A stretch of DNA of 64,000 bases from NCBI GenBank assembly GCA_019359095.1, contig JAHHHZ010000027.1, positions 1 through 64,000 on the forward strand, read 5' to 3'. Under the pieces are notes generated by a model, which saw nothing but the letters and a program-made list of their open reading frames with translations, made no database searches and had not been told where the DNA came from. Each line of letters starts with the position of its first letter. Position 1 is the first letter of the stretch. The stretch is from Pleurocapsa minor HA4230-MV1. GTDB taxonomy: Bacteria; Cyanobacteriota; Cyanobacteriia; Cyanobacteriales; Xenococcaceae. Shown here piece by piece: positions 1-64,000 of the stretch. The position numbers and the translations under genes are program-made.

Positions 1-127
1 CGCCGTAAGGGGAAAGCTGTTATAGGTAGTTCCGTAACTAATAGTACCCTAAAGGAAGTTCTGACTGCCTTGCGAGGTTCTCAGAAGCCAGCGTTGTATG
101 CGTAGCATCAACGTCTGGAGAAGTCAC
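1..127 (+). pseudogene. 3' end of a TnpB (IS605/IS1341-type) transposon: C-terminal tail plus right end
   Basis: The window opens inside a reading frame that stops at 103-105, giving a 34-residue C-terminal tail ending in QKPALYA. The tail alone is not diagnostic. The DNA after it is: a small hairpin (ATGC-GTA-GCAT, 98-108) followed by GTCTGGAGAAGTCAC (113-127). This matches the right end of the TnpB element at 15.7 kb, where the hairpin is ATTGC-GTA-GCAAT followed by GTCGGGAGGATGTCA. I infer a TnpB gene with its guide-RNA scaffold/right end lying upstream of secA. Whether the gene is intact cannot be seen because it begins outside the window. Confidence 0.6.
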
Positions 128-368
128 TATTTACAGGGTTTTGGGGACAACTTTCCTGGGAGCTAAATTTTATTGCTCACTTCTTACGAAGTTTGCGACG
201 CAACTTCGCGCTGCTCACTGTTCATGGGTAGATATCCCTAAAGTCGTTGGCAAGAGGCAAATGGTAGAATTATTACGAGTTATTAAATATTGCGATCTAA
301 CTAGGCAATCAAAGATTAGAAAGCAAATATAAATCAATTAGGAATACGGATCATACATAAAAATTACT

Positions 369-3218
369 ATGCTGAAAAGACTGTTGGGCGACCCCAATGC
401 ACGTAAATTAAAGAAATTTCAGCCTTTGGTGGCAGAAATCAATCTGATTGAAGAAGACATCAAAAATCTAGCTGACGAAGATTTAAAAGCCAAAACGAAC
501 GAATTTCGTGAACAGTTGGCGAAGGGGAAAAACGACGATGAAATCAAAGAAATTCTTGATGATATTTTGCCCGAAGCTTTTGCCGTAGTTAGAGAAGCAG
601 CAATTCGTGTTTTAGGAATGCGTCACTATGACGTGCAGTTGCTTGGAGGCATAGTATTACACAAAGGTCAGATTGCCGAGATGAAAACTGGGGAAGGTAA
701 AACCCTTGTATGTACCTTACCCGCTTATCTCAATGGTTTGACAGGTAAAGGAGTTCATGTCGTTACAGTTAACGATTATCTTGCTCGTAGGGATGCGGAA
801 TGGATGGGGCAGGTTCACCGTTTCTTAGGCTTATCTGTTGGTTTGATTCAGTCGGGAATGAGTCCTCCTGAAAGAAGAAAAAACTACGCTTGTGATATTA
901 CCTACACTACTAACAGTGAGTTAGGCTTTGATTATCTGCGGGATAACATGGCTGTTTCCATGGAAGAAGTGGTACAGCGTCCTTTTAATTACTGTGTCAT
1001 TGATGAGGTTGATTCGGTACTAATTGATGAAGCCAGAACTCCTCTAATTATTTCGGGACAGGTTGAACGCCCCACAGAAAAGTATCTTCAGGCATCTCAA
1101 ATAGCAGCCCAGCTAGTTAAACAGCAAGAAAATTACGATGAGGAATTAAATGGTAGTGAGGGCGTTGGTGATTACGAAGTAGATGAGAAAGCTCGTAATG
1201 TTTTGATGACCGACGAAGGTTTTGCCCGTGCGGAAGAAATCCTTGGGGTCAGTGACCTATACGACCCTGAAAATCCTTGGGCGCACTATATTTCTAATGC
1301 GGTTAAAGCTAAAGAACTCTTTACTAAAGACGTTAATTACATGGTGCGTAACGACGAGATTGTGATCGTCGATGAGTTTACAGGACGGGTATTAGCAGGC
1401 AGACGCTGGAGTGATGGTTTACATCAAGCTATTGAAGCCAAAGAAGGTGTGCCAATTCAGAAAGAAACTCAAACTCTGGCTAGTATTACTTATCAAAACT
1501 TTTTCTTGCTCTATCCTACATTGGCAGGGATGACTGGTACAGCTAAAACTGAAGAAACTGAGTTTGAAAAAGTGTACAAGCTTCAGGTAACAATTATCCC
1601 GACCAACTTGCCTTCTAAACGTGCCGATTTAGCTGATGTTGTGTTTAAACAAGAAATTGGTAAATGGCAGGCGGTAGCAGAAGATTCTGCCAATATGCAT
1701 GAGAAGGGACGACCTGTATTAGTAGGTACTACCAGCGTTGAGAAATCCGAGTTGATTTCTAAGTTATTGCAAGAAAAAGGCATTGAACATAATTTGCTCA
1801 ACGCAAAACCAGAAAACGTCGAGCGGGAATCAGAAATTGTGGCCCAAGCAGGTCGTAAAACGGCTGTAACTATTGCCACTAACATGGCTGGGCGTGGTAC
1901 TGATATTATTTTGGGTGGTAATGCCGATTATATGGCAAGGCTCAAAGTTAGAGAATATTTGATGCCTAAAATAGTTGCTCCTGAAGATGACAATTTCATG
2001 GCGGGAGTGCCAGGTGTCGATTTAGGTAAAAATTCGCCTAAAGGTTTTGGCAACGGTAGCAGTAACGGTAAAAAAGTTAAAACTTGGAAAGCCTCACCCC
2101 AAATCTTCCCGACTGAACTATCAACAGAAACTCAGAATTTTCTTAAGGAAACGGTAAAATTTGCCGTTCAACAATATGGAGAACAAAGCTTATCTGAACT
2201 AGATGCCGAGGAAAAAATTGCGATCGCTTCAGAAAATGCTCCTGTAGAAGATCCTGTCCTACTGAAGCTCAGAGAAGCTTACAAGATGGTGCTTGAAGAG
2301 TATGAAGTGTTTACCAAGGCAGAACATAATGAGGTGGTTGCCAACGGTGGACTACATGTAATTGGGACTGAGCGTCATGAATCTCGTCGAGTAGATAACC
2401 AGTTGCGAGGTCGTGCGGGTAGACAGGGTGACCCTGGTTCAACTAGATTTTTCCTCAGTTTACAGGATAACCTGTTGCGGATCTTTGGTGGCGATCGCGT
2501 GGAAAAACTGATGAATATGATGCGGGTGGAAGACGATATGCCCATTGAATCTAAAATGCTCACCAACTCCCTCGAAGGAGCGCAAAAAAAAGTCGAGACT
2601 TTCTATTACGATACTCGTAAACAAGTGTTTGAGTATGACGAGGTGATGAACAACCAGCGTCGTGCTATTTATGCTGAACGTCGTCGGGTATTGGAAGGAT
2701 TAGACCTCAAAGAACAGGTAATTCAGTATGCTGAAAAAACGATGAGTGAAATTGTCGATGCCTATATTAATCCTGAGCTACCCCCTGAAGAGTGGAAGCT
2801 AGACAAAATGGTTGATAAAGCCAAAGAGTTTATCTATCTGCTAGAAGATGTAGCACCTGAACATTTAGAAGACATGACTGTTAATGAGATCAAAAACTTT
2901 TTATGTGAAGAAGTTCGCAAGGCTTATGACATCAAAGAACATCAAATTGACAGTATGCAGCCTGGGTTAATGCGCCAAGCGGAACGATTCTTTATTTTGC
3001 AACAGATTGATACCCTCTGGCGAGAACACCTACAGGCTATGGATGCCCTACGAGATTCAATCGGACTGAGGGGTTATGGGCAAAAAGACCCCTTAATTGA
3101 ATATAAACAAGAAGGATATGAAATGTTTTTGGAAATGATGATTGATATCCGTCGCAATGTTGTTTATTCTCTGTTCCAGTTTAAGCCACAACCTCAGCCA
3201 CAACCCCAGGCAGTATAA
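369..3218 (+). CDS. secA: Preprotein translocase ATPase SecA
   Basis: SecA drives secretory preproteins through SecYEG, in cyanobacteria at both plasma and thylakoid membranes. The 949-residue protein begins [17 protein letters not shown], a typical cyanobacterial/plastid start. It has Walker A MKTGEGKT (105-112), the DEAD-like [16 protein letters not shown] segment, the second-motor motif MAGRGTDI and [13 protein letters not shown]. The C-terminus is a proline/glutamine repeat (PQPQPQPQ) and lacks the cysteine-rich zinc/SecB tail of proteobacteria, as expected for this group. A strong hairpin terminator follows, so it is probably monocistronic. Confidence 0.98.
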
Positions 3219-3250
3219 ATAAAACACTGTCTCTTTTCTTATATTTCTTT

Positions 3251-3280
3251 AAAGCCAGTAATCAGTGCTGGCTTTTTTTT
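3251..3280 (+). terminator. Rho-independent terminator of secA
   Basis: An 8-bp perfect stem (AAAGCCAG / CTGGCTTT) with a 9-nt loop runs into eight T residues, starting 33 bases after the secA stop codon. Confidence 0.9.
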
Positions 3281-3298
3281 AAGTATGTAATTTTATTC

Positions 3299-3420
3299 AT
3301 ATAGCCATACGTAAAAACGTTAGGACATTTTTGAAATACTACTTCCTATTTCCTATTTCCTATTTCCTACTTACGAGCCGATTAATATTAATGTCCTAAT
3401 TTAACTTTGTACGGCTATAT
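3299..3420. mobile_element. MITE-like inverted-repeat element carrying a heptamer array
   Basis: The ends are long imperfect inverted repeats. The left arm starts ATATAGCCATACG and continues to TTAGGACATT. The right arm, read on the other strand, starts ATATAGCCGTACA and also reaches TTAGGACATT, about 30 bp matching with several mismatches. The centre holds four heptamers TTCCTAT/TTCCTAC (3343-3370). No coding capacity. The size, the absence of a gene and the terminal repeats suggest a non-autonomous element or a transcribed hairpin. Confidence 0.55.
3343..3370. repeat. STRR heptamer array, TTCCTAT x4
   Basis: Four contiguous units TTCCTAT, TTCCTAT, TTCCTAT, TTCCTAC. The leading flank TTTGAAATACTACTTCCTA also occurs, on the opposite strand, at the 38.4-kb array, so the two loci share more than the heptamer. 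Confidence 0.85.
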
Positions 3421-3561
3421 CTAACAGCGATCGCTTTTCGTCGAGATGAGATAATTTTCTTTTGTCTAAAGCATCTTATATTAGCGATAAAGATTTATAT
3501 TAATCTTGAGTGTCTATACTCCTTCAACGGTTTTATTCTTCCTATATTTGTTGCTTAATCT

Positions 3562-5808
3562 ATGTCTCATCCTCTCTACGTAGCTTTTGTCTGGCATCAA
3601 CATCAACCTTTATATAAATCGAGAGAAGCAGACTCGGATGCTTGGGGACAGTATCGTTTACCTTGGGTCAGATTACACGGGACTAAGGATTATCTAGACT
3701 TGGTGTTGATGTTGGAGCGTTATCCTAAGCTGCATCAGACGGTAAACCTAGTGCCATCTTTGATGTTGCAACTGGAAGATTATGCCGAAGGAGAAGCGAT
3801 CGATCCTTACTTGGCATTGGCTCTAACTCCCGAAGCGCAATTAAAGATTAAAGATAAGCAATATATTATCAAGCATTTCTTTGATGGTTATTTTCATACT
3901 TTAGTTGAACCCCATCCTCGTTATGCTCAACTGTATTATCAGAGACAAGATAAAGGTGCTGCTTGGTGTTTAGAAAATTGGACAGAACAAGACTATAGCG
4001 ATTTGTTAGCTTGGCATAATTTAGCCTGGATCGATCCTTTGTTTTGGGATGATGCTGAGATTGCTGGCTGGCTCAAACAGGGTAAAGATTTCACCTTAAG
4101 CGATCGCCAAAGAATTTATTCTAAACAACGCTCAATTATCAAGCGGATTATTCCCCAACACAAACAGATGCAGAATCGCGGGCAGTTGGAGATTATGACC
4201 TCCCCCTACACTCACCCAATCTTGCCCTTATTAGCGGATACGAATGCGGGAAGAGTGGCAGTACCCAATCTGTCTTTACCTCAAACTCGTTTTCAGCGGA
4301 CAGAAGATATCCCCCGTCATTTAAGTATTGCCTGGGAAATGTACCTCGATCGCTTTGAACAAAAACCTTTTGGTTTATGGCCTTCGGAACAGTCTGTCAG
4401 CCCCGCAATTTTGCCCTATATCAGCCAGCAGGGTTTTAAATGGATTTGTTCTGATGAAGCAGTATTAGGTCATAGTATTCAGCGTTTTTTCCATCGTGAC
4501 GAAGCGGGTAACGTCTTTGAACCTGAGTTACTTTATCGCCCCTATCGTCTAGAAACAGAACACGGAGATTTGGCGATCGTCTTCCGCGATCACCGACTAT
4601 CAGATTTAATTGGCTTTACCTATAGTGGGATGAATCCCCGCCACGCTGCTGCGGATCTGATCGGACATTTAGAAGCGATTGCCCGTTCGTTAAAATCTCA
4701 TCAAGCTAATCCCGACACAGCACTACAAAAACCTTGGCTAGTAACTATTGCCCTGGATGGCGAAAACTGTTGGGAATATTATCCCCGTGACGGGATTCCG
4801 TTTTTAGAGGCTTTATACGAAAGATTGAGCCGTGATGAAGATATCAAGCTGGTAACGGTCAAAGAATTTATTCAACAGTTTCCCCCGACGGAAACTATAC
4901 CATCCCAACAGCTACACAGTGGGTCATGGGTTGACGGCAGCTTTACAACTTGGATCGGCGATCCTGTCAAAAACCGTGCTTGGGATCTTTTGACCGCAGC
5001 CAGAGAAACCTTAGCTAGACACCCAGAAGCGACAGAAGAAGCTAATCCTGAAGTTTGGGAGGCTCTATATGCTGCCGAGGGTTCAGACTGGTTTTGGTGG
5101 TTTGGCGAGGGACATTCTTCTAATCAAGATGAAATGTTTGACCAGCTATTCCGCGAACATATTGCTGCTATTTATCATGCCCTTAATGAACCTGTCCCCA
5201 AAGAAGTTTATCAGCCTGTAGACAAACATGAAATAAAAGGCGATCGCCCTCCCCAAAGCTTTATTCATCCTGTTATTAACGGTCTTGCTGATGAACAATA
5301 CTGGGATCGTGCAGGTAGAATCGAAGTTGGTGGCGCGAGGGGAACAATGCACCGTAGCAGTGCTATCCAACGGCTATATTATGGCTTGGATCACCGCAAT
5401 TTTTATCTCCGTCTGGATTTTAAAGCAGGAGTCAAGCCAGGAAAAGATATTCCAGGAGAGTTACATCTACTTTGGTACTATCCAGGAGTGACAAATCATA
5501 ATAGTCCTGCGCCGATCTCACTTTTACCCGATGAACCACCGCTAAACTATCATTTCCATCATCATCTAGGCATTAACTTAGTTACCGAATCTGTTTGGCT
5601 ACAAGAATCCCACAGTCATGGTCAATGGCATATTCGTGCCTGTCGTGCTGAAGTAGCTTTCGACCAATGTTTAGAAATTGCGGTTCCTTGGGCTGATTTA
5701 CACATAGAACCAGATTATCCGTTAGAAATACTGGCAATATTTGCCGATCATGGCGAATTTCATAGTTTCGTTCCAGAAAACAAATTTATTCGACTACAAG
5801 CACCTTGA
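3562..5808 (+). CDS. Glycoside hydrolase family 57 protein
   Basis: Predicted alpha-glucan-active enzyme (GH57: amylase/4-alpha-glucanotransferase/branching type), probably acting on glycogen or maltodextrins. The 748-residue protein starts with the GH57 motif HQHQP (12-16). The likely nucleophile is Glu276 in GLWPSEQSVS, and the motif ALDGENCWEYY supplies Asp399/Glu401 near the acid/base position. The C-terminal about 180 residues look like a DOMON/carbohydrate-binding beta domain (GGARGTMHRSS, RNFYLRLDF). Exact substrate cannot be read from sequence. It lies upstream of pfkA, consistent with sugar mobilisation, but 108 bp separate them. Confidence 0.9.
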   Translation: MSHPLYVAFVWHQHQPLYKSREADSDAWGQYRLPWVRLHGTKDYLDLVLMLERYPKLHQTVNLVPSLMLQLEDYAEGEAIDPYLALALTPEAQLKIKDKQYIIKHFFDGYFHTLVEPHPRYAQLYYQRQDKGAAWCLENWTEQDYSDLLAWHNLAWIDPLFWDDAEIAGWLKQGKDFTLSDRQRIYSKQRSIIKRIIPQHKQMQNRGQLEIMTSPYTHPILPLLADTNAGRVAVPNLSLPQTRFQRTEDIPRHLSIAWEMYLDRFEQKPFGLWPSEQSVSPAILPYISQQGFKWICSDEAVLGHSIQRFFHRDEAGNVFEPELLYRPYRLETEHGDLAIVFRDHRLSDLIGFTYSGMNPRHAAADLIGHLEAIARSLKSHQANPDTALQKPWLVTIALDGENCWEYYPRDGIPFLEALYERLSRDEDIKLVTVKEFIQQFPPTETIPSQQLHSGSWVDGSFTTWIGDPVKNRAWDLLTAARETLARHPEATEEANPEVWEALYAAEGSDWFWWFGEGHSSNQDEMFDQLFREHIAAIYHALNEPVPKEVYQPVDKHEIKGDRPPQSFIHPVINGLADEQYWDRAGRIEVGGARGTMHRSSAIQRLYYGLDHRNFYLRLDFKAGVKPGKDIPGELHLLWYYPGVTNHNSPAPISLLPDEPPLNYHFHHHLGINLVTESVWLQESHSHGQWHIRACRAEVAFDQCLEIAVPWADLHIEPDYPLEILAIFADHGEFHSFVPENKFIRLQAP

Positions 5809-5916
5809 TTCAATGAGCAATGACTATTTGGTTTGTGGAATTTTGTTTAATTTTCTAGCCTTTATTACCATTGAACGAAAAAATTAGAGGGTAAATAGAT
5901 ATAAGTCTAAAATTAA

Positions 5917-6996
5917 ATGCCAGAGAGAAAAAGGATTGGTATTTTAACCAGTGGCGGTGACTGTGCGGGATTAAATGCAGTGATTCGGGCGGTAACTCAT
6001 TGTGCTGTCGATGTTTACGGTTGGGAAGTATTAGGAATTTGTAAGGCGACTCATGGCTTGATGACTCGTCCTCCTGAAGCAATTCCTTTAGATATTACCC
6101 AGGTCGATCGCCTCTTAACTATGGGGGGAACGATTCTCGGCACTACCAATAAAGGAGATCCCTTTGCTTTTCCCATGTCTGATGGTGAATTACGCGATCG
6201 CTCAAACGAAATTATTGAAGGATACCAACAACTAGACTTAGATGCTCTAATTGGGATTGGCGGAGACGGTAGTTTAGCTATTCTCAGGAAACTGGCACAG
6301 CAGGGAGGAATCAACCTGGTGGGTATTCCTAAAACCATTGATAATGACGTGGGTATTACCGAACGCTCAATTGGTTTTGATACAGCGGTGAATATTGCCA
6401 CAGAAGCGATCGATCGCCTACATTTTACTGCTGCTAGTCATAGTCGAGTGATGATCCTCGAAGTTATGGGTCGAGATGCAGGACATATCGCCCTCAATGC
6501 AGGCATTGCAGGAGGAGCAAACATGATTATGATTCCTGAAATTCCCTATAAAATCGAAAACATCTGTGACCATATTAAAAAAAGACAGGCTAGAGGACAG
6601 GATTATTCGATCGCCGTTGTCTCCGAAGCTGTCTGTACTGAAGCAGGAGAGGTGCTAGAGCAAGGTCATTTTGCCGATTGTCGTCTTGGGGGGATTGGGC
6701 AATATTTAGCCGAGCAAATTACCCATAAAAGCGGTGCCGAGACGAGAGTGACTGTGTTGGGTCATACTCAACGAGGAGGAATATCTTCGCCTTTGGATCG
6801 CATTTTAGCATCGGCGTTTGGTGTAGCAGCAGTAGAGTTAATTGCCCAAGAAAAATACGATCGCATGGTTGCTTGGCAGGATCGACAAGTAACGAGTATT
6901 CCTATTGTGGAGGCGATTAAGAATTACCGCGCTGTAGATCCTCAAGATACGTTAGTGAAAACTGCTAGAGGTTTGGGCATTTGCTTGGGAGATTAA
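5917..6996 (+). CDS. pfkA: 6-phosphofructokinase
   Basis: Phosphorylates fructose-6-phosphate to the 1,6-bisphosphate in glycolysis. The 359-residue protein has the nucleotide-loop start TSGGDCAGLNAVIR, GGDGS (115-119), PKTIDND (138-144) with the catalytic aspartate, and GHTQRGG. The Gly at 118 is the ATP-type residue, while Lys139 replaces the Gly of classical ATP enzymes and is usual in PPi-type and group III enzymes. The donor is therefore probably ATP but the signature is mixed. The start ATG is not preceded by a clear Shine-Dalgarno. Confidence 0.95.
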   Translation: MPERKRIGILTSGGDCAGLNAVIRAVTHCAVDVYGWEVLGICKATHGLMTRPPEAIPLDITQVDRLLTMGGTILGTTNKGDPFAFPMSDGELRDRSNEIIEGYQQLDLDALIGIGGDGSLAILRKLAQQGGINLVGIPKTIDNDVGITERSIGFDTAVNIATEAIDRLHFTAASHSRVMILEVMGRDAGHIALNAGIAGGANMIMIPEIPYKIENICDHIKKRQARGQDYSIAVVSEAVCTEAGEVLEQGHFADCRLGGIGQYLAEQITHKSGAETRVTVLGHTQRGGISSPLDRILASAFGVAAVELIAQEKYDRMVAWQDRQVTSIPIVEAIKNYRAVDPQDTLVKTARGLGICLGD

Positions 6997-7039
6997 CTAG
7001 ACCAAGATTTTTTCTCTAAAACTGCAATAGTAAGATTTA

Positions 7040-7075
7040 AAGCGATCGCCGAGGTAGATAGCTTCGCGATCGCTT
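7040..7075 (+). terminator. HIP1-armed hairpin downstream of pfkA
   Basis: Perfect 10-bp inverted repeat AAGCGATCGC (7040-7049) / GCGATCGCTT (7066-7075) with a 16-nt loop, 43 bp after the pfkA stop. There is only a weak T tract afterwards (TGTTTG), so it may stabilise the transcript end rather than terminate strongly. Confidence 0.4.
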
Positions 7076-7214
7076 GTTTGCAACTTATCTTGATGTATTT
7101 CTGCATATAAGGCGATCGCATTTCGAGAATTTTAGGTAACAAGCTATTAACTATAGATTCATCAAAGCTCTTTATAATTGAAAATATGATTTTTATTTTT
7201 ATATTGAGTAACTA

Positions 7215-7436
7215 ATGAAGTCCCTACAAGATTATACGGTCGTTATTCGTCCCGACGATAATAATACTTTTGTGGCATACGTTCCTGCAATTGAAGGATG
7301 TCATGCTTGGGGGGAAACTTCCGCAGCAGCAAGAGCAGAATTAGATAATGTTTTCGCCATGATCCAAGAAGAATATCAAGAAATAGGGCGTTCTCTTCCT
7401 CAAGACTTTGAATTAGTAGTTAATAATGCCAGCTAA
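7215..7436 (+). CDS. hicB: HicB-family antitoxin
   Basis: Small 73-residue protein with the HicB partial RNase-H-like fold: YTVVIRPDDNNTFVAYVPAIEGCHAWGET, then a helix with ARAELDNVFAMIQEEY. HicB normally neutralises the mRNA interferase HicA and may bind its own promoter. No C-terminal DNA-binding domain is visible, so it is a short form. Its 3' end overlaps the start codon of the neighbouring hicA by 11 bp, the usual translationally coupled arrangement, but that hicA is broken. This copy could be an orphan antitoxin. Confidence 0.8.
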   Translation: MKSLQDYTVVIRPDDNNTFVAYVPAIEGCHAWGETSAAARAELDNVFAMIQEEYQEIGRSLPQDFELVVNNAS

Positions 7437-7681
7437 AGCTAAAGAAATAGAGCGAGTTGCCAAAAAACTTGGTTTTAAAAAAGTGGCGAGACCCCGCGTC
7501 GCCGAAAGGCGCAAGGGAATGCTCGCCAAGACAGAAAGGCAGTCATGCACGTTGGAAACATCCTGATGGGAGAGCAACTACTATTCCTATTCATGGTAAA
7601 GCTGAAATTGGTAGCTGGTTATTTCAAGAAATTTTAAAGCAAATAGGAATTACGGAAGAAGAATTTAATCGACTTCGATAA
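7426..7681 (+). pseudogene. hicA: hicA toxin gene, frameshifted by a 43-bp palindromic insertion
   Basis: Reading from ATG 7426 gives MPAKAKEIERVAKKLGFKKV, a HicA N-terminus. The second half, RQKGSHARWKHPDGR then TIPIHGKAEI, continues in another frame to the stop at 7681. Between them sit 43 bases (7486-7528) framed by GGCGAG / CTCGCC and containing CGCC-GAAA-GGCG. Removing them restores a continuous 70-residue HicA, including the GSH catalytic histidine and the HPDGR/TIPIHG strands. With the insertion, translation from the native start ends after about 45 residues. The toxin is therefore very likely dead unless frameshifting rescues it. Confidence 0.85.
7485..7528. repeat. Small GC-rich palindromic insertion in hicA
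   Basis: Outer arms GGCGAG (7485-7490) and CTCGCC (7522-7527), inner hairpin CGCC (7500-7503) GAAA GGCG (7508-7511) with a GNRA-type tetraloop. Far more GC-rich than its surroundings. Looks like a small dispersed palindromic element of the REP/SDR kind known in cyanobacteria; no second copy was noticed in this window. Confidence 0.65.
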
Positions 7682-7707
7682 TTAAGTAAAGCGATCGCCT
7701 TGATTTT

Positions 7708-8367
7708 TTATTTTATCTGTTGAATAAATTTTTGATGTTCGATTGTATTTAAACCTTGCTGTACTATTTTCAAAACTTCAGCCAGCTCATAATTTAATAA
7801 AGAATCAATCCCTAGCCATAAGCCAGGGAAAACTTCGCTTTTGAGCGTGTTTTTTTCGTCTGGTTTTAACTTAATGTACTCCCCGTCACTAAGACAAAAC
7901 CAATCAAAAATGCGATCGCTGACTTGCCAAACTAAATATTCCTGTACCCCATTGCGACGGTATACCTGTAGCTTTTCCTGTAGATCGTAAGATGCCGTAC
8001 TAGCAGCAATTTCCACAATTAATTCTGGCGCACCTCGAATGTAATCATCAACGTCTATTTGCGATTGTCCTCTTTCGATTCGTAGTAAAGCGTCAGGTTG
8101 GGGTTCGTTGTCTGCATCCAATCTCACGGTAGTATTATCGGCAAATTGTGTTCCTGGAGTGGCTGCACAATAAACTCCTAACCAAGTCATAATGTGTGCG
8201 TGAGGTTGTCCGTGAATGATTCTGACGGGAGATGCCATGTATACTCTTCCTTCAATTAACTCGGCTTTTTTAAGCTCTGGCATTGCTTGATAGCGTCGCT
8301 CAAATTCTATCCGAGAAAGGCGATCGCCATTTTCTAAAGGAAGTATTTTAGATTGATTAGTAACCAT
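7708..8367 (-). CDS. Uma2 family (DUF820) putative endonuclease
   Basis: A 219-residue member of the Uma2/DUF820 family, very abundant in cyanobacteria, with a PD-(D/E)XK nuclease-like core. Visible family features are SRIEFERRYQAMPE, the IELIEG-like KKAELIEGRVYMASP, then EPQPDALLRI, PELIVEIAAS and the alternating VYRRNGVQEYLVWQV. The aspartate in QPDALL, the glutamate in IVEIAAS and the following region form the presumed metal site. Function is not established for the family; many copies appear to be mobile or redundant. It has its own upstream gap and no obvious operon partner. Confidence 0.8.
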   Translation of the reverse strand: MVTNQSKILPLENGDRLSRIEFERRYQAMPELKKAELIEGRVYMASPVRIIHGQPHAHIMTWLGVYCAATPGTQFADNTTVRLDADNEPQPDALLRIERGQSQIDVDDYIRGAPELIVEIAASTASYDLQEKLQVYRRNGVQEYLVWQVSDRIFDWFCLSDGEYIKLKPDEKNTLKSEVFPGLWLGIDSLLNYELAEVLKIVQQGLNTIEHQKFIQQIK

Positions 8368-8456
8368 GACTATTACAAAGCATCTATTAGGTTTATTATA
8401 TTCAAGCAGATAGTCTATGTTCTGCGTATTTGACCAATAGAATTAAAATAGAAATA

Positions 8457-9086
8457 CTATGATGTGGAGGAAATAGTCTGACGCTTAAACATTTCCTTCA
8501 GTACTAAAGCTGGATCTACATAGCCGCCATTGTGCTTGAGTACCCAGTGTAAATGAGGGCCTGTGGTGCGTCCACTCATTCCAATACGACCAATTCTTGC
8601 ACCTGCGGGAATTGTTTGACCCAAAGCGAGCCGAAGTCCCCCTTCGCGATCGAGAAGAAACCTGCTATTGCTAGAGTCTTCTACATAGCCTTCCATATGA
8701 CAATAAACATGTTGCCATTCTCCAGATTGAATTGTGATTGATGTGCCACAGGCGGTATTGTCTGATAAGCTCGTGATTTTTCCACCCCACCAGCTCCGAA
8801 TATAGCTACCGCGAGGAGCTGCTAAATCCAATCCATTGTGGAATTGACGCTCTCCAGTTACGGGGGAGATGCGATAGCCAAATGGGGAAGTATAAGATTG
8901 GAAGTTTTCTACAGGAAAAGAGCCACTTGCCCAAGCTGCGGAAACATTTTGAGAGATTAATGAATCTTTAGGTGATGCTTCTAATGGGATGTGTCCCCAG
9001 CCATTAAGTTTTAAGCTTATTAGACAAGTAGCTACAATGATAGTTAGCCAGCGAATATATCGAATTCTAAATAATTTATCGGTCAT
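8457..9086 (-). CDS. M23 (LytM-type) peptidase, envelope-associated
   Basis: 209 residues. An N-terminal hydrophobic segment (about 11-27) serves as signal/anchor, followed by a peptidoglycan endopeptidase-like M23 domain. Zinc ligands are readable: FHNGLDLAAP (His and Asp) and GPHLHWVLKH (HxH). The core repeats YRISPVTGERQFHNGLD and GRIGMSGRTTGPHLHW are classical for the family. It likely cleaves or binds peptidoglycan cross-links in the periplasm. Metal residues are all present, so it should be active rather than a degenerate EnvC/NlpD-type activator. Confidence 0.88.
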   Translation of the reverse strand: MTDKLFRIRYIRWLTIIVATCLISLKLNGWGHIPLEASPKDSLISQNVSAAWASGSFPVENFQSYTSPFGYRISPVTGERQFHNGLDLAAPRGSYIRSWWGGKITSLSDNTACGTSITIQSGEWQHVYCHMEGYVEDSSNSRFLLDREGGLRLALGQTIPAGARIGRIGMSGRTTGPHLHWVLKHNGGYVDPALVLKEMFKRQTISSTS

Positions 9087-9353
9087 GAATAGTGGCTCAA
9101 TTTAATAATAATTTACGCTTAACAGGACTTATTTAAGTCTAATTAGTCCTGTAGAGGGGATTTCAATATAAAATGTTTCTCAGGTTACAGTTAAGCAAAA
9201 AATAAATAATTTTTGAGTAATAACCAATAAATAAACTAATTAGATCAAAGATATTTTAATGAATACGAAATATTCCTACTAAAATATACTGTTAAATTAT
9301 CTAAGGAGCAAGATAAAGGTAAGCGTTTATACGAAAAAATATCATAGCTTTTA

Positions 9354-9842
9354 ATGGGGTATTGTTTATTAAAGTTTTTAAAAAGAGATTTAAACTTATT
9401 TCAGTTAACTAAGATACATTTAAAACAAGCGTTTAAAAAAATTATGCGAATCAATATTATTCCTTTTTCATTTGAAATAGATTCAGTCAGACTTGCTGGT
9501 AGCTGTATTTGGTCTCTAGCTCTTTATCTAGGTCTAGATTCAAGCAAAATGTGGATTGCTCATCAATTAGAAAGGTGGCTTAATTTCGCAGATGGATATT
9601 TGTATACTTCTACTAAGGAATTTGAAGAAACTCGTTCTGCTAGAGAGGCGCAAAATGCTTTTTATGCATCTGTGTTTAGTATTATTCCTTTTTTAATTGC
9701 GGGAGCAATAACTAATTGGGTTACTGAGATTAGCTTTGGGGGGAGTAGTTGGGCGATCGCTTTAGGGACTATGACCTGTATCATCTGCGGATTATTTGCC
9801 CTGGCTAATCAAGACTACGATCGGCATAGAGAAGAGGACTAA
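9354..9842 (+). CDS. Conserved hypothetical membrane protein
   Basis: Not recognised. The frame encodes up to 162 residues, but the first 30 (lysine- and leucine-rich) have no clear ribosome site. An internal ATG at 9444 (MRINIIPFSF) would give a 132-residue protein. Two hydrophobic segments are visible near the end (AFYASVFSIIPFLIAGAITNW region and SWAIALGTMTCIICGLFALA), with a central charged stretch including TSTKEFEETRSAREAQ. It ends in a polar DRHREED tail. No operon partner: the next gene, ndk, is convergent. Confidence 0.6.
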   Translation: MGYCLLKFLKRDLNLFQLTKIHLKQAFKKIMRINIIPFSFEIDSVRLAGSCIWSLALYLGLDSSKMWIAHQLERWLNFADGYLYTSTKEFEETRSAREAQNAFYASVFSIIPFLIAGAITNWVTEISFGGSSWAIALGTMTCIICGLFALANQDYDRHREED

Positions 9843-9912
9843 GATTCTGATTAACCATAATTAGTTTGCTCAATCCTCTGTTGCTCATGCGCTCTTTTAA
9901 TTTATGTTTAAT

Positions 9913-10362
9913 TTATTCGTAGAGCCAAGATTTTCTCACGGGTTCCCAATCTACTAATTCTGATTCATCAAACCAGAGTGCAACTTCTGCGGTAGCGGTT
10001 TCAGGAGCATCGGAGCCGTGAATCAAGTTACGTCCAATACTTACCCCCAGATCGCCACGGATTGAACCAGGTGCAGCAGAGACAGGGTTAGTTGCGCCAA
10101 TAATATTTCTCGCAGCAGCAATTACATCTTCGCCTTCCCATACCATGGCAATGACTGGAGCAGAGATAATAAAATCAACTAAACCTTTGAAAAAAGGTCT
10201 TTCTTTGTGAACGTCATAGTGTTTTTCCGCTAGTTCACGGTCAACCTGCATCATTTTCATTCCTACCATGGTAAATCCCTTGGATTCAAAACGATGAATG
10301 ATTTCTCCTGTGAGATGACGCTGTACGCCATCAGGCTTGATCATAATAAAAGTGCGTTCCAT
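9913..10362 (-). CDS. ndk: Nucleoside diphosphate kinase
   Basis: Transfers the gamma phosphate between NTPs and NDPs. The 149-residue protein matches family length and begins [15 protein letters not shown]. It contains the active-site segment [13 protein letters not shown], with phospho-accepting His115. IRGDLG and the C-terminal YE are conserved. The start ATG is preceded by GAGGAG on the coding strand, a clear Shine-Dalgarno. Complete and expected to be active. Confidence 0.98.
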
Positions 10363-10480
10363 AATCTCCTCAATAATTGGTTACAAAATGTCACAAACTT
10401 TAGAGTAACCCAGATCGCTGTTGTTTTTAATTTTTTGTTGAGGAATTTAAAAACTCTGAAAAACTTTTAAAATAAAACAA

Positions 10481-11149
10481 ATGAAAGATCTCAAACCACA
10501 CCAAAGAGTAAATGATATTCTCTTAGCTCCTTTAGAAAGACCTGCTTTACAATGGCTTGTGGCCCATATGCCTGAATGGATTAACCCAGATATTCTGACA
10601 GTAATTGGTATTTTCGGAGCTGTATTAATCTTTGGTGGTTACTTTTTTTCCAACCAAAATTCAGTATTTCTTTGGGTTGCTAGTCTAGGATTTATAATCA
10701 ACTGGCTTGGCGATGCTCTCGACGGTAGTTTAGCTCGTTATCGCAAAATTGAGCGCCCAAAATATGGTTTTTTTGTCGATCATACAGTGGACTCATTTAA
10801 TGAAGTGTTAATTGTCCTTGGTCTTGGTCTTTCCCCCTACGTTAGTTTCAATATCGCTTGTCTGGGATTGATCGGTTATTTATTGATGTCGATCTTGGTC
10901 TATATTCGTACCTATGTAAGTGGAGTTTTTCAGCTTTCCTATGGCAAACTAGGCCCAACTGAAGTCAGAGTAATTTTGATCGTACTCAATACAACTATGT
11001 ATTTCTGGGGGATCCCAGATATCAAGCTTCCTCTGGGATTAAACACCATTTATGATATTCCGATCGCAATTTTGGCGGTAGTTTTAGGCATCCTCTACAC
11101 TTTTAGCTCAATTAAAGAAGCGATCGCCTTGGCTAAATTGGGAGAATAA
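10481..11149 (+). CDS. CDP-alcohol phosphatidyltransferase family protein
   Basis: Integral membrane enzyme of 222 residues carrying the full CDP-OH-P motif: Asp78, Asp81-Gly82, Ala85-Arg86, Gly96, Asp100 and Asp104 in DALDGSLARYRKIERPKYG and then FFVDHTVD. The family joins a CDP-activated lipid to an alcohol. About six hydrophobic helices. It is distinct from the pgsA gene at 45.8 kb; the acceptor alcohol cannot be told from sequence. It is convergent with ddl, whose stop lies 4 bp away. Confidence 0.85.
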   Translation: MKDLKPHQRVNDILLAPLERPALQWLVAHMPEWINPDILTVIGIFGAVLIFGGYFFSNQNSVFLWVASLGFIINWLGDALDGSLARYRKIERPKYGFFVDHTVDSFNEVLIVLGLGLSPYVSFNIACLGLIGYLLMSILVYIRTYVSGVFQLSYGKLGPTEVRVILIVLNTTMYFWGIPDIKLPLGLNTIYDIPIAILAVVLGILYTFSSIKEAIALAKLGE

Positions 11150-11153
11150 ATGA

Positions 11154-12278
11154 TTAATTTCCATTCCCTTCTCGATAACGCTCCATAGCTAAATCAATCA
11201 AGCGATCGACTAGTTGAGGAAAAGTAATTCCTGTCGCTCCCCAAAGTCGGGGATACATACTGGTAGAAGTAAAGCCTGGGATAGTATTTATTTCGTTAAT
11301 TAAAACTTCTCCTGTCTCTTCAACATAGAAAAAATCAACTCTCGCAAGTCCTGCTGCATCTACGGCTAAAAAGGCGTTGATTGCCATCTCTTGAATCTGT
11401 GAAATAACTGTATCGGGAAGATTGGCAGGGATATGTAGCTGAGCTGCACCCTCGGTATATTTAGTTTCGTAGTCGTAGAAATCGCTATCAAAGGTAATTT
11501 CCCCCACTACTGAAACTTGAGGATGATCGTTACCTAATACGGCACATTCAACTTCTCTGGCGTTGACTCCTGCTTCAACGACAATACGGCGATCGTAACT
11601 GGCAGCATTATCTAAAGCGGCTTCTAATTCTGAGCGCGATCGCACTTTGGCAATACCGACGGATGAACCCAGATTAGCGGGTTTAACAAAGCAAGGATAG
11701 CCCAATTTGGCTTCAATATCATCACAAAGTTTGGGGAACACACAAGGGTTAGAATAGACTTGGGATCTATTGACGGCGACATAATCTACCTGGGGTAATC
11801 CTGCTTGGGTAAACGCCATTTTCATCGCAATCTTATCCATACCCAACGCCGAACCTAGTACCCCTGAACCGACAAAAGGAACCTTCATCAGGCTAAGTAA
11901 ACCCTGCACGGTGCCATCCTCTCCATTTGGGCCATGTAAGATGGGAAACCAGACATCAATCTCCGAATAGCTGCTTTGTCCAACAGGAGCCAGAGAAGAA
12001 AAGCCCGCCGTTGTTAGCTGACTGCTTTTTTGCTCTTTTTGTTCATCTGTAGTAGTGTCTTCTTCAAGTAGTAAAGGTATTCCTGAAGTTAATACTTGCT
12101 GAGCGAGTTTGCTGGGTTGCCAGATGCCCATTTTATCGATATATACGGGTAAGACATCGTATTTACTTTTATTATCCCCTTGTTCTAATGCAGAGGCGAT
12201 CGCTCTTGCTGAAGTAATGGAAACCTCATGTTCTCCCGAACAACCACCGAATAGTAAACCGACTTTTTGCTTCACCAT
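11154..12278 (-). CDS. ddl: D-alanine--D-alanine ligase
   Basis: Makes the D-Ala-D-Ala dipeptide for peptidoglycan precursors. The 374-residue ATP-grasp protein starts [19 protein letters not shown] and has [31 protein letters not shown] (ATP-binding loop), [15 protein letters not shown] and [14 protein letters not shown] (metal ligands Glu/Asn). An extra acidic segment around residues 75-90 ([17 protein letters not shown]) is typical of cyanobacterial and other long Ddl forms. Its start lies about 95 bp downstream of the cca stop on the same strand. Confidence 0.96.
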
Positions 12279-12373
12279 AGTTATATCCCCAAAATCTCAC
12301 CAGTAATGCTACATCATCTTGCAGATTTTGGTTAGTCATACTAAATCCTGTTGATATAAAACAGGATTTAATA

Positions 12374-13606
12374 TTACGTAAGGCTACAGTTGCTAGATTG
12401 CAACCTGAAATTAGCAAAGTCGATCGCCTGCTGGAAAGTAGCTATTTTGGACTCGATCTGGGCTACTTGGATTTCGGTTAATAGTTCGCCGATCGCCCTA
12501 GAAGGTTTGAGGTTTAATTCCCGCATCAGATCGTTGCCTGTAACTAAACACTGAGGATGAGCCACGGGATCTGTCGGATCTAAATAACGCTCAATTAAAG
12601 GATCGATGATTCTTCTGGGTATTGCTAAAGCGATCGCTCTTGCCATCAAAATGGAAAAAACATCTTTAACTGCTAAAAACCAAAAATACTGTTCTCTCAA
12701 GCTCATTTGCTGAGTCATCTGTTGTAACCCAGGCAAATGCTTGAGGGTTTTGGTTACGGCTTTAATTTGAGTACGGGCATACTTTAAATTAGTTAATTCA
12801 GCTTCTGCCATGTCTGCTGCGTTGGCAACTACCACCGATAATTTAGCTAAGATAGCTAACTGAGGTATTTCTAAACCAGATTCAAGGCAAAATTCAATTC
12901 CTCTAGTTATAGCGTTTAACTGTGCCAAATCTACTCCCTGACTATTTGGTAGCCAGAAACTGAACAAACCAGACTCTATCGCTGTGGCTAACCATCGATC
13001 TCCTTGGGGTGCAGTAATCAAGTAATTTAATTCTGCTTGGACTCTTTCTGCTGCAACCATTTTAAGTAAGTCAGCGCGATCGCCAATTGCTTTTTTTGTC
13101 TCTACTTCTAGCGTAAAATTTAGCTGTGCAGCCTGACGATAGGCTCTAAGTAGCCTCAAGGGATCGTCTTCCAGGTTTTTAACCGCAACCATCCGCAAGA
13201 CACCCTGTTCTAAATCTGCTAAACCCCCTAGAGGATCGACAAGCTGTTGCGATTTAATATTGTAGGCGATCGCATTAATCGTAAAATCCCTACGGTTTAA
13301 ATCTTTCTCTAAACTTGTCCCTACCTGGTTGGCTAAATCTAAAGTTCCTTGGTCAAATACGACTCTGGCAATTTCTCTGGCTTCATCCAACACCACAAAC
13401 CCCCCATGATAGAGACGAGCAAACCGTTTAGCAGTGGCGATCGCTTTTTCGGGTAAGACAAAATCTAAATCTAGGGGGATTTTATAACGTTGCAACAGAG
13501 CATCTCTAACCGAACCTCCAACTAAATAAGCGCGATCGGGCAACTGAGTTAAATCGCCAGGGAAATCAACTTGTGCTAAATATGATTTGATTTTTTCTAC
13601 GCTCAT
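12374..13606 (-). CDS. cca: tRNA nucleotidyltransferase (CCA/CC-/A-adding class II)
   Basis: Class II nucleotidyltransferase of 410 residues. Head motifs are GGSVRD (30-35), DLDF (46-49, metal-binding aspartates) and RRDFTINA (105-112), followed by DPLGGLADLEQGVLRMV and the template-like LRLLRAYRQAAQL. It repairs or completes the tRNA 3' CCA end. In some bacteria, including Synechocystis, CC- and A-adding activities are split between two related proteins, so which activity this copy has is undecided. Divergent from ycf34 with a 95-bp gap. Confidence 0.9.
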   Translation of the reverse strand: MSVEKIKSYLAQVDFPGDLTQLPDRAYLVGGSVRDALLQRYKIPLDLDFVLPEKAIATAKRFARLYHGGFVVLDEAREIARVVFDQGTLDLANQVGTSLEKDLNRRDFTINAIAYNIKSQQLVDPLGGLADLEQGVLRMVAVKNLEDDPLRLLRAYRQAAQLNFTLEVETKKAIGDRADLLKMVAAERVQAELNYLITAPQGDRWLATAIESGLFSFWLPNSQGVDLAQLNAITRGIEFCLESGLEIPQLAILAKLSVVVANAADMAEAELTNLKYARTQIKAVTKTLKHLPGLQQMTQQMSLREQYFWFLAVKDVFSILMARAIALAIPRRIIDPLIERYLDPTDPVAHPQCLVTGNDLMRELNLKPSRAIGELLTEIQVAQIESKIATFQQAIDFANFRLQSSNCSLT

Positions 13607-13701
13607 TTAAACTTATTTAACTAAACTTATCTAATCTATTGCTGTCTGAGCTAAATTAACAATTAAAGCATGAAGTCCAGTTAGAAAAACATCTCAACAT
13701 T

Positions 13702-13950
13702 ATGTGTATCTGTATTAACTGCCATTATGTAGATCGCTGCCAAACCTATAACGCAGTAGAAACCCAGCATCAACAACCGCACTTAACTGAAAATCCTACC
13801 TTTGAACCTAACGAACCTAGTATCAACGTCAATATTCGTACCGTAAGCGATACCATTGAAATGGAATGGGATGTAGTAGGTTGTAAAAGCTTTGTTCAAG
13901 AAGCTGGAAAATGGTCAAGTCTTCGCCCTGGTGAAGCCGTACCTACTTAA
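13702..13950 (+). CDS. ycf34: Ycf34 family protein
   Basis: An 82-residue protein starting MCICINCHYVDRCQTYNAVE, the characteristic cysteine-rich N-terminus of Ycf34 (Cys2, Cys4, Cys7, Cys13) with a further Cys near residue 61 (VVGCKSF). The family is shared by cyanobacteria and red-lineage plastids. Work in Synechocystis linked it to an iron-sulfur cluster and photosynthetic electron transport. Its stop codon abuts a tandem GTAATGG array. Confidence 0.9.
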   Translation: MCICINCHYVDRCQTYNAVETQHQQPHLTENPTFEPNEPSINVNIRTVSDTIEMEWDVVGCKSFVQEAGKWSSLRPGEAVPT

Positions 13951-13991
13951 GTAATGGGTAATGGGTAATGGGTAATGGGTAATGGGTAATA
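13951..13991. repeat. STRR array, GTAATGG x5-6
   Basis: Five perfect GTAATGG units plus a partial one, starting at the base after the ycf34 stop codon. Confidence 0.9.
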
Positions 13992-13998
13992 GCCTGCC

Positions 13999-14023
13999 TA
14001 CATGGAAACTTGATTAGTAATCA
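13999..14023. repeat. Dispersed 25-bp repeat, copy 1
   Basis: TACATGGAAACTTGATTAGT followed by AATCA. The same 25 bp recur once at 23542-23566 with a single A/G difference. Both copies adjoin STRR arrays. Confidence 0.7.
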
Positions 14024-14094
14024 CTAACACATTGACACTATTACTAAATCCACGTCATCATAGAGGATAATATTAATCTTTGTAAAGGCGTTGG

Positions 14095-14724
14095 ATGTCA
14101 TTTGAATTTTTCTCGTTAGACACTTTACAGGAACTGGCTCGCCTCTACGGTTACTGGGCAGTTTTTGTCGGAATTGCGCTGGAAAACATGGGAATTCCGC
14201 TTCCTGGCGAAACTATCGTCATTGTGGGCGGTTTTTTGGCTGGTAGTGGCGAATTAAACTACTGGTGGGTTTTAGGTAGTGCGATCGCTGGTGCAGTTTT
14301 AGGGGATAATTTTGGCTATTGGGTTGGTCGATTTGGTGGCTGGCAATTTGTCCTCAAAATCGGTCGCGTTTTTCGCATTCAAGAACAGCAACTAGAGCAA
14401 GTAAAAGACCGCTACAGCCAAAATGCAGTGCAGGCGGTTTTCTGGGGTAGATTTATCACCTTGTTGAGAATATTCGCTGGCCCCTTAGCGGGAATTACTC
14501 GAATGCCTTACGGACAGTTTTTAGTCTGTAATTTTGGTGGTGCTGCGGTGTGGTCAGCTACCATTGTCAGCATTGCTTTCTTTTTGGGTAAGGCAGTTTC
14601 TTTAGAACAAATTGTCAGTTGGGTGGCCCAAGTCGGGATCGTGGCATTGTTGCTCGTAATTATCTTACTGTGTACGCCCATCATTTGGGAATATGGGCAG
14701 AAAAAGTTTTTTGCCAAAGATTAA
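14095..14724 (+). CDS. DedA family membrane protein
   Basis: 209 residues with the DedA/VTT (SNARE-associated) fold: ENMGIPLPGETIVIVGGFLAGSG near the N-terminus, the re-entrant GAVLGDNFGYWVGRFGG, and the signature FWGRFITLLRIFAGPLAGITRMPYGQFL. DedA proteins support membrane homeostasis; several are now viewed as undecaprenyl-phosphate or phospholipid flippases. The conserved arginines and the acidic/proline motif GETI are present. It stands alone between ycf34 and an opposing FHA gene. Confidence 0.9.
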   Translation: MSFEFFSLDTLQELARLYGYWAVFVGIALENMGIPLPGETIVIVGGFLAGSGELNYWWVLGSAIAGAVLGDNFGYWVGRFGGWQFVLKIGRVFRIQEQQLEQVKDRYSQNAVQAVFWGRFITLLRIFAGPLAGITRMPYGQFLVCNFGGAAVWSATIVSIAFFLGKAVSLEQIVSWVAQVGIVALLLVIILLCTPIIWEYGQKKFFAKD

Positions 14725-14742
14725 TGTGGATAGATCGACTAA

Positions 14743-15138
14743 TTATTCACTAATTAAAGTATCTTTAGCGCTTTTTGGTTGCCGTCTGATCCTTTCCTGA
14801 CTATTTACATAATCAAATTGTTGTTGATTAGAACTTGACTCAATTTTAAGCAGAATTTTCGGGCCAGACTGTGCCAAGCGAACAATCATACCATCTAATG
14901 CAGTTGTCTTCTCAACGCGCTCACCATCAATATAAGTACCATTAGAGCCAACATTAACTACTTCCCAGTCGTCTATTGCTGATTTTCTAATTTCAACATG
15001 ATGGCGCGATACTACGGCACTATAAAGAACTACTTCATTATCGGTGGCACGTCCAATTCTAATAATCGGTTCGTCTTCAAATTCCCAGCTTTGAACCGCT
15101 ATTGCTTGAAGAGGATGTAATAAAGTTAGTGTAATCAC
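14743..15138 (-). CDS. FHA domain protein
   Basis: 131-residue protein that is almost entirely one FHA phosphothreonine-binding domain. Key elements are IRIGRATDNEVVL (conserved Gly-Arg), VVSRHHVEI (Ser-Arg-His) and VNVGSNGTYIDGERV (Asn-Gly). No kinase or effector domain is attached. Likely an adaptor in Ser/Thr-kinase signalling; the partner is unknown. Confidence 0.85.
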   Translation of the reverse strand: MITLTLLHPLQAIAVQSWEFEDEPIIRIGRATDNEVVLYSAVVSRHHVEIRKSAIDDWEVVNVGSNGTYIDGERVEKTTALDGMIVRLAQSGPKILLKIESSSNQQQFDYVNSQERIRRQPKSAKDTLISE

Positions 15139-15349
15139 AGATTTGTCTTAGTAAGGAAAGTTAATGGTCTAAAATCTCAAACAGCTGCATTTTGTTTTCG
15201 GTAGACTCAGGAAATTTTCCACATAGCGTATTTTAATTGATATAAATATAGGCTGGATCAATTTCGTCGTCTTAATACTAGCTGATGAAAACAATAGTGT
15301 CCTTTATTTGATTTAATTAAATCCAAAAACTGTGGCATGACAAAACTAA

Positions 15350-15673
15350 CTAACGCCAGTTCTTATTTTCCAAGTCTCTAATCTGACGTTCCAGGCGATC
15401 GATCCGTCCTCTCAATTCATCCATTTCTGCTTGGCGAGGAACTCCCAAATCTTGGAGCATGTTTTTCATTTGTCGCTCTGCTTGTTTCTGAACACTGTCT
15501 GAACCAGTATTAAGCTGAGACATGAGATCATCGACGAAAGATTTTGCCTGTTCTGGGTTGATTTTGCCGTCTTTAACCCACTCTTCGCTAACTTGCTTAA
15601 TTTTCTCGGCCACCATCGAAGTCGTACCTACTCCCAACATCATTAACTGTCTAAGCCAGTCGTTATTATCCAT
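15350..15673 (-). CDS. Phasin-like (PhaI/PhaF-type) coiled-coil protein
   Basis: 107 residues. The central amphipathic helix AEKIKQVSEEWVKDGKINPEQAKSFVDDL and a C-terminal heptad region (MDELRGRIDRLERQIRDLENKNW) match the short phasin-like family of cyanobacteria. Such proteins coat polyhydroxyalkanoate granules in some bacteria, but many cyanobacterial members have no shown granule role. The start ATG has GGAG (GGAGATT) upstream on the coding strand. The next gene is the inserted TnpB element, so its natural neighbour is obscured. Confidence 0.65.
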   Translation of the reverse strand: MDNNDWLRQLMMLGVGTTSMVAEKIKQVSEEWVKDGKINPEQAKSFVDDLMSQLNTGSDSVQKQAERQMKNMLQDLGVPRQAEMDELRGRIDRLERQIRDLENKNWR

Positions 15674-15711
15674 TTTTATAAATCTCCTAAATTTTATTTA
15701 TTATCTTATTA

Positions 15712-15800
15712 GATCCTGACATCCTCCCGACTCTGATTGCTACGCAATACAAAGCGGGGTTCCCAACTCAACCACCAAACTTATCCAACAAGTTTTCACT
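15712..15800 (-). ncRNA. Candidate TnpB guide RNA (omega RNA) 3' scaffold
   Basis: TnpB guide RNAs derive from the transposon right end and overlap the tnpB 3' end. Here the hairpin ATTGC-GTA-GCAAT and terminal GTCGGGAGGATGTCA lie directly after the stop. A second version at 98-127 keeps the same hairpin with paired changes (ATGC/GCAT), supporting a structured RNA. The 5' limit is unknown and may lie well inside the tnpB gene. The guide would be the adjacent flank, starting around 15711 and reading leftward. Confidence 0.45.
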
Positions 15801-16952
15801 TATCGAACAGAGGTTCAAATGTCCTTGGGCGTTCATTCGGGAGTGTCCCCCCCTACTCAAATGTTCCAATCCTTTTGCCAAAAGATTACGACTGGCGTTT
15901 TCGTCCCTGTCGAGAATACAACCGCACTCACAAGCGTGGGTTCTTTCAGACAAAGACTTGAGGACAATTCGATGGCAAGAACTGCATTCTTGGCTGGTGT
16001 ACTGAGGTGGAACAGCAATGACAATTTTGCCAAATACTTGTCCATAATATTCCAACCACTCAAAAAACTGTCTCCAAGCCGCGTCACTTATACTGTTGGC
16101 AAGACGACGATTCTTGACCATATTACGCACCATCAGTTTCTCGAACACCACCAAATCATTAGATTTGACCACGCATCTTGCCAATTTCACGGCAAAATCT
16201 TTACGCTGGCGCGAGACTTTAAGGTGCTTTCTTCCCAGTTTGTTAATTGCTATCTTTCGTTTGTTAGAACCTTTAACCTTGCGACTTACTTGTTTTTGCA
16301 GACGTTTAAGAGCTTTTTCCGATTTTCTCAGATGACGAGGATTTTCAACTTTGTTCCCTTGATTGTCGGTATAGAAGTGTATCAACCCAACATCAAGAGC
16401 AATTACTTGCTCGGCTGGTTCGACGAATTCAAGTCGGTCAATGGCAACACAAAATTGAGCGTAATACCCGTCTGCTCTACGCACAACTCGAACTCTTTTA
16501 ATTTGTTCAGGTTGATAGTAGTTGAGATCGTTTGCCCCAATCATGCGAAAACTACCAGCCTTAAAACCATCCGTGAAAGCGATAGATCGTCTATCCTCAG
16601 AGAGTTTATAGCCAGTAGTTTTGTATTCAACAGAGCGCGATTTTTTGAATCTGGGATAACCTTTTTTCTTGATAGCTGAATTTTTACAGTTGTCGTAGAA
16701 ACGCTTAATTGCAGCCCACGCTCGTTCGGCAGATGCTTGACGCGCTTGAGAATTAAGCTTTTTTGCCCATTCGTATTCTTTAGCCAACACAGCACAGAGA
16801 GCAGACAGATTGTATTGTCCGACACCGCGATTGTCCATCCAATGCCGAATACAACTATTTCTGACAAAACCAGCCGTGCGAATCATCTCGTCAATGACCG
16901 CAAACTGTTTTGTCGAACCTCTGAGCTTGGCTTCAAGTACTAACAAGACCAA
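15768..16952 (-). CDS. tnpB: RNA-guided endonuclease TnpB (IS200/IS605 OrfB)
   Basis: 394-residue TnpB. RuvC residues are readable: Asp187 in IALDVGLIHFYT, Glu271 in VVFEKLMVRNM and an aspartate at 348/350 in LDRDENASRN. The zinc finger uses CSSC (323, 326) and the CECGC cluster (341-345). The N-terminal domain has RNSCIRHWMDN and the helix RQASAERAWAAIKRF. In the family, TnpB cleaves DNA guided by RNA from the element's right end, next to a short transposon-associated motif, and so promotes element retention. All catalytic positions are intact and the frame is unbroken. Confidence 0.93.
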   Translation of the reverse strand: MVLLVLEAKLRGSTKQFAVIDEMIRTAGFVRNSCIRHWMDNRGVGQYNLSALCAVLAKEYEWAKKLNSQARQASAERAWAAIKRFYDNCKNSAIKKKGYPRFKKSRSVEYKTTGYKLSEDRRSIAFTDGFKAGSFRMIGANDLNYYQPEQIKRVRVVRRADGYYAQFCVAIDRLEFVEPAEQVIALDVGLIHFYTDNQGNKVENPRHLRKSEKALKRLQKQVSRKVKGSNKRKIAINKLGRKHLKVSRQRKDFAVKLARCVVKSNDLVVFEKLMVRNMVKNRRLANSISDAAWRQFFEWLEYYGQVFGKIVIAVPPQYTSQECSSCHRIVLKSLSERTHACECGCILDRDENASRNLLAKGLEHLSRGGHSRMNAQGHLNLCSISENLLDKFGG

Positions 16953-17030
16953 ATATCCAAAATATCTTATGGAGTTATTTTACCATAAAGTCTGCTGGCG
17001 CAGGTTTGTTTGTTGGTGAGGGGCTGTGGT

Positions 17031-17047
17031 CGGAGGAAACCTCCGAG
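17031..17047. repeat. Subterminal hairpin of the TnpB element left end
   Basis: Perfect 7-bp palindrome TCGGAGG-AAA-CCTCCGA upstream of tnpB. Y1 transposases recognise such imperfect or perfect subterminal hairpins. A related GGAGGAAACCTCC core occurs at 59310-59322 inside another repeat. Confidence 0.6.
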
Positions 17048-17175
17048 CTTTATACGCCCCGTCGAAATTCATCTCGTCGCTGAATCAAAGATTACTGCGC
17101 GAGCCTTCTTTCGACATTAAAGGTAAAATAACCCAATATAAATATTATCGATCTTTTTTCCTAATTAAGAATTGT

Positions 17176-17496
17176 ATGGTTATTGAGTGGCTCAAGTTTA
17201 TGGTAGATTCAGCAAGCCGAGAAGAGTTTATTCAGCAAGACGAGAAAATTTGGACGGCTTCGTTGTCTACTTATCCTGGCTTTCTGGGTAAAGAGGTTTG
17301 GATTGAGCCTAATGCAGCAGGTAAAGTAATTTTTACAATTCATTGGCAAACTCGTGAACAGTGGAAATCAATCCCCGTCAAAGATTTAGTTAAGATTGAA
17401 CAAAAGTTCTCTGCCGCTATGGAAGAAATGAAGATTAAATACAAAATGATTGAAAGTAAAGAATATCAAATCCGTAAATTCCCCTCTAAGCAATGA
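17176..17496 (+). CDS. TIGR03792-type small conserved protein
   Basis: 106 residues from ATG 17176 (MVIEWLKFMVDSASREEF); longer upstream in-frame sequence overlaps the transposon end and is not plausible coding. Features: VIEWLKF, YPGFLGKEVWIEP and IFTIHWQTREQWKSIP, a ferredoxin-like fold resembling antibiotic biosynthesis monooxygenase-type dimers. Conserved in cyanobacteria with no settled function. Its TGA stop lies within the first unit of a GCAATGA tandem array. Confidence 0.75.
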   Translation: MVIEWLKFMVDSASREEFIQQDEKIWTASLSTYPGFLGKEVWIEPNAAGKVIFTIHWQTREQWKSIPVKDLVKIEQKFSAAMEEMKIKYKMIESKEYQIRKFPSKQ

Positions 17497-17563
17497 ACAA
17501 TGAGCAGTGAGCAGTGAGCAATGAGCAATGAACAATGAGCAGTGAGCAATGAGCAATGGACAG
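17491..17563. repeat. STRR array, GCAATGA/GCAGTGA about 10 units
   Basis: About ten degenerate heptamers (CAATGAA, CAATGAG, CAGTGAG). The first unit overlaps the stop codon of the preceding gene. Confidence 0.9.
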
Positions 17564-17648
17564 TTCTCTGTAGGGTGGACAAAATTTACATTTAACCATA
17601 CCCGATCAATCAGTTAATTTTGACCACCGCATTAAAATACAAGCTTCA

Positions 17649-17693
17649 TCAGTAATCAGTAATCAGTAATCAGTAATCAGTAATCAGTAATCA
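17649..17693. repeat. STRR array, TCAGTAA x6
   Basis: Six TCAGTAA units ending four bases before the ATG of the zinc-ribbon gene, so the repeat occupies its ribosome-binding region. Confidence 0.9.
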
Positions 17694-17696
17694 ATC

Positions 17697-18062
17697 ATGC
17701 CTAGCTGTCCCCAGTGTCACAAGCCTGTAGATGCTCAGGCGCTTAGTTGTCCCTACTGCGATAACCCACTAAAAGCTTTTGGTCATCCTGGTATGCCTTT
17801 ATACCAGTCATCAGATGGTACAAGTTTATGCGATCGCTGTACTTATCATTTAGACGATACCTGTAATTTTCCCCAGCGTCCTCACGCTAAAAGCTGCACC
17901 TTGTTTCATGATGCGTCTATTCCCTTGGTTGAATCTAAAGATATCCCAACTAGTCAACTAGGCTGGCGAGGAATTAAAAACTGGCTCTATCGCTATCGGG
18001 GATTAATGGCGATCGCTTTATTAATTTTAATTAGTGTCATTATTGCCCTAAGTTCAAGCTAA
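17697..18062 (+). CDS. Zinc-ribbon membrane-anchored protein
   Basis: 121 residues. N-terminal zinc ribbon CPQC...CPYC (Cys4, 7, 18, 21), then a second cysteine cluster (CDRC, TCNFP, SCTLF), and a C-terminal transmembrane helix (GLMAIALLILISVIIALSS) preceded by basic residues. It is a tail-anchored small protein of cyanobacteria with no assigned role. The leader is an STRR array and no Shine-Dalgarno is visible, so translation may be weak or start by another route. Confidence 0.65.
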   Translation: MPSCPQCHKPVDAQALSCPYCDNPLKAFGHPGMPLYQSSDGTSLCDRCTYHLDDTCNFPQRPHAKSCTLFHDASIPLVESKDIPTSQLGWRGIKNWLYRYRGLMAIALLILISVIIALSSS

Positions 18063-18076
18063 TTAGTAATTAGTAA

Positions 18077-19300
18077 TCAGGTCTTTTTATCTAAGCGTGC
18101 TGCTGATTCAAGTGCTGCTTTGTTTCTGGCTCTTTGAGCATATTGCTTGAGGTGTTCAATATCTATTCCGCTGAGAATGCTTAAATCTTCTAATGCTATA
18201 CCTCGCATTAACATCTCCACACACCAAGTCTGCCGTGCTTGCTTTATTCCAGGAGGCTCTCCTTGAGGAGTAAGCAGATCGCTAGTTAGATTCCGCCAAA
18301 TTGCCTGTAGCTCTGCTGCATTCATAGCTTCACCTACATCATTGATAAAAATTGCCGCCTGTTCATCCTTACGGCTTTTTAACCATTGAATTAAGGGATT
18401 AATAGTACTTGAGCCGTAGCGAAAACCCATAACCCATTGATTAAGGGGAACTTGTCGTTCATGGCCATAATTTACCTGAAGAAGATGCTGCTGTGGTTCT
18501 ACGATAGAATGCGATCGCTCTAAATGCAAAACTTCAACTAAAGATAAACCCGAGCCAAACAGGACATAGATCAGAGCGTATTCTTGCTTGCCTGTTCTCT
18601 TGGCTTTTTTAAATAGCGATCGCACTAAACTAGCAGGTAAATCAGCGATTTCTGCTGGCTCAACTTTGACAATACTAGTTTCCGTTACTCTAGAGGTGTC
18701 TGAAGTAAAAGAACCCTGTAAAAATAAAGTTACTAAAGTATCGAGAAAGTTGTTGTGATCTGTCCAGTAATTATAGTCTTCTGTACTTGATTCGACGATG
18801 AAATAGCCAATTAGCGAGAAATTAAAGAGATTAACGATTTGTTCTGGGGTTAAATCGCTGGATAAGTTTTCTTTGGCGATCGCTTGTTCTAGATACTGCG
18901 CCACATAACGATTTGCCTCACTCAAGCCTTTACCTAACGCGATCCTATTTTCAACAGGGTAATTACCTGCTTCTCCTATAATAGAACGAACTAAATCGGG
19001 TGCTTTATTTAAAGTTCGTAAGCTTTCTTGCGCGTATTCTTGTAAAAAGTCGGCTACGTTATCTTCAGCATTCGCCTGTTCTACAAGAGCGTGAACTAGT
19101 TTAGCAAAGACCGCTGAATCTTGAATTACGGCTAAAAGCAAGCGGTACTTGTTGCCAAAATTACGAAACAATGTTACCTCATTCACCTGAGCGCGTTCGG
19201 CGACGGCTTTGGTGGTAGTTTCCGTTACTCCTCTTTCGGCAAATAAATCTAGAGCTGCTTCAATTAGACGTGCTTTGGTGGATTTTCGCGGAGTAGACAT
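18077..19300 (-). CDS. TetR-type regulator fused to a degenerate tyrosine-recombinase-like domain
   Basis: 407 residues, about twice a normal TetR. Residues 1-60 are a TetR helix-turn-helix (KARLIEAALDLFAERG, then TTKAVAERAQVNEVTLFRNF). Residues 60-195 are the ligand/dimer region ending in NFLDTLVTLFLQG. Residues 225-395 resemble a phage-integrase catalytic domain: YVLFGSGLSLVEVLHLE (box I, catalytic Arg replaced by Ser253), YGHERQVPLNQWV, then IKQARQTWCVEMLMRGI (Arg356 kept, His to Lys353), and LKQYAQRA (Tyr387). Loss of key residues argues against recombination and for a DNA-binding or dimerising role. It is divergent from desC, which it may repress through the palindromes at 19517 and 19564. 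Confidence 0.8.
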   Translation of the reverse strand: MSTPRKSTKARLIEAALDLFAERGVTETTTKAVAERAQVNEVTLFRNFGNKYRLLLAVIQDSAVFAKLVHALVEQANAEDNVADFLQEYAQESLRTLNKAPDLVRSIIGEAGNYPVENRIALGKGLSEANRYVAQYLEQAIAKENLSSDLTPEQIVNLFNFSLIGYFIVESSTEDYNYWTDHNNFLDTLVTLFLQGSFTSDTSRVTETSIVKVEPAEIADLPASLVRSLFKKAKRTGKQEYALIYVLFGSGLSLVEVLHLERSHSIVEPQQHLLQVNYGHERQVPLNQWVMGFRYGSSTINPLIQWLKSRKDEQAAIFINDVGEAMNAAELQAIWRNLTSDLLTPQGEPPGIKQARQTWCVEMLMRGIALEDLSILSGIDIEHLKQYAQRARNKAALESAARLDKKT

Positions 19301-19516
19301 ATTAAAGATAAGAATTGATATTTAGAAAACTGATGCAAAGCTTTGGTAATTTTGCTGGGTTCCACAGTTAATAAACGACAGTTAAATATGGGAATTTTTG
19401 CTGGGGATTTTTTAATTGTATTAGTACCGAGTTACTCAAACGGTTATATTTCAACTATTTGTCGATATTTTAACTAGATCAATTTTGCTTCTGTTCACAA
19501 GTTTAAACCAAAAGAA

Positions 19517-19533
19517 TGTAAGTACCGCTTGCA
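19517..19533. promoter_or_regulatory. Operator-like palindrome 1 upstream of desC
   Basis: TGTAAG-N5-CTTGCA: TGTAAGTACCGCTTGCA. It shares both half sites exactly with the site at 19564-19580 and overlaps the proposed -35 element. Likely target of the divergent TetR-type regulator; this is inference from position and symmetry. Confidence 0.65.
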
Positions 19534-19557
19534 TTGTCAAAAATAAATTGTTACACT
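19529..19557 (+). promoter_or_regulatory. Candidate sigma-70 promoter of desC
   Basis: TTGCAT (19529-19534), 17-bp spacer, TACACT (19552-19557). Predicted transcription start near 19564, giving a leader of about 175 nt. The -35 overlaps palindrome 1, and palindrome 2 begins at the predicted start site, a classical repression geometry. Confidence 0.5.
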
Positions 19558-19563
19558 GAGATA

Positions 19564-19580
19564 TGTAAGCGACACTTGCA
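19564..19580. promoter_or_regulatory. Operator-like palindrome 2 upstream of desC
   Basis: TGTAAGCGACACTTGCA, same TGTAAG-N5-CTTGCA architecture as 19517-19533, with different spacer bases. The centres are 47 bp apart. Confidence 0.65.
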
Positions 19581-19739
19581 AAAGGTGAGAGAGTCCGCGA
19601 TGCTTAAAGAGCTAAGGGAACACTCTAGTTATTATTTAATACCTTTAGATATTAAGCCTAGTAAGAGTCCTACAGGGTTCGCCTCCAGCGTAACCACTCA
19701 AGCTTTGTAATTTTAAATAATCTTAGGACGAGTTTAGTA

Positions 19740-20582
19740 ATGACACAGCAATTGATTGCTCCCAAGAGCCAGATATCGGCTCAGCCAGAAGAAAAACTAC
19801 AGCTATGCTGGGTAAACATTATTTTCTTTGGTGCTTTTCATGTAATTGCCTTATCCGCACCCTGGTTTTTCTCGTGGTCTGCTTTAGGAGTAGCAATTTT
19901 CTTCCACTGGCTTACTGGTAGTATCGGTATTTGCTTGGCATATCACCGTATTTTGACTCACCGCAGCTTGGAAGTTCCCAAATGGCTAGAACGAATTCTA
20001 GTTACCTTTGGCGCACTAGCATTACAGGGTGGCCCGATTTTCTGGGTAGCAGGACATAACCTACACCATGCTCATACAGAAGATAATGACAAAGATCCCT
20101 ACTCAGCAAAGAAAGGTTTTTTGTGGAGTCATATGGGTTGGTTAATGTACAAGCAAGACAAGTATTTTGACTACGATCAGTATAAAAAGAATGCACCCCG
20201 TGTCGATAGAGATCCCTACTACCGTTGGTTAAACAGCAACTTTATTCCCCTACAAATTGCTTTAGGTCTTGCTCTATATGCTTTAGGTGGTTGGTCTTGG
20301 GTTATTTACGGTGTCTTTGTTAGAGCCGTAACTCTATGGCACTGTACTTGGTGTGTCAATAGCGCAACTCACTTCTGGGGTTATAAAAACTTTGAATGTG
20401 AAGATGGTTCGCTTAATCTTTGGTGGGTTGGTATTATAGCTTACGGCGAAGGCTGGCATAATAATCACCACTTCAATCCCCGCGTAGCTAAAGCTGGTCA
20501 ACGCTGGTGGGAAATCGATGTGACTTGGTGGGTAATTCGAGTATTACAGGTTCTCGGGTTAGCTAAAAAAGTCGTGTCTTAA
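19740..20582 (+). CDS. desC: Acyl-lipid delta-9 fatty acid desaturase
   Basis: Introduces the first double bond into membrane-lipid acyl chains using ferredoxin. The 280-residue membrane protein has the three histidine boxes of the di-iron centre: HRILTH (His69-His74), HNLHH (106-110) and HNNHH (240-244). Sequences around them (THRSLEVPKW, HAHTEDNDKDPYS, GEGWHNNHHFNP) are typical of DesC. It has a long leader, a candidate promoter at 19529-19557 and twin palindromes, so transcriptional control by the divergent TetR-type protein is likely. Confidence 0.95.
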   Translation: MTQQLIAPKSQISAQPEEKLQLCWVNIIFFGAFHVIALSAPWFFSWSALGVAIFFHWLTGSIGICLAYHRILTHRSLEVPKWLERILVTFGALALQGGPIFWVAGHNLHHAHTEDNDKDPYSAKKGFLWSHMGWLMYKQDKYFDYDQYKKNAPRVDRDPYYRWLNSNFIPLQIALGLALYALGGWSWVIYGVFVRAVTLWHCTWCVNSATHFWGYKNFECEDGSLNLWWVGIIAYGEGWHNNHHFNPRVAKAGQRWWEIDVTWWVIRVLQVLGLAKKVVS

Positions 20583-20618
20583 GTAAATTGCTTAAAAATT
20601 AAATAAGATAGAGATATT

Positions 20619-20651
20619 AAGCGATCGCTTTATTGATTAAGGCGATCGTTT
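20619..20651 (+). terminator. Hairpin downstream of desC
   Basis: AAGCGATCGC and a near-complementary GGCGATCGTTT form a stem around TTTATTGATTAA, followed by a short T run (ATCTTTT). HIP1 supplies the arms. Probable transcript end for desC. Confidence 0.4.
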
Positions 20652-20954
20652 ATCTTTTAGGGCTTTTTATTAGTTAGCGATAAAACTTCGATCATCAACA
20701 AATTAAAAGATGAGCTACCCATAAAGTCATTGTTTCCTTACATAGCTTGGAAGTATTGAGTTTTAGTATCAATTGATACTTAACAGCATCCTAGCTAGCA
20801 GTTAAGTTAGAGAAATAACATTTATCTATAGTTTTTTAATAAAGATAGGGATTTAGTTACTAAGCGAAGGCATTAAGATTTAAATCTTCAATTCTTGACT
20901 TAGCCCCGACTGAGGATTGGCAAATTTGTAGCTAGTAAAGGGTCTTAATTATCA
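20652..20954. other. Intergenic spacer, nothing recognised
   Basis: AT-rich spacer of about 300 bp between desC and the phosphotransferase gene. It has no coding frame, hairpin with T tract, or clear repeat beyond TATCAATTGATA (a short palindrome around 20768). Confidence 0.5.
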
Positions 20955-21947
20955 ATGGTAGCGATGGGTGTATTTCCAGCCATCTATTCTACTCTTTCAC
21001 CCCAAGCCTTAATCGAAGGTGTATTGACAGAGTATGAACTAGGAACGATTAATCAGTGTCTATTCTGGCATCGAGGTCTGAGTGACATTTATCTCATCGA
21101 AACAGCGCATAAGTCCTATATTCTCAAGATTTCTCATCACCATTGGCGTTCTCAGTCAGAGATCCAGTTTGAGCTTGAATTTCTCGACTTTCTCAATCAA
21201 CATAATTTGCCCATTGCTAGTCCTTTAAAAACTAAGTCAGATGCGTTGTGTGTCACTATTCATGCAGTAGAGGGCGATCGCTATGCTGCTCTCTTTCCCT
21301 ATGCTCCAGGAGAAATTCCCCAAGGCGATCTCAACCTTGAGCAGAGTATCATCATGGGTGAAACTTTGGGCAGACTTCACCAAACCTCTCTTCAGTTTAG
21401 AAACAGAACTTCGCGTCAATGTCTCAACTTGAAATATCTATTAGACGACTCTGTAGCAACGATTAATCCTTATTTACGGAATCATACTCAGGACAAGTCT
21501 TATTTGCGAGAAACCATTTACCAGATTAAACAGCAGCTAACCTGTCTGGGAAAAACTGCCCCACTATGGAGTGTTTGTTGGGGAGATCCCCATAGTGGTA
21601 ATGTCCACTTCACTACAGATAATCAAATTACCTTATTTGATTTTGATCAATGTGGCTATGGGTGGCGTGTTTTCGATCTGGCAAAATTTTTACAGGTGTC
21701 TCTCAGCGCAGGAATTAATCGTAAGGTAAGAGATGCCTTTTTTAAAGGTTACGAAAATGTTCAGCCATTAACTGAGGCTGAAGTAAATTCGCTGCAAGCT
21801 TTAACTCAAGTGGCTCATATTTGGGCTTGGGCAATTAGCATTAAGGCTTCCGCAGTTCATAATTGGTCTAGGTTAGATGACTTTTATGTTAGGCGACATC
21901 TAAACCAGCTTAAGAGATTAAGTAGTCAAGACTGGCAGTTGTTTTAA
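20955..21947 (+). CDS. Aminoglycoside phosphotransferase-fold (APH) kinase-like protein
   Basis: 330 residues with a protein-kinase-like APH fold. GLSDIYLIETAHKSYILKI supplies the ATP-contact lysine. WGDPHSGNVHF is the catalytic loop (Asp and Asn), and LFDFDQCGYGWRVFDLAKFL holds the metal-binding Asp. It also resembles type II homoserine kinases and HipA-unrelated small-molecule kinases. The substrate is unknown; antibiotic resistance should not be assumed. An alternative start is the ATG at 20964. Confidence 0.8.
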   Translation: MVAMGVFPAIYSTLSPQALIEGVLTEYELGTINQCLFWHRGLSDIYLIETAHKSYILKISHHHWRSQSEIQFELEFLDFLNQHNLPIASPLKTKSDALCVTIHAVEGDRYAALFPYAPGEIPQGDLNLEQSIIMGETLGRLHQTSLQFRNRTSRQCLNLKYLLDDSVATINPYLRNHTQDKSYLRETIYQIKQQLTCLGKTAPLWSVCWGDPHSGNVHFTTDNQITLFDFDQCGYGWRVFDLAKFLQVSLSAGINRKVRDAFFKGYENVQPLTEAEVNSLQALTQVAHIWAWAISIKASAVHNWSRLDDFYVRRHLNQLKRLSSQDWQLF

Positions 21948-22129
21948 ATGTTTAATTCAGTGTGAGCAAAAATTTTTGACTATCAATGTTTTTGACACGT
22001 TTTTAGATTTAGCTTAGATTAGCTTAAAATTATGGTTTAAAGTTTAATCATTAAAAAGCCGACGTATCGCTTAATATTGAGCTAGCCTATTAAACTGCTC
22101 TTTAAATAACACCAGCGACTTATAAACGG

Positions 22130-22750
22130 ATGGATTTAGATTTTACTGACGCTTCTTCTTTAGCTATAATTGACCGCCAAATCGGCGAAATTGGAGAAAA
22201 TATTACTCCTGCTCAATACGAAATAATACGTCAGGTTGTCTATTGCACTGCCGATCTGGAATATCAGTCTCTACTGAAATTTTCTCCTGGTGCGTTGGCT
22301 AAGGGTGCAGCAGCACTGACGGCAGTTACGCCAATTATTGTGGATGTACCAGAGATTCAGGTAAGTATTGTTCCCAAGCTGCAAAAGACTTTTATTAATC
22401 CCGTATACTGCTGTGCCACCACTAGTAGTCATGTGGCAAAAGATGGGAGTAAGGCTTCTAAGGGACTAGAGATTTTGGCTACAAAGTATCCCCAAGCTAT
22501 CTTTATTATTGGTCAAGATCAAGCTGCCTTGTTGACCATGATAGATCTGCTCAAAAATAAAGTTATTGAGCCTAGTTTAGCGATCGCAACTCCACCTATG
22601 TTTATCAAGTTGGAAACTAAGCAAAAACTCAAAAACTTTGATTTTCCCTACATATATATTAATGACCAAAAAGGTGGTGCTAACATCGCTGCGACAATTT
22701 TTAACAGCTTGATTAGATTGGCATGGCAAGCAGAGAGAAGGAATTACTGA
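22130..22750 (+). CDS. cobH: Precorrin-8X / cobalt-precorrin-8 methylmutase
   Basis: Corrin-ring enzyme that migrates the C11 methyl group to give hydrogenobyrinic or cobyrinic acid. The 206-residue sequence has PAQYEIIRQVVYCTADLEYQ, FSPGALAKGAAALTA, IIVDVPEIQVSI and the C-terminal GGANIAATIFNSLI. At the position where CobH uses a catalytic His (usually in an H-A/T-T motif), this protein has Tyr (VVYCTAD). The last codon and TGA stop run into a TACTGAT array. No cobalamin riboswitch was seen upstream. Confidence 0.85.
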   Translation: MDLDFTDASSLAIIDRQIGEIGENITPAQYEIIRQVVYCTADLEYQSLLKFSPGALAKGAAALTAVTPIIVDVPEIQVSIVPKLQKTFINPVYCCATTSSHVAKDGSKASKGLEILATKYPQAIFIIGQDQAALLTMIDLLKNKVIEPSLAIATPPMFIKLETKQKLKNFDFPYIYINDQKGGANIAATIFNSLIRLAWQAERRNY

Positions 22751-22780
22751 TTGATTACTGATTACTGATTACTGATTATT
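22748..22780. repeat. STRR array, TTACTGA x4-5
   Basis: Heptamer array beginning within the cobH stop codon region (TTACTGA TTGATTACTGATTACTGATT). Confidence 0.85.
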
Positions 22781-22808
22781 TGCCCTAAAGGATTCACTAA
22801 AGGACTGA

Positions 22809-23507
22809 TTAGCGATCGCGTCTTTTAATTCTCGGATTAGTTTGGCGACGTACTCTGGGGGGAGTTTTTCCGCCTAATTGACGGCTAACTTCGAGAAACA
22901 CATCTCGTTGGATATAAGGATACTGTCCAATCCAAAGATCTTTTTGTGGAAGATAGGCATCGGAAATTTTGTTAATTTGACTGAGATCTAGTTTGTTTGA
23001 CAACACCAGTAATTCAGCCGTCTGTCCTGGTTTTATTCCTTTATGAATACGCTGTAGGGGAGCTTGAACCTCAACCTCAAAACCTGTTTCATCCCCTAAT
23101 GCCAAGTTGATCCAGCGTTCGCGATTCTCGACAATTACTAATTCCCCCCGTTGATTAACCGTTTCTTCCTCGCCAATCAATTCTTCTGTTAGATAGACAT
23201 CTAAAACTTTGCCACGCCAAAAGCCAGAATACTTAAAACGACGACTGGCAGAATTGCGTAGGCTTGCTTGGTATACGGGACACCATAACCAGTAAAGAGC
23301 GACAATTCCGCCTAACAGTAGAATTAGAGCCTCTCCCTGATTGCCAACCAGCGCATTTAAAATTAAAACTACGACTACACCAATAAAAGAAATTAAAAGT
23401 CGATTTAATACATCAGACCACTTGCCCCAATAATAAGCATATTGTTGACCAGTAGCAATGAGGGGAATTAACTGTTCTGTTTTTTCCCTGGTTAAAGGCT
23501 TAAGCAT
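22809..23507 (-). CDS. Conserved cyanobacterial membrane protein
   Basis: 232 residues. After a polar N-terminus, two adjacent hydrophobic helices (LISFIGVVVVLILNALV and ALILLLGGIVALYWLW) are followed by about 130 soluble residues including GEEETVNQRGELVIVENRERWINLALGD. It ends in a strongly basic tail (RVRRQTNPRIKRRDR). Related proteins are often named phosphate ABC transporter permease, but nothing here looks like a permease with six helices, so I do not adopt that name. It is on the same strand as, and downstream of, the cysteine desulfurase gene. Confidence 0.6.
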   Translation of the reverse strand: MLKPLTREKTEQLIPLIATGQQYAYYWGKWSDVLNRLLISFIGVVVVLILNALVGNQGEALILLLGGIVALYWLWCPVYQASLRNSASRRFKYSGFWRGKVLDVYLTEELIGEEETVNQRGELVIVENRERWINLALGDETGFEVEVQAPLQRIHKGIKPGQTAELLVLSNKLDLSQINKISDAYLPQKDLWIGQYPYIQRDVFLEVSRQLGGKTPPRVRRQTNPRIKRRDR

Positions 23508-23541
23508 TTGTAATTACAGTGAACAGTGAGCAATGAGCAGT

Positions 23542-23590
23542 TACATGGAGACTTGATTAGTAATCAGTAATCAGTAATCAGTAATCAGTT
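23542..23590. repeat. Dispersed 25-bp repeat copy 2 plus TCAGTAA array
   Basis: TACATGGAGACTTGATTAGT + AATCA (23542-23566) is a near-identical copy of 13999-14023. It runs directly into TCAGTAA units up to the stop codon of the cysteine desulfurase gene. Degenerate GAGCAATGAGCAG units precede it at 23518-23540. Confidence 0.8.
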
Positions 23591-24764
23591 AGCTACAGCA
23601 TACTAAAGGAGGCATTAAACGGCAGATAACCTGTTTTAACACCATTGCCGTCCAATCTATATCCGCCTCTGTAGTATCTCTACCCAAAGTTAAACGAATT
23701 CCTCGCTTTGCTGCTTCTGGGTTATAACCCATCGCCGAGAGAATGGGACTGGGATTTAATTTACCGCTATGACAGGCAGAACCTGCACTGATGCCAATAC
23801 CTGCTAGATTTAGTTGTCTGACGATAGTTTTGCCCGTAATATCTTTAGCTCTATCAGCAAAGCGATCGCTTAAAATAAAACTCGCATGATGGGGAAGACG
23901 ATAGATCCGATCTCCTGTAGTTTCTAAACAAGGATAGTCTGCCATGAGATCGAATAGGCGATCGCGCAGGCTAATTAGACGAAAAACTTCGGTTTGCATC
24001 TCGGCTGCTGCCAACTCTGCTGCAACACCTAAAGCAGCGATCGCTGGTAAAGCTTGTGTTCCTGAACGAATGTTGGCTTCTTGTCCCCCACCACCAAGTA
24101 AAGGTATAAGTTGAATTCCCTCACGGATGTATAAAGCGCCTGCTCCTTGAATGCCGTATAGTTTATGAGAAGACAAAGACAATAAATCTATCCCCAACTG
24201 AGCGACATCAACAGGTAAACGCCCTGCTACCTGTACCGCATCGGTATGAAATAAAGCGCCATGTTCTCTGGTAATGGCTGCTAATTTTTCGATTGGTTGC
24301 AGTGTCCCAACTTCACTTTGTCCATAAATGACTGATACTAAAACTGTATTGGGTTGTAATGATGCCTGTAAGTCTAAAGGATTGACCCGACCGTAGCGAT
24401 TGACAGGCAGTTTAGTTACTTGCCATCCCCATTGTTTTAGCAGCTTTACAGGTTCATTAATCGCCGAATGTTCAATGCTAGAAATAACAACATGCTGTGG
24501 TGTGCTGTATTGTCTAGCTACCCCCATAATCGCTAAATTATTAGCTTCTGTCCCTCCAGAGGTAAAAACAATCGATTCAGGATTAAAAGCATTGAGTAGT
24601 CCTGCTACCTGCATTCTGGCTGTTTCTAGAACTGTTGCCGATCGCTGTCCCCAATCGTGAAGACTAGAAGGATTTCCCCACTGCTGTTCAAATACAGCTT
24701 GAGCTGCGGAGATTGCTTCTAGACGAGGTTTCGTCGTGGCACTATTATCTAGATAAATTTGCAT
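23589..24764 (-). CDS. Cysteine desulfurase (NifS/IscS type)
   Basis: PLP enzyme releasing sulfur from cysteine for Fe-S clusters and other sulfur carriers. The 391-residue protein starts MQIYLDNSATTKPRLE. It has TSGGTEANNLAIMG, the PLP-binding Lys201 in SLSSHKLYGIQGAGAL, and the persulfide-carrying Cys331 in GISAGSACHSGKLNPS. The usual NNEVG motif reads GQSEVG (149-153). Whether it is IscS-like or serves thiolation cannot be decided. No other isc or suf gene adjoins it. Confidence 0.92.
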   Translation of the reverse strand: MQIYLDNSATTKPRLEAISAAQAVFEQQWGNPSSLHDWGQRSATVLETARMQVAGLLNAFNPESIVFTSGGTEANNLAIMGVARQYSTPQHVVISSIEHSAINEPVKLLKQWGWQVTKLPVNRYGRVNPLDLQASLQPNTVLVSVIYGQSEVGTLQPIEKLAAITREHGALFHTDAVQVAGRLPVDVAQLGIDLLSLSSHKLYGIQGAGALYIREGIQLIPLLGGGGQEANIRSGTQALPAIAALGVAAELAAAEMQTEVFRLISLRDRLFDLMADYPCLETTGDRIYRLPHHASFILSDRFADRAKDITGKTIVRQLNLAGIGISAGSACHSGKLNPSPILSAMGYNPEAAKRGIRLTLGRDTTEADIDWTAMVLKQVICRLMPPLVCCS

Positions 24765-24997
24765 ACAGTTATTATTTACTCACTTCTCAATCTAGCTTAA
24801 AAAGAGCTATGTCTACTTCTGGTTATATTGTCTCTTGCTGAGGATATTTTAAACTATTCATTGAGATATATTTTTAATTTGCTATTAGTAGCTATTTATA
24901 AGTTGTGTTTTGCTTGCACAATGAAAATTATGGAAATTAACACAAAATATCCTGTTCATGTCGCAAAATATATAAAGCAGTCAATGGAGTTTGGAAA

Positions 24998-26035
24998 ATG
25001 TTGTCATACGCCTTAGCGATCGCCGTAGCCATCAGTAGTCTAGTGCTGTTTTTAACCGCTTTTTTGATGTCTGGGATTCACCGCAAGGATGACTTTCTCT
25101 GGGGTGCGGTAGGATTATTTTATGCTTTAGTGCTGTGGTATTGCGCTCGAAACATTACAGGGGCAGTACTTTTAGGGCAGGCTGCTGCAACAGTGTTACT
25201 AGTTTCTTATAGTTGGCAAACGATCAAATTGAGACAAGCGATCGCTAATCCTCCAGAGGCTAATGAAATCCATAATTTCTCAGTTGTCGGCAGTATTAAT
25301 GGTTTATTGAAGCGTAGAAAACCTCAAGTTCAGCCACCTGCTAAACCTCTCACCAAAACACCTACGCCCAAGGTAACAGAAGAAGATATTGCCATTCCTG
25401 AAACTCCTGTTGAGATTTCTGAACCAGCTACAACTACTACAAAAGCTCAAGATCAAGCTCAAGATATTAATCCTCCTGTTGCTAATGAACAAGTTAATGT
25501 TCCAGATGCTAAACCTTTATTTGAGGTAGTAGACAAAACCACCCCAAGTAGCACGGAAGATCCTAATAATCAAGTATCACAACCAGCAAAAACTGAACTA
25601 TTGCCATTCCCAAACAAGTTACCCGAAGTTGTTAAAACAACCAAAATCGAATCAGTAGAGAACGAAACAGCTACGGATAATCTAGATAGTCAGCCTGTAT
25701 TAGAAGATAGTAAACCTGAATTAGAAACTGACGATGTCTCTAAGGAAGCTGCTAACGAAGTAAAAGATTCAATTCCAGTCCAAGAAGTTGAGCCACAACC
25801 TGAACTAACTTCCCCAGAAACAGCAAAATCTACCAAACCTAAATCAGCTCTTGATTCTCTAGAAACAGTAGAAGTTGCAGAAGTATTGGAAGCAGAATCC
25901 GATCGTCAATCTAATAATAGAGAACCAGATCGATTTAACATTATTGAAGTAACTACTACCGAGATTAATGTTACTACCGAGGTCATCAAAACAGACCAAA
26001 ATCAAGATAGCGACTCTAATTTTAAAGAAGTGTAA
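24998..26035 (+). CDS. ycf66: Ycf66 family protein with long acidic tail
   Basis: 345 residues. The N-terminal 90 residues hold three hydrophobic segments (ALAIAVAISSLVLFLTAFL, DDFLWGAVGLFYALVLWYC, VLLGQAAATVLLVSYSW), the Ycf66 pattern. The rest is low-complexity, Pro/Thr/Glu-rich and acidic, lacking aromatic residues and predicted disordered. The family occurs in cyanobacteria and plastids with unknown function. GGAG lies 14 bases before the ATG. Confidence 0.75.
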   Translation: MLSYALAIAVAISSLVLFLTAFLMSGIHRKDDFLWGAVGLFYALVLWYCARNITGAVLLGQAAATVLLVSYSWQTIKLRQAIANPPEANEIHNFSVVGSINGLLKRRKPQVQPPAKPLTKTPTPKVTEEDIAIPETPVEISEPATTTTKAQDQAQDINPPVANEQVNVPDAKPLFEVVDKTTPSSTEDPNNQVSQPAKTELLPFPNKLPEVVKTTKIESVENETATDNLDSQPVLEDSKPELETDDVSKEAANEVKDSIPVQEVEPQPELTSPETAKSTKPKSALDSLETVEVAEVLEAESDRQSNNREPDRFNIIEVTTTEINVTTEVIKTDQNQDSDSNFKEV

Positions 26036-26080
26036 CCAGTAAAAAAAGCCATTTAAAGAGTATCTGTTCACGATCGTCAC

Positions 26081-26578
26081 CTACAAACGAGTTACATGGG
26101 CAGAACTCCTCGTTACCCAATAGGTAATATCATCTTTAGTAATTCTATTTGATGATTTTTCATCTTCTTGAGCTTGACGAATCTTCTTAAGTTGCGATGG
26201 GAACAAATTTTGTAAGAAAAAATTTACTGTATTAGGCTTAAGTAATCCCTGTTGAATAGCGGCATCGCCAAAACGCAATGAATTTGCGCGTTGTTCTCCC
26301 AGTATTTTTTGGATATCGGATTCGCTGAGTAACCCTGCTTTATTCAAGTAGAAACCAATTGGATGCTCGATTCTAGTATTAACTAATTTGAACCAATCTT
26401 GAACAAAAAAGTCGGCAGTATCTTGCTTAATCCAGCCTCGAAGGGCTAGGATTTCTCCCAGACGCATATCTTCGTAATAAGCTTGATCTCGAAGGGCAAC
26501 TTCTAGCTGAGGAGTAGTAATTAGATCGGCTTCTTGTAGAATTGTGCCAATTGGTTTGAAAGTAATAAATTTAGACAT
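26081..26578 (-). CDS. MshEN-type (PilB N-domain-like) protein
   Basis: 165 residues made of two repeats resembling the N-terminal MshEN/T2SSE_N module of PilB and MshE ATPases: GTILQEADLITTPQLEVAL then RLGEILALRGWI, and LNKAGLLSESDIQKIL then RFGDAAIQQGLL. Such modules can bind cyclic di-GMP in MshE. No ATPase domain follows, so it may act as a stand-alone second-messenger or regulatory domain. This is inference. Confidence 0.55.
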   Translation of the reverse strand: MSKFITFKPIGTILQEADLITTPQLEVALRDQAYYEDMRLGEILALRGWIKQDTADFFVQDWFKLVNTRIEHPIGFYLNKAGLLSESDIQKILGEQRANSLRFGDAAIQQGLLKPNTVNFFLQNLFPSQLKKIRQAQEDEKSSNRITKDDITYWVTRSSAHVTRL

Positions 26579-26716
26579 CAGAGTTATTAAAAGTAGCAGT
26601 AAATTTAAAAGTTTTTTTAGCTCTAATTCTTAGTTTTAAATTAACTAATGATTAATTTAATTAAAAAAAGGTCAAATTAATCAACCAGAACTAGCTATTG
26701 AAACTTAATTACTTGG

Positions 26717-27565
26717 TTACATTAGATAAGCAGCATGATGCTGCATATGATCCTTTATAAAACTACTAATAGTAAAGTAGCTGTGATCGTATCCCTGTTG
26801 CCAGCGTAAATTTAGTTTTTGTCCGACTTGCTGACAAGCTTGCTCAAAATTTTCGGGCAATAATTGTTGCTGTTGATAAAACTGATCTTCAGTTCCCTGA
26901 TCGATTAAGATTGTAGAGTTGAGCTGAGTATGTTTGACTAATTCACTCGCATCATATTCTGTCCATGTTTGGCGATTTGTCCCTAAATAAGCCGTAAACA
27001 GCTTCTCTCCCCAAGGACACTTCGTTGGTGCTGCAATGGGTGCAAAAGCGGACACAGATCGATACTGCTGCGGATTTTTGAGGGCGCAAATTAACGCTCC
27101 ATGTCCTCCCATCGAATGACCAAAAATGCTTTGCCGATCGGATTTGACGGAAAAATTATGCGTAATTAAATCTGGTAATTCTTGAGTTACATAGCTATAC
27201 ATCTGATAGTGCTGTTGCCAAAGATGTTCTGTGGCATCGACGTAAAATCCCGCACCACTACCTAGATCCCAAGTTTCATTTTCTCCAGAAATACCCGTAT
27301 TGCGCGGACTAGTATCGGGAACAACTAGCATAATGCCTAATTTTGCAGCATATTGCTGTGCGCCAGCTTTGGTGATAAAGTTTTCCTCATTACAGGTCAA
27401 TCCAGATAAATAGTACAGTATTGGTACTGGTTGCCACTTCGCCTGGGGAGGAAGATAGACAGCAAAATTCATCTGGCAGTTACAGGTAGATGATTGGTGG
27501 GAGTAATAGGCAACAGTGCCATCAAAACAGCGGTATTCAGAATTAAGCTGGAGAGAATTAGGCAT
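26717..27565 (-). CDS. fghA: S-formylglutathione hydrolase
   Basis: Esterase-D family hydrolase that releases formate and glutathione in formaldehyde detoxification. 282 residues: LSGLTCNEENFITKAGAQ, PDTSPRNTGISGE, WDLGSGAGFYVDAT and the nucleophile Ser151 in FGHSMGGHGAL. DQGTEDQF and GYDHSYF supply Asp and His. No glutathione-dependent formaldehyde dehydrogenase gene is adjacent in the window. Confidence 0.92.
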   Translation of the reverse strand: MPNSLQLNSEYRCFDGTVAYYSHQSSTCNCQMNFAVYLPPQAKWQPVPILYYLSGLTCNEENFITKAGAQQYAAKLGIMLVVPDTSPRNTGISGENETWDLGSGAGFYVDATEHLWQQHYQMYSYVTQELPDLITHNFSVKSDRQSIFGHSMGGHGALICALKNPQQYRSVSAFAPIAAPTKCPWGEKLFTAYLGTNRQTWTEYDASELVKHTQLNSTILIDQGTEDQFYQQQQLLPENFEQACQQVGQKLNLRWQQGYDHSYFTISSFIKDHMQHHAAYLM

Positions 27566-27604
27566 ATAAGTAGGTAGGTCAAATTAATTAGAAGATGCTC
27601 TGGT

Positions 27605-27633
27605 AGGGAATTAGGGAATTAGGGAATTAGGGA
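27605..27633. repeat. Tandem octamer array, AGGGAATT x3
   Basis: Three AGGGAATT units plus a partial. This is an 8-bp period, unlike the 7-bp arrays elsewhere. Confidence 0.85.
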
Positions 27634-27860
27634 GAGATAACTAATTACCACTAAAATCTATCTTGTTTTTGGTTTTATATTTAATTCCGCCTAGCTATTT
27701 AATTTAAAATCAAAAGTCTGATTATTTCGAGCGATCGCTAATAGTTGTCGATCATATTTATCAACTCGCTTTCAACAGTGTATTTCTATACAGTAGATAT
27801 AATCTGCATTAGACACAATATATATTATCGGTTTCCCTCTGCATCCTAACTTTAAAATAT

Positions 27861-29576
27861 ATGCAACCCAAAATTATTATTTGTGGCTTGGGACGCACAG
27901 GCTCTAAAATTTATAGCCTACTGAAACAGCAAGGAGCAGAAGTAGTCGCAATTAGCAATAATTCGCTTCATCCTGCCAGCAAACAAATTATCGTTGGCGA
28001 TCCGCGAGATAACGTTACTTTAATTAAGGCGGGAATCAGACAGGCAAAAACGTTAGTTTTAGTACATGACGATGATGCTTTAAATTTGGCAATCTTAACC
28101 CAAGCCAGGGTACTAAATCCTCAAATTCGGATTATCAATCGTTTGCTGAATCATACATTAGGCGATCGCCTTGACTTGACTTTACCAGACCACTTCACCA
28201 TGAGCGTGGCAGCACTAGCCTCTCCGCTGTTTACTTTTGCTGCTTTGGGTAATAAGGCGATCGGTCAACTCCAGTTATTCAATCGTACCTGGCCAATTCA
28301 CGAAGAAGTGATTGAGACCGATCATCCCTGGCTAGGCAGAAAACTCGAAGATTTGTGGGTAGACCCCAATCGGATGTTGATCTACTATTTACCCGTTCAC
28401 GAAGAGATCGATCTAGTTTCGGCAATTACCCAAGAAAAATGTCTATCGGTGGGCGATCGCCTAATCGTCGGGACAAGACCCCAAATGCTGACTAAACGTC
28501 GTTCTTGGCGCAAGAAACTATCCAAGGCAATTTTCAATCTTCCTCGCTATCAGCAATATGCTCGTCCTGTAACTTTAGTCAGTTTGGCATTACTAGCAGT
28601 TATTTGTGCTGCAACCTTAATCTATGTCAGCATTAATCTCCAGACATCCTTCGCTGATGCCCTTTATTTTTCTGTAGGTATGATTACGGGAGCAGGAGGG
28701 AAGGAAGAAGTTGCCGAAAATTCAGCAGACTATATTAAAATCTTTACAGCAATCATGATGATCGTCGGTGCTGGAGTAATTGGTATTTGTTACGCCCTAA
28801 TTAATGATTTTGTCTTAGGTAGTCGGTTTCGGCAGACTATCGACGCTGCCAAAATTCCCCGACATAATCACCATATTGTCTGTGGTTTAGGTGGAATGGG
28901 TATTCAAATTACTCGTCAGCTTCATGCCCAGGGACATGAGGTAGTGATCATCGAATCCGATCCTAATAACCGTTATATTCGTGCTGCGCGTTCTCAAGGC
29001 ATCCCCGTAATTATTGAGGATGCAAGTGTACCCTCCAATTTAAAGGCGGTGAATGTGACCAAAGCTGTAAGTTTAATTGCCGTTACTAGCCATGACACCG
29101 TGAATCTAGAAATCAGCCTGACTGCTAAAGCTTTGTCACCATATTTAAAAACCGTGGTGCGTAGCGGGGATCCCCAGTTTGCTCAATCAATGCAGGACGT
29201 GTTTGAGTTTGACCACGTATTGTCACCTGTCGAATTAGCTACCTATTCCTTTGCTGCTGCTGCTTTGGGAGGTAGGATTCTCGGTAATGGTATGACTCAA
29301 GATCTACTATGGGTAGCTTTAGGCACCATGATTACCCCCAAGCATCCTTTTTATCATCAAACAGTCAAAGATGCTGCCATGAAAAGCGATTTCGTGCCTT
29401 TGTATCTAGAAAGACAAGGCTACACTCTGCATGGCTGGCAATTACTCGAAACTCGCCTGCAACCCCAGGACGTTTTATATTTAACCATGCCTGCCAGTGG
29501 TTTAGACCAACTGTGGCGCACTCCTAACTCCGACGATGAACTACTCGATCGCCTTGAAGATAGTTTAATCAATTAA
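27861..29576 (+). CDS. RCK-pore-RCK potassium-channel-like protein
   Basis: 571 residues in an unusual order: TrkA-N/RCK domain (1-135, IIICGLGRTGSKI), TrkA-C-like domain (145-210), TM helix (236-257), pore loop (264-282), TM helix (293-316), second TrkA-N (336-455, IVCGLGGMGIQI) and a C-terminal TrkA-C-like part. NAD-binding glycines are intact in both RCK domains. The pore segment ALYFSVGMITGAGGKEE lacks the TVGYGD filter of K+ channels. It could be a non-K+ or non-conducting homologue. It is alone in its transcription unit. Confidence 0.8.
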   Translation: MQPKIIICGLGRTGSKIYSLLKQQGAEVVAISNNSLHPASKQIIVGDPRDNVTLIKAGIRQAKTLVLVHDDDALNLAILTQARVLNPQIRIINRLLNHTLGDRLDLTLPDHFTMSVAALASPLFTFAALGNKAIGQLQLFNRTWPIHEEVIETDHPWLGRKLEDLWVDPNRMLIYYLPVHEEIDLVSAITQEKCLSVGDRLIVGTRPQMLTKRRSWRKKLSKAIFNLPRYQQYARPVTLVSLALLAVICAATLIYVSINLQTSFADALYFSVGMITGAGGKEEVAENSADYIKIFTAIMMIVGAGVIGICYALINDFVLGSRFRQTIDAAKIPRHNHHIVCGLGGMGIQITRQLHAQGHEVVIIESDPNNRYIRAARSQGIPVIIEDASVPSNLKAVNVTKAVSLIAVTSHDTVNLEISLTAKALSPYLKTVVRSGDPQFAQSMQDVFEFDHVLSPVELATYSFAAAALGGRILGNGMTQDLLWVALGTMITPKHPFYHQTVKDAAMKSDFVPLYLERQGYTLHGWQLLETRLQPQDVLYLTMPASGLDQLWRTPNSDDELLDRLEDSLIN

Positions 29577-29847
29577 TTATTTTGGTAACGAAAAGAAAGC
29601 GATCGCTGAAATTGAAAACCTGTCATCAGGACAACAAGATGCGATTACGCATTTGCGCACCCTACAAGTTACGATTATTTTGTATCCAAGTTAGGAAAAA
29701 TAATTTATGAGCTTTATTTTAGAGCGTGAAACACCGCTTTAGCTTGGGCAGCAAATAATGAACGTATGTCTGGATGTAAGTGATTGAAGCCTTGCTATAC
29801 TGAGCATCATCAATTATCAAATTTAACAACCTAAATTTAGCTAAAAT

Positions 29848-30024
29848 ATGCAGCCTACTGACCAAAGTAAGTTTACTGAACAAGCGTGGGATGCGATCGT
29901 AAAATCTCAAGAAGTTGCCAAATTATTTCAGAATCAAAACTTAGAGGTAGAGCATTTAATTTTGGCAGCGATCGAACAAGAAGAATTGGCGATCGCCAAT
30001 ATGTCGAGCAATGCTATGATATAG
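29848..30024 (+). pseudogene. clpB: Truncated ClpB N-terminal fragment
   Basis: A 58-residue frame beginning MQPTDQSKFTEQAWDAIVKS, then EVAKLFQNQNLEVEHLILAAIEQEELAIAN, is the start of the Clp-N domain of the disaggregase ClpB. It stops after an unrelated MSSNAMI tail. A further frame in the following 50 bases (YVEQCYDIVCQQMQQELDRLVQDK) is not ClpB. The native start region is preserved but the ATPase is gone, so I read it as a decayed duplicate; expression as a micro-adaptor is possible but unsupported. Confidence 0.7.
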
Positions 30025-30106
30025 TCTGCCAACAGATGCAACAGGAACTAGATCGATTAGTTCAAGATAAATAAGTTTCTGGCTTCAAGCCAGGTTATTA
30101 CTAAAT

Positions 30107-30721
30107 TCAGTCTGTCTGACTAAAAGCATTTTTGACCGTCTTTTGGACTATGGAATCGTTCATCATAAAGCTATGAAAAACTGGTAGCTGAATTATCCGA
30201 TCTTGATGAGATAATCGAGTTTCATTGAGGGCAACTATACCGTCATTAAGCTCATCGCCAAAGGGACTCCAGAAACCCCGTAACCCTCCAGTTCCCGCCA
30301 CAATTGTGTAAGGAGATTCAATTCTTGGCAAGGATGTAAAGAAGTCTGGATTAGTTAAATTCAATCCACATTGACCTGTCCACCATCTAAATGGTGCTAG
30401 TCTCCAAGCGCGTAGGGCAAGACGGGGTAGTTGATTTGGTGTGCCTAACATGACAATATGTTGAGGCATTGCTAGAGAATTCAATCCCAAAGCTGCTCGT
30501 ACCAGTAACCCGCCTAGAGAGTGGGCAACAATTCCATAATCACCTTGACTTGCCAAAGTTTGCAGACGAACTCGTAGACGTTCCACAATGCAATCAAAGG
30601 TTTCACTGACGGCTAAATAGCTAAACTGCTCCGTTGCCCATCCTGACTGTTGTAAGAACCATTCAAGACTAAGTAATGATAAAGATGTTCTACTCAGACC
30701 ATGAATTAACAATATTTTCAT
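30107..30721 (-). CDS. Alpha/beta hydrolase (lipase-like)
   Basis: 204 residues: KILLIHGLSRTSLSL (oxyanion region), the nucleophile elbow AHSLGGLLVRAAL, a middle LGTPNQLP and a C-terminal VFHSFMMND histidine. It resembles small membrane-associated lipases or acyltransferase-type hydrolases. A degenerate, internally deleted copy lies at 36345-36528 on the same strand, about 6 kb away, beyond the nuclease and restriction genes. Start ATG is at 30721. Confidence 0.8.
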   Translation of the reverse strand: MKILLIHGLSRTSLSLLSLEWFLQQSGWATEQFSYLAVSETFDCIVERLRVRLQTLASQGDYGIVAHSLGGLLVRAALGLNSLAMPQHIVMLGTPNQLPRLALRAWRLAPFRWWTGQCGLNLTNPDFFTSLPRIESPYTIVAGTGGLRGFWSPFGDELNDGIVALNETRLSHQDRIIQLPVFHSFMMNDSIVQKTVKNAFSQTD

Positions 30722-30831
30722 CTAACGTTTTGATCGATCAGTAGGAAAAAAGAACTACTTGCTTGCATACTAATAGATTCGCGAGCGCATCTGGGAGTTT
30801 CCTGACATTTTTTAAAAAACTATTATTGCGG

Positions 30832-31554
30832 TCACAGTAAGTAAAATTCGATTGAAGTCTTATTTTTATTTACGTAGTTTTTTGCGTGCCACATCTTCCT
30901 TGGATGATTTATATCATGACTTGTATTTCGTGTTTTAGCAATTTCTGTGTCAGATTCTAGAGTATTAACTTTCTTTGTATTATTTTTTTCTACTTTCGTA
31001 TATTGTTGAGAAAATATTTTATTCTGAACTTCACCTAAAAGAGAAGTTACGATATCTTGTTCTGAACTCATTAATACAGACATAAAATGAGTTAACCGTT
31101 CTTTGCTATATTCATCCCCTCGATCAACGCGAACAAGATTACGGCTAAAATAGTCTTGAGAAATAGAGATCGAATTCTCATTTAACTGTTTTAGAACATA
31201 GTTAGTCAAAACAACCGCTTCCTTAAATTGAACCAAAATCTCTAAGGAAGGGTTTTTATCAATTGATTCCATAAGAGAAATCAGTTCGTTCTGTAGTCTA
31301 ACAGCTAAATGGAGTGCATCTTTTTCCATTTCCGACTCAGCTAATTTAAGATTTAGATCTTTTATCTGCTTTTGACTTCTGTTAGAAAGTTCGTAATAAC
31401 GTTGCTGTAACTTATCCCGACTGTTAATTAATTCTGTATTAACTTTTTCATATCGTTTGACAGCTTGTCGATCTTTTTCGTTAACTGCTTGGGTTGTGAG
31501 TACACCTGCGACTGCGCCAGCAGCAGCGCACGCTGCCATAATTAGAGGTAACAT
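30832..31554 (-). CDS. Membrane-anchored coiled-coil protein of the HNH module
   Basis: Not recognised. 240 residues with an alanine/glycine-rich hydrophobic N-terminus (LPLIMAACAAAGAVAGVL), then a long charged helix (residues 25-100, with QRYYELSNRSQKQIKDLNLK and ESEMEKDALHL), then a helical middle and a basic, asparagine-rich C-terminus. Probably an inner-membrane-anchored coiled coil. It starts 29 bp after the stop of the HNH gene on the same strand, so the two form an operon. Possible roles are partner, inhibitor or immunity factor; the sequence does not decide. Confidence 0.6.
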   Translation of the reverse strand: MLPLIMAACAAAGAVAGVLTTQAVNEKDRQAVKRYEKVNTELINSRDKLQQRYYELSNRSQKQIKDLNLKLAESEMEKDALHLAVRLQNELISLMESIDKNPSLEILVQFKEAVVLTNYVLKQLNENSISISQDYFSRNLVRVDRGDEYSKERLTHFMSVLMSSEQDIVTSLLGEVQNKIFSQQYTKVEKNNTKKVNTLESDTEIAKTRNTSHDINHPRKMWHAKNYVNKNKTSIEFYLL

Positions 31555-31583
31555 AAATGACTCCTTAATTTATTTCTTTTTCG

Positions 31584-32597
31584 TTAACTTGGTGGTAAAA
31601 GATTTTGCTTAGAAGCTTTGAGTGATTGATGTGGTAGGTTTTGAAGCGACTGATAAATTTGTCGAGATTCCATGTATCGTTGCATAGCAGCCTGTACACC
31701 TGATTCACGAGGACGATTGACAATCACATCAGTCAATTGCTGTTCTTCATCTAAAACAGACATGCTTTTTTCATGTTCATAGATTAAATCAGCTTCCACT
31801 TGACTGAGATACTGCAATTCTTGCTCAGTCATGGATTCGTAATAAGCTCTGACTTCTTTTTTGTGGTCATCAAGAATCTTGAAAAATTCGTAAGTTAAAC
31901 CAACACCTCCCGCCACCCACAAAGCAGGAGAAATTGCAGTAAGAGCGATCGCAATAGGGGGATAAGCTGTTGCTACAGTTGTGACAATAAAAGCAGTTCC
32001 ACCACCGACACCACCACCAATCAGTGTTTCTTTACCCGTTTCTTTTGCTGCATCTTGAGCAGAAATTTCCCCTCTAACAACCCGAAGTCCATTTCTTAGC
32101 ATCGAAAAGGGAGCAGTTGTAATTGCGCCTATGGCTGCGCCTTTCGGTGCTGCCTGACAACCTGCTTTAATTGCTCCAGTTAAATTTTCCAATTGTGCTG
32201 TCAAATCGAGTTTTACTTGTTCATGAGGAGTCATATTGCGACTGCCACGAGCGCGATTAATCGAATTGTTCTCCCACTTGATATTATCTGGATTACTAGA
32301 ACCGCCATGCTTGTGAGACTTTATGTGACTGGCATCTTTATCTGATAAATATTCCTTGACTTTGTGAGCAGCAGATTGTCCATCTACGCCTGCTCGTTGA
32401 GATGGCGGAACTTTATCCAACATTTGTAGTGTTTCAGCATCAGTGCGTCTGTATCCTGTACCACTACGTATTCCGCCTCTACGTAAATGATTTATTTTTT
32501 CGGGAGTGAACTGAGCGATATCTTCTAACTGAGCATGATAAACCTTAGAATTAGCAGCAGTATTAAACGCTGAATTGCGTTGAGAATCGTTTGACAT
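31584..32597 (-). CDS. HNH nuclease-like protein with glycine-zipper membrane segment
   Basis: 337 residues. An HNH-like motif spans 88-120: DASHIKSHKHGGSSNPDNIK then WENNSINRARGSRNMT (His91, Gly98-Gly99, Asn105, Asn114, Arg116). After a helical linker comes a glycine-rich hydrophobic region (GGGVGGGTAFIV at 194-205 through about 236) able to cross a membrane, and then a charged helical C-terminus. The layout suggests a membrane-targeted or self-inserting nuclease, as in toxin or defence effectors. It is first in a two-gene operon next to a restriction-modification locus. Family name unknown. Confidence 0.6.
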   Translation of the reverse strand: MSNDSQRNSAFNTAANSKVYHAQLEDIAQFTPEKINHLRRGGIRSGTGYRRTDAETLQMLDKVPPSQRAGVDGQSAAHKVKEYLSDKDASHIKSHKHGGSSNPDNIKWENNSINRARGSRNMTPHEQVKLDLTAQLENLTGAIKAGCQAAPKGAAIGAITTAPFSMLRNGLRVVRGEISAQDAAKETGKETLIGGGVGGGTAFIVTTVATAYPPIAIALTAISPALWVAGGVGLTYEFFKILDDHKKEVRAYYESMTEQELQYLSQVEADLIYEHEKSMSVLDEEQQLTDVIVNRPRESGVQAAMQRYMESRQIYQSLQNLPHQSLKASKQNLLPPS

Positions 32598-33210
32598 TTA
32601 TTTAAAACTGTTATTTTTTCTAGTTAATCCTCTTTATTGGCTGAAGCGTGTGATTTAAGTCGTCAGTTAAGGAATATTTTGGTAACTAAAGATTTAGTGA
32701 TTTTTTTAATAGAACAGGGAACACTAATTAAGAAAAAAGAATGAAGATTATATATGCGAAATCAGACAAATATTCTAATAACACTTATTTTACTTGGTTC
32801 AATAACTGGATGTAAACAAAATTAGAAAAGAAGAAGCTTTTTTAATAAATGAATGGGGATTTATCTATACTAAATTTAGCGAAGTTTGGCGTCCCGATAA
32901 CTGTTGATAAAGTTTATTTAAGAATTTATATTTTTTAATTAATCGTTCATATTCGCAACTTTTCAAAAGCAATTGTAATTGTGTTTGCCATCTTAAAGTG
33001 CGATCGCTAGATATATCAATCCTAAAATATCGGCTGATGTTTATTTATTTAGCAGATTTTTCCCTAAATCGCTAAATCTAGAAAATGCGATCGCACTGCA
33101 AGTATCAAAGTAAAATAGCCCTAAAGGACAAGCGATCGCTTTTGTTTTCAACTTAAATTTATTCGTTACAATTGCAACTTGTTTTATCTCAACAAGATTT
33201 AGATTAACTT
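32598..33210. other. Long spacer between HNH module and MBL gene
   Basis: 613 bp, AT-rich, with three HIP1-type sites (around 33001, 33090 and 33133). It contains only the broken lipoprotein-like frame at 32754-32907. No promoter or terminator can be assigned firmly. Confidence 0.5.
32754..32907 (+). pseudogene. Small lipoprotein remnant, frameshifted
   Basis: ATG 32754 encodes MRNQTNILITLILLGSITGC, a lipoprotein signal peptide with lipobox GSITGC, and stops after 23 residues. A +1 shift just after the lipobox opens KEEAFLINEWGFIYTKFSEV and then WRPDNC to 32907. I read this as a short lipoprotein gene broken by a frameshift and probably truncated. Evidence is the lipobox and the aligned frames only. 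Confidence 0.4.
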
Positions 33211-34239
33211 ATGGTCTTTGCTTTCGACAAAATATCTAAAAAATGGCGACTTTTGCTGTTAGCCATCTGTACTATGCTGTTTCTAATCTTTGGTGCAGCT
33301 TTTAAATTGAGTAATAGTTCCCAAGTTATTGCTCAAACTCAAGCAACTAATACCCAAACTAATGCTGCTGTTTATCACTTCAAAATCGGCAAGTTCAACG
33401 CCATGACTGTAAGTGATGGTAATTTAAATATTGCTCCCAGTTTCTTTCTTCCTAACGCCGATCCTGCTGAAGTAGAAAACTCTCTTGACAATAGTTTTTT
33501 ACCGACTAATAGCGACTATTTATTTTATGTTAATGTTCTTTATGTCGATACAGGAGAGCATAAAGTCCTGATTGATAGTGGCGCAGGAAAGGCTTTTGGC
33601 AATACTGCTGGTTTTTTGTCGCAAAATCTTCAAGCTGCTGGGATTGACCCAAAAAGCATCGATACAGTCTTAATTACTCATGCTCACGGCGATCATATTG
33701 GCGGATTGGTTGCAGCCGATGGTAGTTTCACTTATCCTAATGCGGAGTATTACATTTCTCAAGCAGAATGGGATTTTTGGACAGATCCTCAAGTTAGCTT
33801 GCCTAATTCTTTGGTAGACGACAAAACTAAGCAATCTGCGATTCAAGGAGCGCAAAAGACGTTGAAGGAAATTGAAAATAAGACAAAGTTCTTTGAATTT
33901 GGAACTGAGATCATTCCTGGAATTCTTGCCACAGAAACGACTGGACATACTCCAGGACATACATCATATTTGATTACTTCAGAACAGAATAAACTAATCG
34001 CCACTGGGGATATTTTCTACAGCGATCCGCTAAATTTGGAACATCCTGACTGGGAAGTAGCTTTTGACGCTGATGCTGCCAAAGGTTTAGCTACTAGAAG
34101 CAAGTTTCTCAACGAAGTTAGTGAGTCCAGAGTGGAATTGTTAGTCCCTCATATGCCTTTTCCAGGTTTAGGTCATGTTAGCGCGGAAGCAGATCGCTAT
34201 GCTTGGACACCTTCCTGGTGGAAATTCGATCCTGCTTGA
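33211..34239 (+). CDS. Exported metallo-beta-lactamase-fold hydrolase
   Basis: 342 residues. An N-terminal hydrophobic segment (12-32) acts as signal peptide or anchor, followed by an MBL domain. Zinc ligands are in HAHGDHIGG (His157, His159, Asp161, His162), HTPGHTSY and ATGDIFYSD. The sequence resembles the lactonase/AttM-like branch of exported MBL hydrolases; the substrate is unknown and antibiotic hydrolysis is not implied. It lies inside the accessory island, upstream of the restriction-modification pair but with its own 112-bp gap. Confidence 0.85.
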   Translation: MVFAFDKISKKWRLLLLAICTMLFLIFGAAFKLSNSSQVIAQTQATNTQTNAAVYHFKIGKFNAMTVSDGNLNIAPSFFLPNADPAEVENSLDNSFLPTNSDYLFYVNVLYVDTGEHKVLIDSGAGKAFGNTAGFLSQNLQAAGIDPKSIDTVLITHAHGDHIGGLVAADGSFTYPNAEYYISQAEWDFWTDPQVSLPNSLVDDKTKQSAIQGAQKTLKEIENKTKFFEFGTEIIPGILATETTGHTPGHTSYLITSEQNKLIATGDIFYSDPLNLEHPDWEVAFDADAAKGLATRSKFLNEVSESRVELLVPHMPFPGLGHVSAEADRYAWTPSWWKFDPA

Positions 34240-34351
34240 TAAATAACAGGTAATTGGAAATAAGAGCGATCGCTTTAATTTAGATAGCGATCGCGTATTC
34301 TAACGAACAATTTTAAGTTGTACACTATGTAAAACAATATTGGTATAGTAC

Positions 34352-35206
34352 GTGAGTAATATTTTACAGGCGATCGCAAATATCGTTGCTCATCCCATTC
34401 CTGATATACTTAATTACTACAAAAATATTAGTAACAATCGGATTAACCAAGTTGGTGATGCACTAGAAGCGTTTATCAAAGATGCTTTTGCTAATACTAT
34501 TAGTGAAGTTAATCTCGCCAATAAATCAGATATATACAGCGAAACTTTTTCTTGGGTAGGCAATTCTAACAACATACCAGATTTAATTCTCAAAAATGGT
34601 GATGCTGTAGAAGTTAAGAAAATTGAATCATTAAACTCGCAAATTGCTTTGAATAGCTCTTATCCTAAATCGAAGTTACTGAGTGACGATCCGATGATTG
34701 CTAGTGATTGCCGAACTTGTGAAGACTGGACAGAAAAAGACATTATTTATGCGATTGGAGTTTTTAAAAATAAAAAACTGCATCTTCTATGGATGATCTA
34801 TGGAGATTGTTATGCAGCAAAAGCTGATTATTATCAAAGAATCAAAGATAAAATTTCGACTGGTGTGAATGAAATACAGGGTGTAGAATTTTCTGCTACC
34901 AAAGAATTGGGTAGAGTAAATAAAGTAGATCCATTAGGAATTACTTATCTAAGGATCAGAGGAATGTGGGGTATTGACAATCTAATCAAAGTTTACAACT
35001 ATCTTCCTTTGGAATATGAACCTGATTCTGATATTCAAGTGATTTCCATAATATCAGAAAATAAATACCTTTCATTTCCTGAACAGAGTAAAATCATGAT
35101 TGAATCAATATCTAAACCTAAATTTAAAATACAAGATGGTAAAATTCAGTCTCCTAATAATCCAGCTAAGAAGATTAATGTTAAAATTATCAGCTATGCA
35201 AAATAA
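34352..35206 (+). CDS. Type II restriction endonuclease, NgoPII-like (GGCC)
   Basis: 284 residues from GTG 34352. It matches the NgoPII restriction enzyme layout: NRINQVGDALEAFIKDAFAN at the N-terminus, PDLILKNGDAVEVKKIES with the PD-(D/E)XK residues (Asp, Glu, Lys), YPKSKLLSDD and IIYAIGVF. It pairs with a cytosine methyltransferase of the HaeIII/NgoPII group, for which the site is GGCC, so GGCC is the expected target. HIP1 is absent after the first codons, unlike the neighbours. Identification rests on motif recognition and the partner. Confidence 0.8.
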   Translation: MSNILQAIANIVAHPIPDILNYYKNISNNRINQVGDALEAFIKDAFANTISEVNLANKSDIYSETFSWVGNSNNIPDLILKNGDAVEVKKIESLNSQIALNSSYPKSKLLSDDPMIASDCRTCEDWTEKDIIYAIGVFKNKKLHLLWMIYGDCYAAKADYYQRIKDKISTGVNEIQGVEFSATKELGRVNKVDPLGITYLRIRGMWGIDNLIKVYNYLPLEYEPDSDIQVISIISENKYLSFPEQSKIMIESISKPKFKIQDGKIQSPNNPAKKINVKIISYAK

Positions 35207-35232
35207 TTTTTAAATAAATAGATAAATAACGA

Positions 35233-36288
35233 GTGAATATCATATCTTTATTTTCTGGTTGTGGGGGGTTAGATTTAGGATTCAGCAAGGCTGGATTTAA
35301 CGTTATTTGGGCTAATGAATACGATAGATCTATTTGGTCAACTTATCAATTTAATCATTCAAAAACTAAACTAGATAAAAGAGACATTAGAACTATAAAA
35401 TCAAACGAAATTCCTGATTGTATCGGCATAATAGGCGGGCCCCCTTGTCAAAGTTGGAGTGAAGCAGGTGCAGGAAGAGGAATTAATGATACTAGAGGTC
35501 AGCTATTCCACGATTATATTCGGATCGTTGAAGCAAAACAACCTCTTTTCTTTTTGGCAGAGAATGTTAAGGGAATTTTAGCCAATAAACATACCCAAGC
35601 ATTTACCAATATATTAAATCAGTTTAGAAATTTAGGTTACGAAGTTTCTTATCAGCTTTTAAATGCTAATGATTTTAATGTTCCCCAAGATAGACAAAGA
35701 GTTATTATTGTTGGCTATCACGAAAAATTAGGCGGTATATTCAAATTTCCGCGTCACAATAATCCAGGTTTATCTTTGAAAGATGCTATTTATAATTTAC
35801 GCCAATTTGAACCAATAAAAGTCAAAGATAAAATTAAAAATGCTAATAATATAGTTCCTAATCATGAATATTTAGATACAAGTTTTTCTAGTATTTATAT
35901 GTCGAGAAATAGAGTTAGAAGTTGGTCTGAACCTTCTTTTACTATTCAAGCAGGAGGAAGACATGCTCCTATTCATCCTCAAGCTAATAAAATGATTTTT
36001 ATTGAAAAAGATAAGCGTATTTTTGATCCTAATTCTTTATCTCCTTATCGTCGATTATCAGTTCGAGAGTGTGCCAGAATTCAAACATTTCCTGATGAGT
36101 TTATTTTTAAGTATGATTATATTGCTCACGGATATAAAATGGTAGGTAATGCAGTTCCAGTTAACTTTGCTTGGATAATAGGCGAACAAATTTACAGAGA
36201 TATTAAAGAATATTTAACAATAGGTTCATGTAGTAATGTTAGAGATACTAAGTTAGTGAATCAGTTGACATTACTTGCTCCTGATTGA
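35233..36288 (+). CDS. DNA (cytosine-5-)-methyltransferase, HaeIII-type
   Basis: Methylates cytosine in the site cut by the adjacent endonuclease. 351 residues from GTG 35233, 26 bp after the endonuclease stop. Motif I FSGCGGLDLGF (7-17), catalytic Cys72 in GGPPCQSWSEAG, ENV (110-112), QDRQRVIIVGY and the closing VGNAVPVNFAW are all intact. The GGPPCQSWSEAGAGRGINDT segment is close to M.HaeIII/M.NgoPII. HIP1 is absent, which supports acquisition. Confidence 0.93.
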   Translation: MNIISLFSGCGGLDLGFSKAGFNVIWANEYDRSIWSTYQFNHSKTKLDKRDIRTIKSNEIPDCIGIIGGPPCQSWSEAGAGRGINDTRGQLFHDYIRIVEAKQPLFFLAENVKGILANKHTQAFTNILNQFRNLGYEVSYQLLNANDFNVPQDRQRVIIVGYHEKLGGIFKFPRHNNPGLSLKDAIYNLRQFEPIKVKDKIKNANNIVPNHEYLDTSFSSIYMSRNRVRSWSEPSFTIQAGGRHAPIHPQANKMIFIEKDKRIFDPNSLSPYRRLSVRECARIQTFPDEFIFKYDYIAHGYKMVGNAVPVNFAWIIGEQIYRDIKEYLTIGSCSNVRDTKLVNQLTLLAPD

Positions 36289-36344
36289 GAGAAAAAAGTA
36301 TAAAAATCAAAATTAACTCTAGATCATTTTTATTCAAATAGGCA

Positions 36345-36528
36345 ATTCGCCAAAGGGTGTCTATAATCCGCGCCAACCTCCAATTCTTGCCATAATTGTG
36401 TAAGGAGATTCAATTCATGGTACGGATGTAAAGAAGTCTAGATTAGTTAAGTTCAATCCACATTGACCTGTCCACCATCTAAATGGTACTAGTCTCCAAG
36501 CGTGTAGGGCAATTAGCAATATTTTCAT
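36345..36528 (-). pseudogene. Decayed, internally deleted copy of the alpha/beta hydrolase
   Basis: Bases 36345-36510 align with about 30250-30415 of the complete hydrolase gene at 30107-30721, at roughly 85% by eye. Shared blocks include AATTGTGTAAGGAGATTCAA and CACATTGACCTGTCCACCAT. After GTGTAGGGCAATTAG the match jumps to the gene start (AATATTTTCAT), so about 285 bp of the middle are deleted. No long frame remains. It marks the far edge of the accessory island. Confidence 0.85.
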
Positions 36529-36658
36529 CTTCTTTGACTATTGATTTATAAAAACCTTAATAAAAAAATACTGATGATCTGTGGCTACGTTCGTTAAACT
36601 GCTGGTAGTGATTATTTTATTTATTATTACAGTTACGGATAACCTTCACTTTATATAG

Positions 36659-38416
36659 ATGCTCGTTAATCTGAAAATCAATAATTTTGCTCTAGTTGAT
36701 TCCTTAGAACTTAATTTAGACAATGGGTTAAGCGTTTTAACTGGGGAGACAGGAGCGGGGAAATCGATTATTCTCGACGCAATTGATATGGTGTTGGGAG
36801 GTAAGGCAACTAGTCGTATGATTCGCACAGGTAGCGATCGCTCTACGATTGAAGCTACTTTTCAAGTTAGTCCTAGTTTAACTAGTTGGTTAGAGGCGCA
36901 GGAGATCGATCCCCTGGAGGAAGATACTTTAGTTTGCAGTCGCGAGATTGTGGTTGGTAAAACTAATTTGCGATCGCGCAGTCGTGTTAATGGAGTATTG
37001 GTAAATCTTCAGTTGATGGCTCAATTGCGATCGCGGTTGGTGGAAATTACGGCTCAGGGGCAAACGGTAAACTTGTTGATTTCTGAGCAGCAACGGCATT
37101 TATTAGATGCCTATGGTGGCAAGGCGATAGGTAAGTTGTTAGTTCAGGTTGCCCAGGCTTATGAGACAACACAGGAGGCAAAGAGGGAGTTAAATAAACG
37201 GATTCAGTCGGAACAAGAATTGCTGCAACGACAAGATTTAATTAAGTTTCAGCTTAAGGATTTAGCTGAGGCGGAATTAACTAATGAGCAGGAATTGGAT
37301 GAATTAGAACAAGAACGCGATCGCTTATCCCATGTGGTTGAGCTACAGCAATTGGGTAATCAAGCCTATCAAATGCTATATGAAGGAGATGACGACGCAC
37401 CAGCGGGAGCGGATTTGTTAGGTAAGGCGGAATCTTGTCTGATGGAGATGGTGGAATATGATTCTGAGTTAAACCCAATCTTGGAAATGGTGCAGTCAGG
37501 ATTAGCGCAGATTGTCGAAGCAGGACAACAGATTAATAGCTACAGTGAAGGTTTAGAAGCCGATCCAGAGCGTTTAGAGGAGATTGAAACCAGAATTAGG
37601 CAGTTAAAGCAGGTTTGTCGTAAATATGGCCCAGATTTGGCGGATGCGATCGCCCTTGAGCAACAGCTAAAGTCAGAATTGGCTCTAATCACAGGGAACG
37701 GACAATCGATTGCAGCTTTGGAGGAAACCTATCAAGCCGCTTTGACACAGTTAATGCAAGAATCTGAACAGCTTACTCAATTGAGGCAAAAGGCAGCGAC
37801 TAAATTAGAAAAGCAGCTAGTCAAGGAATTAAAACCTTTGGCAATGGATAAGGTGGTGTTTGAATGTCGCCTGATTAAATGTTCGCCGACAGCGATGGGT
37901 GCAGACAAGGTTGTTTTTTATTTTAGCCCCAATGCAGGGGAAGCGATCCAGCCTCTATCCGTCATTGCTTCGGGTGGAGAAATGAGCCGTTTCTTACTGG
38001 CATTAAAAGCCTGTTTTACGGGTGCGGAGGAGAGTTCTGGGACTTTAATTTTTGATGAGATTGATGCGGGAGTATCAGGGAAAGTAGCTCAAGCGATCGC
38101 CGAAAAACTATATCAGCTTGGTAAGCAACATCAGGTGTTGTGTGTAACTCACCAGCCATTAATTGCCGCAATGGCAAACGGACATTTTAAAGTCGAGAAA
38201 ACTATTATTGAAGAGGCTAGCAAATCTCAACCCCACAACGGCAGCAGCATCGCCGATATTCGGACAGTAGTACGAGTCAAATCTTTAGGCAATCACCAAG
38301 TACGAGCAGAAGAGTTAGCTCAAATCACAGGAGGACATTCCGCCGAAGATGCGATCGCCTTTGCTGAGTCTCTACTAACTAAAGCTGCAAAATATCGCGC
38401 TACTCAAGGAAGGTAG
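36659..38416 (+). CDS. recN: DNA repair protein RecN
   Basis: SMC-like ATPase acting in double-strand-break repair. 585 residues: Walker A LTGETGAGKS (28-36 region), KNNFALVD-like start, long central coiled coil (residues 150-370), Walker-B/signature part SVIASGGEMSRFLLALK, LIFDEIDAGVSGKVAQAIAEKL and CVTHQPLIAA. Full length. The hydrolase remnant lies immediately upstream, so recN probably formed the original border of the island. A heptamer array follows the stop. Confidence 0.95.
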   Translation: MLVNLKINNFALVDSLELNLDNGLSVLTGETGAGKSIILDAIDMVLGGKATSRMIRTGSDRSTIEATFQVSPSLTSWLEAQEIDPLEEDTLVCSREIVVGKTNLRSRSRVNGVLVNLQLMAQLRSRLVEITAQGQTVNLLISEQQRHLLDAYGGKAIGKLLVQVAQAYETTQEAKRELNKRIQSEQELLQRQDLIKFQLKDLAEAELTNEQELDELEQERDRLSHVVELQQLGNQAYQMLYEGDDDAPAGADLLGKAESCLMEMVEYDSELNPILEMVQSGLAQIVEAGQQINSYSEGLEADPERLEEIETRIRQLKQVCRKYGPDLADAIALEQQLKSELALITGNGQSIAALEETYQAALTQLMQESEQLTQLRQKAATKLEKQLVKELKPLAMDKVVFECRLIKCSPTAMGADKVVFYFSPNAGEAIQPLSVIASGGEMSRFLLALKACFTGAEESSGTLIFDEIDAGVSGKVAQAIAEKLYQLGKQHQVLCVTHQPLIAAMANGHFKVEKTIIEEASKSQPHNGSSIADIRTVVRVKSLGNHQVRAEELAQITGGHSAEDAIAFAESLLTKAAKYRATQGR

Positions 38417-38462
38417 GTAGTAGGAAATAGAAAGTAGGAAATAGGAAATAGGAAGTAGTATT
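38413..38462. repeat. STRR array, GGAAATA/GTAGGAA about 6 units
   Basis: Reverse-strand version of the TTCCTAT repeat, beginning within the last recN codon and stop, and ending in TACTATTTC-type flank. On the minus strand it reads TTTGAAATACTACTTCCTAT, identical to the flank at 3331-3350. Confidence 0.85.
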
Positions 38463-38467
38463 TCAAA

Positions 38468-38863
38468 CTAACTTGTAACCAATACAGGGCAAGAAGAGAG
38501 ATTAATTACGCGGTTGGTGACGCTTTCCGCAGCAGCTTCTTCATCGATTAAGCCTAAACCCCGACAACTCATAATAATCAAGTCGGCATTAATTTCATCG
38601 GCAACATCGCAAATGGTAAAAGCGGGTAAGCCTTCTCTTTCCAAAGTTTCGGCAGAGATTCCCTGATTAGCAAAAAATAATTTGGCTTCTTGTAGCAGTT
38701 TTGCTACCTGCGGTTCTGAACTCATCACGCCATCCTCTTTGGTTTCGACTACAGAAAGAATAGTTAGTTTACTTTGATGAGTTTTAACCATATCCGCCGT
38801 CAGTTGAATTCCTTGGCGCGCTTCTCTACTTAATTCGATGGGGAATAAAATATTTCTGAACAT
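38468..38863 (-). CDS. Universal stress protein (UspA family)
   Basis: 131 residues beginning MFRNILFPIELSREARQG, with KLTILSVVET and a C-terminal DLIIMSCRGLG...SVTNRVINLSSCPVLV. The ATP-binding GXXGXXXXXXXG(S/T) loop is altered (SCRGLGLIDEEAAAESVTNRV), so ATP binding is uncertain. A single-domain cytosolic Usp. It is convergent with recN. Confidence 0.88.
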   Translation of the reverse strand: MFRNILFPIELSREARQGIQLTADMVKTHQSKLTILSVVETKEDGVMSSEPQVAKLLQEAKLFFANQGISAETLEREGLPAFTICDVADEINADLIIMSCRGLGLIDEEAAAESVTNRVINLSSCPVLVTS

Positions 38864-38986
38864 AAAAAAATATTAATACTAGGTAATGATACTGCTGCAA
38901 TGAATCATTGTGTCAGAAAAGCCTCTGCTGATTCAGAAAATTTACCAATTTTAATTATTAATGTCAGTCTTAATCTCAGTTTAGCT

Positions 38987-39238
38987 CTACTTACGGCTTA
39001 AACGATCGCCTTGGCGACAAATTAAATCGTAATCGCAATAACGACAGGCTTGACGATCTGTATCAGGAGCAACGGGATAATGTCCTTGGGTGAGATGACT
39101 TTTTACCTGTTGGGCAAAAGCTGCTAACTCGGCGGGATCTTTTTTTGGACGACTAATAGTTTTTTGTTGTGTAAGTGAATAATAGGCTGCGGTGTCAATC
39201 ACTTCATCGGGATATTGCTGGGCGATCGCTTCTGCCAA
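38987..39238 (-). pseudogene. C-terminal fragment of a RecB/Cas4-like PD-(D/E)XK nuclease
   Basis: 83 residues. The part CRYCDYDLICRQGDR is the iron-sulfur C-terminal cluster typical of Cas4/AddB/RecB-like nucleases (CxxCxxxxxC). A stop codon lies immediately upstream in frame, so the catalytic nuclease core is missing. There is no CRISPR array here. I interpret it as the remnant of a larger gene. Confidence 0.6.
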
Positions 39239-39285
39239 AACTCAGAACTGATAACCTAGATAATATAAAGTTCGCTTTTCAATCA

Positions 39286-39516
39286 ATGATTAAAACCATA
39301 ACTGCCACCTTTGACGGCGAATATTTACTTCCAGATAATCCTGTAGACCTTCAGCCCAACCAACATTATCTAATCACCATTCAACCAGAAACAGAAACTC
39401 AGACTCCTGAAAGCGGTTGGTCAGCAATAGAAGCTATGGCTGGAACAGTAGAAGCTCCTGCCGATTGGTCGATAGAACACAATCACTATTTATACCGTAG
39501 TCCAAAACAAAACTAG
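39286..39516 (+). CDS. Putative antitoxin-type small protein (DUF104-like)
   Basis: 76 residues from ATG 39286. The N-terminus MIKTITATFDGEYLLPDNPV then DLQPNQHYLITIQ is a beta-stranded pattern of the AF2212/DUF104 antitoxin-like family often paired with PIN toxins. The C-terminus carries GWSAIEAMAGTVEAPADWS. No toxin gene adjoins it, so it is an orphan. Upstream in-frame sequence has no better start. Confidence 0.6.
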   Translation: MIKTITATFDGEYLLPDNPVDLQPNQHYLITIQPETETQTPESGWSAIEAMAGTVEAPADWSIEHNHYLYRSPKQN

Positions 39517-39659
39517 TTAGCTTGCTTGGTCACTGTTTACTTAAGATATATCTGCCCATATTTTTCAAAGATCACAGATAAGAGGATCGAGAGATTTTAA
39601 AAGCAGATTCGTGAATTTGCGCAAATCCGCCAGCTTTCCTATTTATACATTTAATTAGA

Positions 39660-40094
39660 ATGAATCCTCAACCTTTTGCCACAATTCAATTAGCAATTGC
39701 TGTCGCTGAAATCGAACAATGCTTTCCTGTAATGTCACAATTGCGATCGCATCTTGGTGCCGATAATTTTGTTCAACAAGTGCAAATTCAGATGGAGACT
39801 GGTTATCAACTGGCTTATATCCATGATGCTCAAGTAATAGGGGTAGCAGGGTTTGAGATCGGTACTAATCTAGCTTGGGGAAAATATCTTTATGTAGCAG
39901 ATTTAGTAGTAGATGATCGAATGCGATCGCAAGGTTATGGTGAAGCATTATTTATCTGGCTAATCAAATACGCCCAGAAGTATGACTGTCAAGAGTTTCA
40001 TCTTGATTCAGGAGTCCAAAGATTTGCTGCTCACAGATTCTATATCCGACACAAAATGAACATCTCTAGTCACCATTTCTCTCTTAAGCTTTAG
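39660..40094 (+). CDS. GNAT family N-acetyltransferase
   Basis: 144 residues with the GNAT core YLYVADLVVDDRMRSQGYGE (acetyl-CoA-binding RxxGxG/A loop) and a final HRFYIRHKMNI strand with Tyr/Arg. The substrate is unknown. A long hairpin with a T tract lies 52 bp after the stop. Confidence 0.88.
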   Translation: MNPQPFATIQLAIAVAEIEQCFPVMSQLRSHLGADNFVQQVQIQMETGYQLAYIHDAQVIGVAGFEIGTNLAWGKYLYVADLVVDDRMRSQGYGEALFIWLIKYAQKYDCQEFHLDSGVQRFAAHRFYIRHKMNISSHHFSLKL

Positions 40095-40145
40095 CAAATT
40101 AAATAATATTTTTGCCAAAAGCATCCTTTAGGATAATATTTAATT

Positions 40146-40199
40146 GCCACCACGTTACAGGATCGTGATTGTTCCTTGTTTCCGAGGTGGCTTTTTTTT
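40146..40199 (+). terminator. Hairpin with T tract downstream of the GNAT gene
   Basis: GCCACC (40146-40151) pairs with GGTGGC (40186-40191), followed by eight T residues. The loop is 34 nt, long for a simple terminator; a small RNA 3' end is an alternative. Confidence 0.6.
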
Positions 40200-40201
40200 G
40201 T

Positions 40202-40429
40202 TTAGGATTTGATATTGATTAATGTTCCCATGAGCAAGATAATGATGCTGGAAAACACTCCATAGAGAATTTTAATCCATTTACCATCGTTGACTAGTAC
40301 GGCTTGACTAGTCTTAATATCGTTAATTTCTTGTTTGATAGACTTGATATCTTCTTTAATCTCTGCGAAATCGCTAGAAAAAGTATTGAGTTTGTCTAAA
40401 ACTTGTTGTAATTCTTCAGTGTTAGTCAT
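40202..40429 (-). CDS. Small coiled-coil membrane protein
   Basis: 75 residues: heptad-rich N-terminus (residues 1-48) and a C-terminal transmembrane helix (IKILYGVFSSIIILLMGTLI). The pattern resembles the haemolysin XhlA/DUF-type small tail-anchored coiled coils found near phage or surface proteins. No partner is evident. The stop is close to the terminator at 40146. Confidence 0.5.
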   Translation of the reverse strand: MTNTEELQQVLDKLNTFSSDFAEIKEDIKSIKQEINDIKTSQAVLVNDGKWIKILYGVFSSIIILLMGTLINIKS

Positions 40430-40666
40430 TTATTTTTGATTGGTGATTGTTTTTGTTTCTAGAACAAATTTCTTGGTTCTAACTCTATGTTAGCAACATC
40501 TTTTGTGACGACCAATAGCTAGCTGCAAACCACGAACTATATAAAACTTTGACATCACCTGGGATTTAAGTCACATGACGTTTCTATATTATCGAAATAT
40601 TCTGGGTTGCGTAGTATATTTAAACTAATTAAAATATGCCCAGAAGTACAGAAGTCAAAAGTATTT

Positions 40667-40731
40667 ACCTACTTCCTACTTCCTACTTCCTACTTCCTAC
40701 TTCCTATTTCCTACTTCCTACTTCCTATTTT
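40667..40731. repeat. STRR array, CTACTTC x9
   Basis: About nine CTACTTC/CTATTTC units, the longest array in the window. It ends at the stop codon of the NeuD-type gene (coded on the minus strand from 41361). The spacer 40430-40666 shows nothing else. Confidence 0.9.
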
Positions 40732-41361
40732 CTAAAAAACAGGTGGTTTTCTCATTTTAATCACCCTGGCTGGATTACCCACCGCCGTCGCATAATCGGG
40801 AATATCCCGAATAACTACTGTCCCTGCACCGATGGTACACCACTTACCGATACGGATCGAAGGAATAACCACTGCACCAGCGCCTATATGCGTTCCTTCT
40901 CCCACTTTGACATGACCACACAAAGTTGCATGGGGAGAAATATGAGCATAGTCGCCAATTTCATTATCATGATCGATGCTAGCTGCTGTATTAACTAATA
41001 CATGTCTACCTACTTTAGCTGCGGATTGGACGATCGCTCCTTGTAAAATTACTGTTCCCTCACCAATAGTCGATTTAGCCGAGATAATCGCTGTACCGTG
41101 GATTGCTTGACCATATTCGGCATTAGTCCGTAACATCAGGTCTAATTCTGCTCTTCGTTGGTTATCGCCGACGCTAATAATTAAAGGTGCGTCTAATTTC
41201 GGAAACGTTTCTCCTTGAACTCTAATCCCCGAATCGATCGCCATAGTGGTCAATTTTGCCCCCAGGGGGAGATCGTCAAACACGCCCAATACTTCTACCC
41301 CAAGACTGTTAAGAATATCGGTAATCACCTTAGAATGACCACCTGCTCCGTATAGATACAT
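40732..41361 (-). CDS. NeuD/PglD-type sugar O-acetyltransferase
   Basis: 209 residues. A Rossmann-like N-domain MYLYGAGGHSKVITDILNSL binds the UDP-sugar, followed by a left-handed beta-helix of hexapeptide repeats (IGEGTVILQGAIVQ, VGEGTHIGAGAVVIPSIRIG). ASIDHDNEIGDYAHISPHAT contains the catalytic-type His. Acts in surface-polysaccharide or glycan sugar modification. The C-terminus ends MRKPPVF next to the heptamer array. No glycosyltransferase genes are adjacent. Confidence 0.87.
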   Translation of the reverse strand: MYLYGAGGHSKVITDILNSLGVEVLGVFDDLPLGAKLTTMAIDSGIRVQGETFPKLDAPLIISVGDNQRRAELDLMLRTNAEYGQAIHGTAIISAKSTIGEGTVILQGAIVQSAAKVGRHVLVNTAASIDHDNEIGDYAHISPHATLCGHVKVGEGTHIGAGAVVIPSIRIGKWCTIGAGTVVIRDIPDYATAVGNPARVIKMRKPPVF

Positions 41362-41579
41362 AAAAGATTATTTTTAAAACAGACAAATATGAAGATTAAC
41401 TGACAAAATCAACCTGTAATAAAATTTCTTACAATTTAAGATATTTAAAATATTAGCTTTAAGCGTGGTTTAATTGCCCACCTTCTTTAAGTGGGATAAG
41501 ACAGAGTGGGGATTAAATCCTCTACTATGTAAGCTTATAGCTTTGCGGTTTAAGATATTTAAGCTAATTTACCATTCTG

Positions 41580-43865
41580 GTGTTCTTGAAGCGAGATGAC
41601 TTAATGAATAGTAAACCTCCTACTAATGGTGACAATTCCAAATCACCCGTCAGTAAAGCTGTTACTCAAGCAGTGCAAAAAATTCAGTCTAAGGTTAATT
41701 TTAATGCTGCCAATTTTAAATCAGGGACAACAACCCCAGAATTGAGAATTAAGGAAGCGAACGGCAAAAAACAAAAGTATCCATTAGTGGGCGATCGCTA
41801 TACTCTAGGTAGAAGTTCTCGCTGTGATATTAGTATCCGCAACCCTGTAGTTAGTCAGACTCATTTAACTCTCAAAAGAAACCGTAAAAAGCCCCGTTCC
41901 TTTATTATTCAAGACGAAAAATCGACTAACGGCATCTATCGCGGTAAGCGTCGGCTGCAAACGCTGTCTTTGTTTCATGGAGAAAGTTTTACTCTAGGGC
42001 CTCCAGAATTGGCTGCTGGGGTTACTGTCGAGTATTTTAATCCGCCTCCTTGGTGGATCTACATAACTCGCTACGCTCTTTATAGTTTAGTGGGCATGTT
42101 GGGGCTGTTCCTATTGTTCCTCAGTATCGAGTGGATTAAAGTACCTGTCTATCCAATTCCCCAAGAATCTACTCTGCCGATTGTGGTTTATGCCCAAGAT
42201 GGTGAAACCCCCATTAATCCTACTGCTAGCAATAATACTCACCACGAGCTAAAAAAACTCTCAGATTTTTCTGCTTATTTACCCGATGCGCTGATCGCTT
42301 CGGAAGACAGTCGTTTTTATTGGCATTTTGGTGTCGATCCCATTGGCGTGACGCGGGCATTATTAATTAATTTTACATCTTCTGAATTACGTCAAGGCGC
42401 AAGTACCTTAACTCAACAGCTAGCCCGTAGTCTGTTTCCTGAAGTGGGCAGACAAAACACAGCGGGACGAAAACTGCGCGAAGCTCTAGTCGCTTTGAAA
42501 CTTGAAACTTTTTATAGCAAAGATTTTATTCTCAAAACCTATCTTAATCGAGTCTATCTGGGTATTGGTAGCTATGGTTTTGAAGATGCAGCCCAGTTTT
42601 ATTTTGACAAGTCGGCAAAGGATCTAGATCTTTCAGAAGCAGCAACCCTAGTGGCTATTTTACCTGCACCAAATGCCTATAATCCTGTCAAAGATTACGA
42701 TACTGCCATTGCCTTGCGTAACCGCATTATCGATCGCATGGTTAAACTTGGCATGGTGGACAAAGAAGAAGCAGATCGGGCAAGGCGATCGCGCATTGAA
42801 GTAAGTCCTAGCGCTCGTGAAAGTTTCTCTAGTGCCGTAGCTCCCTATTTTTACAGTTACGTGATTGATGAACTGCAAGAATTATTAGGCTCAGACGTAG
42901 CGAGGGAAGGTAATTTCATTGTCGAAACAGCCCTTAATCCGACATTACAAACGCAAGCGGAACAATCTCTAGAGTCTTCTATCAGCAATGATGGCGATCG
43001 CCTGAGCTATTCTCAAGGGGCATTAGTGACATTAGATCGCCAAAACGGTAATATCTTGGCTTTAGTTGGCGGTGTAAACTACGGAGAAAGTCAGTTTAAT
43101 CGAGTAGTGCAGGCAAAAAGACAGCCTGGTTCAACTTTTAAGATCTTTGCCTATGCAGCAGCGTTAGAAGAGGGGATAGATCCAAATACAGTATATTCTT
43201 GTGCGCCTCTTTCTTGGCAAGGACAGGAGTATCGGGGTTGTGAGCGCAGCAGTGGCGATATCGATCTGTACGAGGGTTTAGCCCAGTCGGAAAACGTTGT
43301 TGCCCTGCGAGTGGCTCAAGATGTCGGACTATCAAAGGTTATGGATGTAGCGCAACGATTTGGCGTAGCCTCTCCCCTCACAGAAGCTCCTGGTTTGGTT
43401 ATCGGTCAAAGTGAAGCTACGGTTTTAGAAATGACTGGCGCTTATGCCACGATCGCTAATGACGGTATTTGGAATAAACCCCATGCCATCAACCGTATTT
43501 TGGATGGTAGTGACTGCAAAGATCCCAGGAAAAAAGATACCTGCCGACCAATTTATACCTACGAAGATGACCGAGAGACTTATCATGATGCGATCGCTCA
43601 AGATGTCACCGATCAACTGACAGAAATGTTGCAGGTGGCAGTAGAAGAAGGTACGGGAAAAGCTGCTTATATCGATCAGGGTGAAGCAGGCAAAACTGGG
43701 ACAACCGATCAAAACGTCGATCTTTGGTTTATTGGCTATTTTGAAGATCAAGACTTGGTAACAGGAATTTGGCTAGGGAATGATGATAACTCCCCTACTA
43801 GTGGTAGTAGCTATCAAGCAGCTAGTCTGTGGGGAAAGTATATGAAGCAAGCCATTATTAATTAA
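41580..43865 (+). CDS. Class A penicillin-binding protein with N-terminal FHA domain
   Basis: 761 residues from GTG 41580; ATG 41604 (MNSKPPTNGD) is an equally good start. Residues 55-150 form an FHA domain (LGRSSRCDISI, VVSQTHLTL, STNGIYRGKR). TM helix 163-186. A GT51 transglycosylase domain (ASEDSRFYWHFGVDP, GASTLTQQLARSL) comes before a transpeptidase domain with Ser518 in PGSTFKIF, AQSENV and KTG (705-707). It polymerises and cross-links peptidoglycan, and the cytoplasmic FHA domain would couple it to phosphothreonine signals. Confidence 0.93.
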   Translation: MFLKRDDLMNSKPPTNGDNSKSPVSKAVTQAVQKIQSKVNFNAANFKSGTTTPELRIKEANGKKQKYPLVGDRYTLGRSSRCDISIRNPVVSQTHLTLKRNRKKPRSFIIQDEKSTNGIYRGKRRLQTLSLFHGESFTLGPPELAAGVTVEYFNPPPWWIYITRYALYSLVGMLGLFLLFLSIEWIKVPVYPIPQESTLPIVVYAQDGETPINPTASNNTHHELKKLSDFSAYLPDALIASEDSRFYWHFGVDPIGVTRALLINFTSSELRQGASTLTQQLARSLFPEVGRQNTAGRKLREALVALKLETFYSKDFILKTYLNRVYLGIGSYGFEDAAQFYFDKSAKDLDLSEAATLVAILPAPNAYNPVKDYDTAIALRNRIIDRMVKLGMVDKEEADRARRSRIEVSPSARESFSSAVAPYFYSYVIDELQELLGSDVAREGNFIVETALNPTLQTQAEQSLESSISNDGDRLSYSQGALVTLDRQNGNILALVGGVNYGESQFNRVVQAKRQPGSTFKIFAYAAALEEGIDPNTVYSCAPLSWQGQEYRGCERSSGDIDLYEGLAQSENVVALRVAQDVGLSKVMDVAQRFGVASPLTEAPGLVIGQSEATVLEMTGAYATIANDGIWNKPHAINRILDGSDCKDPRKKDTCRPIYTYEDDRETYHDAIAQDVTDQLTEMLQVAVEEGTGKAAYIDQGEAGKTGTTDQNVDLWFIGYFEDQDLVTGIWLGNDDNSPTSGSSYQAASLWGKYMKQAIIN

Positions 43866-43896
43866 CTCCTAAGAAACAAATTAATCTGCTGAGGTT

Positions 43897-43917
43897 GGGA
43901 AAAGGGAAAAGGGAAAG
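43897..43917. repeat. Short heptamer array, GGGAAAA x3
   Basis: Three GGGAAAA/GGGAAAG units downstream of the PBP gene. Confidence 0.7.
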
Positions 43918-43931
43918 TAGTAGCGATCGCT

Positions 43932-44666
43932 CTACAAGTAAGGTTTAAATTTATTTAAGTAGTACAAAAAAGAGGAACTATAACTAACTCTAAACTTTTC
44001 TGTAGGATTTAATTCCTTATTTGGCTCAACTTTATCGAAATGTTCACGCCACTTTAATCCCCAGTTCTCTAATTCTTTCGAGTTGAACTTAAATGGAGTA
44101 TAGCTGAAACTATAGTCCATAAAACCATCTGAAAAAGAATACTTTATATATTCAAATTCTGACTTATTTTGATTACTCTTTTCTGTAATCCTAACTCCAT
44201 GTTTGATATAATTTGCAATTTCTGAAGCCAAAGTCAATATTGGTAAAGCGAGATCATAGTTTAAAAAAATATTTTGAGAAATCATATGTTCTTCAGTTAG
44301 CAAATAATTTTTAATATATTCCTCTGGAGTTTTGGCTGTTTTATAAGCTGTAATATCTATGTCTTTGCTCCAACCAGCTTTTCTAAGACAAGCTAGGGGA
44401 AAAACATCTTTAATATTGTTTTGTTCTAACTCTCTACTATATAATCCCAAAAATTCTAATCTATCTGATGAATCAAATAATACCCATGTTGAAGGATAAA
44501 AAAGTAACTGCCTTTTATGAAAATATCCACTTATAAGTGTGATGTCAGTCATCTTTAAAAGAGCAATTTTTTTTGACAGAGCGGGGTTTATTTTGAGTCT
44601 ATCCAACTCTTTTAATATAGCTTTATTACCATTACAATCTTTTTCCCAAGGAGATTCAACAATCAT
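43932..44666 (-). CDS. Uncharacterised protein
   Basis: Not recognised. 244 residues, rich in Lys, Asn, Leu, Tyr and Ser, with no transmembrane helix or known motif seen. WEKDCNGNKAILKELDRLK at the start, LFYPSTWVLFDSSDRLEFLG in the middle and ENWGLKWREHFDKVEPNKEL near the end. No HIP1 site falls inside, and AT content is higher than in the flanking genes, hinting at acquired DNA. It is isolated between convergent and divergent neighbours. Confidence 0.55.
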   Translation of the reverse strand: MIVESPWEKDCNGNKAILKELDRLKINPALSKKIALLKMTDITLISGYFHKRQLLFYPSTWVLFDSSDRLEFLGLYSRELEQNNIKDVFPLACLRKAGWSKDIDITAYKTAKTPEEYIKNYLLTEEHMISQNIFLNYDLALPILTLASEIANYIKHGVRITEKSNQNKSEFEYIKYSFSDGFMDYSFSYTPFKFNSKELENWGLKWREHFDKVEPNKELNPTEKFRVSYSSSFLYYLNKFKPYL

Positions 44667-44761
44667 TCTAATATTTTACTATTTTCAAAAATTCTACAAC
44701 TTATCTAAATTACCAAGATATATATCCGAATCACTTGGATTCTGACCTTTTTCTTACACCC

Positions 44762-44767
44762 TATAAT
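44762..44767 (+). promoter_or_regulatory. Candidate -10 box upstream of the CSP41-like gene
   Basis: TATAAT in ACCCTATAATAGCG, 135 bp before the ATG. No convincing -35 at 16-18 bp. The leader contains an inverted repeat ATTAGTTA (44777-44784) / TAACTAAT (44827-44834). Confidence 0.4.
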
Positions 44768-44901
44768 AGCGATCTCATTAGTTAATCTTTACCTATCCAA
44801 CCTCGTAAAGACGGTAAAATAAGAGCTAACTAATCGAAAACGTAGTTGATTCAACCAGAAACGGCTGTAGGATGTAGTGTTAGTACTAAAAGAGGTAGGT
44901 C

Positions 44902-45837
44902 ATGCGAATTTTAATCATGGGGGGGACTCGTTTTATCGGAGTTTATCTCACCAAAGTTTTGGTTGAACAGGGACATGAGGTGGTCTTGTTTAATCGGGGT
45001 AATCATCCTACTCCAGTGGCAGGAGTCAAACAGATTCAGGGCGATCGCCAAAATATTCATCAGCTTCAGGAAAAACTATCAGCAGAAAGCTTTGATGCCA
45101 TATTCGATAACAATGGTCGAGAGTTAAGCGACACTCAACCTCTGGTAGAAATCTTTAATGGTCAGCTTCAGCATTTTATCTATGTAAGTTCGGCAGGGGT
45201 ATATCTCCCCACTGAGCAAATGCCCCACCGAGAAGGCGATCCTGTCGATCCCAATAGCCGCCATAAGGGTAAACATCATACCGAGGCTTATCTGGCTGAA
45301 TCAGGTATTCCCTGGACATCGGTACGTCCTTGTTATATCTACGGCCCTCAAAACTATAATGATCTTGAAGCCTGGTTCTTCGATCGTATTGTTCGCGATC
45401 GCCCTTTGCCTATCCCAGGTAACGGTAAATATATGACTCAATTTGGTCATATTCAAGATTTAGCGATCGCTATGGCGCAGATTTTAGGTAATAAAACCGC
45501 GATTAATAAAATTTACAATCTTTCAGGCGATCGCTATTCAACTTTTGACGGATTAGCTTATGCTTGCGCTGAGGCTGCGGGGAAATCTCCAGAAAACATC
45601 AAGTTAGTTCATTACGATCCTGCTCAGTTTGACTTTGGTAAACGCAAAGCTTTCCCGATGCGTCAACAGCACTTCTTTACTGATATCCAGCAGGCACAAA
45701 CCGACTTGGATTGGCAACCAAAATATGACCTGGTATCTGGTTTAAAAGATTCTTTCCAACATGATTATCTGGCATCAGGCAGAGATCAATCTGAGATTGA
45801 CTTTTCTTTAGATGATGAAATATTAGGCAAAATATAA
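44902..45837 (+). CDS. NAD-dependent epimerase/dehydratase family, CSP41-like
   Basis: 311 residues of the extended SDR fold, with the dinucleotide motif GGTRFIG (7-13), HFIYVSSAGVYLPTEQ and RPCYIYGPQNYNDLEAWFFD. The closest recognisable group is the CSP41/chloroplast stem-loop-binding type. In plastids these proteins associate with RNA and ribosomes rather than act as sugar epimerases. The YxxxK pair is not the usual form (the Ser/Tyr region reads SSAGVY), fitting a non-enzymatic role. Its last 52 bp overlap the pgsA gene on the other strand. Confidence 0.82.
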   Translation: MRILIMGGTRFIGVYLTKVLVEQGHEVVLFNRGNHPTPVAGVKQIQGDRQNIHQLQEKLSAESFDAIFDNNGRELSDTQPLVEIFNGQLQHFIYVSSAGVYLPTEQMPHREGDPVDPNSRHKGKHHTEAYLAESGIPWTSVRPCYIYGPQNYNDLEAWFFDRIVRDRPLPIPGNGKYMTQFGHIQDLAIAMAQILGNKTAINKIYNLSGDRYSTFDGLAYACAEAAGKSPENIKLVHYDPAQFDFGKRKAFPMRQQHFFTDIQQAQTDLDWQPKYDLVSGLKDSFQHDYLASGRDQSEIDFSLDDEILGKI

Positions 45838-46334
45838 ATCCAGCCAGAAATTAAGCTTAAAATTACCGCCAGCCAAAACAAAATACTAGTTGTCGTCTTC
45901 CACTCAGCAGAGAGAGGCGCAATCAAAAAAGCGATCGCCATAATTTGCATGACGGTTTTGAGTTTTCCCCAGATATTTGCCCCTGAAATGCTGGCATTAC
46001 CTGTTAATTTGGGGTTAACTCGCCAGCCTGCGATCGCCAGTTCTCTGGCTAAAATAATAAATACTCCCCAAGCAGGTACTAGTTGTAATTCAATCAAAGC
46101 CAAAAAAGTACCTAATACCAACAGCTTATCAACCAAAGGATCGAGGAATTTGCCTAATTCAGTCACCTGATTAAGTTTACGAGCCAAATAGCCATCGACC
46201 CAATCTGTTCCTGCTGCAACGACAAAAATCCCCACACAGATCCAACGGTTGTCTGTTGTGGGGTAGTTGAGTAGGTAAAGAATAAAAGGCAGTCCTAGAA
46301 GACGAGATAGAGTAATCCAAGTTGGTAGATTCAT
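45786..46334 (-). CDS. pgsA: CDP-diacylglycerol--glycerol-3-phosphate 3-phosphatidyltransferase
   Basis: First step of phosphatidylglycerol synthesis. The CDP-OH-P motif reads DWVDGYLARKLNQVTELGKF, then LDPLVDKLL. I chose ATG 46334 (MNLPTWITLSRLLGLPFILY), the conserved N-terminus, giving 182 residues; the frame extends 24 codons upstream from TTG 46406 but those residues are unlike the family and overlap the sugar transferase. About four to five hydrophobic helices. Its 3' end overlaps the convergent CSP41-like gene. Confidence 0.9.
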   Translation of the reverse strand: MNLPTWITLSRLLGLPFILYLLNYPTTDNRWICVGIFVVAAGTDWVDGYLARKLNQVTELGKFLDPLVDKLLVLGTFLALIELQLVPAWGVFIILARELAIAGWRVNPKLTGNASISGANIWGKLKTVMQIMAIAFLIAPLSAEWKTTTSILFWLAVILSLISGWIYILPNISSSKEKSISD

Positions 46335-46399
46335 AAAGTATTGACCAGTTGATGAGTAAAACCTGGAAGTTTCATCATAGTGTGTTCCAGATTCCAAAT

Positions 46400-47074
46400 T
46401 CAACAAGCTCCTTTACGTGCCAAAACAATAGCAATAGTTTGGAGAATCAACTGAAGATCGTAAAAGAAAGACCATTTTTGCTGATATTCAAGATCCAGTC
46501 GCACAATATCTTCAAAGTCTAAGATTTCTGAACGTCCTCGAACCTGCCATTCACCCGTAATCCCAGGCTTTACCTTTAAGCGCTCAAAGTGATGATCTTC
46601 GTACATGGCTACTTCAGCAGTTGTCGGTGGACGAGTGCCGACTAAACTCATATCGCCTTTAAGTACATTCCAAAATTGCGGAAATTCATCCAGACTAGTA
46701 CGACGTAAGAAATAACCAACTTTTGTAACCCGAGGATCGTTCTCATTTTTAAAAATATGTCCCGTTGCTTGATTCTCAACCAGATGTTTTTGCTTTTCAG
46801 CGTTAGCAATCATTGAGCGAAACTTCCAAATTGTGAAAGGTTTGCCGTTAAAACCACAGCGGGTTTGACAATAAAATACCTGGCCTGGATCATCAAACTG
46901 CATAGCGATCGCAATGGGAATAGCAATCAAACCTGTCACCATCAAGCCGATGATTGCACCAAATATATCTAAGGCTCGTTTAGCTTTGCTAACCACCGAA
47001 GGATGAACTTGGCGTTCGACGCGAAAAGGTATAACTCTAATATTTCTGGGATAAAGATTAGCAGGGGAAGTCAT
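46400..47074 (-). CDS. Undecaprenyl-phosphate sugar phosphotransferase (bacterial sugar transferase)
   Basis: 224 residues. A single hydrophobic segment (about 34-54) precedes the catalytic domain with VFYCQTRCGFNGKPFTIWKF, RRTSLDEFPQFWNVLKGDMS, LVGTRPPTTAEV and KPGITGEWQVRGRS. It starts exopolysaccharide or glycan synthesis by loading a sugar-1-phosphate on the lipid carrier. The stop lies about 65 bp upstream of the pgsA start, so the two may be cotranscribed. Confidence 0.93.
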   Translation of the reverse strand: MTSPANLYPRNIRVIPFRVERQVHPSVVSKAKRALDIFGAIIGLMVTGLIAIPIAIAMQFDDPGQVFYCQTRCGFNGKPFTIWKFRSMIANAEKQKHLVENQATGHIFKNENDPRVTKVGYFLRRTSLDEFPQFWNVLKGDMSLVGTRPPTTAEVAMYEDHHFERLKVKPGITGEWQVRGRSEILDFEDIVRLDLEYQQKWSFFYDLQLILQTIAIVLARKGAC

Positions 47075-47493
47075 AAAAAAAATTCAATAAAGTAAGTTTA
47101 ATTATCAAGACAGTTTGATAATGCTCTTAATGCAATATTATTGGTTCAAGACCCTTGAATACCAGGAAAAAAGCATCTCTTTACCAAATCTTTACCAAAT
47201 AATATCTGATTTTTGAAGTCCTGATGTTTTTCAGGCTAAATAATCTTTGAATTGATTGCTATCAAGTCTATTTACTTTGGTAATAAAGTATACCAAGGTG
47301 AATTTTATAAGTGTATTTAAAGCTAATTAAAATAGTTATATTTAACTTAAAACTAAAAAGAAAAAGATTAAATTTACTTTATATTACTGATATCAAAATT
47401 AATCTTGGTTTCTTCTAGCTATATTTACTCAAGGTATGATTCTGTTTCTAATGATACAAAGGAGATATTTATAGAGAACTGTAAGTCCAATCT
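47075..47493. other. Intergenic region upstream of the Crp-type gene
   Basis: 419 bp. Direct repeats TCTTTACCAAA occur at about 47178-47200, and a palindrome at 47277-47296 is listed separately. Otherwise AT-rich with no frame or hairpin that I can support. Confidence 0.5.
47277..47296. promoter_or_regulatory. Palindrome TTGGTA-N8-TACCAA
   Basis: Perfect 6-bp half sites with an 8-bp spacer (ATAAAGTA), between the divergent sugar transferase and Crp-type genes, 198 bp before the latter's ATG. Shape fits a dimeric regulator, but the protein is unknown. Confidence 0.4.
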
Positions 47494-48201
47494 ATGGAAG
47501 ACCAATCTCGTTATTTAGAGTCCAATATCAATCATGATGAACTAATTCAATTAGTTCCATTTATGTCTGATTTACCAGAAGATAGTATTCATAAAATAGC
47601 TGCTCATTTCGTCACAATTTCTCATCCACCTAATCAGGTACTTTTATTAGAAAATGATTGGGGTGGCTCAGTGTATTTTATCCTCGAAGGATGGGTGAAA
47701 ATTCGTACTTATAATCTTGATGGCAAAGAAGTTACCCTCAATATTTTAGGTAGAGGAGAAATATTTGGTGAAATGGCAGCAATGGATAAAATGCCTCGTT
47801 CTACTGATGCGATCGCTCTAACCAAAACGTTGATTGGTAGAATCCCCGCCGAAGACTTTGTTAACTTAATTAACACTGAGCCGATGGCAGGAGTCCAATT
47901 AGTTCAGCTCATGGCAAAGCGCCTGCGCCAAGTAAATCGACGGTTGCAACTACGAGAGGCTAGCAGTATCTCTAGAGTTGCTGATGCTATCTTATTTCTG
48001 GTCGAAGGACAAGGAACTGAAGGAGATAAAGGTACAGAAATCCCCAATTTACCTCACCGTGAAATAAGTAGCCTCAGCGGATTAGCCAGAGAAACTGTAA
48101 CCAGGGTTTTAACTAAGCTAGAAAAAAAAGGATTAATTGAAAGGAATGCTGATTCAATGCGTATTCCTGACTTACCAGCGTTAGAAGACACTATCTGTTA
48201 G
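47494..48201 (+). CDS. Crp/Fnr family transcription regulator
   Basis: 235 residues. Cyclic-nucleotide-binding fold with GGSVYFILEGWVKI, then the cassette RGEIFGEMAAMDKMPRSTDA in which Arg-Ser are the residues that hold the cAMP phosphate in Crp. The C-terminal winged helix has ISSLSGLARETVTRVLTKLE. This makes ligand binding plausible, possibly a Sycrp1-like cAMP receptor. The DUF2232 gene follows 47 bp later on the same strand. Confidence 0.85.
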   Translation: MEDQSRYLESNINHDELIQLVPFMSDLPEDSIHKIAAHFVTISHPPNQVLLLENDWGGSVYFILEGWVKIRTYNLDGKEVTLNILGRGEIFGEMAAMDKMPRSTDAIALTKTLIGRIPAEDFVNLINTEPMAGVQLVQLMAKRLRQVNRRLQLREASSISRVADAILFLVEGQGTEGDKGTEIPNLPHREISSLSGLARETVTRVLTKLEKKGLIERNADSMRIPDLPALEDTIC

Positions 48202-48248
48202 TATATTCAAACCTCTAATATTTCTTTGGTTTAGCCAATCAAATTTCT

Positions 48249-49013
48249 ATGTCCAGAGAAGACTATCAAGATTCATTGTCTGACGTAACAAACCAGGTTG
48301 ATGAAGACGAAATTAACTGGGTCGATCAAGAGGATTCTGAAGTGGCTCATACCGATCCAGTTTTCTCTCGAACCAAAGTTAGTAAACAGACTACAGTTAC
48401 TACTAATACAGTGGTGATGGTCGAAACTGCTTTTCTCGCTAGTACAGCTAGTTTGATTTGGCTAATAAATTTCTACTTTCCCGTAGGGCCATTTCTCAAA
48501 ATTTTCTTTCCCATTCCCATCGCCTTGATTTATTTAAGGCGAGGTAATCGTGCTTCTTGGATGGCAGCGATCGTCTCTTCTTTACTGCTGTTAGTTTTAA
48601 TGGGGCCTATTCGTAGTCTGTTTTTTTTGATGCCCTATGGGTTGATGGGGGTAATATTAGGAACATGTTGGCAGCGTCGCTTTAGTTGGCTATTCTCCAT
48701 TGCCTCAGGTGCTGTTATTGGTTCACTAGGGTTGTTTTTTCGGTTTTGGCTCAACTCTATTTTAATCGGAGAAAATCTCTGGGTATATGTAATTACTCAA
48801 ACTACTAATTTCCTAGATTGGGTATTTTTTCAATTAGGAATTTTGGCACAACCAAATTTTGCTTTAATTCAAACATTAGTGATTATCTCAGTTTTAATTC
48901 AGAATCTAGTTTATTTGTTCGCTGTCCACTTAGTTGCATTAATGTTGCTAGATCGCTTGGATAATCCCATTCCTCGTCCACCTGAATGGGTTAGAGTGTT
49001 GCTAGATTACTAA
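48249..49013 (+). CDS. DUF2232 family membrane protein
   Basis: 254 residues with an acidic soluble N-terminus (about 50) and six to eight hydrophobic helices. The middle motif (FPIPIALIYLRRG, RSLFFLMPYGLMGVILGTCW) is the DUF2232/YybS signature; related proteins are suspected small-molecule transporters. Follows the Crp-type regulator and probably shares its transcript. Confidence 0.8.
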   Translation: MSREDYQDSLSDVTNQVDEDEINWVDQEDSEVAHTDPVFSRTKVSKQTTVTTNTVVMVETAFLASTASLIWLINFYFPVGPFLKIFFPIPIALIYLRRGNRASWMAAIVSSLLLLVLMGPIRSLFFLMPYGLMGVILGTCWQRRFSWLFSIASGAVIGSLGLFFRFWLNSILIGENLWVYVITQTTNFLDWVFFQLGILAQPNFALIQTLVIISVLIQNLVYLFAVHLVALMLLDRLDNPIPRPPEWVRVLLDY

Positions 49014-49139
49014 CACTTTCAAAACAATAATTTCTCGTCACATCCTAAAAAGTTCCTTGATTAAATGCTTCAGTCAGGCAAAAAAATCGTTAAAATATAA
49101 GCCTAAACTACAATTAAACTAGTTGTTAGCTTTAAAATT

Positions 49140-49583
49140 ATGATGACCACAGCTATTTTTCATTTAGCTATTCCCATCAGTAATGTGACTCAAGCTAAAG
49201 AATTTTATGCCGACAGTTTAGGTTGTGCAGTTGGTCGTGAAAACAAATCAGCGGTGATTTTTAATTTTTACGGAACTCAATTAGTTGGTCATGTTACCCA
49301 AGAACTACTGAGCAGACAGTCGGGAATTTATCCCAGACATTTAGGTTTAATTTTACCGACCAAATTAGCTTGGCAACAACTAGGCGATCGCGCTCAAGCA
49401 AAAAATGTCACTTTTTATCATCCACCAAAGTTGCGTTTTCCCAATCAGCCATTAGAGCATTACTGCTTTTTTCTCGAAGATCCATTTTATAACTTGCTGG
49501 AATTCAAGTATTATACTCAGCCAGAAGTAATTTTTGGTGGCAGACAATCAAGCTTAATCGGCGACACGGCGGTAACTAACTAA
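49140..49583 (+). CDS. VOC (glyoxalase/bleomycin-resistance) family protein
   Basis: 147 residues with two betaalphabeta halves: IFHLAIPISNVTQAKEFYAD and then PLEHYCFFLEDPFYNLLEF. The His of FHLAI and the Glu of LLEFK are the usual metal positions. Possibly a dioxygenase-like or glyoxalase-like enzyme. Substrate unknown. Confidence 0.85.
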   Translation: MMTTAIFHLAIPISNVTQAKEFYADSLGCAVGRENKSAVIFNFYGTQLVGHVTQELLSRQSGIYPRHLGLILPTKLAWQQLGDRAQAKNVTFYHPPKLRFPNQPLEHYCFFLEDPFYNLLEFKYYTQPEVIFGGRQSSLIGDTAVTN

Positions 49584-49629
49584 AGGATCAAAGCTCTAAG
49601 CTTTTTGATCGAACAGTAATATATTATAT

Positions 49630-50469
49630 TTACCCTACTAGCATAATAATAAATAAGAGAAAAAATACGCTGATCACCCCCAAGAAAAAACTACTAATAA
49701 ACAGAAGATGCTGGTGATTTTTGATCTGGCGCTGGATGAATCTAGGGCCATAAAGAGTGAAACCTAAATTTTGGTGGAGCGATCGCGAAGGGGAGTCTAA
49801 TCGCCTTTTTCTTAATTTCTGGTTAATTTCATGTTGAACCTGAGAATATTGATTAGTCAAGCTCACAATCGTGTTTTCTTGCAATTTAATTGTTTTCTGT
49901 AATTGCAACAGCTCTGAACTGAAGTTAGATAGAGTGTGGTTCATCTGCAAAGTTTGAGGAGTTTCTACAGGATAACCAAAATCATGAGGTATGATGGCAG
50001 TTGCGCCGACTTCTCTAGTTATTTCTAACTCTCTGGCGCTCGCTTGAGTAAGGTTATGTAGAGTGCCATCCCAGTTACCAAATATAGGGCCAATTTGAAA
50101 GAAGCCTTTTTCTGCTAAACGAATAATATTAGCCAGATCTTTAACACTAGTATTTTTGAGAATATAGCCTCTGGAGCCTGCTTTTAAAGCGCGTTCTAAC
50201 TGCTTTTGATCATCTTGGCTAGTCAATAATAAAATCTTACTCTGGGGGAAACGGCTGACTATTCTCTCCGTTGCTTGTATCCCATCGATCTCCCCTGGCA
50301 TATTAATATCCATCAGAATAATATCTGGCTGATGTTCTTCTACCTGGGAGATCGCTCTTTTGCCATTATCGGCTAAACCAACCACCTTAATATCTGGTTC
50401 ACTAGATAAATTGATTTTTAAAAATTCTCTAATACTATTTAGGTCATCAACTATTAACACTGTAGTCAT
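49630..50469 (-). CDS. Response regulator with coiled coil and C-terminal transmembrane helix
   Basis: 279 residues. Receiver domain 1-120 with VLIVDDL, phospho-acceptor Asp54 in ILMDINMPGE, conserved LLTSQDD and Lys105 in GYILKN. It has no helix-turn-helix. Residues 190-235 form a coiled coil (LQLQKTIKLQENTIVSL, NQYSQVQHEINQKLRKRR) and residues 252-278 a transmembrane helix (LLFISSFFLGVISVFFLLFI). The output is therefore at the membrane. No histidine kinase is adjacent. The start ATG lacks an obvious ribosome site. Confidence 0.85.
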   Translation of the reverse strand: MTTVLIVDDLNSIREFLKINLSSEPDIKVVGLADNGKRAISQVEEHQPDIILMDINMPGEIDGIQATERIVSRFPQSKILLLTSQDDQKQLERALKAGSRGYILKNTSVKDLANIIRLAEKGFFQIGPIFGNWDGTLHNLTQASARELEITREVGATAIIPHDFGYPVETPQTLQMNHTLSNFSSELLQLQKTIKLQENTIVSLTNQYSQVQHEINQKLRKRRLDSPSRSLHQNLGFTLYGPRFIQRQIKNHQHLLFISSFFLGVISVFFLLFIIMLVG

Positions 50470-50970
50470 CGCAATAAAAATAATAAATAGATCGATAAAA
50501 CTAAATTAAATTAGTTTTATTTAAAAATAAAATCCAAAAGATTAATCTGAAAAAGGATATAGACAGTCGATTCTGGGAACTAAGCGGTTGTTAAATACAC
50601 TATTTATAACTATTTATTTTGCTTGTTTTTTACTTAATTACTGTTTTCTTTAGATATATAATACTATCTAATTGCTGTAGATATTACGCAAGAGTTTTTT
50701 ATGGCATATTTATGACATATCTTACTATCTTTCAGGCTAATTTGATAGTTAAAAAAAGAAGATCAACAGAGGCGTAATCAATAATATTTCTGATCCTTTA
50801 AAGATAATTATTACTTCTCAACGAGTTTAGATTTCAGTCTTACTTTCTTCCTGATTTTCATCGAACTACTGTAACGTTCCTAAATTAATTATCAATTATT
50901 ATCTTTTTTTCATCGTTTGAGGAAAAATTTTTGCCAGATTAATTTGCATTTTAATCTTAATTAAACTACA
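50470..50970. other. AT-rich spacer, nothing recognised
   Basis: About 500 bp between the divergent response-regulator and LysR genes. No coding frame, repeat array or terminator. A palindromic operator near the LysR start is listed separately. Confidence 0.5.
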
Positions 50971-50999
50971 ATTCATTTGTAAATGGTCTGCAAATGAAT
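50971..50999. promoter_or_regulatory. Palindromic operator upstream of the LysR gene
   Basis: Perfect 9-bp inverted repeat ATTCATTTG (50971-50979) / CAAATGAAT (50991-50999), spacer 11 bp, 17 bp before the LysR ATG. It contains the T-N11-A layout common for LysR-type binding sites. Probable autoregulatory site. Confidence 0.6.
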
Positions 51000-51016
51000 G
51001 GAAAAGTAAATATCTT

Positions 51017-51976
51017 ATGACACTAGAGCAGTTAAGAATTTTTTTGGCTGTAGTAGAACATTTACACTTTACTCGTGCTGCCAATGCCCTTTATATTACT
51101 CAGCCTGCTGTTAGTGCTGCAATTCAAAATTTAGAAGGAGAGTACGGGGTCAAATTGTTTCACCGAATTGGTCGTCATATTGAAATTACTGAAGCTGGAA
51201 AGCTTTTAGAAATAGAAGCACAGATAATCTTAGACAGAGTAACAATAACTCAACGAGGATTAAAAGAGTTAAATGATTTGCAAAAAGGAGAGTTGAAATT
51301 AGGAGCAAGTTTTACCATTGGCAACTACTGGCTACCTGAGAAAATTAGCAAGTTTAAACAGATATATCCCAATCTTTCAATTAACTGTACTTTGGCTAAT
51401 GCTGACAAAATTAGTACAGGAACAGTAACAGGACTTTATGATTTAGGATTATTAGCTGGAGAAATTAAACCATCACTACAAAACAATCTCGAACAAAAAA
51501 TAGTAGGTAGCGATCGCTTACAAATTGTAGTGGGAAAATCTCACCCTTGGTATGAGCGTCAAACAATTAATGTCCAAGAATTAACCACAACCAATTGGAT
51601 TATGCGCGAACCTGGTTCAGGGACTCAACAAATTTTTGAACAAGCTTTACTTAAATGGGGAATTGCGCCTAGTCAACTCAAAGTTATTTTTGTTTTAAAT
51701 AGTAGCGAAATGATCAAAACTCTCGTTGAAAAAGGTATTGGCGCAGCGGCTGTTCCCGAATTAATGGTTAAAAAAGAAATTCAATTTTCGACGATTCATT
51801 GTGTCAAAATTGAACATCCAACTCAAGATATAACTTTTGATATTATTAGACCTATTTTACTTACTAAGCATCGTCAACGTTTTCAGACTAAAATTTCTAA
51901 AGCTTTTGAAACAATGTTAATGAAACCAGACAAAAATCTGGAACTTTTAGTAGAAAGAATTGGCAATGTAGAATAG
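51017..51976 (+). CDS. LysR family transcription regulator
   Basis: 319 residues. HTH: TLEQLRIFLAVVEHLHFTRA then ALYITQPAVSAAIQNLE. The effector domain (LKLGASFTIGNYWLPEKISK and IMREPGSGTQQIFEQAL) has a serine/threonine-rich pocket typical of CysB/Cbl- or CmpR-like sensors. The operon to the right is sulfate-related, so a role in sulfur control is possible but not shown. It has its own palindromic operator. The SPFH gene is convergent. Confidence 0.85.
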   Translation: MTLEQLRIFLAVVEHLHFTRAANALYITQPAVSAAIQNLEGEYGVKLFHRIGRHIEITEAGKLLEIEAQIILDRVTITQRGLKELNDLQKGELKLGASFTIGNYWLPEKISKFKQIYPNLSINCTLANADKISTGTVTGLYDLGLLAGEIKPSLQNNLEQKIVGSDRLQIVVGKSHPWYERQTINVQELTTTNWIMREPGSGTQQIFEQALLKWGIAPSQLKVIFVLNSSEMIKTLVEKGIGAAAVPELMVKKEIQFSTIHCVKIEHPTQDITFDIIRPILLTKHRQRFQTKISKAFETMLMKPDKNLELLVERIGNVE

Positions 51977-52011
51977 GAAACAGAATGAATTATCAAAAAC
52001 CCAAGCTGTTC

Positions 52012-52863
52012 CTAATTTTCCCTTAAATCATCTAATTCTAGCTCTAACACTTTGTTAGTATCATTACCCATAACTAAAGGTAGTTTACCGTCCCATTTTT
52101 CGATTGTTTGTTTTTTAAGAAGTTCATTATTTAAGGTAGCCTGAATAAGTCCTTGTGCTTCAGCTTCTCCTCTAGCTAAATTTACTTTGGCTTCGGCTTC
52201 TTTTGCTGCTTTAATTGCCATAAATCCTGCCTTCTTGGCTTCTTGTTCGGCAATTTGTTTGGTTTCTACAGCTTCGCCAAATCTCTCAGAAAAGTGAACA
52301 TGAACTAGAGAAATATCATCAACTGCAAGATAGTATGGAGTGAGTCTTTCAGTCAAAAAATTATCTACTTCTGCTTTAACTTGTCTTCTTTTAGTAATAA
52401 TTTCTTCGGCGGTATATTCAGCCATAACTGCTTTAAGCACTTCTTCTACAGCAGGCTCAATAATTCGATCGATTATTGCACTTTCATTACCAATTTGCTG
52501 AAAAATTAAATTAGTTTTTTCGGGCATAATATGCCAGTTAAGAGCAACATCGGTAAAGACATCTTGAAGATCTTTGGAAGAAGCTTCTGCTGATTCTTCT
52601 TGTTTTTGTACCCGAACACTTAATTTTTTGACGGTATTAACTAAAGGTATAATCAAATGAATTCCCTCTGATAATACTCGATCTTGTACTTGACCAAATT
52701 TAATTAATACGCCTCGTTGCCCAGGATTAATAATTACAAAAAAACTGCAAAATATTACAATTAATGCTAAAGACAAAAAGATTTTACTAGCAAGTAAAGT
52801 ATCTTTACTAGTTTGACGATTTGATTTTAAGTTTGTATTTTGCTCATTTAATTTTGTATTCAT
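52012..52863 (-). CDS. SPFH/prohibitin-family membrane protein
   Basis: 283 residues. Cytosolic N-terminus, TM helix (about 26-46, LSLALIVIFCSFFVIINPG), SPFH domain (GQRGVLIKFGQVQDRVLSEG and FTDVALNWHI) and a coiled-coil tail (IAEQEAKKAGFMAIKAAKEA, ARGEAEAQGLI). Typical prohibitin, forming membrane rings and supporting membrane proteins. It is the last gene of a run with cysA and the CysR-like gene (25-bp gap), an unusual neighbour. Confidence 0.9.
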   Translation of the reverse strand: MNTKLNEQNTNLKSNRQTSKDTLLASKIFLSLALIVIFCSFFVIINPGQRGVLIKFGQVQDRVLSEGIHLIIPLVNTVKKLSVRVQKQEESAEASSKDLQDVFTDVALNWHIMPEKTNLIFQQIGNESAIIDRIIEPAVEEVLKAVMAEYTAEEIITKRRQVKAEVDNFLTERLTPYYLAVDDISLVHVHFSERFGEAVETKQIAEQEAKKAGFMAIKAAKEAEAKVNLARGEAEAQGLIQATLNNELLKKQTIEKWDGKLPLVMGNDTNKVLELELDDLREN

Positions 52864-52888
52864 AAAATAGGTGGAGTTAAATTTGATT

Positions 52889-53479
52889 TTATATTTCGTA
52901 GTACCATACTTCTTCTTCTCGCACTATAATTCGACTAAGAGGAAGACGCTCAATAATTCCTTGCTTTTGTAGTTGTTTGAAAGCACGAGTAATACTAATC
53001 CTAGTTACACCCAAGATTTCGGCTAGATCTTGATGAGTAAGTTTAAAATCAATTAAATATCCAATTTCTATTTGACGACCAAATTTTTTAGCTAGCCAAC
53101 TCAAAAACTTGATCAATGCTATATCAAGTTTTTTAGAACTACGAATAATACTTAATTCCTCGAATTGCTGAATTTGATTAAGTAAATTAGTTGTTAATTG
53201 ATGTTCATCTTTCCAAGCAAAACCAATCACTTCTACTGCTGTCAGACACTCTATAGTATAGGGATCTACTTTGGATAAAGCTTGCCCAACCAGATCTCCT
53301 TGTCCCCATAAACCTAAAGTGATCATTGAACCATCTTCCAGCCAAGTTAAAGTGCGTACTATTCCTGTTTCAATTTTCCAAAGCTTATATGTATTAATGG
53401 GAAATGTCGCACGGCGTTGAAAGCAATAATAATTGCCTTGAGCAACCAGATTAGATAAAGAATAGTTGGAATTATACAT
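52889..53479 (-). CDS. cysR: CysR-like Crp-family transcription regulator
   Basis: 196 residues. A short cyclic-nucleotide-binding-like domain (IVRTLTWLEDGSMITLGLW) without the cAMP-contact arginine, then a winged helix: LTHQDLAEILGVTRISITRA. In Synechococcus, CysR is a Crp-like activator of sulfate transport genes. Here the gene sits 11 bp from cysA on the same strand, supporting the name. The ligand and redox/sulfur signal are not evident. Confidence 0.78.
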   Translation of the reverse strand: MYNSNYSLSNLVAQGNYYCFQRRATFPINTYKLWKIETGIVRTLTWLEDGSMITLGLWGQGDLVGQALSKVDPYTIECLTAVEVIGFAWKDEHQLTTNLLNQIQQFEELSIIRSSKKLDIALIKFLSWLAKKFGRQIEIGYLIDFKLTHQDLAEILGVTRISITRAFKQLQKQGIIERLPLSRIIVREEEVWYYEI

Positions 53480-53490
53480 GGATAAATAAT

Positions 53491-54501
53491 TTAGGAACGA
53501 ACAAATGATTTTGCTTCTTTTAGTTGAATAAATACTTGTTGTCCTGGGTGTAAAGCTAATTTAAAAAACTTATCTCGACTTAAATGAACATTTAAGAGCA
53601 AATTTTCTTCGGTTACTAATTCAGCTTGGACTTGATGGCCTAAATTTATTACTCGTTGTAATTTACCAGTTGCTACTTTTTCATGAGGAGAAGTTAGAAG
53701 TTCAATATCGTGAGGACGTATAAAAAATTGATGTTCATCATGGCTTTTTAAACCTAACTTTTGGCAAAAATCGCAGTGATGGGGCAGAATATTTACATCG
53801 CCAATAAAACCCATGACAAAAGGATTAGCAGGGCGATCGTAGATTTCTGCACTTGTTCCTACTTGTTCGATTTTACCTCGATTCATAATTACAATTTGAT
53901 CGGCTACTTCCATAGCTTCTTCGCGATCGTGAGTGACTAAAATGGTCGTAACGCCAACTCGTTCGTGAAATTTACGCAACCATGTACGCAGTTCTTTGCG
54001 GACTTTGGCATCTAATGCACCAAACGGTTCATCTAATAATAAAACTTGGGGATCTACAGCTAAAGCACGAGCCAGAGCAACTCTTTGTCTTTGTCCGCCA
54101 GAAAGCTGATTAGGATAGCGATCGCTCAATCCTGATAACTGAATTAATTCTAATAGTTCTTTTACCTTGTTTTTTATATCTAAAGGGGAATATTTGCGAA
54201 TCACTAATCCAAAGGCAATATTTTGCGAAATGGTTAAATGTTTGAATAGAGCATAGTGCTGAAAAACAAAACCAATGTTGCGCTTTTTAATATCGAGATA
54301 AGTAGTATCTTGTTCGTTAATATAAATTTTACCTACATCGGGAGGTTCTAACCCTGCGATCGCTCTCAATAAAGTTGATTTTCCCGATCCCGAAGGCCCT
54401 AATAAAGCTACTAGACTACCTGAAGCTATGTTTAAATCGATCTGATTTAAAGCTTGAAAATTTCCAAATTGCTTTGATATTTTCTCAATGACAATACTCA
54501 T
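53491..54501 (-). CDS. cysA: Sulfate/thiosulfate ABC transporter ATPase
   Basis: Energises sulfate import. 336 residues: Walker [10 protein letters not shown] (35-43), Q-loop FQHYALF, signature [15 protein letters not shown], Walker [15 protein letters not shown] and H-loop [15 protein letters not shown]-terminal regulatory domain with [10 protein letters not shown] follows. The neighbouring CysR supports sulfate over other anions. Permease genes cysT/cysW and a binding protein are not adjacent, so they must lie elsewhere. First gene of the cysA-cysR-SPFH run. Confidence 0.88.
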
Positions 54502-54935
54502 AAATTTTTTTGGAGTCAGCGAATGTTGTCAGTTGGATCTATTTTTTTAAATTAAAAACCATCTAAAAAATTTAGCTAAATTTCAGTTTTAATAAGTATT
54601 TTTTGACTTTTAAAACCTAGAACTTATTTTTGGTAAAACAGATATTTTTGCTCATTTGATAAATTACAACTTCTTGTGGCTACAGAATGTTAAGCAGTAA
54701 AAATTGAACCCGTAAACTTTATCTTACCGTAGATTTTGATTTAAAAGCCGTCAAAAGATATTCGATAAATTTTATTTATTAAATCAACAAAAAAGAATAT
54801 TTGATTTTATTCAAAACTTTTCTTAAAGTGAAATAGTCCTTGGAAAGTAAGCCGGCAAAAACTGAAAAAGGTCAAAAAATTGAATCTTAAGTTCTTGAAT
54901 CCAATTGAGAGAACCATGAAATAGAGAATCTACTT
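54502..54935. other. Divergent promoter region of cysA and the APC permease
   Basis: 434 bp, AT-rich, without a clear operator palindrome or frame. It must hold the promoters for both divergent transcripts. I could not assign -35/-10 boxes with confidence. Confidence 0.4.
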
Positions 54936-56456
54936 ATGACGACCAGAATCCAACATAGGCAGAATAGTCAGGGTTTAAAGCCTGATTGCCTATCTTTCAA
55001 AGAAGTTTTAGCTCAATCTTTCGCAGTTATCGCACCCACTACTATACCAGCATCTAATTTAGGTCTAATAGTTGCTCTCTCTGGCAACGGGACTTGGCTT
55101 AGTTTTTTAATCGGCTTAGTCGGCTTAATTTTAGTCAGTATCAATATCAACCAGTTTGCTAGTCGTTCTGCTTCTCCTGGTTCGCTTTATTCCTATATCG
55201 TTCAAGGATTGGGAGCAACCGCAGGTGTTATTTGTGGTTGGAGTTTGGTAATGGCTTATCTGTTTACAGGTATGTCGGTTTTGTGTGGATTTGCTAATTT
55301 CAGTGGCGTTTTATTCGGTCATTTAGGGATTCATTTTTCCAGCATAACTTGGTTGTCCATCGGTGCGGGTATTGCTTGGTACGCTGCTTATAAAGATATT
55401 CAATTATCAGCTAAAGCAATGTTCTGGTTAGAAGGAATTTCGCTATTGCTCATCTTATTATTGGGTTATTTCATTTGGCAATACCAAGGTTTTGCCCTCG
55501 ATATGTCGCAATTAACTCTACAAGGAGTTACACCAGGAAATTTAGCTACAGGCTTAGTTTTAGTAATGTTTGGCTTTTCTGGTTTTGAAAGTGCTACTTC
55601 TTTGGGACACGAAGCCAAAAAACCTTTAAAAACTATACCGAAAGCGGTGATGGGTAGTGTGATTTTGGCAGGTATATTCTTTATTCTCATGACCTATGTT
55701 GAAGTTCTCGCTTTTAATAGCGCGGGAATATCTATTACAGAAGTTGAAGAACCTCTGGGTTTTTTGTCTCGTCAATTAGGAATGGGTTGGCTAGGAGAAT
55801 TAATTGGTATTGGAGCTTTATTTAGCTTTTTTGCCTGTGTTCTAGGTTGTATTAACCCCGCAGCTCGAATTTTTTTCACAATGGCGCGTCATGGTTTATT
55901 TCCTGCTTCAATGGGGAAGACTCATTTGGCTAATCGAACACCACACGTTGCTGTAACGATTTGCTCTTTCTTGGTCTTTTTAGTTCCTGCTTGCTTATGT
56001 TTATTCGGGGTTAAATTATTTGCCAGCATGGGTTATTTAGGCGCAATGTGTAGCTATGGATTTTTAACTGTTTACACTTTGATTTCTCTGGCTGCACCGA
56101 TTTATCTACACAAAATTAAGCAACTACGGTTTCAAGATCTAATTTTTTCTGTAGGCGCGATCGCTTTTATGATGATCCCTGTATTAGGTTCTGTAGGAAT
56201 TCCTGGTAGTCAAATGTTTCCACCTCCAGAAGCTCCTTACAATGTCTTCCCTTACTTGTTTTTAGTTTATCTCACCCTAACTTCTGGTTGGTTTATCTGG
56301 CAGAAATCCCGTTTCCCAGGAATTACTAGATCGATGAGACGAGGTATGGAAGAAATCCAAGAACAGTTTGCTACCCCCGAAAAAGTAATCATCCCTTCCA
56401 TCTCAGGAAGACAGCTACGCTCCCAGACAACCAGAATTTATCAAAATAAAGATTAA
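54936..56456 (+). CDS. APC-superfamily amino acid permease
   Basis: 506 residues with about twelve hydrophobic helices. The N-terminal helix 1 unwound motif VIAPTTIPASNLG, GSLYSYIVQGLGATAGVICGW, FGFSGFESATSLGHEAKKP and FFTMARHGLFPASMG are APC-superfamily hallmarks. The substrate is unknown (amino acid or amine). The 18-bp gap to the next CadD-type gene on the same strand suggests one transcript. Confidence 0.9.
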   Translation: MTTRIQHRQNSQGLKPDCLSFKEVLAQSFAVIAPTTIPASNLGLIVALSGNGTWLSFLIGLVGLILVSININQFASRSASPGSLYSYIVQGLGATAGVICGWSLVMAYLFTGMSVLCGFANFSGVLFGHLGIHFSSITWLSIGAGIAWYAAYKDIQLSAKAMFWLEGISLLLILLLGYFIWQYQGFALDMSQLTLQGVTPGNLATGLVLVMFGFSGFESATSLGHEAKKPLKTIPKAVMGSVILAGIFFILMTYVEVLAFNSAGISITEVEEPLGFLSRQLGMGWLGELIGIGALFSFFACVLGCINPAARIFFTMARHGLFPASMGKTHLANRTPHVAVTICSFLVFLVPACLCLFGVKLFASMGYLGAMCSYGFLTVYTLISLAAPIYLHKIKQLRFQDLIFSVGAIAFMMIPVLGSVGIPGSQMFPPPEAPYNVFPYLFLVYLTLTSGWFIWQKSRFPGITRSMRRGMEEIQEQFATPEKVIIPSISGRQLRSQTTRIYQNKD

Positions 56457-56473
56457 GGAGCAAAAATAAAATA

Positions 56474-57169
56474 ATGAGTGGAATAGTTACAACAATTCCT
56501 ACAGGTTTAACTGCCTTTTGTGCGACTAACTTAGATGATATTCTCGTGCTGTTGGTCTTGTTTTCCCAGGTAAATAAATCTTTTCGTCGCCGACATATCG
56601 TCGCAGGTCAATATCTTGGCTTTACAATTCTAGTCCTAGCTAGTTTGCCTGGGTTTTTTGGTAGCTTAATTTTACCTAAACCTTGGATCGGCTTATTGGG
56701 GATTGTTCCCATCGTTATCGGAATCAGTCGTTTGCTAGAGGAACAAACTGACGATCTCGAAGAGGACGAAACAGAAATAGCTTCAGAATCTTCTGGCTTA
56801 AGTTTTCTATCTCCTCAAACCTATGGCGTGGCAGCAGTTACTTTTGCTAATGGAGGTGATAATATCGGTATTTATGTACCATTATTTGCTAATAGTACTT
56901 GGTCTAGTTTATTGGTAATTGTGGGAGAATTCTTTTTGCTCGTAGGAATTTGGTGTTACGCTGCTTATAAACTGACGAAAACCAAAGCGATCGCCGATTT
57001 AATAACCAGTTATGGCAATAATTTAATTCCTTTTGTTTTAATTGGTTTGGGGGTTTTAATTTTGCTCGATAGCCAAACTCTTTTAGATCCAACTTTAACC
57101 GTTATCGCTTTACTGGTAAGCAGTTTTGCTTTGATGAGTTTAAGTAAAAATTTAGAAGCTAATAGCTGA
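56474..57169 (+). CDS. CadD-family transporter, paralogue 1
   Basis: 231 residues with six hydrophobic helices: TNLDDILVLLVLFSQV (acidic Asn-Asp-Asp motif), RRRHIVAGQYLGFTILVLAS, FFGSLILPKPWIGLLGIVPI and TFANGGDNIGIYVPLFA. CadD-type proteins are cation/cadmium resistance or LysE-like exporters; real substrate unknown. It is a close paralogue of the next gene. Its final residues and TGA stop are encoded by an AGCTGAT heptamer array. Confidence 0.85.
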   Translation: MSGIVTTIPTGLTAFCATNLDDILVLLVLFSQVNKSFRRRHIVAGQYLGFTILVLASLPGFFGSLILPKPWIGLLGIVPIVIGISRLLEEQTDDLEEDETEIASESSGLSFLSPQTYGVAAVTFANGGDNIGIYVPLFANSTWSSLLVIVGEFFLLVGIWCYAAYKLTKTKAIADLITSYGNNLIPFVLIGLGVLILLDSQTLLDPTLTVIALLVSSFALMSLSKNLEANS

Positions 57170-57189
57170 TAGCTGATAGCTAATAGCTA
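57157..57189. repeat. STRR array, AGCTGAT x4
   Basis: AGCTAAT, AGCTGAT, AGCTGAT, AGCTAAT. The CadD 1 stop codon lies within the second unit. Confidence 0.85.
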
Positions 57190-57235
57190 TGAACTAGTAA
57201 ACTTAAACGAAGCTAATTCACATCAAGCGTACATT

Positions 57236-57859
57236 ATGAGTTGGTGGATACAAGCAGCGATCGCAGGAAGTACAGCATTCATCGCAACTAATATCGATGA
57301 TATCTTGATCTTGATGTTGTTCTTCTCTCAAACCAATAGCTCTTTTCGTCGTCAACACATTGTAGTTGGTCAGTATTTAGGTTTTATAGCTTTAGTCATA
57401 GCTAGTCTACCTGGCTTCTTTGGCGGTTTGATTATACCGCGAGCTTGGATTGGATTATTGGGAATTTTACCAATTGCGCTCGGTATTGTTAGTTTGGTTA
57501 ACAATAAAGAAGATGAGCCAGAAATTCAAACAGTCTCAGATACAGCAGCCAAAAATCTATTTGTCATAATCGCACCCCAAACCTATAAAGTTGCAGCCGT
57601 CACCTTTGCCAATGGTGGAGATAATATTGGTATTTATGTACCTTTATTTGCTAGTAGTAATTTAGCCGAATTAGCAGTTATTTGCTTAACTTTCTTGGTC
57701 TTAATTGGAGTGTGGTGTTACGTAGCTTATCGCTTGACTCGCCATAGAGCGATCGCACATATCTTAACCAAATACGGAGAACGTATTGTTCCCTTTGTTT
57801 TGATTGGGTTAGGAATCTACATTTTGCTAGAAAACGATACCTACCAACTGTTCCTTTAA
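57236..57859 (+). CDS. CadD-family transporter, paralogue 2
   Basis: 207 residues. Shares TNIDDILILMLFFSQTNSSF, HIVVGQYLGFIALVIASLPG and TFANGGDNIGIYVPLFASSN with the previous gene and ends in a similar helix. Tandem duplication with divergence, 66 bp apart. Both copies have intact acidic motifs, so a heteromeric transporter or substrate split is possible. Confidence 0.85.
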   Translation: MSWWIQAAIAGSTAFIATNIDDILILMLFFSQTNSSFRRQHIVVGQYLGFIALVIASLPGFFGGLIIPRAWIGLLGILPIALGIVSLVNNKEDEPEIQTVSDTAAKNLFVIIAPQTYKVAAVTFANGGDNIGIYVPLFASSNLAELAVICLTFLVLIGVWCYVAYRLTRHRAIAHILTKYGERIVPFVLIGLGIYILLENDTYQLFL

Positions 57860-57961
57860 CTTCAATTTAAGTAAGTCAAAATTTTTCCCTGTTCAAGTGA
57901 CATTGTTTTTGTCGCCAATAAAGAATGACTAACAACTAACAATTAAATTAGGAGAAAATCC

Positions 57962-58585
57962 ATGAAACTCTGGAAAACTATTTTATTAGGTTTATTGCTT
58001 TGTTTAAATTTGGCGATCGCTCCATCAGCGTTAGCCGATCAACCAAATTTTCAAAAAAATCCCGATTATATTGAAATAAGCGACAATCTCACTAAGTTAT
58101 TTGAGGCACAAGCTAATAAATCCTTACCCGAAGGACTAACCTCCAGCCAAGTAGAGCAAAAAATTGCGCGACTACAATTGGCAAAATATATTATAGAAAA
58201 TGGCGAAGGTAATACAGAATGTCGTAACGAAACAGGAAAAAGTATCGCAGTTTACGGTTCTAAAAGCAAAAAAACTGATACTAATTACGATAATGCTCTT
58301 TATCTTTTGCCAGATGGTCAGACTACTGACGAAGACTGGAATTGTGAAGGAGTTTATTTACCTAATGATGCCAAGGTAGCAGGTTTAGATTTAGATAGTG
58401 CAGCAGCAGTTAAAGTTCTCAATGGCACTAAATTAATAATCAAAGTCAACCCCGACACTGGGGTTTATGAATTTAATCTTCCTCCTACCAAAATATTTAA
58501 AGCTGGCGAAGCAAACTGGGATATTCCCGATCTGACTCAAGCAAGTCTTGATGTTCAATATCCCAAAGCACCAGTTGACGACTAA
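57962..58585 (+). CDS. Secreted protein of unknown function
   Basis: Not recognised. 207 residues with a clear signal peptide ending ALA near residue 25 (LNLAIAPSALADQ). Mature part has ANKSLPEGLTSSQVEQKIAR, GNTECRNETGKSIAVYGSKS and ALYLLPDGQTTDEDWNCEGVY, with one cysteine pair (TECR, WNCE) likely forming a disulfide. AGGAG precedes the ATG at an 8-bp spacing. It lies in the transport cluster and may be periplasmic. Confidence 0.7.
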   Translation: MKLWKTILLGLLLCLNLAIAPSALADQPNFQKNPDYIEISDNLTKLFEAQANKSLPEGLTSSQVEQKIARLQLAKYIIENGEGNTECRNETGKSIAVYGSKSKKTDTNYDNALYLLPDGQTTDEDWNCEGVYLPNDAKVAGLDLDSAAAVKVLNGTKLIIKVNPDTGVYEFNLPPTKIFKAGEANWDIPDLTQASLDVQYPKAPVDD

Positions 58586-58765
58586 TCAACATAGAGGCGC
58601 AAGTAATACTTGACAGAAGTAATAAGTAAAGATTTATGAGAAACATATACGTTTCAACTAACAGCTTTATTTATGCTGTAGTTTACAAGGCTTGCGCCCT
58701 TTAATTAGCTTTTAACTTTTCCTGTCAAGCAGGACAATGTAACTTTTAACTTGAGAGTTTTATTG

Positions 58766-59203
58766 ATGCTGTTACCATTCAAATCGATCAAACCAGAAAA
58801 AAATTACGACTCTTCTGAAAAACCAAGACGCAGAAATTCTTCTCGTATCAGAGATCATTTAGCCAACGAGCGCACTTATCTGGCGTGGATGCGAACTGCA
58901 ATTTCTTTAATGGGTTTTGGGGTGGTTATCGTACGCCTACGCTTTTTTAGACCACCTGTAGCCACTAGCCCTGGTAATGGCTGGAAGTTAGGATTAATCT
59001 TTTCTTTAGTGGGTTTGGTGACAGTATTGCTTTCAACTCGTCATTACTTTTCCGTGCGTCACGATATCGATGAAGATACTTATGAACCAGCAGATCGTTG
59101 GATATTGGTTTTTAGTCTCGCTGTAGTACTTTTGGGTGCAGGTATTATTTACTACGTCTTTACCTTACCTCTTAATCCAATTAATACTCTCGTATTTGAA
59201 TAA
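58766..59203 (+). CDS. DUF202 (YidH-type) membrane protein
   Basis: 145 residues from ATG 58766 (MLLPFKSIKPEK), chosen because GAGAG lies about 9 bp upstream; an in-frame TTG at 58751 would put the ribosome site inside the gene. Conserved ANERTYLAWMRTAISLMGFG and three hydrophobic helices are the DUF202 signature. Function unknown. Spaced 180 bp from the secreted-protein gene. Confidence 0.85.
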   Translation: MLLPFKSIKPEKNYDSSEKPRRRNSSRIRDHLANERTYLAWMRTAISLMGFGVVIVRLRFFRPPVATSPGNGWKLGLIFSLVGLVTVLLSTRHYFSVRHDIDEDTYEPADRWILVFSLAVVLLGAGIIYYVFTLPLNPINTLVFE

Positions 59204-59709
59204 TTGAGAATTTAATCGTTTGTAAGTGTCTAAGAGGATGTCTGAGAACTCAATTTTGTTATGCTTAGACCCTAGCAGATCCCCCCTAGCCCACGGCAGT
59301 CGCTACAACGGAGGAAACCTCCGCAACGCGCTGCCTCCCCTTAACAAGGGGGGAATCGGAATCAAAGTCCCCCTTAACAAGGGGGATTTAGGGGGATCTA
59401 CCCACTGGAAACGGAGCAATTAGACTTTTCAGATATCCTCTAAGCAAAATTAATTCAAAAAGGCGATCACATCCCATTTACGTTCAAGCGCTCGCAATTT
59501 ATAAAAATTTTTACAATCACTTCTATTTATCGTTTTGAAAAAGAATAATATTTGTTCTTATTAAATAGAAATTATAGTATTAAATTAAGCAACTACTTAA
59601 GATATCTGACGAAGAGCGATCGCTTTCAAGGAGCCTAAACATTCAGAAATTATCTTGAAAATATGTCAGCTTATTTAAACATTTGCAGAATTAATTAAGG
59701 AGTAATCTA
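59204..59709. other. Intergenic region holding a MITE-like element
   Basis: 506 bp between the DUF202 and pentapeptide genes. Bases 59231-59443 are the element described separately. The remainder (59444-59709) is AT-rich with two short HIP1-type sites and no recognised feature other than AATTAAGGAG, the pentapeptide gene's ribosome site. Confidence 0.55.
59231..59443. mobile_element. MITE-like element with CCCCCTTAAC repeats
   Basis: Terminal inverted repeats GAGGATGTCTGA (59234-59245) and TCAGATATCCTC (59429-59440), 11 of 12 positions matching, flanked on both sides by TAA (59231-59233 and 59441-59443), consistent with a 3-bp TNA target duplication as in IS5-related elements. The interior has the CCCTTAACAAGGGGG blocks seen twice and GGGGGATTTAGGGGGATC. 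No coding gene. Probably a non-autonomous IS derivative. Confidence 0.65.
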
Positions 59710-60351
59710 ATGAACCTACAATTTCTTCAAAATCCAATTAAAGTACTTTCAACTATACTTTGTTTAGTATTGGTCGTGACATTTTCTCTTTTTAATCAGG
59801 CTAATGCTAATGCCTTAACAAGATTGCCAGAAAAATCTTATTTTCGCAGTGAATTTTCTGCTCCCCAAACAACTATTAAATCTACTGAACCTACAGCTAC
59901 CGAACTAACTAAATCTCCAGCAATAACACCTCAAGAATCTTTCCCTAATGACTTAACCCGTTTATTAAAAACCAATGAGTGTGTTGGTTGTAATCTAGCT
60001 GGTGCAGCTTTAAAAGACACTAACTTACAAGCAGCTAACTTAGAAGGCGCAAATTTACAAGGCGCAGATTTAGAAAGAGCTAACTTACAACAAACAAACT
60101 TGCTGGGTGCAAATTTACAAGGCGCAGATTTAGGTAAAACTAATGTTGCTGGAGCAAATTTAGCTAACGCCAATCTATTTGATGCAGATTTAGAAAAAGC
60201 AAATCTCCAAGGCGCAAATTTAGAAGGGGCTAACTTACAAGGCGCAGATTTAGAAAAAACTAACTTAGCATCTGCCAAAATACAGGGAGCAAATTTTAAA
60301 GGCGCAGATTTAGAAGATGCAATCTTACCAACTGCAATGATAATTCGCTAA
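59710..60351 (+). CDS. Secreted pentapeptide-repeat protein
   Basis: 213 residues. Signal peptide (about 1-36, hydrophobic ILCLVLVVTFSLF, cleavage after ANA). A Thr/Glu-rich linker and one CVGCNL pair precede roughly 20 tandem A(N/D)LxX pentapeptides (residues 96-206), forming a right-handed quadrilateral beta helix. Role unknown; the family is expanded in cyanobacteria. AAGGAG precedes the ATG. A strong hairpin terminator follows. Confidence 0.9.
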   Translation: MNLQFLQNPIKVLSTILCLVLVVTFSLFNQANANALTRLPEKSYFRSEFSAPQTTIKSTEPTATELTKSPAITPQESFPNDLTRLLKTNECVGCNLAGAALKDTNLQAANLEGANLQGADLERANLQQTNLLGANLQGADLGKTNVAGANLANANLFDADLEKANLQGANLEGANLQGADLEKTNLASAKIQGANFKGADLEDAILPTAMIIR

Positions 60352-60381
60352 ATAAAAGCTTTAAGCTCTAAGCTTTTTTAT

Positions 60382-60412
60382 AAGAGAGAAATTAGCTTTT
60401 TCTCTCTTTTTT
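60382..60412 (+). terminator. Terminator between the pentapeptide and PAP2 genes
   Basis: AAGAGAGAAA pairs with TTTCTCTCTT around TTAGCTT, ending in a T tract. It may serve both convergent genes. A second, shorter AAAGCTT/AAGCTTT hairpin lies just upstream (60356-60380). Confidence 0.75.
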
Positions 60413-60422
60413 AATTGATTCT

Positions 60423-61076
60423 TCAAGATTTTTCGCTAATTAACTGTGTTAAATAAAGCTTTCCTATCAACAAAACTACCATTGACCAAGCGATCGCCAT
60501 CATCCAACCACCAAGAATATCACTAGGATAATGAACCCCTAAATAGAGGCGCGTCCATGCAATAGCGATCGCGAATAAACTACCAAAAATTATCATCAAC
60601 CAACGCCAGGAACTATTCCAAGTCAAAATTATTAAAACAAGGGCAAAAGACATACTAGACATGGCATGACCACTGGGAAATGAGTAATCTGAGCCGATTT
60701 GATAAACTAATTCCCACAAATGAGGTCTAGCTCTATGTACTATAATTTTACCTGTATAGCTAATAGTAATAGCGCCTAAAAAAGTAATAATAGTATAGAG
60801 CGAATAATTCCACCGTTTAGAGAATGAAAAACTCAAAGCCATTCCTACAATTACAGGGGTAGTTATTTTAAAACTACCTAATCTAGTTAACGTTTCTGCT
60901 AATAAATTTAGTTTTTCTCCCGTTTGGTCGTGAATTGTATATAGGATCGGTAATTCCCAACTTAAAGCACCTTCGTGGTTTTGTACTGCTAATAGAAGGA
61001 TGACAAAAATTTGTAATGGTAAATAAATTCCAATAAACAGAAGGGTTAAAGGGTGATTTGAGCTTTGTTTAAGCAA
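60423..61076 (-). CDS. PAP2 family phosphatase
   Basis: 217 residues. Membrane-bound phosphatase fold with all three motifs: KIIVHRARP (110-118), PSGH (134-137) and TRLYLGVHYPSDILGG (Arg176-His182-Asp186). Five to six helices. Probable substrates are phosphatidic acid, lipid pyrophosphates or undecaprenyl pyrophosphate; the sequence does not decide. It follows the TauE gene on the same strand at 37 bp. Confidence 0.9.
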   Translation of the reverse strand: MLKQSSNHPLTLLFIGIYLPLQIFVILLLAVQNHEGALSWELPILYTIHDQTGEKLNLLAETLTRLGSFKITTPVIVGMALSFSFSKRWNYSLYTIITFLGAITISYTGKIIVHRARPHLWELVYQIGSDYSFPSGHAMSSMSFALVLIILTWNSSWRWLMIIFGSLFAIAIAWTRLYLGVHYPSDILGGWMMAIAWSMVVLLIGKLYLTQLISEKS

Positions 61077-61113
61077 AATATTTAAACCTATAAATAAGTT
61101 TTTAAAGATTAAT

Positions 61114-61911
61114 TTACACAGGAAAAACTAACTTCCAACTTACTAATTCTAAAATTATATAAGTTCCAAATCTTAGTAGCCCTTGAGGTAATATCTGACA
61201 GAGTTTCGCTCCTAAGATTATTCCTGGTATCGATCCCAAGCAGATAGGTATAACTAAACTCCAGCTAACTGTGCCTAAACCAAGATGTCCTAAAGAAGTA
61301 GAAGTTAATAAGATTGCTGCTTGAGATATATCTGTTCCCACCAGTTTTCTAGAATCTAGTTGAAATAAGGAAATTAGAACTAATGCAAACATTGAACCAG
61401 AGGAAACACTAGTTATTCCTACTAAACAGCCTAAAACTGCGCCAATACTAATTGCGCCAAAACGTCCCCAATTACTTTCTAGATCAAACTTAGGTAATGA
61501 GGGTAATTTTAATTCAGGCAAAAATTTTAATAATAATAACTGGGCGATCGCTATAGATGTAACAATTAAAATCATAATTCCCAGACTATAAAGCAACAAC
61601 GAATCTAGTCCATCACTGTTATTTGCTCTCAACAAGTGTAAAATTCCTATTCCTACTAACGAACCAGGAACACTACCACAGGCTAGCCATTTGACTACTT
61701 GTCCATCAATTGTCTGTTGTTGCCAATGTTTAACACTACCAAATATTTTCATGAACATTGCAGCGACAACATCAGAACTAATGGCGACTGAGGGGGGAAC
61801 TTGAAATACAAAAACCAACATGGGTGTCATTAAAGATGCTCCCCCTACTCCCGTCAAACCAACCAGAGTTCCAATTAGAAAGCTCAGAGATGATAGCAAT
61901 AAATAATTCAT
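61114..61911 (-). CDS. TauE/SafE family anion exporter
   Basis: 265 residues with eight hydrophobic helices. Starts LLSSLSFLIGTLVGLTGVGG with the GVGGASLMTPMLV repeat motif, and a second half GCLVGITSVSSGSMFALVL. The family exports sulfite or sulfoacetate/organosulfur anions; related to sulfur handling in this region. It sits 42 bp from an upstream membrane gene on the same strand. Confidence 0.88.
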   Translation of the reverse strand: MNYLLLSSLSFLIGTLVGLTGVGGASLMTPMLVFVFQVPPSVAISSDVVAAMFMKIFGSVKHWQQQTIDGQVVKWLACGSVPGSLVGIGILHLLRANNSDGLDSLLLYSLGIMILIVTSIAIAQLLLLKFLPELKLPSLPKFDLESNWGRFGAISIGAVLGCLVGITSVSSGSMFALVLISLFQLDSRKLVGTDISQAAILLTSTSLGHLGLGTVSWSLVIPICLGSIPGIILGAKLCQILPQGLLRFGTYIILELVSWKLVFPV

Positions 61912-61953
61912 ACTTTAATAAAGCTATAAGCCATAAGCTACAAGCTAAAGAGT

Positions 61954-62379
61954 TTAGTTAATTGGCAGAAAGGATTTAAAAGTTAAAGACTCCCCTTGAG
62001 TAAATAAATCGGGAGTACTGAGGATGTTGAATTGTAGTAAAAGCAAGATGATTATCGTGTAAACAGTTGAGGAAGCCAATCCCATCAACAACTCTTTTTT
62101 GAAATTACGTTCTTTAGATTGTTCTTGAACTACATCCAATACTCCTAACTGCATCAAGAGAATTCCCAAGACATTAGAAAGCCAGTAGCCTGCGATCGCA
62201 CAGGGTAAAAATAAGTTGGCAGAAAATTGAGCGCAGATATAGCCAAAGAAATAAGCGATCGGCAGATTGAAAAATAAATCATTCCACCAAGACAAGGGTG
62301 AGAGCAGAAATCCCAATCCCACAAGTATTAAACCTTTGAGTTTCTTTAAAGAATTAATCGTATTAAAGTTTTGCAGCAT
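61954..62379 (-). CDS. Uncharacterised integral membrane protein
   Basis: Not recognised. 141 residues with four hydrophobic helices (KLKGLILVGLGFLLSPL, LPIAYFFGYICAQF, FLPCAIAGYWLSNVLGILLM, STVYTIIILLLLQF) and a basic loop KERNFKKELLM. It is first in the run with the TauE and PAP2 genes, 42 bp before TauE. Might be a transporter accessory; no further evidence. Confidence 0.65.
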   Translation of the reverse strand: MLQNFNTINSLKKLKGLILVGLGFLLSPLSWWNDLFFNLPIAYFFGYICAQFSANLFLPCAIAGYWLSNVLGILLMQLGVLDVVQEQSKERNFKKELLMGLASSTVYTIIILLLLQFNILSTPDLFTQGESLTFKSFLPIN

Positions 62380-62635
62380 TTGTAATTACATTTTTAATTA
62401 AATTATATTTAAATTCTAAATGCATTTCAATACAATGGCAATTTTATTTCAATTCGCCTGTAAAATACTAGCTCAACGAAGTTTAAAAATAACTGAGAAA
62501 CTAATTGAGGGGAAAATAGTTAAACATTTCAATTCATCAACCATATAATATAAATTAGACAAAAAATGTAACAAAAATAAATATAAAGCAAAGTACTTTG
62601 CCCTACTACATTTCACTCATTACAGGAGATCATCC

Positions 62636-64000
62636 ATGTTGCGACTTGAACATATCAGTAAGACTTATACGACGGGGGAAGTTCTCAAAGACGTTACTTG
62701 GGAAGTTAAACCTGGAGAAAGAGTAGGGTTAGTTGGGGTCAATGGCGCAGGAAAATCGACTCAGCTTAAAATCATTAGTGGTGAAATTGAAGCTACATCA
62801 GGGGAAGTGATTCGTCCTGCCAGCCTCAAGATTGCTTATCTTACCCAAGAATTTGAGGTAGAGCCAACTCGCACGGTTTACGAAGAATTTTGGACGGTTT
62901 TTGTCGAAGCCAACGAAATTCAGCAGCAGATGAATCAGGTGCAGCAGGATATGGAGACTGCTGATGCCGAACAATTAGATCGCTTAATCAATAGATTAGA
63001 TAAGCTACAGCGTCAGTTTGAAGCTTTAGAAGGTTATACCCTTGATGCTCAAATCGAGAAGATTTTGCCTGAGATGGGGTTTAGTTCAGAAGATGGCGAT
63101 CGCCTAGTAAGTTCTTATAGTGGCGGTTGGCAAATGCGCATGAGTTTGGGAAAAATTTTGCTGCAAGAGCCAGATTTGCTGCTACTGGATGAGCCGACTA
63201 ACCACCTAGATCTAGAAACAATTGAATGGTTAGAAAACTATTTAAGAAGGATTAATACGCCGATGGTGATTGTCTCTCATGACCGTGAGTTTCTCGATCG
63301 CCTTTGTACTAAAATCGTGGAAACGGAACGAGGTGTCTCCACCACCTATTTAGGCAATTATTCCTCCTACCTGCAACAAAAAGCCGAAGCTCGAATAGCT
63401 CAGGGTTCAACTTACGAACGACAGCAAAAAGAAATTGCTAAACAACAAGAATTTATCGAGAAATTCCGCGCCAGCGCCACCCGTAGTACCCAAGCTAAAA
63501 GTAGAGAGAAGCAGCTAGATAAGGTTGAGTTAGTTGAAGCACCCGTAGCCAACCTGAGAACTCTTAAATTCCGTTTTCCCCCGTCTCCCAGAAGTGGAAG
63601 AGAAGTAATAATTATTGAAGATTTAGTTCATGCTTACAACAATAATATTTTATTTTTGGGGGCAGAATTAACCATTGAAAGAGGCGATCGCATTGCGATT
63701 TTGGGTCCGAACGGTGCAGGGAAATCGACTTTGTTACGTATGGCGATGGGCATGGAAAAGTTTGACGAGGGTAAGATTGAGTTAGGTAAACATAACGTGA
63801 TTCCTGGCTATTTTGAGCAGAATCAAGCCGAAGCTCTAGATCTAAATAAAACCGTTATAGATACGATTCACGATGAAGTCCCCGACTGGAAAAACGAACA
63901 GGTACGGACTTTATTAGGACAGTTTTTATTTAGTGGGGAAAGTGCCTTTAACAAAGTTGAAGCTTTAAGTGGTGGAGAGAAGGCGCGATTAGCTTTAGCG
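62636..64000 (+). CDS. ABC-F family ATPase, 3' end beyond the window
   Basis: At least 455 residues, open at the window end. First ATPase: Walker A GVNGAGKST, SYSGGWQMRMSLGKILLQEP, LLLDEPTNHLDLETIEWLE and IVSHDREFLDRLC. The linker is charged and coiled (SREKQLDKVELVEAP). Second ATPase: GPNGAGKSTLLRMAMG and LSGGEKARLALA, where the window ends. No transmembrane part, so it acts on ribosomes (EttA/Uup-like translation factor). ATG 62636 is preceded by CAGGAG at a 7-bp gap. Confidence 0.93.
   Translation, partial: MLRLEHISKTYTTGEVLKDVTWEVKPGERVGLVGVNGAGKSTQLKIISGEIEATSGEVIRPASLKIAYLTQEFEVEPTRTVYEEFWTVFVEANEIQQQMNQVQQDMETADAEQLDRLINRLDKLQRQFEALEGYTLDAQIEKILPEMGFSSEDGDRLVSSYSGGWQMRMSLGKILLQEPDLLLLDEPTNHLDLETIEWLENYLRRINTPMVIVSHDREFLDRLCTKIVETERGVSTTYLGNYSSYLQQKAEARIAQGSTYERQQKEIAKQQEFIEKFRASATRSTQAKSREKQLDKVELVEAPVANLRTLKFRFPPSPRSGREVIIIEDLVHAYNNNILFLGAELTIERGDRIAILGPNGAGKSTLLRMAMGMEKFDEGKIELGKHNVIPGYFEQNQAEALDLNKTVIDTIHDEVPDWKNEQVRTLLGQFLFSGESAFNKVEALSGGEKARLALA

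Follow-up and report, generated by a model that had tools for sequence, protein, structure and literature searches.

A TetR-type regulator fused to a degenerate tyrosine-recombinase domain adjoins a fatty acid desaturase gene in cyanobacteria

Genes and predicted operators at the locus

We analyzed 64,000 nucleotides of the Pleurocapsa minor HA4230-MV1 genome (contig JAHHHZ010000027.1, positions 1 to 64,000; hereafter the window). A minus-strand gene at 18077..19300 encodes a protein of 407 amino acids that is a TetR-type regulator fused to a tyrosine-recombinase domain. The open reading frame begins with ATG, has no internal stops, and ends with a stop codon included in these coordinates. The helix-turn-helix (residues 12-58; 19127..19267, minus strand) matched TetR_N (PF00440) with an E value of 1.2e-13 and 51.1 bits against a cut-off of 24. 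The ligand/dimerisation region that follows (residues 59-200; 18701..19126, minus strand) matched the Pfam families TetR_C_13 and TetR_C_11, both below their own cut-offs, and is predicted to be helical across residues 64-197. When compared using Foldseek, the model of the full protein matched several TetR proteins, with TM scores by target length of up to 0.76. These included FadR with stearoyl-CoA (3whc; TM 0.76 by target length), which was not the top match by E value. A variable linker of low identity (residues 201-216; 18653..18700, minus strand), modeled with a pLDDT below 50 at residues 202-215, leads to the degenerate recombinase domain (residues 217-407; 18080..18652, minus strand), which was recognized by Pfam, profile, and fold. 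This domain contains a strongly conserved block (residues 282-312; 18365..18457, minus strand) with the family pattern RQVP.NQW..G.RYGS...NPL..WLKSRKD. The core-binding domain of active tyrosine recombinases is absent, and the N-terminal half of the fusion is TetR.

The divergent neighbor of the regulator (19740..20582, plus strand; PF00487, E value of 1e-19) encodes a DesC-type fatty acid desaturase, the presumed target of regulation. Its third histidine motif, HCTWCVNSATH, appears closer to the HFTWFVNSATH of DesC1 and DesC2, as given in the portion of PMC4390868 consulted, than to that of DesC3. The only NCBIfam match of the desaturase was to a DesA-family model, at 102.5 bits against a cut-off of 400. 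The source genome encodes one further desaturase of this type elsewhere (47% identical). On the other side of the regulator, an ORF at 15768-16952 (minus strand) resembles, by eye, an IS200/IS605-type TnpB, with Cys pairs near its end; of the 128 loci compared below, 3 include a homolog of this ORF in the sequence retrieved.

To compare loci, we used a set of 128 (L035-L162) that were picked by similarity of the regulator and not by neighbor, some of which represent one locus from two sources. A desaturase homolog adjoined the regulator gene in 126 of the 128, on the opposite strand and 0-576 bp away. The exceptions were L066, whose retrieved sequence contains no desaturase, and L102, in which remnants of both genes are adjacent. 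Genome G047 differs in that both genes share a strand, with the regulator gene upstream, and two operators still precede the desaturase gene.

Two predicted operators lie between the genes of the window. O1 (TGTAAGTACCGCTTGCA; 19517..19533, plus strand) is a palindrome that is conserved among the loci, and O2 (TGTAAGCGACACTTGCA; 19564..19580, plus strand) lies 47 bp from O1, close to where transcription is expected to begin. A -35-like TTGCAT (19529-19534, plus strand) is supplied by the right end of O1, and a -10-like TACACT (19552..19557, plus strand) lies 17 bp beyond it. By chance, 0.14 operator matches with at most one mismatch would be expected in the window. We then examined the intergenic regions of the 126 desaturase loci and the window, one of which was lost to an overlap filter, leaving 126 strings that reduced to 120 distinct ones. 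At least two TGYAAGTNNNACTTRCA palindromes (up to two mismatches) were present in 119 of these 120, whereas a single palindrome occurred in 8 of 2,400 shuffled controls. The spacing of O1 and O2 was 46-48 bp in 93 of 112 distinct cores (identical cores merged). Throughout the family, the right end of O1 gives a -35-like TTGCAN, and by a simple pattern, a -10-like TA was located 18 bases past the end of O1 in 84 of the 112 cores. This arrangement corresponds to a 17-bp spacer and therefore places the start of O2 near +1. In a generic promoter scan, the -35-like and -10-like elements of the window fell below the threshold and were not listed; each of these hexamers matches the consensus at four of six bases.

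In the 5.6-Mb source genome, the exact pattern TGYAAGYNNNRCTTRCA occurs twice, both times at the regulator/desaturase locus. Among 59 genomes of the class, exact sites were detected in all 33 with the regulator (30 matching at an E value of 1e-40 or below, including the TetR-only G024, and three TetR-only genomes of family f19), compared with 2 of 26 without it; four of the 33 are thus TetR-only. Nine of the 59 genomes contain a reversed control pattern. For 22 of the 30 genomes that match at this threshold, the sole two sites form one pair 42-51 bp apart, and the remaining eight have one site (three genomes), more than two (four), or two far apart (one). The suggestion made in a preliminary description of this DNA, that the protein represses a lipid gene, gains comparative support from the conserved adjoining desaturase gene and operator pair.

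We observed two further motifs. An operator-like site, TGCAAGCTTCACTTGCA, is located away from the desaturase gene in two related TetR-only genomes (G004:C1:1386247-1386263 and G029:C7:94482-94498) and is possibly a further target. A TACTGTAAC-like motif (at most one mismatch) was found within 60 bp after O2, at variable distance, in 38 of 119 loci and in 6 of 1,190 shuffles.

Ancestry, fold, and active site of the C-terminal half

Residues 226-391 matched Phage_integrase (PF00589) with an E value of 1.6e-6 and 28.5 bits, above the curated cut-off of 27.1, and the C-terminal 197 amino acids searched alone scored 30.8 bits. Of 46 family C-termini, including that of the window, 37 matched PF00589 at an E value of 0.01 or below, and no other Pfam family appeared among the matches listed. 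A profile built from the 46 relatives and searched against the PDB matched XerA (4a8e; E value of 2.9e-10), Tn1549 Int (0.0011), and XerD (approximately 0.004). The C-terminal half (197 residues, 46 sequences) was modeled by AlphaFold2 with a pLDDT of 95.5 and a pTM of 0.90, and the top Foldseek match of this model was XerA (5hxy; E value of 1.4e-9). A second aligner superimposed the model on the same structure with a Z score of 20.3 (176 residues aligned, rmsd of 3.7), followed by XerH (17.4) and by Tn1549 Int, Cre, and lambda Int (approximately 15-16). The phage repressors MrpR/YopR (8a0a and 8bpz) and SroF (9rd5) scored 12.2-13.3. Helical folds can give unspecific Z scores below approximately 13, and the top matches exceed this value. 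Collectively, the sequence matches and the predicted model indicate that the C-terminal half is a tyrosine recombinase by ancestry and fold. It shares both with XerA, XerC, and XerD but, unlike them, has neither a core-binding N-terminal domain nor a complete active site. We also considered a chance likeness to integrases; the Pfam match above cut-off, the profile match, and the fold rule it out.

To map the active site, we aligned the domain with integrases encoded in the same genome and an Xer-like protein of another cyanobacterium; one control row (L247) was disregarded because it represented the wrong ORF. In the window copy, the box I Arg corresponds to Ser253, the box II His to Lys353, and the box III His/Trp to Ile379, and the catalytic Lys of the beta-hairpin aligns to a shortened loop. 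The box II Arg (Arg356) and the terminal nucleophile (Tyr387) are kept. Four of the six positions of the catalytic set Arg-Lys-His-Arg-His/Trp-Tyr are therefore lost. Relative to active enzymes, the segment preceding Tyr387 lacks one residue, so the equivalence of Tyr387 to the nucleophile depends on a gapped alignment.

The loss extends to the family. Across the 46 sequences, position 253 is Ser in 30, Thr in 7, Arg in 1, and another residue in 8; position 353 is Glu in 27 and another residue in 19; position 356 is Gln in 28, Arg in 12, and another residue in 6; and position 379 is Trp in 17, Cys in 9, and another residue in 20. Position 387 is Tyr in 40, Phe in 4, Leu in 1, and Cys in 1. Judged by these alignments, the catalytic set is dismantled across the family, while the fold is retained. 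The preliminary description had read the protein as a TetR helix-turn-helix and ligand region upstream of an integrase-like C-terminus, with Ser253, Lys353, and Tyr387 at the box I, box II, and terminal positions, and had considered strand cleavage unlikely. The domain order is borne out by the PF00440 and PF00589 matches, the residue map by the integrase alignment, and the doubt about cleavage by the family-wide loss. The recombinase fold that it anticipated, with the Arg and His replaced, was recovered, and PF00589 was the only Pfam family among the matches listed for the C-termini.

Several basic residues outside the catalytic set (Arg282, Arg294, Arg310, Lys311, and Arg390) are kept in 40-45 of the 46 sequences. 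The domain is only mildly basic (median net charge of +2 and pI of 8.5, compared with a net charge of -1 to +11 and pI of 6.7-10.0 in five active control recombinases), and its calculated charge is not decisive either way as to DNA binding. Among 60 homologs, mean pairwise identity was 0.77 in the helix-turn-helix (residues 8-58), 0.51 in the ligand region, 0.10 in the linker, and 0.55 in the recombinase half, where the 282-312 block reached 0.75, near the level of the helix-turn-helix. Asp404, close to the C-terminus, is invariant. In seven close pairs, the dN/dS of the recombinase half was 0.06-0.12, with dS high to saturated in several of them (above 1 in five of the seven). The best reading of these comparisons is that the recombinase half is under purifying selection and is kept for a non-enzymatic job.

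As a side observation, the source genome has 23 Phage_integrase matches at an E value of 0.001 or below, several of them clustered (C18, C29, and C14).

Distribution of the fusion and its TetR-only relatives

The preliminary description had proposed looking for the same TetR N-terminus and C-terminus in other cyanobacteria, and the combination is present there: 123 of the 128 fetched loci encode the full-length fusion. In a whole-protein search of the class, 211 of 388 genomes had a match at an E value of 1e-10 or below, a count that includes TetR-only matches. Among the matches listed, nearly all span from residue ~1-10 to 404-407, with 37-84% identity. In a separate draw over the phylum, the C-terminal profile matched 45 of 386 genomes at an E value of 1e-6 or below; 41 of these matches were strong (1e-61 or below) and four were weak (G004, G029, G481, and G626). 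The one weak match inspected of the four (G004) proved to be a typical Xer-like protein that retains its catalytic residues. Searching the genomes of 84,980 species with three short peptide patterns confirmed 348 relatives. Among the best 80 of these 348, all titles but one are cyanobacterial, with Hyellaceae, Pleurocapsa, and Myxosarcina records as the nearest named relatives. The exception (L098), titled Candidatus Gracilibacteria, carries the regulator at 62% identity with the desaturase gene adjoining and is probably a mis-binned cyanobacterial contig.

We also asked whether the family has a phage or plasmid source. No relatives of the C-terminus were detected among 50,697 phage records, and 11 viral-contig stretches yielded no confirmed relative. 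Thirteen plasmid records matched the whole protein, one of them at full length. A phage or plasmid source was rejected on these grounds. The full-length plasmid copy (L197) lies on pP742403 of Gloeothece citriformis PCC 7424 (NC_011730.1) in the same divergent desaturase/regulator pair. This plasmid is typed as mobilizable, and the pair is near genes for an orange carotenoid protein N-terminal domain and an ssl1498-family light-harvesting-like protein. A longer fusion of 528 amino acids, with one operator found, was present in another genome (L234; G010:C71, 1434-3020, minus strand). In three draft genomes (L231, G291; L232, G297; L233, G216), the TetR and recombinase parts are in different frames, which may reflect disrupted or split genes or faults in the assembly.

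TetR-only genes were found beside the desaturase gene in ten loci: eight of family f19 (G004, G029, G043, G068, G079, G091, G101, and the broken G111), G226, and G024. G004 and G079 are possibly Synechococcus JA strains. Left out of these ten are G220 and G273, whose ORFs leave the contig end, and the three genomes with split frames. Seven of the ten loci (G004, G029, G043, G079, G068, G091, and G226) have one operator at up to two mismatches, cases that stem from only two families (f19 and f37). The other three (G101, G024, and G111, in which the TetR gene looks broken) have two operators 47-49 bp apart. Two fusions (G192 and G010) were found with a single operator at up to two mismatches. 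Since TetR-only relatives keep the desaturase gene and the operator or operators, the recombinase half is not indispensable. Since some TetR-only loci have two operators and two fusions have one, the recombinase half does not explain the pairing, and a tie between the two is unsupported.

A tree of the TetR part was built by a quick method, and 24 of its 47 inner branches were weakly supported; on it, at least three switches between fusion and TetR-only are needed. G226 and G024, the latter together with G220 (entered as TetR-only), sit within starred fusion groups, and because of this nesting they look like losses of the recombinase half. The tree does not distinguish acquisition from loss for f19. 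The fusion is also present in G047, possibly Gloeobacter kilaueensis, and in G013, which shares its genus code. If G047 is assigned correctly, the fusion occurs in the deepest cyanobacterial branch.

A proposed repressor and its alternatives

Our preferred model, to which we assign a probability of about 0.6, is that the fusion is an autoregulated, single-target repressor of the DesC-type acyl-lipid desaturase gene, in which the dead recombinase half contributes DNA contact, dimer joining, or both. Dimers of the TetR half would bind O1, which covers the -35 element, and O2, close to where transcription of the desaturase gene would begin. Occupancy of both sites would shut off the desaturase gene and probably the regulator's own gene. 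By analogy with DesT, FadR, and MadR, a fatty-acid-derived ligand would release the dimers. The C-terminal half, derived in this model from an Xer-like tyrosine recombinase whose active site was lost, most likely adds DNA contact and/or links two operator-bound dimers, the linking being through the protein-protein contacts used in recombinase assembly. The 46-48 bp spacing of the operators could be explained by promoter geometry alone. The TetR-only loci that retain two operators at almost unchanged spacing, together with the two single-operator fusions, speak against simple bridging by the recombinase half. A bolder version of the model, which we consider rather unlikely, holds that the dead recombinase halves of the two bound dimers interlock like protomers of a synaptic complex, so that the desaturase promoter is clamped between O1 and O2. 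The domestication would then be ancient and already in place in the cyanobacterial common ancestor, given the presence of the fusion in G047 and G013 and if G047 is G. kilaueensis.

The recombinase half might instead be a protein-interaction or sensing module that makes no DNA contact and either docks a partner, such as a membrane sensor or acyl carrier protein, or stabilizes the TetR dimer. The dismantled catalytic pocket, the location of the 282-312 block outside the catalytic boxes, and the lack of an extra DNA motif beside the operators in most loci are consistent with this possibility, as is the contact with TniQ reported for the partial recombinase domain of TnsF in the portion of PMC10293859 consulted. 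However, the five conserved basic residues would equally suit a DNA surface, and MrpR binds DNA with most of its catalytic residues lost, according to the part of PMC10516654 that we consulted. We regard such a module as possible, if on the unlikely side. Less probable still is that the regulator activates the desaturase gene or acts in both directions rather than repressing it. Divergent gene pairs are common for activators too, and FasR, an activator by its NCBIfam name, is among many weak TetR matches; the placement of O1 over a -35-like element and of O2 from near +1, however, would block RNA polymerase.

Could the C-terminal half be a functionless passenger of an accidental fusion that persists by inertia? 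The TetR-only forms nested among fusions (G024 and G226), and also those of f19, would suit this explanation, but we consider it quite improbable: the recombinase half is more conserved than the ligand region (0.55 compared with 0.51), and together with the low dN/dS this identity hardly fits passenger status. The near-helix-turn-helix conservation of the 282-312 block and the invariant Asp404 close to the C-terminus also speak against a passenger. We give almost no credence to the idea that the domain is a still active recombinase working on the operator pair. The two inverted-repeat sites and the retained Tyr387 and Arg356 of the window copy recall such an enzyme, whereas the loss of four of six catalytic positions follows a family-wide pattern, and 6 of the 46 sequences have replaced Tyr387 with Phe, Leu, or Cys.

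Dead recombinases are already known as DNA-binding regulators. MrpR (YopR), the master repressor of the Bacillus prophage SPbeta, has a tyrosine-recombinase fold with its recombinase function lost, and its authors expect further repressors of this kind (PMC10516654, consulted in part). The fold is common to MrpR and the fusion (Z scores of 12.2 for 8a0a and 12.7 for 8bpz), with the repressor role of the fusion being our interpretation. MrpR is a prophage protein for which the consulted part of that paper mentions no TetR half, whereas the fusion adjoins a host lipid gene; DNA recognition by the fusion falls most simply to the TetR helix-turn-helix. In TnsF of Tn6022-like transposons, an inactivated tyrosine-recombinase region preceded by zinc fingers is reused for target recognition (PMC10293859, consulted in part). 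Like the fusion, TnsF, as described there, carries such a region in a multidomain protein; unlike the fusion, it is a transposon target selector and not a transcription regulator, and part of its catalytic domain is left.

DesT of Pseudomonas aeruginosa and MadR of mycobacteria regulate desaturase genes in response to acyl-CoAs, and MadR is released by saturated acyl-CoA (PMC8872791, consulted in part). Their likeness to the fusion lies in a desaturase gene as the target, a presumed one in the case of the fusion. DesT is a TetR protein, and we know of no recombinase domain in DesT or MadR. In the literature searched, which lacks most subscription papers, we came across neither a TetR-recombinase fusion nor a TetR repressor of cyanobacterial desC.

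Our results suggest that a DNA-cutting enzyme has been co-opted as one half of a lipid regulator. A recombinase would thereby have been domesticated into a host metabolic regulator across much of a bacterial class, with a likely target and sites that can be read from the genome. The finding opens two testable questions, namely how DesC-type desaturases are controlled in cyanobacteria and what use a recombinase fold has once cutting is lost. The natural TetR-only versions at the same operators offer a ready-made control.
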